DNA from: a virus
Virus record (IMG/VR): IMGVR_UViG_3300032326_001508
Location: 1 to 35,386 of that record
Strand: one strand, 5' to 3'
Length of the DNA stretch: 35,386 nt
The notes under the pieces are model-generated. The model searched no databases and was not told the origin of the DNA. It saw nothing but the letters and a program-made list of their open reading frames with translations. Below, piece after piece: positions 1 to 35,386 of this stretch (within the stretch, counting starts at the first letter, position 1; each line of letters begins with the position of its first letter). The translations under genes were made by a program, and so were the position numbers.

Positions 1-1
1 A

Positions 2-433
2 ATCTCAGCTCAAATCCACAAGTCAACTCTTCGTGGTGGTGCTAACTTCATCGTTGTATCTTCAGAAATCTCTGCAATCTTCGATGACTTGGAATACTTC
101 CACGTGTCTGACGCTAACCCAGAGCAAGACCAATACAACATGGGTATTGAAAGAGTAGGTTCATTATCTGGTCGTTACCAAGTGTACCGTGACCCTTATG
201 CACCAGCTTATTCAATCATTGTTGGACACAAAGGAAAATCATTGTTAGATACTGGTTATATCTACGCACCATACGTGCCAATGCAATTAACCCCTACAAT
301 GTACAATCCATTCAACTTTGCACCTGTAAAAGGAATTATGACGAGATATGCAAAGAAACTTGTTAATAACCGTTTCTACGGAGCTGTTAGAGTTGATGGT
401 GTTCAAACATTTAACATTTCTGAATTAAGATAA
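2..433 (+). CDS. gp23: Major capsid protein, gp23-like, C-terminal part (5'-truncated by window edge)
   Basis: Open from base 2 (no start in the window) to TAA at 431-433, giving the last 143 residues. The sequence contains RGGANFIVVSS, GRYQVYRDPYAP, GYIYAPYVPM and GIMTRYAKKLVNN, which I recognise as the pattern of the T4 gp23 capsid C-terminus (VDPYA, YSPYV, and TRYG-type motifs). gp23 forms the hexamers of the prolate head. Codon use differs from the rest of the window: many C-ending codons (AAC, TTC, GAC, TAC, ATC) and CGT arginine, as expected for a very highly expressed gene. An ATG-like in-frame start is not needed inside the window because the frame is open to the edge. It is followed by a strong hairpin terminator and then by a mobile endonuclease gene. 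Confidence 0.85.
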   Translation: MSAQIHKSTLRGGANFIVVSSEISAIFDDLEYFHVSDANPEQDQYNMGIERVGSLSGRYQVYRDPYAPAYSIIVGHKGKSLLDTGYIYAPYVPMQLTPTMYNPFNFAPVKGIMTRYAKKLVNNRFYGAVRVDGVQTFNISELR

Positions 434-454
434 TATCTTAATAACTAATAACTT

Positions 455-482
455 AAAAGGCTAGATTAATCTAGCCTTTTTT
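455..482 (+). terminator. Intrinsic terminator after the capsid gene
   Basis: A perfect 26-base palindrome (455-480) with arms AAAAGGCTAGAT and ATCTAGCCTTTT runs into a T-rich tract. It begins 21 bases after the capsid stop codon and would end the capsid transcript. The same AAAAGGCT...AGCCTTTT theme recurs at 24992-25021. Confidence 0.85.
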
Positions 483-556
483 GTTTTTATATGTATATTA
501 TGTTTTAATTATTTATCTTATTTAAAAATAAATGGTTTAAAAATAAATAGTTTACA

Positions 557-589
557 TTTTGTTTTTTTAATTATAATTCAGTATATTTG
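557..589 (+). promoter_or_regulatory. Bacteroidota-type promoter for the homing endonuclease
   Basis: TTTTG at 557-561, a 20-nt spacer, then TATATTTG at 582-589. This matches the known Bacteroidota housekeeping promoter pattern (TTG-type -33 box, TAnnTTTG -7 box). It lies 15 bases before the ATG of the endonuclease gene, behind the capsid terminator, so the endonuclease seems to carry its own host-read promoter. Confidence 0.65.
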
Positions 590-604
590 TAAAAATATAT
601 TAAA

Positions 605-2302
605 ATGGGTAAAAAAGTTATTGTAACTCATGATATGGTTAATGATATTATTAATTCATATCAATCTAATGAGATAGGGTTAGAGTCTTTATGTAAAAAA
701 CATGGGCTTGGTAAATTAAAAGTAAAAGATATTTTACTTAGTAACGGTGTTAAAATTAAATCTAAGGGTGCTCAAATTACTATTGGTAATAGTTCCGAAA
801 TAGAAAGTTCTAAAACTAATTTATATTCTTTAACTGATAATAGTAAAAAATTAATAGCAGTATGTAAAAAAACAAATTTAGAATTTGACGATGCTAATAA
901 TTTATCAGGTTGCTTAACTAAACACATATTAGAAACTTACGGTAATGTACCGATACCAACAAATACGTATCAACGTAAAAAGTATGAATTAATTAACGGT
1001 AAAAAGTGGTATGAAGAATATTTCGATATAATTGAAGTTGTTGTTAATGAAACTAGGGAATGTAAGTTATGTGGTTGGGAAACTGAGGATGTGTTAAATA
1101 AGACTGGTTGTTTTGAAAATCATATTAATAAAAACCATAGGATAAGTATTGATGAATATTTAAAAGAATTTACAGATGATATTAAATACCATAAAAGCTA
1201 TGTGAAAAAAATAGAACGAGAAGCTATATTATCAAACGATGATGAATCAGTAAAATGTCTAGAATGTGGTGAGGTTTTTATAGGTTTAACTAATACTCAT
1301 ATGGGTTTTAAACATAGTATGAGTATCAATGATTATAAGGAAAAATGGGGTGATAAGGCAATTATTATATCTAATAAAACTATAAAGTTATTAACTGAAA
1401 ATGCTATAGAACTAAATAAAAACATGATATCAAGTTTTAATTCTAAACCACAAAAAGAGATACAAGAATTTATTGAAAATGAGTTAATGTGTAAATTATT
1501 AGTCAATAATAAAAAAGTATTGAATGGTGTTGAAATTGATTTATATGAGCCAATACTTAAAATAGGTATTGAATATAATGGTTTGTATTGGCATTGTGAA
1601 AGAATGGGTAAAACTAAAGAATATCATAGATTAAAAACAATTTTAGCGAATAGTGAAGGTGTTAGATTGATACATATTTTTGAAGATGAATGGTTACATA
1701 AAAAAGATATAGTTAAGAATAGGTTAAGACATATTTTTGGAAAAACAAACAATAAAATATACGGTAGGAAATGTGAGGTAAGAGAAATATCTAAAGAAGA
1801 AAAAAAGGATTATTTAATTAATACACATATTCAAGGAAATGATAATTCATCAATAAGACTTGGTATTTTCAATAATGATAAATTAGTAGGTGTTATGACT
1901 TTTTCTAAGCCTAGAAAAGCGTTAGGAAATACTAATGATAATGTTAATGGTGTTTATGAATTAGTTAGATTTGCTTCAGATAATGTAGTTGGTGGTGCTG
2001 ATAAATTATTAAAATATTTTATTAAGAAATATAAACCTGAAAAAATAATATCATACGCTGATAGAAGATGGAGTCAAGGTGAATTGTATGAAAAACTTGG
2101 GTTTAATTTAATTTCAACAACAAAACCAAATTATTGGTATACTAAAAACCATAAAACAAGGGAACATCGTTTTAACTATAGAAAGGATATTTTGGTTTCA
2201 AAAGGCTATGATTCAAATAAAACAGAATTTGAAATAATGAATGAATTAGGGTATGATAAAATATGGGATTGCGGTTCATTTAAGTTTGAAATGATATTAT
2301 AA
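605..2302 (+). CDS. Free-standing homing endonuclease, Vsr-like (EDxHD-type) with two zinc fingers
   Basis: A 565-residue multidomain DNA endonuclease. Residues ~10-57 look like a helix-turn-helix (SLCKKHGLGKLKVKDILLSNG). Two zinc-finger-like motifs follow: C153/C156/H173/H178 and C218/C221/H232/H237. Residues ~281-378 resemble the Vsr/EDxHD nuclease fold: PQKEIQEFI, NGVEIDLYEP (D312), IGIEYNGLYWHCE (E323, H330) and RLIHIFEDEW (E360, D361). The C-terminal third (HIQGNDNSS, LVGVMTFSKPR, ISYADRRWSQGELYEKLGF) is a domain often found joined to phage endonucleases and looks GNAT-like. Placement directly behind the major capsid gene resembles T4 segD next to gene 23. It has its own promoter and ends 30 nt before the next gene. 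Function is inferred; the family assignment is fairly firm. Confidence 0.75.
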   Translation: MGKKVIVTHDMVNDIINSYQSNEIGLESLCKKHGLGKLKVKDILLSNGVKIKSKGAQITIGNSSEIESSKTNLYSLTDNSKKLIAVCKKTNLEFDDANNLSGCLTKHILETYGNVPIPTNTYQRKKYELINGKKWYEEYFDIIEVVVNETRECKLCGWETEDVLNKTGCFENHINKNHRISIDEYLKEFTDDIKYHKSYVKKIEREAILSNDDESVKCLECGEVFIGLTNTHMGFKHSMSINDYKEKWGDKAIIISNKTIKLLTENAIELNKNMISSFNSKPQKEIQEFIENELMCKLLVNNKKVLNGVEIDLYEPILKIGIEYNGLYWHCERMGKTKEYHRLKTILANSEGVRLIHIFEDEWLHKKDIVKNRLRHIFGKTNNKIYGRKCEVREISKEEKKDYLINTHIQGNDNSSIRLGIFNNDKLVGVMTFSKPRKALGNTNDNVNGVYELVRFASDNVVGGADKLLKYFIKKYKPEKIISYADRRWSQGELYEKLGFNLISTTKPNYWYTKNHKTREHRFNYRKDILVSKGYDSNKTEFEIMNELGYDKIWDCGSFKFEMIL

Positions 2303-2332
2303 CTTTTTTGTTTTATAGAGATATTTATTAGT

Positions 2333-2872
2333 ATGAAAGGGTTTATAAAACAGTTATTGAAAGAAGGGTTAATTAAAGAAAACAATTCTATAGGTATTGT
2401 AGAATTTTTAAAAGATAAAGATTTTAAATCACCAAGTAGTAAAACTTTTTTATATCATGGTACTAATATGAATCCTAATGAATTTACGTTAAGGGATGAT
2501 TATGAATGGGAAGATAGTAATGGTTGGAGTGGTGACTTACCTTATGACCATTTATTTTTAACCACTGATATTAAAGAAGCTATGGCGTATGGTAGATATA
2601 TTATACCATGTGAATTAAAAGATTATAAATGTTTAAATTTTAAAGTAAATGATAGTGCACCATCTAGAATATTCGATAAAGATTATGGTATAGATTTATT
2701 TGGTTTAGATGAACCATTTAATTTCTGGGATAAATATGAAGATAGTGGTAAAAGTTGTTTAGCAATTAAAGGTATAGGTAAAACTACTATAATATCACAT
2801 ATTAATAATATTATACCAAGAACTGATTTAGCTATAGAATATTATAATGATACCCTACCAAGTGATAAATAA
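2333..2872 (+). CDS. ADP-ribosyltransferase-like protein with capsid-targeting-like N-terminus
   Basis: 179 residues. FLYHGT (H42) , then LFLTTDIKEAMAYG (74-87) form the pattern seen in the PARP/diphtheria-toxin-type branch of the ADP-ribosyltransferase fold: the HGT NAD-binding strand, the LFLT strand and the A..YG helix. The N-terminus MKGFIKQLLKEG resembles the T4 capsid-targeting peptide (MKTYQEFIAE), which the gp21 prohead protease removes after (I/L)xE; here the cut would follow E11. T4 Alt is a head-packaged ADP-ribosyltransferase injected with the DNA, so a similar role is plausible. No glutamate of the R-S-E class is evident, so it is not a direct Alt homologue. It follows the endonuclease by 30 nt and may share its transcript. 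Alternatives: another small NAD-binding enzyme or an anti-host toxin. Confidence 0.5.
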   Translation: MKGFIKQLLKEGLIKENNSIGIVEFLKDKDFKSPSSKTFLYHGTNMNPNEFTLRDDYEWEDSNGWSGDLPYDHLFLTTDIKEAMAYGRYIIPCELKDYKCLNFKVNDSAPSRIFDKDYGIDLFGLDEPFNFWDKYEDSGKSCLAIKGIGKTTIISHINNIIPRTDLAIEYYNDTLPSDK

Positions 2873-2883
2873 TGTGGTAATGT

Positions 2884-3042
2884 TTAATTATTATCGTTTA
2901 TTTTAGATTTAAATTCTTCTAATAATTCTGGTAACCCTAAAAAATAACTTCTAACTTTTTTACCTAAATCCATATCATTAGGATTTTGTTTAATTAGTTC
3001 TTTAACATCCTTTAAAGTAGCTTCTAATAATTCTTTTTCCAT
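2884..3042 (-). CDS. Small hypothetical protein (52 aa)
   Basis: Encodes a charged, helical 52-residue protein starting MEKELLEATLKDVKELIKQ and ending in EFKSKINDNN. I do not recognise it. Support for it being real comes from a promoter-like element (3058-3090, minus strand) placed 15 bases upstream of the ATG, and from its position filling the gap at the end of the minus-strand cluster. It converges with the ADP-ribosyltransferase-like gene, with 11 bases between the two stop codons and no obvious terminator hairpin there. Confidence 0.55.
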   Translation of the reverse strand: MEKELLEATLKDVKELIKQNPNDMDLGKKVRSYFLGLPELLEEFKSKINDNN

Positions 3043-3057
3043 AACTATACTTTTTTA

Positions 3058-3090
3058 CAAATATATTAAATTAATTAGATTAAATCAACA
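3058..3090 (-). promoter_or_regulatory. Bacteroidota-type promoter for the 52-aa gene
   Basis: Read on the minus strand: TGTTG (3086-3090), a 20-nt spacer, then TATATTTG (3058-3065). The boxes and spacing are nearly the same as at 557-589. It faces the 52-aa gene at 2884-3042. Confidence 0.6.
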
Positions 3091-3123
3091 TTTAACTTAT
3101 TTTTAATAAAATCTCTCATAATA

Positions 3124-4524
3124 TTATCTTAAATCACTTTGAGATACAATTTCAAAACTAATTGTTTCTTTAACTGTATTAATTTCTAAATTAGAAGTTA
3201 CTTGTACATCTAAATAATAAATGTTAGGTATTAGACTTTCAGTATCTAATAAGAAATAATTAATATTATTTGCTATTTCTACTTGATGATAATCTGTTAC
3301 AGTATATTCATTTCTACCTTCTTTAATATATAGTCTATATTTAATATTATCTAATAATTGTTTTTGTTCTATGGTGTATGGTATTCTTGCGGATATTAAT
3401 ACTTTTCTTATATCACCTCTTTTAATTTTTTCATCTCTTTTTATTCCAGTTACTGAAATAGCAAAAGGTTTTGGCATATCATCTAAATCATTTAAATTAT
3501 AATACCTATTAGAATCTTTCATAACAAAACTTAATTCAATATCAGGTCTATTATTACCATTAATTTTTAAATCTTTCCATATATCATAGAATTGAACATC
3601 TTCAAAAATATCACTTGTTGTTGGTATATTTATATTAATTGCGTACACACCTTTTGTTACATGAATAATGTCGCTTTGACTATATGTGTTATATATGTTA
3701 TCATTATTATCAATGATATCAACAGTAGGTAAATCATCTAAATTTGTTGGTTGTCCACCTACATTAACATATAAATATAATTGATTATCTTTATCTAGAA
3801 AAAAGTTATTTCTATCATCCTTTATATGATTGGAATAAACGGTCTCAATTAAGGGTTCATAGAAGGTATTTGTGTGTCTGGTAAAGAAACCAACGTATTG
3901 ACGATTAACTGTCGTTGTAAGCTCTAAATTTCTATCATATGCAATACCTAAACCATAATTAGTATCACCAGTTAAAATACCGTTTATATATGAGGTTATA
4001 TCGATATCGATATTTTCATTTCCTTCATCAAAATGTTGCATACCAACCATAATAGAAGTTGGTGCACCTGAATACACACCATCATTATTTGCCCATGGAA
4101 TAGTTGTTTTAGCATAAAACCAATTAGATGGGTTTATACTATAATTGTAATCACCAAATGTTAGCATAGGGTATTCATATTCATATCCAGTACCTTCATC
4201 CCATGGTTCTTCAATTTTAAATAAGATTAAATCAAAAGATGAAGTTCTTTCTTTTGAACCTTGTGTTTTATTTAATAAGCTTTTATCGAAAGCACCAGTA
4301 TTTGTCATTCTTAATGTATGTTTAAGTTTTGACAAATCGGTGAATGTACCATCATCATATAATGATTTTAATCTATCAGTATCGAATGAAAATAAAAATC
4401 TACTATAATTGCTTTTAACATCAGAACCACCGTAAAATAATTCAGTTATTTCGTTTTTACCAGTGTTAATATCACTATTATATAATATTGTATTGTTTTT
4501 ATTAAAATAAGTTCTAATTATCAT
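3124..4524 (-). CDS. Virion structural protein, DNRLRE-like N-terminal domain
   Basis: 466 residues, last large gene of the minus-strand cluster. The first ~230 residues have the look of DNRLRE-type beta-sandwich domains: a start with short strands, YSRFLFSFD near residue 40, a WDEGTGY motif and an ITSYINGIL segment followed by YGLGIAYDR. The C-terminal part (~235-466) appears to be two immunoglobulin-like beta domains (for example VYAININIP and YYLDVQVTS). No enzyme motif is visible. Such proteins usually form tail, baseplate or fibre-attachment parts. It lies next to an OB-fold baseplate-like gene, 28 nt away. AAAGG precedes the ATG, one of the few Shine-Dalgarno-like sites here. The exact role is unknown. 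Confidence 0.5.
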   Translation of the reverse strand: MIIRTYFNKNNTILYNSDINTGKNEITELFYGGSDVKSNYSRFLFSFDTDRLKSLYDDGTFTDLSKLKHTLRMTNTGAFDKSLLNKTQGSKERTSSFDLILFKIEEPWDEGTGYEYEYPMLTFGDYNYSINPSNWFYAKTTIPWANNDGVYSGAPTSIMVGMQHFDEGNENIDIDITSYINGILTGDTNYGLGIAYDRNLELTTTVNRQYVGFFTRHTNTFYEPLIETVYSNHIKDDRNNFFLDKDNQLYLYVNVGGQPTNLDDLPTVDIIDNNDNIYNTYSQSDIIHVTKGVYAININIPTTSDIFEDVQFYDIWKDLKINGNNRPDIELSFVMKDSNRYYNLNDLDDMPKPFAISVTGIKRDEKIKRGDIRKVLISARIPYTIEQKQLLDNIKYRLYIKEGRNEYTVTDYHQVEIANNINYFLLDTESLIPNIYYLDVQVTSNLEINTVKETISFEIVSQSDLR

Positions 4525-4545
4525 TTCCTTTTATATATAAATATA

Positions 4546-4567
4546 ATTAAAGTTAATTAACTTTAAT
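4546..4567. repeat. 22-base perfect palindrome between two tail genes
   Basis: The sequence ATTAAAGTTAA followed by its exact reverse complement TTAACTTTAAT spans the stop codon of the upstream gene (4553-5593). It could form an AT-only hairpin at the gene end. It lacks G:C pairs, so termination would be weak; an RNA processing or protein-binding site is equally possible. Confidence 0.4.
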
Positions 4568-5593
4568 ATTTTGTGATAACATTTGTTTTTTTAATTCTTC
4601 TTTTTGATTTAAAAACGGTTTTATAAGTTCGTTTTCTAAAATTGGTGTTGATATACCAAAGTCATTATGATTGTGGCTTAAAAACGCTGTTTCTAGTAAT
4701 TTTAAATATTTAATTAAAACATCACCAAAAACAACTGGATGAGCTTCTTTTAAAATTTTGTTTAATTCATTATCGTCAATATATGGTGTTGTATCAGTTG
4801 TCGCATCAACTTTGGTTACTTTGAATTCTTTTGCTTTTGAATTAATACCATTATCATAAGTAATTAAATTTATTTTATTAGCTACAATATTATTAACACT
4901 TATTTCTTTTGTTGTTGTTGTACCGTTTTCATTACTTATATTAAATTTAAAACCATGTTTAATTTGAATGAATGCTGGATTAACGTTATTAAATTCTTTA
5001 GGATTATTTTTAACAAATTTACCACTTCTAATTAATACTTCACTACTTTTAAATACGATGTCAGTATTATCTCTACCTTTTATTGCGTAATCATAATCCC
5101 TATCATATTCAACATACAGTCCTTTAGCTTCTGGTATTTTTTTTATGTCTTGTTGTAATCCTGTGAATGATGTTTTTAATAAAGATTCAGCACCAGTAAA
5201 TAAAGTTGGGTTTTTAATATCCAATTCAGAATCACTTAATGGTCCTATATAAAATCTATCAGAATAAGTTGATTCATCATAACCATTTAAGAATATTAAA
5301 ACTCTTTGATTTTTTTTAGGTATAATATTATTATTTCTAGGTAATAAAGGAATACAATTTGGTAGTTCTTGTGTTGTTGCTTTTAGTCTATCATAATTAC
5401 TACCAATAATCCTACATTTAATTACATGTGGGTCGGCATTATATTTACGTGTTAAATCATTTAAACTTTCATTATTTGTTAAAGGTAGGAAATCTACTTC
5501 TTCAACAGTAGCTAATAATACACCACTTTTTGGTAAGTTACTTCTATTAAAAAATGAAGGTAAGTTAGTTGTATAATTACTATTAAAGTACAT
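4553..5593 (-). CDS. Baseplate hub/spike-like protein with OB-fold N-terminus
   Basis: 346 residues. The segment SGVLLATVEEVDFL, then CRIIGSN, PLLPRNNNIIPKKNQRVLIFLNG and RFYIGPLSD (about residues 23-122) follow the pattern of the OB-fold domain of gp5/gpV-type tail spike or baseplate proteins. The next part (GLYVEYDRDYDYAIKGRDN, IVFKSSEVLIRSG, about 157-193) resembles the beta-strand linker seen after such domains. The C-terminus (residues ~260-346) holds a PYIDDNELNKIL segment and a histidine-rich ALSHNHND-like stretch (FLSHNHNDFG). No lysozyme domain is present. The start ATG overlaps the stop of the 59-aa gene upstream by one base, which implies translational coupling. Confidence 0.55.
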   Translation of the reverse strand: MYFNSNYTTNLPSFFNRSNLPKSGVLLATVEEVDFLPLTNNESLNDLTRKYNADPHVIKCRIIGSNYDRLKATTQELPNCIPLLPRNNNIIPKKNQRVLIFLNGYDESTYSDRFYIGPLSDSELDIKNPTLFTGAESLLKTSFTGLQQDIKKIPEAKGLYVEYDRDYDYAIKGRDNTDIVFKSSEVLIRSGKFVKNNPKEFNNVNPAFIQIKHGFKFNISNENGTTTTKEISVNNIVANKINLITYDNGINSKAKEFKVTKVDATTDTTPYIDDNELNKILKEAHPVVFGDVLIKYLKLLETAFLSHNHNDFGISTPILENELIKPFLNQKEELKKQMLSQNIKVN

Positions 5594-5772
5594 TATTTAA
5601 ATTTTAATCTATTATTTATAACATTGTGAGCTTGTTTATATTGTTCTTCCAATAACATTAATTTATCAAAATCACTTACTATTTTACTTTTTAAAGCATC
5701 GTAATCTAATTCTAATTGTTTAATTTCAATTAGAATTTCATTGGTTGATTTTTCTTCCCATTTATTTTCCAT
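5593..5772 (-). CDS. Small coiled-coil protein (59 aa)
   Basis: ATG at 5772-5770, stop TAA overlapping the next ATG (TAATG). The product begins MENKWEEKSTNEILIEIKQLE and is almost wholly charged helix with heptad-like spacing, ending in NVINNRLKFK. It fills a gap of 183 bases between two virion genes and is coupled to the OB-fold gene. I do not recognise a family; a small assembly chaperone or connector is possible but unproven. Confidence 0.7.
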   Translation of the reverse strand: MENKWEEKSTNEILIEIKQLELDYDALKSKIVSDFDKLMLLEEQYKQAHNVINNRLKFK

Positions 5773-5776
5773 AACA

Positions 5777-6238
5777 TTAAATTATTGTTGCACCGACACC
5801 AGTTGGTGTTGTATTAGTTCCTTGTGCGACTAATGGACCACCAGCATTCGCACCAGTAACAGTTACATTTATTGACGCTGGTGCTATAGCACCTTGAACA
5901 CTAGCGTTATCTTGAATATGTTCTATAGTTGTTTTTGATGTGGCAACAAAAGCTGCCGCTACATTATTTCTTTGACCATGAGTTGCATCATCATTCATTG
6001 GTATACCTAAATCTGATTCTAACATTGTTAATGTGTCGGCAGCCAAGTTTCTTGGGCTCATACCAGGTTTTAATTTAGCACCAATCATAATTAATGCTGG
6101 TGGTATTTTTGTTGCTGGTTTTCTAACAGAATTGAAAACACTGGTAACTAAATCAAGTATTTGAGTTAGTTGAGTTAAATCAGTACCTTTTAAGTCTACT
6201 GACTTCTCATTTGATTTACATTCTTTATCTACACTCAT
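5777..6238 (-). CDS. Hypothetical virion-associated protein
   Basis: 153 residues. The N-terminal half is helical (LTQLTQILDLVTSVFNSV), the middle contains KIPPALIMIGAKLKPGMSP and NLAADTLTMLESDLGIP, and the last ~45 residues are rich in Ala, Gly, Thr and Val (APASINVTVTGANAGG). I do not recognise it. It lies 3 nt after the 508-aa gene and 4 nt before the 59-aa gene, in a run of tail or baseplate genes, so a minor structural role is the best guess. Confidence 0.6.
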   Translation of the reverse strand: MSVDKECKSNEKSVDLKGTDLTQLTQILDLVTSVFNSVRKPATKIPPALIMIGAKLKPGMSPRNLAADTLTMLESDLGIPMNDDATHGQRNNVAAAFVATSKTTIEHIQDNASVQGAIAPASINVTVTGANAGGPLVAQGTNTTPTGVGATII

Positions 6239-6241
6239 AAC

Positions 6242-7768
6242 TTACATTTTTAACTTATTTAATATTTCAATAGGGTTTATTTTACCACCAATACCCATTA
6301 ATGTTTTTAATTGTTTTCTTATTGTTTTATTATGTTCTATATTATCATCTATTAATTTTGTGGTTAATTTTTGTACTAATTTTTTAATTATCAATACTAA
6401 TATAACTTTTATTACAATAATAGCAACAGTTTTACATACTGCTTTAAACATATTTTTGTTTTTCTTAATAAAATCAATTGGGTCTGAATAAGATGTATCT
6501 TTACCATATATTAGTTGATGATTAACTGTATATATTGCAATTAATTTAGGTGAAATTAAAAAACTAATTAATGTAACTGGTAATTGTTTAAATAATTCTA
6601 ATATAAAATTAATTTTAACATTTTTAATATCAATTGGGTCTATTACTAATCTAGTCGCATTATCACTTATAGCATCTAGATTTTTCTGGACCGCTTCTCT
6701 TTTTGAAGTTTCTTTTGTTAATGTAGGTGGTGGATTATCAAAACTCTTTTTAATATCTTCTTGAGCATTTAATAATACATTTGTATCTAAAGTTAAATTG
6801 TTTTTTTGACAACAATCTAATACTCTAACACCTTTTCTTTTTTTCTTTAAATCTCGTTCAATTTCATTTAATTCTTCATTAGAGAATGTGAAAAAACTAT
6901 CATCAATTTCATTTTCAGCATGGATTATACATTCAACACTTTTATTAAATTTTTCTTCTTCTACTAATTTTGCTTCTGGTGTTTTAACACTATTTTTGAT
7001 ACTACCAAATAAGTTATCCATTAATTTATTAATAACTTTATCACTACCAACATCACCAAATATTTTTATACTATCCACAAATTTTTCATTAAACTGAGTT
7101 AACGTCATTGTTGAAGCATTAGCATTTGGTTTAAAATTTAAAACATTAATCTCATTTTTCCCATCAATAGTACCTAATGGACTAAATTTAACGTCTAGAA
7201 AATCCATTCCTACGGTTGAGCTACCCCATGGATAATATGTTCCACCATTCAATGTTTTTACATCTTTATTATTGGTGATAACATTATATAAAAAAGTATT
7301 TAAATCAGTACTAGTTAGTTTAAAGCTACCATCGTTATATATAAGTTTACCGCCAAGACTGGTTGGGTCTATTTTTAATATATCGAAAAAATCAATATCT
7401 TTAACTTTAATACTAATACCTTCATTTTTTAACCAATCTGGCATTGATGGATTAATATTACAACTAATAATTTCTTTTAGTTGTTTTTTTAATTCAGTTT
7501 TTATTTCTTTTTCTATTATTGGTAATCTACTTGATATTGTGTCTATAAAGGCTTTTTTAATGGCTTCAAAAGTAATAACAATTAAGGCTAATTTAGTTAT
7601 GAATTCCATAACTTTATTTTTCTTATTATTAATACCTTCTTTAGCAGCATCTTTTTTTTTATCTAATTTGCTTTTGGTATTATTAAATAATCCAGAATTT
7701 TTTTCGGTTATTTTGTCTAGAGAATTAACTTTAGCTAAAACTTCCTTTTTTTTATCCTTTATAGCCAT
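6242..7768 (-). CDS. Virion protein with several hydrophobic segments (hypothetical)
   Basis: 508 residues. A lysine-rich N-terminus is followed by a hydrophobic stretch (FITKLALIVITFEAIKKAF, about 55-73). Two further strongly hydrophobic stretches lie near the C-terminus: LPVTLISFLISPKLIAIY (about 394-411) and AVCKTVAIIVIKVILVLII (about 443-461). The middle (residues ~105-260) is beta-rich (SGISIKVKD-like, GGKLIYNDGSFKLT). No catalytic motif is seen. Neighbouring genes encode tail and baseplate-like proteins, and the gene is 2 nt from its upstream neighbour. A tail component that meets the host membrane during infection, or a tape-measure-like part, is possible. I do not recognise a family. 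Confidence 0.5.
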   Translation of the reverse strand: MAIKDKKKEVLAKVNSLDKITEKNSGLFNNTKSKLDKKKDAAKEGINNKKNKVMEFITKLALIVITFEAIKKAFIDTISSRLPIIEKEIKTELKKQLKEIISCNINPSMPDWLKNEGISIKVKDIDFFDILKIDPTSLGGKLIYNDGSFKLTSTDLNTFLYNVITNNKDVKTLNGGTYYPWGSSTVGMDFLDVKFSPLGTIDGKNEINVLNFKPNANASTMTLTQFNEKFVDSIKIFGDVGSDKVINKLMDNLFGSIKNSVKTPEAKLVEEEKFNKSVECIIHAENEIDDSFFTFSNEELNEIERDLKKKRKGVRVLDCCQKNNLTLDTNVLLNAQEDIKKSFDNPPPTLTKETSKREAVQKNLDAISDNATRLVIDPIDIKNVKINFILELFKQLPVTLISFLISPKLIAIYTVNHQLIYGKDTSYSDPIDFIKKNKNMFKAVCKTVAIIVIKVILVLIIKKLVQKLTTKLIDDNIEHNKTIRKQLKTLMGIGGKINPIEILNKLKM

Positions 7769-7770
7769 AA

Positions 7771-8166
7771 TTAGTCTTCGTCTTCTTCGTCAAGCTTATC
7801 TTTTTCAGCATTTTTTTTGATTAATTCTCTAACTTTAGAGAAATCATCCAATGTGATATTAGCACCACTTTTATCTGTAGGGTTATCTTCAGGACTACCT
7901 TTATGTTTTAAAATATCACTTTGTAATTTAGCAATTTCAAGTTTAATTCTGATTGCAGAATCTTTAACTTTTAATGCATTATTTTTTTCTTTTGCTATTT
8001 TCGTAGCATCGTCAACATCTTCAGGTCTAACTGAATTAACTAACTCATTTATTGTTTTTTGAGCATCAACAATGTTTGAGCAAGCATCGTTATAAGTTTC
8101 TTGAATTAGACCTTCAAGACTGTTAACATCATTAGTTTTTATTTTTTGTTTTTTATGTCTTCCCAT
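7771..8166 (-). CDS. Small hypothetical protein, coiled coil; terminase-small-subunit-like appearance
   Basis: 131 residues. It starts with a basic MGRHKKQKIK tail, continues with LEGLIQETYNDACSNIVDAQKTINELV and an amphipathic helix ALKVKDSAIRIKLEIAKLQSDI, and ends with an acidic KDKLDEEDED tail. The helical, charged build and the tail-tail layout would suit a small terminase subunit (gp16-like) or an assembly factor, but no diagnostic motif proves either. The next gene starts 2 nt after its stop. Upstream, between 8167 and 8208, the sequence is pure A/T with no Shine-Dalgarno motif. Confidence 0.5.
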   Translation of the reverse strand: MGRHKKQKIKTNDVNSLEGLIQETYNDACSNIVDAQKTINELVNSVRPEDVDDATKIAKEKNNALKVKDSAIRIKLEIAKLQSDILKHKGSPEDNPTDKSGANITLDDFSKVRELIKKNAEKDKLDEEDED

Positions 8167-8208
8167 TATATATGTTTTTATATATATAAATAGTTTAATT
8201 ATATAATT

Positions 8209-8955
8209 TTATTCAAAACCATCCTCAATACCAGTGATTTTAATAAAGTTGTATAATATTTTAAATCTTCTCATAGCCATTCTAATATCTTTGGTTGAAA
8301 GATTGGTGTAATTTCTCATAGTTTCTAATATCGCGTTTTTATGATATTTGTTACCACCTTCAAGCATTGCTATTAAATATTCTCTATCATTTAAAATATC
8401 TATTAAAGCAAACCCAACCTTTTTTTCATTTTCAGATATTTTTCTTTTACCTATTAAAGATTCTGAATTTATTTCACTATCAATACCTTCTATTAATTTT
8501 TCAATTAATTCACTAGTTTCGATATCTATATTATCTATTTCGTAAGTTAAGTCATAATTCTTTTCTAAATCTGAAGTTGGTATATCTTCATATGAGTAAT
8601 TTTGTTTTATTACCCTTTCATCTTTAATTAATAACCCTAATAGATAATTTTTACATATTGTACCGTAGTAAGAATATGCTCTTTTGCCAGCGTCTTTATC
8701 AAACTTATCAGCTTTTGTTATTAGGAATGAAAGGGTGTCTGAATGTAAATCTTCAAACGTTTCACCCTTTCTATATAATTCATACTTCCTAATTATCGAT
8801 TCAATCATTTTGTCAAGTGGTTTTCTCAACCACTTATTATAAATTGTATTCCTTTCTTCATTACATTCTGATTCTAAAAATCTAACAACAGCTTTTTCTT
8901 CTTCAGGTCCGAAATATAAATCTGTAGTTCTTTTTCGACCTCTCTGTTTAGCCAT
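8209..8955 (-). CDS. gp55: Late transcription sigma factor, gp55-like
   Basis: 248 residues. The pattern LYFGPEEEKAVVRFL (13-27), then ERNTIYNKWLRKPLDKMIESII (34-55), ETFEDLHSDTLSFLITKADKFD (65-86) and GKRAYSYYGTICKNYLLG (90-107) matches what I know of T4 gp55-type sigma factors. The last part corresponds to sigma region 2, where core RNA polymerase and the -10 element are bound. gp55 redirects host polymerase to late promoters with the sliding clamp and gp33. It lies at the junction of the glycosyltransferase genes and the tail genes. The C-terminal third (residues ~170-248) is helical and has no strong match. Classical T4 TATAAATA boxes were not found upstream of the late genes in the right orientation. 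Confidence 0.75.
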   Translation of the reverse strand: MAKQRGRKRTTDLYFGPEEEKAVVRFLESECNEERNTIYNKWLRKPLDKMIESIIRKYELYRKGETFEDLHSDTLSFLITKADKFDKDAGKRAYSYYGTICKNYLLGLLIKDERVIKQNYSYEDIPTSDLEKNYDLTYEIDNIDIETSELIEKLIEGIDSEINSESLIGKRKISENEKKVGFALIDILNDREYLIAMLEGGNKYHKNAILETMRNYTNLSTKDIRMAMRRFKILYNFIKITGIEDGFE

Positions 8956-8966
8956 AATTTAAATTT

Positions 8967-9746
8967 TTAGTCTTGATAAGTTATTTCTCTATCTTTATCG
9001 AAATAATATTCTTTTTTAGCTTGTGATAACCACCAATTTGCTTCAACAGGATTCATTTCATTTTGTAAGTTATAAAACAAAGAATCAACTCTTTGATTTG
9101 TATGTTTATAACCAAATTTAGGGATAACCATAGTTTTAACATCTTTGAATGTCATTCTTAATAAGAATTCATATAAGAAAGTTAATTTTAAGTTTTTCTT
9201 AAGACCACCATTATTTAAATAAGTTTCTTTTTTCATTACCATACCATCAATATTGAATCCTTGATAAGTTAATACTGCGTTATTATCTAACACACCTAAC
9301 ACATCTGAAAAACTATTTGCCCATACCGCTTCATTTGAAAAACCAACAAATTGATTATCATCATTAACATCAATAATAATTGGTAAAAATAAATCAACAT
9401 CAGGATAAGCATTTTGATATTTAACAACATTTTTAAACCAAATGTTAGCATATTCATCATCGTATTCTAAAATTGAAAACCAAGTGGTATTGATATTGTT
9501 AACACCATAATTAATTTGACTTGAAAAATCAGATTCACCTTCATTTTTAATTACTTCACAGTGATTATGGTTACCGATTAAAGTAATTACCTTATCATAA
9601 ACACTTGGTGTTGCTACTACTAATAGATTAGGAATTTCAACTTGTTCAAAAACACTAGTAATCGCATTTTTAAATAATTGTTCAGTAACATCATTTAATT
9701 CATGCACTGGTAATATCACCGTAATATCTTTTACATTATTTGTCAT
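8967..9746 (-). CDS. Family 2 (GT-A) glycosyltransferase
   Basis: 259 residues. DITVILPVHELND at the N-terminus is the first strand and nucleotide-binding loop of a GT2 fold. SQINYGVNNINTTWFSILEYDDEY (76-99) holds the acidic metal-binding motif EYDDE (94-98) at the usual place. NNGGLKKNLKLTFLYEFLLRM (about 175-195) corresponds to the acceptor-side region of GT2 enzymes. The substrate cannot be read from the sequence. It lies 11 nt upstream of gp55 and 32 nt after the next glycosyltransferase, whose transcript it probably shares. Confidence 0.8.
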   Translation of the reverse strand: MTNNVKDITVILPVHELNDVTEQLFKNAITSVFEQVEIPNLLVVATPSVYDKVITLIGNHNHCEVIKNEGESDFSSQINYGVNNINTTWFSILEYDDEYANIWFKNVVKYQNAYPDVDLFLPIIIDVNDDNQFVGFSNEAVWANSFSDVLGVLDNNAVLTYQGFNIDGMVMKKETYLNNGGLKKNLKLTFLYEFLLRMTFKDVKTMVIPKFGYKHTNQRVDSLFYNLQNEMNPVEANWWLSQAKKEYYFDKDREITYQD

Positions 9747-9778
9747 AAAAATTTTTATTTAATTTATTATTATTGTTA

Positions 9779-10900
9779 TTATTTTGTGGTTTCAGTTTCC
9801 ATTTTTTTTAATAGTTCGCTAATAGCTTCTGTTCTATTATGGAAAATTTCACCATATACTTTCTCGATATGAGCTTTTTGATTTTCTCTAGTGTATTTAC
9901 CTTTTGTAGTTTCCATTACATCATATAAATCAGTAGGTACATTATCTTCTAACCATAATTTCAAATATGTTGCAATTAATTCAGGGATATTACTTGTAGT
10001 ATTTGTCCAAATACCATTGTTAATAATTTTTTGAGTTCCATGTTCATCATGTTCTTCCATCCATTCAGGAATAGTATTAGGTGCTTTACCAATAACAGGT
10101 GTGTTACACTCAATAGCTTCTAATGGGAATGTTCCAAATCCAGCAACATCATCAACCCAAACAGCTAAACATGATTTACCTAATTCTTCAGCAAATTGTG
10201 TTCTTGACAAACCTCTTAAATCTTTAAAAGAAACCCATTTGTATAATGGATATTGTAAATAAAATTGTTTAACAATTTTAACAGTATCCGATTGATTTCT
10301 TGTGTGAATACAGATAACTGGTTGTTTAGGTTTGTCTGAATCTGTAAAATATGAAGGGATTGACACAGGTACTGTGTATACATTTGAACTAGGAAATAAA
10401 GTATGTATAAAATTACTTTGTTTTTCTGAAGTAGTAATTACTGTGTTGTAACCATAGTCAGTCCATCTTCTACCGATTGGTAATAATTCAAAAATATATT
10501 CTGGACTTTGTGATAATACAATTTTAATACATGGGAAATGTTTTGTTTGTTCCATTAATGGAGAAAACACTTCTGGTACAACCATAAAATCTTCAGGTTT
10601 AATTTTTAAATCCTGACTTTCGATTGATACGTGTGATAATGTTCCATAGTCTTCACCTAACCAATCAACAACACCTTGTCCATGTTCATCACCATGAATC
10701 TTATAATCGTTCTTCTCGTGTAAGATATGTGCGTTATAACCTAGCTCTGTTAAAATTTTAACATGCTCATAAATGTTAGCGACACCAGCAACTGCGTTAC
10801 CTTTAGTATCTAACGTGAAAAAATAAATGTTGAAATCTTTTGACGTAATGTTCTTAATGATTTCATGTAATTGTTCTTCTGTAGCTTTATTTTGTTCCAT
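9779..10900 (-). CDS. GT-B (GT4-like) glycosyltransferase
   Basis: 373 residues. The C-terminal half carries the donor-site motif GFGTFPLEAIECNTPVIG (254-271), whose glutamate E261 follows the GT4 E-x7-E pattern. The N-terminal Rossmann half includes FFTLDTKGNAVAGVANIYEH (27-46) and a later IVLSQSPEYIF. A sugar nucleotide donor is implied; the acceptor is unknown. It is followed by the GT2 gene and preceded by a frameshifted gene. Confidence 0.75.
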   Translation of the reverse strand: MEQNKATEEQLHEIIKNITSKDFNIYFFTLDTKGNAVAGVANIYEHVKILTELGYNAHILHEKNDYKIHGDEHGQGVVDWLGEDYGTLSHVSIESQDLKIKPEDFMVVPEVFSPLMEQTKHFPCIKIVLSQSPEYIFELLPIGRRWTDYGYNTVITTSEKQSNFIHTLFPSSNVYTVPVSIPSYFTDSDKPKQPVICIHTRNQSDTVKIVKQFYLQYPLYKWVSFKDLRGLSRTQFAEELGKSCLAVWVDDVAGFGTFPLEAIECNTPVIGKAPNTIPEWMEEHDEHGTQKIINNGIWTNTTSNIPELIATYLKLWLEDNVPTDLYDVMETTKGKYTRENQKAHIEKVYGEIFHNRTEAISELLKKMETETTK

Positions 10901-10920
10901 TTTATATGTATTATTTATTA

Positions 10921-11293
10921 TTATAATTCTTTTATTATGTTATATCTTAATAATGTATTAAACGCTATCTTAAATGATAATGTAGATGCTTGTAATGCTC
11001 TTTGAGCTCCTAATGTATCATCCACTTCTTCACCTTCACTATATGTTAATACAATTTCTAACAACATTCTAACTGTTTCGTAAGTCGCAATATTGATTTC
11101 TTTATTTTTTTGACTTTCTCTAGTAGTAACTGTTTTTTTCTAAAGGTTTGTCTTTATCACTATAAGCTACTGTTGTTTCTGTTTCTAAAACATTTTTTGG
11201 TTCTAGTAACCCATCAATGGTTAATAATTTATCAAATGAATTTAAATCAATATAATAAACACTACCACCAAACTCTAAATAATTTTCATCCAT
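10921..11293 (-). CDS. Conserved-looking phage protein split by a frameshift at a poly-A run
   Basis: The first part (11293-11120) encodes 57 residues, MDENYLEFGGSVYYIDLNSF to LEKNSYY, ending in TAG. A second open stretch (11133-10921, 70 codons before TAA) in the +1 frame continues TVTTRESQKNKEINIATYETVRMLL... to YNIIKEL. The join lies at GAAAAAAAC (seven A, plus-strand T run 11133-11139). One A fewer would give a single continuous product of about 122 residues. That can reflect a sequencing error in the homopolymer, a real mutation, transcriptional slippage or +1/-2 recoding. A AAA AAC is also a canonical -1 slippery heptamer in the zero frame, but -1 would lead only to a 24-codon dead end. 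The protein itself has no recognised function. Confidence 0.55.
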
Positions 11294-11295
11294 CG

Positions 11296-11901
11296 TTAAA
11301 AGTTTTCGTATGTTGTTATTTTGGTATTTATTATTTTATCTCTTAAAGATTCGTCTTTAAAGAAATCTATAATATTATCTAATGTATAATCACTACTCAC
11401 ATTTTTATTATATGGAGCATCGATTTTAACTGATAATTTATTTTCTGGTTTATTCTCTAGAGCTATTGGATTTGCTGTTATTAGGATATCAGCATCGCCC
11501 CATTCATCTTCGTTATTTTGAACGAATCTTATGTTGTTAATTTGACAACTTAATTTAGATAAGAAAAAAAGTGTTGATGGTATGCTTTTTTGCACCTCTC
11601 TACTAACTAATTCTATTTCATGTTCTTCATCATCTTTAATGTCTTCAATAAAGCTGTTGAAGTGTTTCATTATATTATCGTGCAATTGGTCTGCATGACC
11701 AAATACTTCTAAGGATGCTTCGATAAATAAAAAATGATTTAATTCATCAACATTTTTAAACTTAAAATGGTCGATAAAATTAAAACTATCTACAGGTGTT
11801 TTTTTAATGTCAAAAGGTTCAATATACTTATCGTAAGTATAAGCCATCTGACCAATAAAGTCTCTTAATACTTCATTAACGCTTATTGCGATTTTAGCCA
11901 T
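11296..11901 (-). CDS. Hypothetical protein, possibly HAD-fold without catalytic residues
   Basis: 201 residues. The N-terminal AISVNEVLRDFIGQMAYTYD and the segment STLFFLSKLSCQINNIRFV (about 109-127), followed by WGDADILITANPIALENKP, resemble the layout of phage HAD-type nucleotidase-like proteins, but the DxD catalytic motif of HAD phosphatases is absent at the N-terminus. I recall similar proteins in T4-like phages without known function. The gene starts just downstream of a strong sigma70-like promoter with a large dyad (11907-11967) and ends 2 nt before the frameshifted gene. Confidence 0.45.
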   Translation of the reverse strand: MAKIAISVNEVLRDFIGQMAYTYDKYIEPFDIKKTPVDSFNFIDHFKFKNVDELNHFLFIEASLEVFGHADQLHDNIMKHFNSFIEDIKDDEEHEIELVSREVQKSIPSTLFFLSKLSCQINNIRFVQNNEDEWGDADILITANPIALENKPENKLSVKIDAPYNKNVSSDYTLDNIIDFFKDESLRDKIINTKITTYENF

Positions 11902-11906
11902 AAAAA

Positions 11907-11955
11907 GTTATTAATATTATAATTGTTATTATAACGTTATTATAATATTAATAAC
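11907..11955. repeat. 49-base inverted repeat (17-base arms) over a promoter
   Basis: Left arm GTTATTAATATTATAAT (11907-11923), a 15-base centre, then the exact reverse complement (11939-11955). The arms have almost no G or C. The right arm contains the -10 box of the promoter at 11939-11967, so the dyad covers the likely RNA start. It may be an operator for a dimeric regulator or an RNA hairpin in the leader of the 201-aa gene. Confidence 0.6.
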
Positions 11956-11967
11956 CAAATATGTCAA
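11939..11967 (-). promoter_or_regulatory. Promoter with perfect sigma70 boxes
   Basis: Read on the minus strand: TTGACA (11962-11967), a 17-nt spacer, then TATAAT (11939-11944). The leader to the ATG at 11901 would be about 30 nt. A related sequence lies at 24960-24987. Confidence 0.6.
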
Positions 11968-11975
11968 TACTTTAA

Positions 11976-12764
11976 TTAAATTTTATTATTTATTTTTTTT
12001 TCATCTTCTTCATCTAGTTCATCGAAGGCATCTTCAATTACTTTTATGATTGGATGTCTAAGAATATCTTTTTGACTTTTTAATTCAACACAACCAAAAT
12101 TATCTTTACCTTTAAATTTATTAAATACAATTTCTAATGCTGAATCTCTTTTATTTTTAATATCCTTTTGTTTAACATCACCCATGATAATTAATTTTGA
12201 ATTGTCACCAATACGAGTCATTAATGTTTTGATATTGTCTCTTGATATATTTTGAGCTTCATCAATAATTATCACTGCATTGTCTATTGTTCTACCTCTA
12301 ACAAATGCAATCGGAGCAATTTCTATAACACCCAATTCCAATAACTTTTCCATTCTGGTTCTACCGATAATTTTTCTAATGTTATCTGTAAAAGATTCCA
12401 TAATTGGTGCCATTTTGACTTTTAAATCACCAGGCAAAAAACCTATGTCTTCTCCTTTTAACGGTGTTATTGATTTAACTAATACAATTCTTTTAATATT
12501 TTCATCAGTAATTAATAATCTAAGTGCTTCTGAACAAGAAAGGAATGTCTTACCAGAACCTGGAAATCCATTACAAATTGTAACTATATTATTTTTAATT
12601 GAATTAACTAATGCTTTTTGATTTTCAGTCTTAGGTTTTACATCAATATTAATTGTTTTAAATATTTTTTCTTCCTCGACATTGTTTCTATTAAGAAACT
12701 GTTCCATTTCAAAAACTTCTTCTTCAGATAGTTGTTTTGATTTTCGATTTCTACCTCTACTCAT
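11976..12764 (-). CDS. phoH: PhoH-like ATPase
   Basis: 262 residues. Walker A GFPGSGKT (66-73) and Walker B VIIIDEAQN (about 163-171), with IVLVKSITPLKGEDIGFLPG between them, are the standard features of the PhoH family of P-loop ATPases. RIGDNSKLIIMGDVKQKD follows as the sensor-like region. PhoH-like proteins are common in T4-like phages and are related to RNA-acting and stress-linked ATPases; the phage role is not settled. The start follows a four-residue basic motif (MSRGRNRKSK). The gene is 3 nt from the upstream gene and 74 nt from the next, a gap that holds the sigma70-like promoter. Confidence 0.85.
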   Translation of the reverse strand: MSRGRNRKSKQLSEEEVFEMEQFLNRNNVEEEKIFKTINIDVKPKTENQKALVNSIKNNIVTICNGFPGSGKTFLSCSEALRLLITDENIKRIVLVKSITPLKGEDIGFLPGDLKVKMAPIMESFTDNIRKIIGRTRMEKLLELGVIEIAPIAFVRGRTIDNAVIIIDEAQNISRDNIKTLMTRIGDNSKLIIMGDVKQKDIKNKRDSALEIVFNKFKGKDNFGCVELKSQKDILRHPIIKVIEDAFDELDEEDEKKINNKI

Positions 12765-12767
12765 ATA

Positions 12768-13616
12768 TTAACGTTTTTCTTTATTTAAATATTTTTCATC
12801 CATTTCATCTAGACGATACTTTTCTAATAAATATTCACGTTCTTTAATTACTTCACATTTATATTTTATTATATAATATCCATCATATTCAATTAAAGAA
12901 TCAATATCTTTAATGTTATATTCAAAACCATTAAAATCGGTACATCCAATAGATTTATAAGTTATAAATTTAATCCCATCTATTTCAAATATATTTGAAA
13001 CTTTACCAGTTAAACTTTTATTAATTTCAGAAATTAATAAATTTGTTTTTCTATCAAACTCATCGGTATATTTACTAATATATAATTCAATTAATTTATT
13101 TTTTTCATCTATATTTCTAACATGTAGTTTTTTAACATAATTTTCAATATAAAATTTAGGTATAAAACTCCTTTCTATTGTGATTGGATTTTCTTGTTTT
13201 GTATCAATATCGTCAATTGAATCTACCATAGAATTAGTTATTGGGTTATTAAAAACTACTAATTCTAAATCATACCCATAATCATCAGATAATTTAACTT
13301 TATCTAAAGTTGTTGCATTATCAATTTTATTTGAAACTTTTATAATTGGATTATCATTTTCATCGTATCCAGTTACAACGTAGTTTTTATCATGTGATTC
13401 TAATGAACCAAGAACTTTATACATACGCCAACGTAATTCTTCTACTTCTTGCGTGATAACACCTTGTTTTAATGAATCCATTAAACTACCTTGATTAACT
13501 CTTTGGTGTTTCATAGTTTCATTGGATAAAATATCACCTTGTTGTGATAATGTATTTTCTTCTACTTTAGATGTAGCTAACATCAAATTTGTAATTTGTT
13601 TCTTAAACCAGTTCAT
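12768..13616 (-). CDS. Conserved hypothetical protein of T4-like phages
   Basis: 282 residues from ATG at 13616 (MNWFKKQITNLMLATSKVEE). An upstream TTG at 13640 would add eight residues but overlaps the ketoisomerase gene further, so the ATG is preferred; a 14-base overlap remains. Features are a helical start, NETMKHQRVNQGSLMDSLKQG (about 33-53), then EVEELRWRMYKVLGSLE, and a charged C-terminus. I recall similar sequences in T4-like phages as hypothetical proteins; no enzyme motif is seen. It sits between the sugar genes and phoH. Confidence 0.6.
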   Translation of the reverse strand: MNWFKKQITNLMLATSKVEENTLSQQGDILSNETMKHQRVNQGSLMDSLKQGVITQEVEELRWRMYKVLGSLESHDKNYVVTGYDENDNPIIKVSNKIDNATTLDKVKLSDDYGYDLELVVFNNPITNSMVDSIDDIDTKQENPITIERSFIPKFYIENYVKKLHVRNIDEKNKLIELYISKYTDEFDRKTNLLISEINKSLTGKVSNIFEIDGIKFITYKSIGCTDFNGFEYNIKDIDSLIEYDGYYIIKYKCEVIKEREYLLEKYRLDEMDEKYLNKEKR

Positions 13617-13995
13617 TTTTAATTTTTTTAAATTTATCAAAATCTAATATGTAATCATTAGCATCATATTCATTTGAACATAACACCAATATTTCAGAAT
13701 CTTCACTTGTGAATTTCTGTGAATCCCAAATTAATTCTGGGATAAGTATGGATTGACCTTTAATTAGATTATGTATAGTTTCGTTTAATCCATCATGTAA
13801 TATCACATCAACAGTACCATTGATACAAATTAAATATTGTTTTGTATTATAATGTGAATGATTACCTCTAACCATATTTAAAGGTACATTTTTAACAATA
13901 AAAACTCTTTTTGGTGTAAATGGTAAGTCAAAGAATTCAACTGGCATTAATATACCTCTTTCATCTTCAAAATATTTAAATGACTTATAATTCAT
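13603..13995 (-). CDS. fdtA: dTDP-sugar 3,4-ketoisomerase, FdtA/WxcM-like
   Basis: 130 residues, one cupin domain. RGNHSHYNTKQYLICINGTVDV (43-64) carries the conserved RG.H.H motif (H46, H48) and the strand pattern of FdtA/QdtA/WxcM-type enzymes. FdtA converts dTDP-4-keto-6-deoxy-D-glucose to the 3-keto-6-deoxy-galactose isomer. The aminotransferase next to it is the matching next step (FdtB-like). The gene overlaps its upstream neighbour by 11 nt and the downstream gene by 14 nt, which implies coupled translation. Whether the product sugar is galacto- or gluco-configured (FdtA or QdtA) cannot be read here. Confidence 0.7.
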   Translation of the reverse strand: MNYKSFKYFEDERGILMPVEFFDLPFTPKRVFIVKNVPLNMVRGNHSHYNTKQYLICINGTVDVILHDGLNETIHNLIKGQSILIPELIWDSQKFTSEDSEILVLCSNEYDANDYILDFDKFKKIKNELV

Positions 13996-14914
13996 TATTA
14001 AAGTTTTTTATAATATCAATTATAGTTAAAATATTTGTATTTGTCAATACTTCGTTAAAAGGAATTGATACAGTATATTTACTTTTTTCTTCTGATAATG
14101 GGTAACTATTATCATTTATTTTATATACTGGATGTAAATGCATAGCTTCATAATGAATACCGCAAGATATGTTATTGTTTTTCATAAAATTAATGAATTT
14201 ATCTCTGTTTTTAATTTCGATTCTATATAAATGATTACTAGTATTTGAATAACCTAATTCATTATTATATAATTCTTTAATTTCATTTAACTTATTTAAT
14301 TTATCATCATATTTATGAAAGTTATTTAATGCGATATCACATTGAATTGAGTTCATATACATTTTATAACCAGCAAATTTAATTTTTCTATCCCAGTTAT
14401 TTTCTGAAAAAGACATTCCGTTTAATGCCATTTCTTTTAATAACATAATTTTATTATAATCATTTGATACTATCATCCCACCATCACAAGAACCAATCGG
14501 TTTTGTTGGGTAAAAACTAAATATCATCAAATCGTTTGGATTACATTCATTAATGAATTGATTTTTTTCTATTTTTTGTGCTGAATCAACAACTTTATAA
14601 TCATCGAATTTATGTAACACATAAGAATCCCCAACCCAATTAACATCATCATAAAACTCATATTTATTTCCTGATGTTATAATAGCGTTTAAAACTACTG
14701 GTGGTATCATACTAGGTACTTTAATAGTTAAGTCTTTATATTGACTTAAGAATAGAAATATAGCACTAGTTGCACTGTTAAATGAAACAGCATATTTTGC
14801 ACCAACATAATTAGCAATAGTTTCTTCAAATTCAGTTACAACTTTATCATGTAATAAATTGTTATATTTACTAGTATCTATCGTATAATTGTTTATATTG
14901 AATAATTGTATCAT
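13985..14914 (-). CDS. DegT/DnrJ/EryC1/StrS aminotransferase (FdtB-like)
   Basis: 309 residues. The PLP lysine is K138 in FSFYPTKPIGSCDGGMI, and VVDSAQK (108-114) gives the aspartate that pairs with the cofactor nitrogen. SFNSATSAIFLFL (44-56) is the phosphate-binding turn. GIHYEAMHLHPVYK near residue 255 is the usual C-terminal motif. These enzymes transfer an amino group to a keto-sugar nucleotide. Pairing with the ketoisomerase suggests a 3-amino-3,6-dideoxyhexose. At 309 residues it is shorter than the typical ~360-380, with some compaction in the middle. It overlaps the methyltransferase gene by 4 nt (ATGA). Confidence 0.8.
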   Translation of the reverse strand: MIQLFNINNYTIDTSKYNNLLHDKVVTEFEETIANYVGAKYAVSFNSATSAIFLFLSQYKDLTIKVPSMIPPVVLNAIITSGNKYEFYDDVNWVGDSYVLHKFDDYKVVDSAQKIEKNQFINECNPNDLMIFSFYPTKPIGSCDGGMIVSNDYNKIMLLKEMALNGMSFSENNWDRKIKFAGYKMYMNSIQCDIALNNFHKYDDKLNKLNEIKELYNNELGYSNTSNHLYRIEIKNRDKFINFMKNNNISCGIHYEAMHLHPVYKINDNSYPLSEEKSKYTVSIPFNEVLTNTNILTIIDIIKNFNNEL

Positions 14915-15384
14915 TTTTTAATTTTAAATTTAGCCATTGTTTCAACTTGTTCTACTAATTCTAAATAATTTAAAGCTTCTTTATATTCTTCTCTATGAAA
15001 ATCATGTATGAATATAATTGTATTTTCATGTGATATTAATTTAACTATAGATGCACATGAAACTCTTGCTCTACCATCAATCAATATTATATCAAATGGA
15101 CCTTTGCTTAGTGGTGCTTCAATATATGATTTAAATTCATCATATGTACCACAATGACCACCTTCAGTATATGGTAAATCAGGTTTTTTTAATATTATTT
15201 CACAATTAGGTAATAATTGATTTTTTAATTTATTATACCATTCTTCCTGATGTTCTATAGATAATATGGTTTTACATTTTTTAGCAATTTCATTTGTTGA
15301 TATCCCAGAACCATATTCTAGAATTTTAGAGTCGTTAGTAATATGACTCATAAAAAATACTTCTTCGTTTTTCTGTGTAAACAT
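14911..15384 (-). CDS. SAM-dependent methyltransferase-like protein
   Basis: 157 residues from the ATG at 15384 (MFTQKNEEVFFMSH). A longer frame with an ATG at 15423 exists, but it overlaps the upstream gene by 37 bases, so the shorter start with a 2-nt gap is preferred. SKILEYGSGISTNEIAKK is motif I of the Rossmann methyltransferase fold, followed by ILSIEHQEEWY (acidic ribose-binding end of strand 2) and FDIILIDGRARVSCA (motif IV region). The acceptor could be a sugar hydroxyl or amine. Neighbours are glycan genes on both sides. Confidence 0.65.
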   Translation of the reverse strand: MFTQKNEEVFFMSHITNDSKILEYGSGISTNEIAKKCKTILSIEHQEEWYNKLKNQLLPNCEIILKKPDLPYTEGGHCGTYDEFKSYIEAPLSKGPFDIILIDGRARVSCASIVKLISHENTIIFIHDFHREEYKEALNYLELVEQVETMAKFKIKK

Positions 15385-15386
15385 AA

Positions 15387-15998
15387 TTAATTTATTTTTT
15401 TTATTAACATGGTATCGCCCCATTCATTAGTCTCACGTTTAATTATCTCGTGGTTATTTAATAAATTTTTAAAATCATTAAACCCAATGTGTGTTCTAAT
15501 TGTGTTTAAATCACCATATGTCTTATATTCTGAAAACTTTGTTTCATCTGAAAAAAATTGTCTATGAATTAAAAAGTATTCAGTCGTGTTGGTGATTATT
15601 TTGTTTAATATTTCAATAGGGTTTATTAATTCAGATATGAAACTATTACATACTATTAAATTAAATTCTTTTAGTTTTGTATAATCAAAATCATTAGCAT
15701 TAAAATAATGATAATTTTGATTAGGATTAACAACCATACTAACTTTATCAATTATATGTGGTAAGTCAAATCCAGTATAATTTACTTTTGATAAAACTCT
15801 ACCTAATTCACCAGCACCACAACCAACATCAGCCATTTTATCAATATTTAAATCACATATAAATTTATTTAATACTTTAAAATGTGGTGTTTCTTCTAAT
15901 CTTAACCAACCATTTTCTCCAGTAGCCCCTTTAATCATTTCGATTGGTAATATATTATTATCAAACCAAGCTGTGTTTTTATTTTCTAATTGACTCAT
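15387..15998 (-). CDS. SAM-dependent methyltransferase
   Basis: 203 residues. The motif MADVGCGAGELGRVL (55-69) is a textbook SAM-binding loop of a class I methyltransferase. FNLIVCNSFISELINPIEIL (about 112-131) matches the motif IV-V region. The acceptor is unknown; a sugar methyltransferase fits the island. The start overlaps the previous gene by 20 nt in another frame (GATGAGTCAATTAG), so translation is coupled. Confidence 0.75.
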   Translation of the reverse strand: MSQLENKNTAWFDNNILPIEMIKGATGENGWLRLEETPHFKVLNKFICDLNIDKMADVGCGAGELGRVLSKVNYTGFDLPHIIDKVSMVVNPNQNYHYFNANDFDYTKLKEFNLIVCNSFISELINPIEILNKIITNTTEYFLIHRQFFSDETKFSEYKTYGDLNTIRTHIGFNDFKNLLNNHEIIKRETNEWGDTMLIKKIN

Positions 15999-16881
15999 CC
16001 AGATAGTTTTTTAATTGATTACTAAATTTATTTTGTAATTCATCCATATTATTACTAATAGCTTCTGGATGTCCAAAATTAAACTTATCGGTTCTACATT
16101 CACCTCTAACATGTGGTTTAAATTCATGAACACCTAAAAACTTATTTTCTATATCATTTTTAATTTTATTATCACCAGTTACCCATGGTAAATATATTTG
16201 ATTAAAATAATCATCAATACAATTACCTTTACTAACACTATCTTTATAATAATTTACTTTAGTATGTACTTGTGTTGGGAACACATATGAATAGTGATAC
16301 ATTTGAATACCAGTTTTATTATATAAAGTTTCACTATCAATATGTTTATAAACAATATTAGAACCTTCAGGATATTTTATAGTTGGTGGTCTATGTGTTA
16401 ACCAAGTAGAACCTTTAGTATATTTAAATATTCTTAAAAAATTATCACGATTTAATTCAAATCCAGTTAAATAATGGTCAAACCCACCATAAAATGAACA
16501 ACTTCTAACCCCAACAGTTGTTGGTTGTTCTTCTTTTAAGAATTCAATCATTTTAATTAAATCTTCAGTTTTATATACTTCATCAGAATCTAAATTCCAA
16601 ATATAATCAATATCATCATTAATATATTGCATATAAGCTCTACATTGGTCATCTTTTTCATTAAATTGACCATGAACAATTCTAATTTTATTTTCTGGGT
16701 CTGGAAATTCATCTAATATTTTATTTGTATCATCGGTAGATGTTGTTCTACCTTGTCTTTGCCAATAAGATACAGGACCTTCAGCAATTAATATTTGAGA
16801 AGCGAAAGGATATACTTGTTCTAAACATTCTTTTAAAACATAATCACCTTCAAATACTATCATTCCAAATGCTATTTTCAT
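15979..16881 (-). CDS. GT2-like glycosyltransferase
   Basis: 300 residues. MKIAFGMIVFEGDYVLKECLE at the start and YIWNLDSDEVYKTED (93-107) show a GT-A fold with the DSD metal-binding motif (98-100). EGPVSYW (about 34-40) and the long central part with histidines (THRPPTIKYP) would shape the donor and acceptor site. The family resembles bacterial and phage GT2-type enzymes with a beta-1,4-N-acetylglucosaminyltransferase flavour, but that is only a guess. It lies 12 nt after the upstream glycosyltransferase gene. Confidence 0.7.
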   Translation of the reverse strand: MKIAFGMIVFEGDYVLKECLEQVYPFASQILIAEGPVSYWQRQGRTTSTDDTNKILDEFPDPENKIRIVHGQFNEKDDQCRAYMQYINDDIDYIWNLDSDEVYKTEDLIKMIEFLKEEQPTTVGVRSCSFYGGFDHYLTGFELNRDNFLRIFKYTKGSTWLTHRPPTIKYPEGSNIVYKHIDSETLYNKTGIQMYHYSYVFPTQVHTKVNYYKDSVSKGNCIDDYFNQIYLPWVTGDNKIKNDIENKFLGVHEFKPHVRGECRTDKFNFGHPEAISNNMDELQNKFSNQLKNYLDESIRK

Positions 16882-16893
16882 ATTATTATATTA

Positions 16894-17757
16894 TTAGAAT
16901 CCGTATTTGTTATTAATATTTTTTAAATTATTATAATATTCATCATATATCTTTTTTAACGCTGGTATTTCTTTATACATGTTTAATGATGTATACATGT
17001 GGTGCATTCCAGATGGTGTATAATCATTTTCATTATATATGAATTGAGAAAAATGTGTAAAATATAATGCTTGATTAATACCATTCCATATAATATTCCC
17101 ATTTTCATTAAAATCACTATAATCATATAACTGCCATAACCATGGTGCACCATGACCAATTGTACTTTCATCAAAGAATAATTCATCAGGACACATTGAA
17201 GGAAAAGCATCTAGATATTTTTGGTCACCACATGTTGCTAAATGTGGGTATTTTTTATGTAGGACTGCATCAGCCCACCAATTTAAAATAAGTTTACCAA
17301 CTACGTCATTATTAAAATAACACACACCAACATTATAAGCACCTTCTGGTCTTTCAGTTAAAAATTGTCTATGTTTAAAAATACCAATAGATTTAGTTTC
17401 CATTAATTTATGTAAACTATTTATATTTTTATGGAAAAATATATCACTATCAATATAAATTAATGGTAAATCTAATTTTAACATTAAATATTGTGTAAAA
17501 TAAGATGCTAATGACCAGCAAAAATATCTATAATCAGAATTTTTTAATTTAAGCAAAGCTTCGTCATTATTAACCAAGTCATTAATATTATATACTATTA
17601 AATGTTCAAAATTACATTCAATTAATTTATTATAACTTTTATCATCAATACATAAATAATGTAGTTTAAAATCGTCAGAATTATTTAATAATGATTCATA
17701 TAAGGCAATTCCTTTTGCTAAATAATTATAATCTGAAACTGTTGTTAAATTAATCAT
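16894..17757 (-). CDS. GT8-like glycosyltransferase
   Basis: 287 residues. LPLIYIDSDIFFHKNIN (98-114) holds the DxD motif (D103, D105) in the GT8 arrangement, preceded by the Rossmann start LTTVSDYNYLAKGIALYESL (4-23). GAYNVGVCYFNND and CGDQKYLD (near residue 175-185) are further GT8-like features; THFSQFIY near the C-terminus fits the conserved final histidine region. Donor and acceptor are unknown. ATGA overlap of 4 nt with the upstream gene. Confidence 0.75.
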   Translation of the reverse strand: MINLTTVSDYNYLAKGIALYESLLNNSDDFKLHYLCIDDKSYNKLIECNFEHLIVYNINDLVNNDEALLKLKNSDYRYFCWSLASYFTQYLMLKLDLPLIYIDSDIFFHKNINSLHKLMETKSIGIFKHRQFLTERPEGAYNVGVCYFNNDVVGKLILNWWADAVLHKKYPHLATCGDQKYLDAFPSMCPDELFFDESTIGHGAPWLWQLYDYSDFNENGNIIWNGINQALYFTHFSQFIYNENDYTPSGMHHMYTSLNMYKEIPALKKIYDEYYNNLKNINNKYGF

Positions 17758-18413
17758 AAATAAAAATTATTATTTTTTCTAGCGTTATAAACCATTCTAT
17801 CATGTGATTCATGTTTGAAGTTTAATGAATGTACATCATCTCTATTACCAAAACCCCAATCAGGATGTTCATGTTTTATAATAACATCATTAATATATGT
17901 TTGTTTATTTAATATATTCGCCACATCCATAAATTCGTTATCACACCATACTGAAAGATAATTAGGATTGTAAATATAATTAAATCTATCATAATATTTC
18001 TTACCCATAATAGATAATGTATTTAATCTGTTACCTTGATATCCATCATTAAACCATAGAACCCCATCAGTATCAGGATATAATTCCATCATTTTTTGTT
18101 TTATGATGGAATCATACCCTTTAACCATTGGCACCATATCATCTGAAGCCAATAATAAGATGTCAAAATTAACATCTTCCAAATCAGCATTAACAGCTTC
18201 AATTTTTGAATTATTATCACCATAACATAGTTTTACATTTTCAAATTCCAATAAAAATTCAACCAAAGAGTCTTCTTTCATTGATTTATCGTCATTATCA
18301 CATGTGATAATAAATTTTGTTGATTTATCATCCAAATAAGTTAAATATTTGGTAAATGTTTTTATAAATTTATCTGGTCTATTTCTAGTTGGGAATTTAA
18401 TTAATAAATCCAT
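17754..18413 (-). CDS. GT-A fold glycosyltransferase
   Basis: 219 residues from the ATG at 18413 (MDLLIKFPTRNRP). A TTG at 18425 would add four residues but overlaps the previous stop, so the ATG with a one-base gap is more likely. KFPTRNRPDKFIKTF is the usual first strand and loop of GT2-like enzymes, and ILLLASDDMVP (around residue 85-95) is the metal-binding acidic motif. KHEHPDWGFGNRDD near the C-terminus is a conserved-looking active-site segment. Substrates are unknown. It sits in the glycan island between two other glycosyltransferases. Confidence 0.7.
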   Translation of the reverse strand: MDLLIKFPTRNRPDKFIKTFTKYLTYLDDKSTKFIITCDNDDKSMKEDSLVEFLLEFENVKLCYGDNNSKIEAVNADLEDVNFDILLLASDDMVPMVKGYDSIIKQKMMELYPDTDGVLWFNDGYQGNRLNTLSIMGKKYYDRFNYIYNPNYLSVWCDNEFMDVANILNKQTYINDVIIKHEHPDWGFGNRDDVHSLNFKHESHDRMVYNARKNNNFYL

Positions 18414-18414
18414 A

Positions 18415-20076
18415 TTACAATTCAATAACTTCTTTATATTTATTCATTATTTCACTAACAACATTGTCAGCTCTAAATTTATCGATATCATTAGGTATAT
18501 CATGGAATGATTTACTTAAAATAGTACCCATACTATCTATATCATAAATCCAACCACCTTTACCACATAACCAACCTTCTATTGTTGTTCTACCTAATAA
18601 AATACTAGCAGTTTCATCACATTGTTGAAGTAATTTTTCAACATTTGGTGTTGGTGGGTGATAGGTAACATGATTAAATTCACCACCATCTTCCACAATT
18701 AAATCTTCCATTGTAACACCATTTTCTTTACCAACAATCCAAAGTTCATTACCTTCTTCTCTTGTTGTTTTAATCAAATCTAAGAGAGTATTTCGTCTAA
18801 GATAATCAATTGTACCGACAAAGATAATTCGTTTCTTATTTCGCTTTGTATTATCATTTAAAACTTTAAATCTATTATAATCTATAGGGTTATAGATTAC
18901 TTCAATCATGTTTTCAGATATATTATGTTTTTCTATTAATAAATTTTTAATTTCAGGTCTGATTGCGATATATTTTTTTATCTGAGGATTAATTACTGGA
19001 GTTTCCAATTCCAATACTTCAGAATGAATTGTGCAAATAGTATCAGTCTGTGGGTAGAATTTTAATAAATGTTCAGTAATTGGTTTATGATTTAAATGCA
19101 ACACATCAAATCTAACATCTTGAACTTTATATATTTTATTTGGTTGAGTTGGTTCAAATCCTTTAGGTCCTTGAACTAACCATTTACCATCACCTAATTT
19201 AAAACCTGGAGGTTCTTGAAGAGAGTATAATTTAATACCCAAATTTGTAGCCATTTTATTTAATGGTGCACCAATATTTGAGCATATAGAAACATCACAA
19301 CCTTTTTTAACTAATTCTTTTGCGGTTTCAAAAACATATAATTCAGAACCAGTTAGATTGGCAAAACTTAAACAACCAATTAAAACTTTTAATTTTTGAT
19401 TTGGTTTAACAACTCTTTTAACTTTAACTGGTAATTTATCAGCGTACGTTTCTGAAAATTGTTGTCTGTTATCTTCCCACTGTTGATTTGTCATACCAAT
19501 GGATTTGTGAGTGATTTTAATTGTTGTTGTTACACCTACTTTAATACCAGTTAAATGATTTCTAAAACAAAAATCTACATCATAAAAATGAAACCCATTT
19601 ACTTCTTCATTAAATGTTTCTTTAATTCTAGTTTTATTTACAGCAAAAAATAAACCATCAACCACAACCACTTCTTCTAAATCTTGACCTAAATCATCAC
19701 TATAAGATGATAACCAAGTTTTACCTTCATGTGTGTGTGAAACTCTACCATACATTTTAGTTCTGTCTTCCCACCATACACCACTAGATGCTAGATATTT
19801 AGACCCAGCAAGACCAATGATACCATATTCAGGATTTTTATCAAATAATTTAACTATTTTATTAGCAATTTGTTTGCTATCCAATAAAATATCGTCATGA
19901 CAAAACACAACGATATTAAATTTAGCTTCATTTAATCCTTTATTATAAAATTTAGTTAATGATTCACCATTATTTATGTATTCAATAATTTCAACTTTAT
20001 CATGTCCAAAAACTTTTTTTAAATGTTTAGAGTGTTCTGGGTTACTCTCTCTAGTACAATATATTACACTAATCAT
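18415..20076 (-). CDS. Two-domain glycosyltransferase (GT-A plus GT-B)
   Basis: 553 residues. Residues 1-~220 form a GT2-like domain: SVIYCTRESNPEHS, then NIVVFCHDDILLDS (about 53-66) with the acidic motif HDD and EVVVVDGLFFAVNK. Residues ~228-553 form a GT-B/GT4-like domain: KVLIGCLSFANLTGSELYV, NMIEVIYNPIDYNRF, KKRIIFVGTIDY and TTIEGWLCGKGGWIYD, where the E-x-GW region replaces the usual EAxxxG. Two catalytic units in one chain could add two sugars in sequence. A Bacteroidota-like promoter lies just upstream, so this gene probably begins the downstream part of the glycan operon. Confidence 0.75.
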   Translation of the reverse strand: MISVIYCTRESNPEHSKHLKKVFGHDKVEIIEYINNGESLTKFYNKGLNEAKFNIVVFCHDDILLDSKQIANKIVKLFDKNPEYGIIGLAGSKYLASSGVWWEDRTKMYGRVSHTHEGKTWLSSYSDDLGQDLEEVVVVDGLFFAVNKTRIKETFNEEVNGFHFYDVDFCFRNHLTGIKVGVTTTIKITHKSIGMTNQQWEDNRQQFSETYADKLPVKVKRVVKPNQKLKVLIGCLSFANLTGSELYVFETAKELVKKGCDVSICSNIGAPLNKMATNLGIKLYSLQEPPGFKLGDGKWLVQGPKGFEPTQPNKIYKVQDVRFDVLHLNHKPITEHLLKFYPQTDTICTIHSEVLELETPVINPQIKKYIAIRPEIKNLLIEKHNISENMIEVIYNPIDYNRFKVLNDNTKRNKKRIIFVGTIDYLRRNTLLDLIKTTREEGNELWIVGKENGVTMEDLIVEDGGEFNHVTYHPPTPNVEKLLQQCDETASILLGRTTIEGWLCGKGGWIYDIDSMGTILSKSFHDIPNDIDKFRADNVVSEIMNKYKEVIEL

Positions 20077-20091
20077 ATTTTATTTATTTAA

Positions 20092-20124
20092 GCAAAGATA
20101 CGATTTATTTTCTAAAATGTAAAG
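20092..20124 (-). promoter_or_regulatory. Bacteroidota-like promoter for the glycan genes
   Basis: Read on the minus strand: TATCTTTGC (20092-20100) is an exact -7 box (TAnnTTTG). The -33 region at about 20118-20124 (CTTTACA) is a weak match. The RNA would start a few bases before the ATG at 20076. Confidence 0.55.
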
Positions 20125-20185
20125 TTTTATTAGATATTATAATATTTATAAATAAATCCGCTTCGTATTCTTAAAGTTTTTAATT

Positions 20186-20902
20186 ATGATTATTTATAAA
20201 ACAACAAATTTAATTAATGGTAAAATTTATGTAGGTCAAGATTCTAAAAATAATTCTAGATATCTAGGTTCTGGTAAATTACTTAAATTAGCTATTGAAA
20301 AATATGGTAAAGAAAATTTTAAAAAAGAAATATTGGAACATTGTAAAACAAAAGAAGAATTAGATGAAAAAGAAAAATATTGGATTAATTTATTAAAATC
20401 TACTGATGGTAATATTGGTTATAATATAACATTTGGTGGTCAAACTGGATGGATGACTGGGATGAAACACAGTGAAGAAACCAAATTAATGTATTCATTA
20501 AAAAGAAAAGGGTTGTTAATTGGTGATAAAAACGGTATGTATGGTAAAAAACATACTGAAGAAGCTAAAAATAAAATTAGTAATCCTAAATTTGGTGATA
20601 AAAACGGTATGTATGGTAAAAAACATACTGAAGAAGCTAAAAATAAAATGAGAGAAAAATTAAGTGGTGATAAAAACCCATTTTATAATAAAAAACATAC
20701 CGATGAAACTAAAAAGAAATTGTCTGAAATGGCTAAAAAAAGAAAAACTAACCCAAACAGTAAAAAAGTATCTGTTGATGGGTTAGTTTTTAATAGTGCT
20801 TCAGAAGCTGCTAGATTTTTTGGGTTATCTACATCGACAATAAGTTACAGATGTAGAAAAAATACTTTTAATTGTTTTTATTTAACACCTGTACTACCAT
20901 AA
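20186..20902 (+). CDS. GIY-YIG homing endonuclease with NUMOD3 repeats
   Basis: 238 residues. IIYKTTNLINGKIYVGQDSKN (2-22) is the GIY-YIG motif in a variant (IYK..KIYVGQ) with Y..YVG and a following R25-LGSG. The N-terminal ~95 residues are the nuclease domain. Then come repeated NUMOD3-type modules (GDKNGMYGKKHTEEAKNKI, two near-identical copies plus a third divergent one) and a C-terminal NUMOD1-like helix-turn-helix (VFNSASEAARFFGLSTSTI). It is the only plus-strand gene inside the minus-strand cluster and overlaps the dUTPase end by 25 bases. No clear promoter is visible in the 109 bases before it. Confidence 0.85.
   Translation: MIIYKTTNLINGKIYVGQDSKNNSRYLGSGKLLKLAIEKYGKENFKKEILEHCKTKEELDEKEKYWINLLKSTDGNIGYNITFGGQTGWMTGMKHSEETKLMYSLKRKGLLIGDKNGMYGKKHTEEAKNKISNPKFGDKNGMYGKKHTEEAKNKMREKLSGDKNPFYNKKHTDETKKKLSEMAKKRKTNPNSKKVSVDGLVFNSASEAARFFGLSTSTISYRCRKNTFNCFYLTPVLP
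20520..20649 (+). repeat. 58-base direct repeat within the GIY-YIG gene
   Basis: Two exact copies (20520-20577 and 20592-20649) with a 72-base period encode the tandem NUMOD3 modules. Exact identity in the third codon positions indicates a recent duplication. Confidence 0.85.
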
Positions 20903-21474
20903 CCACCACTTGAGCGTTCAGTGTTAGATTTTATTTCATCAACTTTAACAAATGATACTAATGATTTACTAATAACATTACTTAAAACACCCTGTGCAAT
21001 TCTATCACCATGTTCAATTATGAACTCATTTTTCCCATGGTTAATTAACAAAACACCTATCTCTCCAGTATAGTCCGAATCGATAGTTCCAATTCCATTA
21101 AGAACAGCAATCCCATGTTTATACGCTAAACCACTACGTGACCTAATTGTGATTTCCATGTGTTCTGGGATATCGAAATAAAGACCAGTTTTTATTAATT
21201 TATATTCAGTTGGTTTAATAACAATAGGTTCAGTTAAATTAGCTCTTAAATCAAACCCTGATGCACCTTCTGTTGCATATTCAGGGTTTGGGTTATTTGA
21301 TTTATTAACAAAGTTAAGCGGAATTTTAAACATATTTATATCCTGTTTGGGAATATCATAACCTTCAGATTCATCATCGGATTCATAATATTCATTAATA
21401 ATTTCCATGGTTTGGTCATTATTTTCTTCTTCATTACCTAGTATTGAATTTATTAAATCTCTAAATTTACTCAT
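20878..21474 (-). CDS. dut: dUTP diphosphatase
   Basis: 198 residues. All five trimeric-dUTPase motifs are visible: ASGFDLRA (71-78), RSRSGLA (111-117), GIGTIDSDYTGEIGV (127-141), GDRIAQGV (156-163) and RSSGGYGSTG (187-196). The enzyme hydrolyses dUTP to dUMP, keeps uracil out of phage DNA and feeds thymidylate synthesis. About 47 extra residues at the N-terminus are acidic and helical (LINSILGNEEENND, YYESDDESEGYD) and lie outside the usual ~150-residue core. Its 3' end overlaps the convergent GIY-YIG gene. The next gene upstream is 6 nt away. Confidence 0.95.
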   Translation of the reverse strand: MSKFRDLINSILGNEEENNDQTMEIINEYYESDDESEGYDIPKQDINMFKIPLNFVNKSNNPNPEYATEGASGFDLRANLTEPIVIKPTEYKLIKTGLYFDIPEHMEITIRSRSGLAYKHGIAVLNGIGTIDSDYTGEIGVLLINHGKNEFIIEHGDRIAQGVLSNVISKSLVSFVKVDEIKSNTERSSGGYGSTGVK

Positions 21475-21480
21475 AATTAT

Positions 21481-22035
21481 TTATTTAAGTTCTATTATTG
21501 CCATCATTATTGCTACTTTAAGAATCGAAGCTAATTTTTCACCATCGCGAGTTAATGGTCTACCACTAAAATCACTATTATAATTAAAAATAGCAAACGT
21601 TTCATCTTCTGTTAAAGAAATACCAGCTTCCATTAAGTAATAGATTGAACGTTCAGCAACAGATAACGATAGTAAATCATCATTAAATGTATAAAATTCA
21701 CCTTTATTATCTCTATGCCATTGAGATTTTTGTTCTGAATACATTTTAGCTTTACCAATTTGATGTAAAAAACAAACCTTAATTAAGGATTTTTGGTTAA
21801 CTTTTTTATTCTCAGGTAATAATTCATTAATTGATATCGCATGTTTAGTAATGGTTAAAATTAAATTTATTAATCCACCTTCATATGCACCATAAAGATT
21901 TGTTGTTGTACATGCTGGTGCTGAAAAAAATTCAATACCTAATAATTCAATTAATTTATCGTTAATGAATCCGTGTTTAACCCCAGTATCATTAAATTTG
22001 TTAGAATTTTTAATAATTTTTTCTTTAGTTAACAT
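21481..22035 (-). CDS. HD-domain-like protein with altered HD motif
   Basis: 184 residues, all helical. SLIKVCFLHQIGKAKMYSE (83-101) looks like the central helix of an HD-domain hydrolase, but the second metal ligand D is replaced by Q (H91-Q92). TITKHAISINELLP (61-74) may give another histidine. Later SVAERSIYYLMEAG and a NSDFSGRPLTRDGEKLASIL end follow the HD-protein layout. It may be a catalytically altered or inactive relative, or the similarity may be superficial. Close coupling to dUTPase (6 nt) suits a nucleotide-metabolism or nucleotide-sensing role, which is inference. Confidence 0.45.
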   Translation of the reverse strand: MLTKEKIIKNSNKFNDTGVKHGFINDKLIELLGIEFFSAPACTTTNLYGAYEGGLINLILTITKHAISINELLPENKKVNQKSLIKVCFLHQIGKAKMYSEQKSQWHRDNKGEFYTFNDDLLSLSVAERSIYYLMEAGISLTEDETFAIFNYNSDFSGRPLTRDGEKLASILKVAIMMAIIELK

Positions 22036-22041
22036 ATTTTT

Positions 22042-22482
22042 CTAGTTTTTTTTATTAGTACTCTTTTTTGTTGTTTGCAATACACTTTTAATTGGTTTGG
22101 ATGTAACTACAACTTCACCATTATCCAATATAACATTATCATTAATAGTGTTATCTTCATTTATTTCATCTTCATCGTTATAAGATTTCAATTCTTCTTG
22201 AAATTCTTTTTTTAGATTTGAAAAAGAATCTTTGAGTTTATTCTCATAATCACTTTTAATTTTGTTAATATTAGCATTAAACGTGTCTCTATGTTGAATA
22301 GTTTTAATCAACTCATTTGCTCTTTCAACATTAATCAAATGATTTAAATTAACACCTGAATCATATTCAACATTATCAGATTCACTAGTAGTTTTATGTT
22401 TAATATTATTATTAGTATTATCTTCACTTAAATAATAATAAATAAAATCAAACACAACTTTTAACTTTTCATTGTTACTCAT
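22042..22482 (-). CDS. Hypothetical coiled-coil protein
   Basis: 146 residues. An N-terminal helix (NEKLKVVFDFIYYYLSEDN) is followed by a long charged coiled-coil-like helix (YENKLKDSFSNLKKEFQEELKSY, about 84-106), then an acidic stretch and a basic KKSTNKKN tail. Nothing enzymatic is visible. It is 2 nt from the glycosyltransferase gene and 6 nt from the HD-like gene. Confidence 0.6.
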   Translation of the reverse strand: MSNNEKLKVVFDFIYYYLSEDNTNNNIKHKTTSESDNVEYDSGVNLNHLINVERANELIKTIQHRDTFNANINKIKSDYENKLKDSFSNLKKEFQEELKSYNDEDEINEDNTINDNVILDNGEVVVTSKPIKSVLQTTKKSTNKKN

Positions 22483-22484
22483 AA

Positions 22485-24938
22485 TTAAATTGTTTTTTCG
22501 GTTTCTTCAACAAAATTAACACTTTTTTTAGTTTCTAGCAAGTTTAAATACAATTCACGTCTTTTTTCTGTAACAGCTTTGATTGAATAAGTATCTTTAA
22601 CAGTATTATATAAATTTTCACCTAATACACCAATTAATTCAGGATTCTTAATTAATTTTTTAATATACTTATACCAATCTTTATGGTTTTTATTTTTATC
22701 AATTAAAAATGCATTACCTGTTGGGTCAAATTGAGCTTCATCATGTTTTGAACCTTTTGTCATAGCATGTTTTAAATCAAGTTGATATGGTCCGAAATCT
22801 TGCGCAATTAATGCTTTTTTATGGAATCCAGCTTCAATAACTTTTAATTGAGACTTCATTTTATTAAATTGGTTATCAACTAAAGGAGCTAAAGATACAT
22901 CAAATAAATTATAATTACCAGCATATGTATTAATAGGTTTTGTCCAAACTCTTCTGTACGGTTCATTTTGAACATTACTATATTCACCTTCTTTAAATGT
23001 TAATAAGAAATCTCTATATTCATCACTAACAATTTTATAATCATCAGTGAATATTTTTTCATATTGATACCAGATACTCTCGTGAGGTTTAATTGGTCTT
23101 TGTTGTTTATTACCAGTTTTTGGGTCAATAAAAGTTATTGTACCCCTTAAATCATAACCACATAATACAAACTGAGTTTTATCTAATAAATCTTCTGATT
23201 TTAATTTACCAACAATACCAGTTAATAATTTTAAATCTTCAACGTGTGAATTACCAATCCACATAGGTTTACCATTTCTTCTAACATAAATAATATGATT
23301 CTGTACTTCAACACAATAAACATTACCTTTGTAGTATCTATTATATTGGTCTTCTGTTTTAATTAATGGTGTATTTTTATTATGTTTACTAACACTAGGG
23401 TGTTTAGTGAAATTAATAACTAAAGAATCATATTGTGATTTAACTACTCTACCTTCAATTTGATTATTTCTTTTACCTCTATTTGTTATTGTTGCTGAAA
23501 TACCAATTTTTAATGCAATTTCTTGTAGGTTGTCCGCTAATGAAGGTGAACAAGTAAATGCTCTAGTTCTAGCATATTTATTATTTTCAATATGACCATC
23601 ACCTTTAATGAACCAGTCTAAAAACATTGTTAATTGTCTTGGTGATAAATCTAATACTTCTTGGGGTATAAATTTATCATATGCACCACCAAAATTAGAT
23701 AAGTATTCCCATAATTGTTTATCAAAAACTCTAACTTGTTTTTTATCTTTTGTATAAGTTGGATTGAAACCCATTTTAATTAATAAGTCATACATGTATG
23801 ATAAATACCCATTATCTTTTGCTTGTGCAATACCTACTTGGTGTAAACCCTTTGTCTTGCTAGTCCAACCTTCAGCCATCCAAAAACCAAAAAATTCTAA
23901 CCAATTATCCATATTAATATATCTATCAGAACCATATTTTTCAGACAATCCATTATAACGTTTTTTAGAAATTAATCTATCAATATAATTATCATTTTCT
24001 TCTAGTTGAACATATTTGTTTAACATAGGTAAAACAAAATATTCTTCTTCTTTACCAGACCATGACGCATTTTTTTTAATATGGAAATTTTTACCGTGTA
24101 TTTTTTCTGATTGAATTAATTCTAAATTCATTTTTTTATGTGTTAATGATTTAGCAACCGAGGCATACATATTGTGGTTTGGTGTTACCTCATATTCAAC
24201 TAAACCATTTTTAGCACAATTCAATTGACCATCAAATGGTTCACATATATATCCAGTCGGTTTATGATATTCTAATTCGTTTGTCTTAGGATTTAATGTT
24301 GCAACAGTTTCAGTTTGGTCTAACATATCAAATCTTTTCCAACCATCACTAGTTAAGATTTCAGTATCTGGAGTCATACAAGCTCCTCCGAGCCATCCAA
24401 TTCTAACTCTTTCAGAAGGTTCTGGGTTTGGTGAGAATTGTTTGGCTTTACCATCAATAGCATTTGGTAATACATGAACATGCTTGTTGTATTTTGAAAT
24501 CTCATTAGCAAATAAAGGTGTTGTTGTTATTACATGCTCAGCTGATTTAATATTGTCCAATATTTTTTCATCAATCTTATAAGTTTTAATAATGTGATAA
24601 GCTGGATGGTGTGTCCCTGGTGACCAATAATCATCCAAATCCATAATAGTAACAATACCTAATTTCTTAGTTCTTTCTAAAACGTTTCTAACATTTTCAT
24701 AAGGACCGATTGTTCTATGATAATGGATAATATCATATTGTTTAAGATATTCATCATTATCCAATTGTGGTTCATAATCAATGTCAACTTTAAATTCATT
24801 AGGGTAAAATTCTTCTAATGACACATGTGGGTTTATACTTCTAAAATAGCCTTAACCTACCCCAGTACGGTCAGAAGGTACTACTAGTACCTTGATGATT
24901 TGACCACCTGGGGTATTTGTTTTAATAATTTGTTTCAT
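22485..24938 (-). CDS. GT4-like glycosyltransferase with an intein and an in-frame TAA codon
   Basis: The frame from ATG 24938 reads MKQIIKTNTPGG...KVLVVPSDRTGVG, then TAA (24854-24852), then GYFRSINPH...SLEEFYPNEF without a change of frame. A GTG at 24824 gives an open frame but falls inside the conserved N-terminal strand, so I prefer 24938. The exteins form a GT-B enzyme: DIIHYHRTIGPYENV, VRIGWLGG, then SHVEDLKLL, VSLAPLVDNQFNKMKSQLKV and EAGFHKKALIAQDFGPYQ as the donor site. The intein lies between GGA and SHV. Peptide plus the TAA would normally give a 28-aa stub, so expression needs bypass, readthrough or re-initiation, or the stop is a mutation or an assembly error. A repeated sigma70-like motif lies upstream. 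Confidence 0.7.
23250..24380 (-). mobile_element. LAGLIDADG (DOD) intein in the glycosyltransferase
   Basis: 377 residues from Cys149 to Asn525 of the downstream frame (numbered from GTG 24824). It starts CMTPDTEILTSDGWKRF (block A) and has YEVTPNHNMY (block B, T214/H217). Two endonuclease motifs are FFGFWMAEG (311-319) and MFLDWFIKGDG (400-410). The C-terminal blocks are VYCVEVQNHIIYVRRNG and PMWIGN, with Ser+1 of the extein. The penultimate residue is Gly, not the usual His, so splicing may use a noncanonical assisting residue. Insertion follows the glycine-rich WLGGA motif. The insertion point of inteins is usually a conserved active site, as here. Confidence 0.85.
24852..24915 (-). promoter_or_regulatory. 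GC-rich extended hairpin directly before an in-frame GGT-TAA-GGC
   Basis: Read as RNA, stem 1 is UACCCCAG/CUGGGGUA (24908-24915 with 24858-24865), stem 2 GGUCA/UGACC (24901-24905 with 24869-24873), and stem 3 AAGGUAC/GUACCUU (24887-24893 with 24875-24881) with a UAGUA loop. The 3' arm ends at GUA, followed by GGU, UAA, GGC. The stretch is much richer in G and C than the window average. No U-run follows, so it is not an intrinsic terminator. Function is inferred: recoding signal or leader regulation. Confidence 0.6.
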
Positions 24939-24959
24939 ATTTATTTATTATTTTAAATT

Positions 24960-24987
24960 AATATAATTAATAAACCAAAAAAGTCAA
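24960..24987 (-). promoter_or_regulatory. Sigma70-like promoter upstream of the glycosyltransferase
   Basis: Read on the minus strand: TTGACT (24982-24987), a 16-nt spacer with TTTTTTGGTTTATTAA, then TATATT (24960-24965). It shares TTGAC, TTTGGTT and ATTAAT with the promoter at 11939-11967. It lies directly behind the terminator at 24992-25021. Confidence 0.45.
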
Positions 24988-24991
24988 TAAA

Positions 24992-25021
24992 AAAAGGCTT
25001 ACAAATTAATGTAAGCCTTTT
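24992..25021 (-). terminator. Intrinsic terminator after the 203-aa gene
   Basis: Arms AAAAGGCTTACA and TGTAAGCCTTTT, 12 perfect base pairs with a 6-base loop. On the minus strand it is followed by a T-rich run, which makes it an end for the gene at 25044-25655. Confidence 0.85.
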
Positions 25022-25043
25022 CATGTATAAAACTTTAATTAGA

Positions 25044-25655
25044 TTAAATAGTTGTTTTTGGTTTTTTAGGTGATATTTTTCCTTCTTTAATTAATGTATT
25101 AATTGTTTTTTTAATAACACTTTCAGTTAAGTTTTTTGAATAGTCATTAAATAAGTATTCAACCAAAACATCTTTTATAATATCTTTTAATTCATTTTTA
25201 TTAATTGTAATTAAATCACTATTATGATTATAAGAATTAACAGTTTCATTAACCATTTTATTTGCTCTAGGTCTAGCAGCTGGTGCTGGCATAGGTTTTT
25301 CATCAAGTAAATCAGAAACATCTGATAAATTGAACGTATGTCCCATAGATACTTGAGGAATTGGTTGTTCAAGCATTATTTTTTTTATGTTTTCTGGTAA
25401 TCTAGAATTTAAGACATTTTGTTCATTATAACTAATACCTCTAGTAGGGTCTAAACCATAACTATTAGTTTGTGTAATATATTCAGAAGGCACTTGATTA
25501 GCATCTAAGTATGTATTTGTATCTTCTACTAATCTACTACCATCTATATTTCCTGTTTTATAATTACCATTTTCAGTAACTTGCATTATTTTTTTTGCAT
25601 TACCTAGTATATTTTTTAATTTATTAATATCTACTGGTTGTGGCATTCCTTCCAT
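25044..25655 (-). CDS. Hypothetical, probably virion or head-assembly protein
   Basis: 203 residues. The N-terminus (MEGMPQPVDINKLKNILGNA) and middle (SRLPENIKKIMLEQPIPQV, about 84-102) are followed by MGHTFNLSDVSDLLDEK and a proline/alanine-rich linker (PMPAPAARPRAN). A lysine-rich C-terminal helical part has NKNELKDIIKDVLVEYLFND and ESVIKKTINTLIKEGKI. I have a weak memory of the SRLPE...PIPQ and DVSDL pattern in T4-like phage structural or prohead proteins, without a firm name. It is the last gene before a strong terminator and shares a transcript with the 222-aa gene. Confidence 0.5.
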   Translation of the reverse strand: MEGMPQPVDINKLKNILGNAKKIMQVTENGNYKTGNIDGSRLVEDTNTYLDANQVPSEYITQTNSYGLDPTRGISYNEQNVLNSRLPENIKKIMLEQPIPQVSMGHTFNLSDVSDLLDEKPMPAPAARPRANKMVNETVNSYNHNSDLITINKNELKDIIKDVLVEYLFNDYSKNLTESVIKKTINTLIKEGKISPKKPKTTI

Positions 25656-25656
25656 A

Positions 25657-26325
25657 TTATATTTTATTTAATTCATCATTATTTAATTCATCATTATTTA
25701 CATCTACATTAGTATCGTTAGTTGTATTTGCTGATTGTTGTTGTCTTTGTTTTTCTATTTGTTGTCTTTGTATTTCTTTTTGTCTTAATTGTTTTTGTAG
25801 TGGTGTTTCACCTTTAGCTAATAATTCAGCTTCTTTTCTTTTTTGTTGTTTTTCTTTTGCTTTTATTGTTGCTAAAGCATATTTATAAGTACCAAATTGT
25901 GCGATATCAGATGTTTTTATCATCTTTTCATCACCATTAGGATTGAAGTCTTCCCAATCATCTGGTATTTCCATTATGGGTACTTTTGAAATCTTAATAC
26001 TTTTAATTCTATCAATTAAATATGTTTTACTTTTAAGTGGTGTACCAGCATTGTTATTTCTTTCATATATCCTAACCATGTCGTTTTTTCTTAAGCTTTT
26101 ACCTAAATGCGTTAAAACACCCCATCTATTTGTTATCACACCTTTTTTATCGTATTTTATTTCAACAAAATAACCAATGTAACTTTCTTTATTATAGTTT
26201 AATAATCTTTTTATTTGTTTTAGTATATTACTTCTTCCAGATAACCAAGTTTTAAAAATAGGCATATCAGTGGATTGTGTAATATCCTCTAATATAATTT
26301 CTTTTAATATTTTGTAAAGTTTCAT
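25657..26325 (-). CDS. Hypothetical protein with capsid-targeting-like N-terminus
   Basis: 222 residues. The first 14 residues (MKLYKILKEIILED) resemble a T4-type capsid-targeting peptide with (I/L)xE cut sites at E9 or E13. The core (YFVEIKYDKKGVITNRWGVL, SLRKNDMVRIYERN, KSKTYLIDRIKSIKIS) looks like a small beta-barrel domain, perhaps SH3- or WYL-like. The C-terminal third is a Lys/Gln/Glu-rich coiled coil (KEKQQKRKEAELL, LRQKEIQRQQIEKQRQQQ) and ends with a NNDELNNDEL repeat encoded by two 15-base copies. Function is unknown. The stop is 1 nt before the next ATG. Confidence 0.5.
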   Translation of the reverse strand: MKLYKILKEIILEDITQSTDMPIFKTWLSGRSNILKQIKRLLNYNKESYIGYFVEIKYDKKGVITNRWGVLTHLGKSLRKNDMVRIYERNNNAGTPLKSKTYLIDRIKSIKISKVPIMEIPDDWEDFNPNGDEKMIKTSDIAQFGTYKYALATIKAKEKQQKRKEAELLAKGETPLQKQLRQKEIQRQQIEKQRQQQSANTTNDTNVDVNNDELNNDELNKI

Positions 26326-26339
26326 TATAAATAAATATA

Positions 26340-28547
26340 TTATTTTATGGCAAAACTACCAGATTGTTTACTAGTATCTGGTTTTTTATACCAATTACCT
26401 TTTGATTCATCTATAAAATTAGACACACCAGTTAAATCTGGTTGATATTTATTATTCTTTTGACTTAATAAGTTTTTTCTACCAGAATCTGGTTTTGAAG
26501 TATTATCACCTCTATCAGTTAAGTTACCACCATTAATATTTATATGCGCTACAAGTGTATATTGAAATAAACTAGATAAATAATTACCATCATCAGTACT
26601 TTTACCTCTTTCATCATTGCTAGCTAGTGCATTTGGGTTTTTTAAACTATATATTTTTGTTTTATCATTTGGTTGAGAAGGATTTGGTTTATATAAATTA
26701 CTTAATAATCCAGAATTATTATTATTCCTAGAATTAATATCATCAATACTACCAATAGTTTTATAATTTTCAGTATCACCTAAATATAGTGTGTTATTTG
26801 ATGAATCACCTTTACCTTTTGAGTCTGTACCACTTAATGCATTTTTATGTGTTTTACCGTATAAATTAGGTGTTGTATCATTTTTAAAGTTAGTAATCGT
26901 TGTTAAATCAGGAAAATAAATATTAGTTTTAACACTTAATAAGTTTTCTCTACCGCTTTCATTTGGTGCAATTCCACCACCTTTTATATCAGTTTTACTA
27001 CCACCTTTTATATTGTAGTGAGCATCTAATATATAGTTATTAGCAGATGATAATGATGTCTTGTCATTTGTTGCTTTACCTTTATCATCACCATCAGCTA
27101 ATGTATTATTATTTTTTAAATTATAATAATTTGTGTCGTCTTGCGCATTATTTTTTGTTGTATTTGGTTTATATGTGTTTTTTAATAATCCAGAATTATT
27201 ATTATTTCTAGAATTAACATCATCGATACTACCAATAGTTTTATAATTTTCAGTGTCACCTAAATATATTGTATTATTTGATGAATCACCCTTACCTTTT
27301 GAATCAAGACCACTTAATGCATTTTTATGTGTTTTATTATAAACATCAGCAGTTGTGTCGCTTTTAAAATTTATTATAGTTGTTAAATCAGGAAAATAAA
27401 TATTTGTATTAGGACTTAATAAGTTTTTTCTACCTGAAGTTGATTTTAAAGGGTTCTCACCTCTATCTGTTAAACCACCACCTTTTATATTGTAATGTGC
27501 ATCTAATACATAATTATTGGTAAATGACAATGATGTAGAATCATCAGTTGCTTTACCATTTTCATCATTACCAGCTAATGCTCTTGAGTGTGCAATTGTA
27601 TACCAATCAGTTTTATTAGTTTTAAAATCAACTATAGTTGTTAAGTCAGGGAAAAAATAGTTATTTTTAACACTTAATAAGTTTTCTCTACCAGTTTCAG
27701 ATGGGTATTTTCCACCACCTTTTCTATCAGTTTTGCTACCACCTTTTATATCAAAATGAGCTTCTAATACAAAATCATTGGTAGATGATAATAATGTACT
27801 GTTTAAATTACCTTTACCATTATCTGGTGTTGTAGTATCTGATAATGCTCTTGTATGTTTTTCTTCATATGGTAATCCTTTATTAAATATATTTAATAAT
27901 AATGAAGCTATTCTACCTTTACCACCATTAACTGGGTTTCCGTTAATATCTAAACTACCACCACCATTGTTTTGGTCCAAGAATACACCAGTACCTTTAC
28001 CGTATACAGGTGTTGTGTTATCTGATAATGCTCTTGTATTTGTTACCGAATAAGGAGTAGCTGGTCCGTAAGACCATTGAGCAGTATTTAATTGAAATGC
28101 TCCTAATCTACCTACACCACCATTAATTGGATTTCCATTGATATCTAAACTACCACCACCATTACTAGTATCTAAATATTTACCAGTACCTTTACCATAA
28201 ATAGGTGTAGTATTGTCTGATAATGCTCTTGTATTTGTTACCGAATAAGGTGTAGCTGGTCCATAAGACCATTGAGCGGTATTTAATTGTATTGAACTTA
28301 ATCTACCTAAACCACCGTTGATTGGGTTTCCGTTAATATCTAAACTACCACCACCGTTATTAGTATCCAAGAATTTACCAGTACCTTTACCATAAATAGG
28401 TGTGGTATTATCTGATAATGCTCTTGTGTGTGTAGCGGAATAAACATTATTATTATTCAAAGGTGGTTTCCAATTCAAATTATAATAATTTGGATTAATT
28501 AGAGTTGTCCTTTGTATAACAGCTAATTGTTCTAGTTTAGTACTCAT
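26340..28547 (-). CDS. Repeat-rich virion protein (RALSD repeats, long form)
   Basis: 735 residues. It opens MSTKLEQLAVIQRTTLINPN and closes with KKPDTSKQSGSFAIK. Between lie nine copies of a module whose signature is [HN]-x-[RN]-[AT]-L-[SA]-[DGS] then, after several residues, GK[GAS], LD or similar, a GG-rich turn and GR. The first three modules are almost identical (RALSDNTTPIYGKGTG, GGGSLDINGNP, LNTAQWSYGPATPYS), with a 65-residue period. Later ones carry a second form with IKGG.KTD, SGRENLLS and FPDLTTI. Pairs of GIDDxNSRNNNNSGLL-type linkers (residues 439-455 and 599-615) are also duplicated. The paralogue downstream has a single module. Probably a long, beta-rich virion protein, not recognised further. 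Confidence 0.65.
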   Translation of the reverse strand: MSTKLEQLAVIQRTTLINPNYYNLNWKPPLNNNNVYSATHTRALSDNTTPIYGKGTGKFLDTNNGGGSLDINGNPINGGLGRLSSIQLNTAQWSYGPATPYSVTNTRALSDNTTPIYGKGTGKYLDTSNGGGSLDINGNPINGGVGRLGAFQLNTAQWSYGPATPYSVTNTRALSDNTTPVYGKGTGVFLDQNNGGGSLDINGNPVNGGKGRIASLLLNIFNKGLPYEEKHTRALSDTTTPDNGKGNLNSTLLSSTNDFVLEAHFDIKGGSKTDRKGGGKYPSETGRENLLSVKNNYFFPDLTTIVDFKTNKTDWYTIAHSRALAGNDENGKATDDSTSLSFTNNYVLDAHYNIKGGGLTDRGENPLKSTSGRKNLLSPNTNIYFPDLTTIINFKSDTTADVYNKTHKNALSGLDSKGKGDSSNNTIYLGDTENYKTIGSIDDVNSRNNNNSGLLKNTYKPNTTKNNAQDDTNYYNLKNNNTLADGDDKGKATNDKTSLSSANNYILDAHYNIKGGSKTDIKGGGIAPNESGRENLLSVKTNIYFPDLTTITNFKNDTTPNLYGKTHKNALSGTDSKGKGDSSNNTLYLGDTENYKTIGSIDDINSRNNNNSGLLSNLYKPNPSQPNDKTKIYSLKNPNALASNDERGKSTDDGNYLSSLFQYTLVAHININGGNLTDRGDNTSKPDSGRKNLLSQKNNKYQPDLTGVSNFIDESKGNWYKKPDTSKQSGSFAIK
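26388..28433 (-). repeat. Nine-module RALSD repeat array
   Basis: Modules start near residues 40, 105, 170, 231, 320, 407, 479, 568 and 638 of the 735-residue protein. The first three are near-identical at DNA level as well (for example 28370-28440, 28190-28240 and 28000-28050), so recent duplication is likely. The later ones vary more. Confidence 0.7.
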
Positions 28548-28558
28548 ATATTGATTTA

Positions 28559-28912
28559 TTAAGGAAATTTATATTGACCAAAATTTTGTGAAGTATCAGG
28601 TATTTTATAATTTTTAGTTGGTCCGTAACCCCATTTAGCTGTGTTTAATACAATAGCATTTTGTCTACCAGAACCATTTATTGATGGATTTCCATTAATA
28701 TCAAATTCACCACCAGCTTTATAATTTTCAGTATCTAAGAACTGACCAGTACCTTTACCATAGATAGGTGTTTTGTTATCAGCAAGTGCTCTTGTGTGTG
28801 TTGCTGAATATTCATTATTGCTATTAGTAAGTTTATAGTCATGATTATAAACATTTGGACCTAATAATTTAGCTCTTTGAGCCATAGCTGCTTCTTCTAA
28901 TTTGGTAGGCAT
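28559..28912 (-). CDS. Short paralogue of the RALSD-repeat protein
   Basis: 117 residues with one module: MPTKLEEAAMAQRAKLLGPN at the start, then HTRALADNKTPIYGKGTG, EFDINGNPSINGSGR, LNTAKWGYGP and PDTSQNFGQYKFP at the end. Both ends match those of the 735-residue protein, so the two differ mainly in how many modules they hold. Genes are 11 nt apart. A structural role in the virion is likely from position and composition; the family is unknown to me. Confidence 0.65.
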   Translation of the reverse strand: MPTKLEEAAMAQRAKLLGPNVYNHDYKLTNSNNEYSATHTRALADNKTPIYGKGTGQFLDTENYKAGGEFDINGNPSINGSGRQNAIVLNTAKWGYGPTKNYKIPDTSQNFGQYKFP

Positions 28913-28917
28913 ATTAA

Positions 28918-29319
28918 TTATATATTATTTTTATTGTTATTTGTTAAATATTCTATAAGATATTTAATCTCACTGATTTCAGTATTTAAAGATTCATTCA
29001 TCATACTATTATATACACTTCCAGTTAAATCTGAAGGTTTTGCTCCATTGTTTTTGTTATGTGTGTTTTTATGTGGGTTTTCGTCAGATACTGCTCTTTT
29101 ATTTTCATTTCTATTGTAAACTTCATTACTTTTCTGTTCTAACTGATTATTAATCCATTTTAAAACATATAAATCAGTTTCACTTTTGTTAGGTTTTTGG
29201 TTTAACCTAGTTTGTGTTGATGTTAAATTTGTATGTGTTACTCTTGGATTTTGAAAATAAGGTTTAACTATATCATCATTGATATCGAATTCAATATTTT
29301 TTATTTGAAGTCTTGACAT
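28918..29319 (-). CDS. Hypothetical protein with a RAVSD motif
   Basis: 133 residues. It begins MSRLQIKNIEFDINDDIVK, and NKRAVSDENPHKN (near residue 74-86) echoes the RALSD module of the next two genes. The end is a coiled-coil-like helix (TEISEIKYLIEYLTNN). It may anchor to or precede the repeat proteins in assembly. No firm function. It lies 2 nt from the upstream gene and 5 nt from the downstream one. Confidence 0.55.
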   Translation of the reverse strand: MSRLQIKNIEFDINDDIVKPYFQNPRVTHTNLTSTQTRLNQKPNKSETDLYVLKWINNQLEQKSNEVYNRNENKRAVSDENPHKNTHNKNNGAKPSDLTGSVYNSMMNESLNTEISEIKYLIEYLTNNNKNNI

Positions 29320-29321
29320 AA

Positions 29322-29789
29322 TTATTTGTTTAATTTATTTAATTTATCTTTAAATTCTTTAATTTCATCATCATTTAATCCATCAATCAATTTAAGTATT
29401 TTTTCAACATTAGATAGTGAATCTTTTGATACCAATTCATCAATATCATCTCTTTTAGATAATAATTCTTTAATAATATCTTTTAAACCTTCATTTTCAT
29501 TTAATGTTCTGATTATTGGATAACCTCTTAGATATAATTGCCACCAGTTTCTAGGGTTAGCATATAATGCTAATTTATCTGTTATTGTTGATAATCCTTT
29601 TGTGAAATATTCATTATCACCATATGATTTTGGTGTATTTGTAAATATTTGTGAATTATATCTTGGATTCACGTTTGTAACATCTAAATCAAAAAACTCA
29701 TCAATTTCTTTTTTATTCTTTATTTTCTTAGTAAATGGTTTTTTTTCAGATAATACCTTTTTCTTTAATATTTTGGAATTATTAGACAT
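29322..29789 (-). CDS. Hypothetical virion protein, first gene of the minus-strand cluster
   Basis: 155 residues from ATG 29789 (MSNNSKILKKKVLSEKK). A TTG at 29819 would add ten residues of hydrophobic sequence, but the ATG is preferred. The basic start is followed by FFDLDVTNVNPRYNS, DKLALYANPRNWWQLYLRGYP and a helical end (SNVEKILKLIDGL, IKEFKDKLNKLNK). No known family. It opens the cluster opposite the fibre gene and lies next to the mirrored promoter region. Confidence 0.5.
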   Translation of the reverse strand: MSNNSKILKKKVLSEKKPFTKKIKNKKEIDEFFDLDVTNVNPRYNSQIFTNTPKSYGDNEYFTKGLSTITDKLALYANPRNWWQLYLRGYPIIRTLNENEGLKDIIKELLSKRDDIDELVSKDSLSNVEKILKLIDGLNDDEIKEFKDKLNKLNK

Positions 29790-29798
29790 AAATATTCT

Positions 29799-29842
29799 TT
29801 TAATAATAAATATAAACAAACTATATAATATTTATTATTAAA
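29799..29842. repeat. Inverted repeat between divergent gene clusters
   Basis: TTTAATAATAAATAT (29799-29813) and its exact reverse complement (29828-29842) are 14 bases apart. Each direction leads into a late gene (29789 minus, 29852 plus) and so may hold a mirrored pair of late promoters; no T4 TATAAATA box is present in perfect form. Confidence 0.5.
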
Positions 29843-29851
29843 GTTAAAAAT

Positions 29852-32800
29852 ATGAGTGGATTTAGAACAAAATTAGATTATTCGAACAATAGACAAATAA
29901 AACAATTTGAAAAAACCAATACTATTTTATCTGGGGGAACCAAATTTGGTTTACCTTTTAGTGCGTTAACCACTGGTCCTAATTTAGATTATAGTGCTGT
30001 TACAAACTCATATCTTTATGGTTTAAGTAGTTTTTCAGGTAATGATACAACAACAATATTTAATTGGTTTGATTCCAATATGCAAATCGCTGAATATGCT
30101 GTTACAGCTATAACTCCAACAACAAGTGCCGATACACAAGAAATAGAAAATATTTTTGTTGGTAATAATCAAAACACATTAGATGGTAATACATTTTATG
30201 TAGATTATAGCGGAATATCTTTTGATATTCATGTTAATTATATGATTGATTTGGGTGGCGGTAATTATAGCGGTACTGTTGAACATTCATATATAGATTT
30301 TTTAAGTGCTAGTAGTTTAGATTATCAATCTAGAACAATATGGATTGATAATCCAGAGATAACAAGAACTGATAGATTAATTATAACTAGAGAACCACAA
30401 ATTGGTTATGTATGGACTTGTATCGATTCTGAAGGTATGGGTGCATGGGCAGCAGTTTCTGGTGGTACAGGTTCAACTGGTACAACATCAACAATATGGA
30501 CAGCTGGTACTGGAAATAATTCAGCTGTATTAGGTGGTTCTGGTGGCGTGGCTAGTGGTGATTATTCGGTTTCAGAAGGATATCAAACAACAGCATCTGG
30601 TAATTATTCTCATGCTGAAGGTATATATACAATTTCTCAAGGTGAAAAAGCACATGCTGAAGGTGCTAATACAACAGCTAGTGGTTATGGTGCACATGCT
30701 GAAGGTGGTGCTACAATCGCTAGTGGTGAATCATCTCATGCTGAAGGTAATAGTACGATGGCAATAGGTAATGATTCACACGCTGAAGGTAATGGTACAA
30801 CATCGTTTGGTTCACAGTCACATGCTGAAGGTGAAGGTACAACAGCTAGTGGGGTTAGTTCACATGCTGAGGGTAGATATACAACTGCTAATGGTACTAG
30901 TTCACATACTGAAGGTAATTATACAACAGCAAGTGGTAATTATGCTCATGCTGAAGGTTTTGGTTCAGTAGCTGGTATTGAAATAATTGGTAGTGAAATA
31001 ACATATATTAATGATTATTCACATGCTGAAGGTAAATATACAACAGCTAGTGGTACTGCTTCGCATAGTGAAGGTAATTATACGATATCATTAGGTGAAT
31101 ATTCACACGCTGAAGGTAACATTACATTTTCTCAAGGCGATTATTCGCATGCTGAAGGTCATAATACAACAGCTAGTGGTTCTACATCACATGCTGAAGG
31201 GTATTATTCAATAGCTATTGGTAATTATTCACACGCTGAAGGTTATAATACTGTAGCTACTTCTGATTATTCGCACGCTGAAGGTTATTTTACTAATTCT
31301 AATGGTAGTTATTCACACGCTGAAGGTAATCAAACTTTAGCTAGTGGTTCTACATCTCACGCTGAAGGTGCTCAAACAACTGCTGGTGGTGATTATTCTC
31401 ATACTGAAGGTGTTTTTACAACAGCTATTGGTGAGCAATCACACGCTGAAGGTTATTGGACAACAGCTATTGGTAATGCTTCATCAGCTATTGGTGCTCA
31501 TACAACAGCTAGTGGATATGCGTCACATGCTGAAGGTTATAATACAGTTGCTAGTAATTACCAATCACATGCTGAAGGTAATAGTACAACCGCTAGTGGG
31601 TATTATTCTCATGCTGAAGGGTATCATACAACAGCTAGTGGTTATTCATCACATGCTGAAGGTGGTAATACAATAGCTAATGGTTATTATTCTCATGGTG
31701 AAGGTTATGATACAAATTCATTTGGTTATAGTTCACATGCTGAAGGTGGTCAAACAACAGCTGGTTGGTTAGGGTTTGAGATAGATACTGTTGTTAATGG
31801 AGTGATAACGTTAACTGCGATGTATGGTGACGTTACAACTGAATTTACTGGTGGTGAAGTAACACTTGAAAGAATTACGTATATTGACTATTATCCATAT
31901 AGTTCAGTTTCTTTTAGTTCAGGTACTAATACTGAAATATTTTTAAATGATACCACAATAAACGATGGTATGTATGTAGCTGACACTACTAATATGTTTA
32001 GTACATATGCTGGTATTTCATTAATGATAAGTAGAGGTGATATGTCTCATTCCGAAGGTGCTGGGACTAGAGCTTTGGCTGCGTATTCACATGTTGAAGG
32101 TGTTTCTAATTGGGGTTTTGGTATTGCTTCGCATGTTGAAGGGCAACTTACAATGGCTTTTGGTAAAGGTTCACATGCTGAAGGTAGACAAACAACAACA
32201 TATGGTGACTATTCACATATTGGTGGTCGTTTATCTTCGTTAACTGGTCATACATCATTTTTACATTCTTCTGGGTCAACTCTTAACTCAGCTGGTTCAG
32301 TTATTTTGGGTGGTCATACAAATTCAATTACACTTAACTCTAATTTATCAGCAATTATAGGTGGTTATTCTAATATAATATCTGGTCATACAAGTTCATT
32401 CATAGGTGGTGGTTATAATAATATAATTGATGAATCTAATTTACCTACTTCAAACGTTAACGAAGTAATTATGGGTGGTCAAAATAATTTAATCAATGGT
32501 TCTCAAAATGCTGGTATTTATTCATCTAGTGGTAGTGATTTATTATTTGCACCATATTCAACAATAGTAGGTGGTAGTAATAATCATATTGGTTTAACTA
32601 CAGCCACATTTAGTGGTGATGCTTTTGAATCAGCTTCAGCAATTCTTGGTGGTAGTAATAATAGTATATATTCTAATACAATAGTTGGTGTATCTAATAA
32701 AAGTAATATAATTGTTGGTGGTAATAATAATGCTATAAATTCTGAAACAGTTTTTCAATCTAGTATTTTAAATGGTCTATATAATACTATAGAAGTTAGT

Positions 32801-33790
32801 TCATTATCAACGATTATAGGTGGTAATACTAATAGTATTGCTTCAGGTAGTACAGCATCTTCAATTGTTGGTGGTGGTGTTAATACAATATATAATCCAG
32901 ATTTTTCAGTATTATTAGGTGGTCAATATAATACTTTAAGCGGTGTTAATACAAATAATGTTTCTATTATAGGTGGTACTGGAAATACAATAGGTACTGT
33001 AAGTAGTTATTCAGTTATTGTTGGTGGTATTAATAATGGTATATTGAATGCTGAACGAAGTGTTGTTATAGGTGGTAATAATATTACAGCAACTACTAGT
33101 GATACTGTATATGTACCTGATTTAGTTATTGATGGTTTAACATCTACTGACCCTATTGCAACTAATTCTAGTGGTAAAATAGTAGCTGGTACTTCTGATG
33201 CTAGACTTAAACAAAATATTAATCAATTAAATAATTCTTTAGATATAATTAAGAATCTTAGAGGAGTTTCCTTTGAATATACACCAGAATCTGAAATGGG
33301 TGATGGTATAAGATATGGATTTATCGCACAAGAAGTTCAGAGATTTATACCTGAAATTGTTAGAAATAGAGCTAAAGGTGATGGTATGTTATCATTAAAT
33401 TATAATGAGATTGTACCATTACTAGTTGAAGCGGTTAAAGAATTATCAACTGGAACAACAAATAATACTTATTTAAGAACACAAACAATATTAGCCGAAG
33501 ATAATAACATTGATTTAAATTATAATGGTACACAAGAAACTTCAATAAGTGGCGGATTACGAGTATTAAATGCAAAAGGTGAAAATTTAAATGCTGAATT
33601 AATCACAGATGAAAATGGTGATTTTATCACAAATAATGACTTTAAACCTAATTCATTAACAATTCCATTTTATAAACCAACATCTTCTGAAGATAAAAAT
33701 GGTAAAGAAGGTAACATAACTAGAGATGACGAATATTTATATATTAAAACCTCAAATGGTTGGGGAAGAACTAAATTGGAAAGCTTTTAA
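29852..33790 (+). CDS. Long tail fibre with YadA-like SHAEG repeats and peptidase S74 chaperone domain
   Basis: 1312 residues. Residues ~1-230 are a beta-rich anchor (SGFRTKLDYSNNRQIKQFE start). About 30 tandem SHAEG-type repeats with ~14-residue period (for example TTASGNYSHAEGIYTIS) form YadA/Hia head-like trimeric beta-roll structure. A second array of xIxGGxNN repeats (about 810-1080) follows. SDARLKQNI (1115-1123) starts an S74 intramolecular chaperone: S1115 and K1120 are the expected Ser-Lys dyad for self-cleavage, then YGFIAQEVQRFIPEIV and YNEIVPLLVEAVKEL. A further 111 residues lie after the S74 core. The gene opens the rightward late unit. Confidence 0.85.
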   Translation: MSGFRTKLDYSNNRQIKQFEKTNTILSGGTKFGLPFSALTTGPNLDYSAVTNSYLYGLSSFSGNDTTTIFNWFDSNMQIAEYAVTAITPTTSADTQEIENIFVGNNQNTLDGNTFYVDYSGISFDIHVNYMIDLGGGNYSGTVEHSYIDFLSASSLDYQSRTIWIDNPEITRTDRLIITREPQIGYVWTCIDSEGMGAWAAVSGGTGSTGTTSTIWTAGTGNNSAVLGGSGGVASGDYSVSEGYQTTASGNYSHAEGIYTISQGEKAHAEGANTTASGYGAHAEGGATIASGESSHAEGNSTMAIGNDSHAEGNGTTSFGSQSHAEGEGTTASGVSSHAEGRYTTANGTSSHTEGNYTTASGNYAHAEGFGSVAGIEIIGSEITYINDYSHAEGKYTTASGTASHSEGNYTISLGEYSHAEGNITFSQGDYSHAEGHNTTASGSTSHAEGYYSIAIGNYSHAEGYNTVATSDYSHAEGYFTNSNGSYSHAEGNQTLASGSTSHAEGAQTTAGGDYSHTEGVFTTAIGEQSHAEGYWTTAIGNASSAIGAHTTASGYASHAEGYNTVASNYQSHAEGNSTTASGYYSHAEGYHTTASGYSSHAEGGNTIANGYYSHGEGYDTNSFGYSSHAEGGQTTAGWLGFEIDTVVNGVITLTAMYGDVTTEFTGGEVTLERITYIDYYPYSSVSFSSGTNTEIFLNDTTINDGMYVADTTNMFSTYAGISLMISRGDMSHSEGAGTRALAAYSHVEGVSNWGFGIASHVEGQLTMAFGKGSHAEGRQTTTYGDYSHIGGRLSSLTGHTSFLHSSGSTLNSAGSVILGGHTNSITLNSNLSAIIGGYSNIISGHTSSFIGGGYNNIIDESNLPTSNVNEVIMGGQNNLINGSQNAGIYSSSGSDLLFAPYSTIVGGSNNHIGLTTATFSGDAFESASAILGGSNNSIYSNTIVGVSNKSNIIVGGNNNAINSETVFQSSILNGLYNTIEVSSLSTIIGGNTNSIASGSTASSIVGGGVNTIYNPDFSVLLGGQYNTLSGVNTNNVSIIGGTGNTIGTVSSYSVIVGGINNGILNAERSVVIGGNNITATTSDTVYVPDLVIDGLTSTDPIATNSSGKIVAGTSDARLKQNINQLNNSLDIIKNLRGVSFEYTPESEMGDGIRYGFIAQEVQRFIPEIVRNRAKGDGMLSLNYNEIVPLLVEAVKELSTGTTNNTYLRTQTILAEDNNIDLNYNGTQETSISGGLRVLNAKGENLNAELITDENGDFITNNDFKPNSLTIPFYKPTSSEDKNGKEGNITRDDEYLYIKTSNGWGRTKLESF
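30603..32226 (+). repeat. SHAEG tandem repeat array of the fibre gene
   Basis: About 30 repeats of roughly 42 bases encoding x-S-H-A-E-G-x-x-T-T-A-S-G. One spacer of ~20 residues follows the ninth copy, and one ~95-residue insert (31757-32041) interrupts the array before the last four copies. Confidence 0.8.
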
Positions 33791-33792
33791 TA

Positions 33793-35386
33793 ATGAATAA
33801 AATTACTAATTATAAATTCAATAAACATAATTTGAGGTTATCACTTTCAGATTATTGGGATTTCAATTTAGCGTTTGATGATATATATACACATACCATT
33901 AATGGATGTTTACCAGCAGTATTCTTTGATTTTAATAACAAAAATACTTACCCAAATAAAGATTTTAATGTTAAAACAATTAAAAGTTTAGTAACTTGGG
34001 AAGGTGCGATAAATAGTGGTGCAACATTAAACTCATTTGGTTTAACTGGATTAGATAACGGTTTAATTAATTTAGAAAGAATAAATAATGATTATAGTAA
34101 TTTAGCATTATTATCAGCATTAACCCAATCACAAATAGTAATACCTTCTGGTGATACAAAATTAATTTTAAATAGTGTTACAGGTTATACTTCAGATGTT
34201 ATATATCCAATAGATATTATTAGCGGTGCAACATCAGCTGATACAACATATGCTCAATTTTGCGGTGGTTTTTATCAAGGTTATTATAAATTAGATGGTT
34301 ATGATTATGAATTATTACCAACAAGAGTTAATGACGCATGGACTGCTGAATTTTATATTAATAAACAAGAATTATGTGATAAGTACACTGGAACTACATT
34401 AAATGATTTATACCCAAATAATAAAGGTATATTCTTTTATATGGGAACCAGAGCTGAAAATAAATTCTGGAATACATGGGAAGGTGCTGATACTGGCTGT
34501 ACAAAAGATTGTACAATGCCAGATGGTTGTACGGATACATTGAGTGATTGGTGTACAATACCAAAAGAAGATGAAATATATTTTGTAGGTGATTATGGTA
34601 TTCCGATTCCGTTAAGCCCACCACAATTGGATATTGAATTAATTAAAAATCAGTTTTTAATTTATGGTAGGTCAAAATGTCATCCTTACGAAGAATTAAG
34701 TGGATATACTGGTCAATTCTTTAAAAAAGTTGATGATGGTTTTGAGTTATTAGATTTAGGTCAAATAATTCCAAGAGAATTTAAATCAAATGAAAATAAT
34801 ATATCAATTAATGATAATTCACCAGCTTCAGTATATCCTATAACATTTGAAGTATCAGGATTAACTGGTGTGATAAATAGTGTTAAATTATCAATCACAG
34901 GTTTAACTCATACATATTTTGGTGATGTTGCAATTGTTTTAGTGTCACCAAATAATTTAAAATATACGGTAATAACTGGTAGAGATGCTAATTCACAAGT
35001 ATTACTTGATAAAAATATTACTATTAGTAGTGATAGTAACATAGAATGGAATTATACTACTGGTGATACATTTATTAATAAATCCTTTGTAACCGTAGAT
35101 TTAAATTTTGATTTACCATTCCCATTAACAATATCATCAGGTATTCACCCAAATATTAAAACATTCTTAGATTTAACTGCTGAAGAATTAAATGGTACAT
35201 GGTCTTTATATGTTCAAGATTTTTCTGATAGTGGGGGTGTAGGTTCTATTACTGATTTAGCAATCATTATTGATGAAATAATTAAAGATGAAACAATAAT
35301 TTATCCGTATGGTGGTAATGGTTGTAATACATGTTCAAAATGTGGTACAACACATGATGGTTTAGGTAATCAAACTGTATGTACAT
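33793..35386 (+). CDS. Tail/fibre-associated protein with P-domain-like fold (3'-truncated by window edge)
   Basis: 531 codons visible, no stop before the edge. Starts two bases after the fibre stop: MNKITNYKFNKHNLRLSLSDY. N-terminal ~330 residues are tail-protein-like with an FFYMGTRAENKFWNTWEG part and a cysteine-rich loop (CTKDCTMPDGCTDTLSDWCT, about 236-255). Residues ~350-495 resemble the P/Homo B domain of subtilisin-type proprotein convertases: FEVSGLTGVINSVKLSITGL, DVAIVLVSPNN, TWSLYVQDFSDSGGVGSI. A second cysteine cluster (NGCNTCSKCG) is at the visible end. No protease domain is seen. Function in fibre attachment or carbohydrate binding is inference. Confidence 0.6.
   Translation, partial: MNKITNYKFNKHNLRLSLSDYWDFNLAFDDIYTHTINGCLPAVFFDFNNKNTYPNKDFNVKTIKSLVTWEGAINSGATLNSFGLTGLDNGLINLERINNDYSNLALLSALTQSQIVIPSGDTKLILNSVTGYTSDVIYPIDIISGATSADTTYAQFCGGFYQGYYKLDGYDYELLPTRVNDAWTAEFYINKQELCDKYTGTTLNDLYPNNKGIFFYMGTRAENKFWNTWEGADTGCTKDCTMPDGCTDTLSDWCTIPKEDEIYFVGDYGIPIPLSPPQLDIELIKNQFLIYGRSKCHPYEELSGYTGQFFKKVDDGFELLDLGQIIPREFKSNENNISINDNSPASVYPITFEVSGLTGVINSVKLSITGLTHTYFGDVAIVLVSPNNLKYTVITGRDANSQVLLDKNITISSDSNIEWNYTTGDTFINKSFVTVDLNFDLPFPLTISSGIHPNIKTFLDLTAEELNGTWSLYVQDFSDSGGVGSITDLAIIIDEIIKDETIIYPYGGNGCNTCSKCGTTHDGLGNQTVCT

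Follow-up and report, generated by a model that had tools for sequence, protein, structure and literature searches.

Recurrent stop codons, stems and repeated codons in phage glycosyltransferase genes point to a homing cassette probably tolerated through translational bypassing

The window analysed here, a 35,386-nt stretch of viral DNA (IMG/VR record IMGVR_UViG_3300032326_001508, taken at full length), contains a glycosyltransferase (GT) gene with a stop codon a short way into its reading frame, which raises the question of whether the complete protein is still made and, if so, how. The gene lies on the minus strand, where the frame opens with an ATG at 24938, reads MKQIIKTNTPGGQIIKVLVVPSDRTGVG and then meets a TAA at 24852-24854. 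Past this stop the same frame reads GYFRSINPHV and runs on to 22485. A first-pass annotation had described a stop inside an otherwise unbroken GT frame followed by a candidate landing codon, and we confirm this description, with GGC at 24849-24851 directly after the stop and YFRSINPHV next. Its assignment of the gene to the glycosyltransferases is backed by a match to phrog_7162.

The interrupted gene and its relatives

All features of the locus are on the minus strand. The start codon (24936-24938) opens a substitute GT N-terminus of 28 codons (ORF1), and the position of the start relative to the stem is equal in the other elements described below. The stem is built from the coding sequence in three tiers, with outer, middle and apical 5' arms at 24908-24915 (TACCCCAG), 24901-24906 (TGGTCA) and 24886-24893 (AAGGTACT), and apical, middle and outer 3' arms at 24875-24882 (AGTACCTT), 24868-24873 (TGACCG) and 24858-24865 (CTGGGGTA). 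The tiers had been given as 8, 5 and 7 bp; the outer 8 bp hold, while the middle tier is really 6 bp and the apical one 8 bp. The outer 3' arm encodes TGV, using the rare Gly codon GGG, and abuts the putative take-off codon GGT (24855-24857). The TAA makes up the entire 3-nt gap, and the GGC that follows is the candidate landing codon, at which the tRNA would re-pair without a second translation of the codon. The remainder of the GT, from TAT onward (YFRS; 22485-24848), carries the phrog_7162 match and is interrupted by a LAGLIDADG intein of 377 aa (C...GN/S; 23250-24380) that lies outside the hop element. A tRNA search found none.

A search of IMG/VR proteins with the part of the GT after the stop returned 208 relatives, 80 of which were kept. 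Most of these begin with an uninterrupted MKK(I/L)KVLVVPSDRTGV[GS]YFRS, the starts being translated in the GT frame, but in about ten distinct relatives from this first search the frame breaks exactly at the break point of the window. At the DNA level the broken relatives have the same N-terminal extension and stem as the window, a Gly or Ser codon, an immediate stop and a like codon a few bases later. Further routes were a filtered scan for the stem-plus-stop pattern, a second search with a diverged member, and a scan that used a profile of the neighbouring endonuclease. The totals are 36 distinct elements, window included, against 93 distinct intact IMG/VR relatives without the stop; 25 of the elements are the window itself or came through GT homology, 4 through endonuclease homology and 7 through the stem-and-stop pattern only, a route that presupposes both features. 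All 36 are metagenomic sequences, drawn from many separate metagenomes, and all sit at the identical codon position of the same glycosyltransferase. Several copies were assembled repeatedly from different datasets (e.g. L040, L041 and L043). Because it recurs in 36 distinct sequences from many metagenomes, the arrangement is far beyond chance.

The relatives without a stop that the first-pass annotation would have counted against a bypass do exist, but they have neither a comparable stem nor the N-terminal extension and represent the uninserted allele. Every relative that carries the stop retains the stem together with a landing codon, which is exactly cognate in 34 elements out of 36. Among annotated phages we found only distant GTs and distant Vsr-like endonucleases, and no isolate with the element. 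A scan of GTDB genomes gave four relatives, three with intact N-termini at the site and a fourth too diverged for comparison.

Other genes of the window were also observed, all on the plus strand. A GIY-YIG / NUMOD3 / I-TevI-like homing endonuclease gene (20186-20902) adjoins a dUTPase-like gene. A 565-aa protein (605-2302) has matches to the Ros/MucR zinc finger, weakly to the MTES_1575 nuclease, and to Mom, a DNA-modifying acetyltransferase, an unusual combination in one chain. Additionally, a large tail-fibre-like protein with many SHAEG repeats is encoded at 29852-33790.

Stem, gap and repeated codon

In the window, the folding energy of the 161 nt around the stem is -35 kcal/mol (z = -2.5), a value that only 2 of 200 shuffles matched. 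Across the family, the 75 nt upstream of take-off fold at -23.4 to -33.0 kcal/mol in the elements and at -1.7 to -16.3 kcal/mol in the intact genes, with no overlap; the same 75-nt window of T4 gene 60 gives -12.9 kcal/mol. None of the 93 intact relatives has a stem of comparable stability. The striking GC content noted in the first-pass annotation stands out across the family as well: the last 60 nt before take-off average 49% GC in the elements against 30% both in intact relatives and in the GT gene itself. Between the 3' strand of the stem and the take-off codon lie 0 nt in 25 elements, 1 nt in 10 and 2 nt in 1. As read from the sequences, the elements carry a stem upstream of take-off that would be able to re-form behind the ribosome. 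Its outer helix takes up the 10 nt immediately ahead of take-off, and the inner helices are located farther upstream than position -11.

The stem covaries. Its covariation score is 0.280, compared with 0.125 +/- 0.013 in shuffles (0 of 500 reach it) and at most 0.061 in slid controls. These values come from anchoring each sequence on its own fold, which replaced RNAalifold on a plain MAFFT alignment; the latter recovered only 6 pairs, since it brings the 5' arms of the two subfamilies out of register. At the third position of the Val codon, which is free in the protein, covariation with the 5' arm takes the form of a G-C, C-G, A-U or U-A pair in most members. The Gly codon preceding it is GGG in 34 of 36 elements versus 8 of 93 intact genes, and in the two exceptions, L208 (GGC) and L265 (GGA), the 5' arms compensate. 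One further relative, L067, is an intact GT with no stop but with a longer N-terminus and a decayed 5' arm, about 110 nt before position 6001. It looks like an element that has lost its gap, and the decay of its arm would be expected if the stem were needed solely for crossing a gap.

A stop follows the take-off codon directly in all 36 elements (TGA in 19, TAA in 16 and TAG in 1). The gap measures 3 nt in 22 elements, the window among them, and elsewhere 2 nt (L108, L235), 4 nt (L025, L030, L070), 5 nt (L012, L019, L021, L054, L077), 6 nt (L042) or 8 nt (L208, L230, L239). Take-off codons are GGY in 27 elements and AGY in 9. The landing codon belongs to the same family in 35 of 36; the imperfect landings are L077, where AGC to AGA leaves a wobble mismatch, and L144, where AGT to GGC may allow a G-U pair. 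The match between take-off and landing codon families is significant (Fisher 3e-7), although the repeat is partly to be expected from a cassette that brings its own copy of the GT start, and may in part reflect duplication rather than selection for a hop. In every case the copied start and the original share exactly one codon, as a hop would require. A single slide from codon to repeat always yields TGV[GS]XFRS at the length of the intact protein (36/36).

From these patterns we infer the hop itself. A hop to the repeated codon would be the only reading that always restores the normal protein, and the jump from GGT to GGC with removal of six bases, as put forward for the window in the first-pass annotation, is supported as the only reading that would also cover relatives with gaps of 2, 4, 5, 6 and 8 nt.

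Insertion, endonuclease and retention of the gene

The element is present and absent at one site, with clean boundaries, in the close relatives L025 and L028. Their flanks are identical, as is the GT start ATGAAAAAATTAAAA...GGTGTAAGCTACTT, after which about 1 kb is found in L025 only. This insert comprises an endonuclease gene, a new ATG and a codon-altered GT start with the stem and AGC TGAA; downstream of it follows AGCTACTTCCG..., with the GT continuing unchanged. Three further loci (L019/L135, L040/L155 and L108/L127) likewise have a remnant of the old GT start in front of the endonuclease, and in all four loci these remnants end at the same [GS][YF] codons. The distribution of the element is scattered: on a GT tree built without the element columns (141 columns, many forks unresolved), its presence needs 27 changes against 28.2 for shuffled labels. 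Independently of the tree, five close pairs differ in the element (L025/L028, L012/L017, L221/L195, L208/L201 and L196/L193).

A gene for an endonuclease of a long class lies directly upstream of the GT, with up to about 20 nt of overlap between its frame and the start of the GT. It adjoins 19 of the 31 scorable elements and is missing beside all 82 intact GTs that have 1 kb or more of upstream sequence (Fisher 8e-14). The protein, about 250-305 aa long, begins with a helix-turn-helix-like region and contains conserved CxxC pairs, NUMOD3 and, towards its C-terminus, a nuclease domain with weak MTES_1575 matches; NUMOD3 (Pfam) is above cut-off in most members. For an AlphaFold model (pLDDT 80.8) the best match is 3r3p, the catalytic domain of the homing endonuclease I-Bth0305I (TM 0.74 over the target; E 1.1e-3), with Vsr as the next-best fold match, in agreement with a Vsr annotation in Tenacibaculum phage PTm1. 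The enzyme is accordingly predicted, from its modelled structure, to be a Vsr-like homing endonuclease with an I-Bth0305I-like fold. A profile scan saw no endonucleases at other genes with an equal hop site.

The copy in the window has lost the endonuclease gene. Elements without it often retain relics of its last codons, clear in L196 and weaker in L021 and in the window, where a probable C-terminal relic (KIINKYETNY*, or FKIINKYETNY* over its whole extent of 24922-24957) overlaps the GT start in the frame offset seen at endonuclease-bearing loci. Its certainty is only moderate because it is short and AT-rich.

A shorter class of this Vsr-like endonuclease (about 252 aa) was observed directly before intact, stop-less GTs (L183, L201, L219, L240, L270-L281 and L304). 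These enzymes are not counted with the endonucleases of the elements, being a separate class with no bypass at their GTs. Most GTs beside them have the Arg of SDRTGV replaced, which is perhaps another route to resistance against cutting.

Could the GT be dead, or be translated from a downstream start only, with the element as an inactivating insertion? An ORF listing does pick a GTG at 24824 in the window. However, wherever the contig includes the end of the gene, the frame after landing spans 376-406 codons, or 762-786 in the intein-bearing elements, and dN/dS across the gene is 0.04-0.14, indicating purifying selection (0.075 for L230/L239 and 0.044 for L121/L158, pairs in which both members carry the element). 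The substitute N-terminus keeps its amino acids despite altered codons; ORF1, of about 26-29 aa in the elements, is conserved in sequence, though it is also constrained by the stem and the GT. In half of the elements (18/36) the first 50 codons past landing offer no in-frame ATG, and the residues from the landing codon to any such start show the same conservation as their counterparts in intact genes, so that a downstream restart is unlikely and the whole of this explanation improbable. As a separate observation, GTs of intein length (762-786 codons) make up 7 of 30 complete element-bearing genes and about 5 of 86 intact ones, which marks the GT as a hot spot for homing elements.

The remaining alternatives concern how the gap is dealt with. 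Stop-codon readthrough, by which the stop would be decoded and the GT would gain two residues in the TGVG loop, would be in frame for the window and for 23 of the 36 elements (gaps of 3 or 6 nt), most of these being the 22 with a 3-nt gap. Simple readthrough is excluded because some gap lengths are not multiples of three: 13 elements (2, 4, 5 and 8 nt) are out of frame, yet they do not differ from the others in stem, codon pair or endonuclease. All three stop codons (TAA, TGA and TAG) occur, and no intact relative has an insertion in the Gly-rich loop. We therefore regard readthrough as unlikely. Separate events in each lineage, with +1 or -1 frameshifts and readthrough all stimulated by the stem, could suit each gap taken singly at the cost of a few extra residues; a given shift would serve only part of the family, three mechanisms would be required for one homologous signal, and the repeated codon and constant product length would be left unexplained, which makes this quite improbable as well. 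Removal at the RNA level, whether by a very small intron, by editing or by slippage of the polymerase at the gap, has a very small probability. A deletion of 5-11 nt in the RNA would yield the same protein, but splice, intron and homopolymer features are absent, the gaps, of six lengths, share no sequence except the stop, and that stop always comes right after the take-off codon, a position relevant to the ribosome only. Finally, the nonsense mutation or assembly error in a single contig that the first-pass annotation allowed for is refuted by 36 distinct sequences from many metagenomes, several independent assemblies and covarying stems, and retains practically no probability.

Proposed mechanism and known systems

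We consider it very probable that the window holds an endonuclease-less copy of a mobile homing cassette, and that programmed translational bypassing keeps the host gene unharmed. It also appears likely that such cassettes form a widespread class, independent of T4, that hides by ribosome hopping and not by RNA or protein splicing, with natural, stem-driven stop-hops of 5-11 nt in dozens of phages. The full cassette, placed at the YF codons within the motif SDRTGV[GS]YF, would consist of a Vsr-like (I-Bth0305I-type) endonuclease gene, a substitute, codon-altered GT start and the hop site. In the proposed course of events, the ribosome would translate the substitute N-terminus up to the take-off codon and meet the stop, with the inner helices already re-formed behind it. 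The outer helix of 8-10 bp would then zipper, its 3' strand within the mRNA channel of the ribosome, and pull on the mRNA. From its position, completion of this helix would draw in roughly the length of mRNA needed for the hop (5-11 nt). Peptidyl-tRNA-Gly (or -Ser) would unpair, slide over the gap plus landing codon and re-pair at the landing codon, and translation would restart at Y, F or K to give exactly the residues of the uninserted protein (for kinetics, see PMC11194080).

That the stem pulls, and that the gap is there for the sake of immunity, we infer. Such homing endonucleases are often tolerant of synonymous changes, so that a few bases inserted beside the insertion point would be the simplest way of spoiling the site; the gap bases most likely render the filled site resistant to the endonuclease of the cassette. 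The 50-nt insert of T4 is likewise read as site protection in PMC5009743 and in Bonocora 2011 as reported through PMC4592705.

The analogy with T4 gene 60 drawn in the first-pass annotation extends further than the hop site, since a homing endonuclease gene accompanies it here as mobA does in T4 (Bonocora et al., cited as ref. 69 of PMC4592705). Both systems have a take-off codon (Gly in T4, Gly or Ser in the GT elements) with an immediate stop, a matching landing codon, an upstream stem-loop in the coding sequence and an adjoining homing endonuclease gene. In addition, 60.1 overlaps gene 60 by 20 nt (NC_000866), similar to the overlap of up to about 20 nt between endonuclease and GT. In contrast, the T4 jump spans 50 nt, with a take-off stem-loop and stop in the gap, whereas the GT elements would jump 5-11 nt and their gaps of 2-8 nt leave no room for a stem; the GT stem ends before take-off, and no stem-loop including the take-off codon and gap bases was found. 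MobA is an HNH enzyme and the GT-cassette endonuclease is Vsr-like, so the latter is no descendant of the endonuclease of the T4 cassette. T4 60.1 has no Pfam match, and no link between it and the GT-cassette endonuclease was found. The GT cassette is probably independent of that of T4 in origin. Furthermore, the T4 bypass is a single case with no relatives described (PMC3014915), against dozens of GT elements.

Closest to the 3-nt-gap class are the synthetic 'stop-hops' of Weiss et al. 1987, as described in PMC5009743, where matched codons around a stop let 9 nt be read as one amino acid; those were constructs in E. coli, and the GT elements are natural phage genes. Natural in-frame stop hopping is stated to be unknown in PMC5009743, and we found no later report of natural short stop-hops in a full-text literature of incomplete coverage. 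The byps of Magnusiomyces capitatus mitochondria are also numerous bypass insertions for which a mobile-element origin has been suggested (Lang et al. 2014; PMC5009743 and PMC4592705). They differ in using mitochondrial ribosomes and in being thought independent of mRNA context, while the GT elements have a constant stem at one constant site in phage genes. With I-Bth0305I and other Vsr-like homing endonucleases (PDB 3r3p), the GT-cassette enzyme shares the predicted fold of its C-terminal domain; it differs in having NUMOD3 and two conserved CxxC pairs before the nuclease domain, and in a gene coupled to a bypass site.

Efficient phage bypassing is known from one case, T4 gene 60. The GT family offers 36 natural variants, a comparative system that spans both Gly and Ser take-off families, all three stop codons and gaps of six lengths, in which the constant parts are the stem abutting take-off, the stop and the repeated codon, and in which the model of the stem as a motor is directly testable. 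It also suggests that evolution has paired homing endonucleases with bypassing more than once, which would give homing elements a third option, next to introns and inteins, for residing inside a gene.
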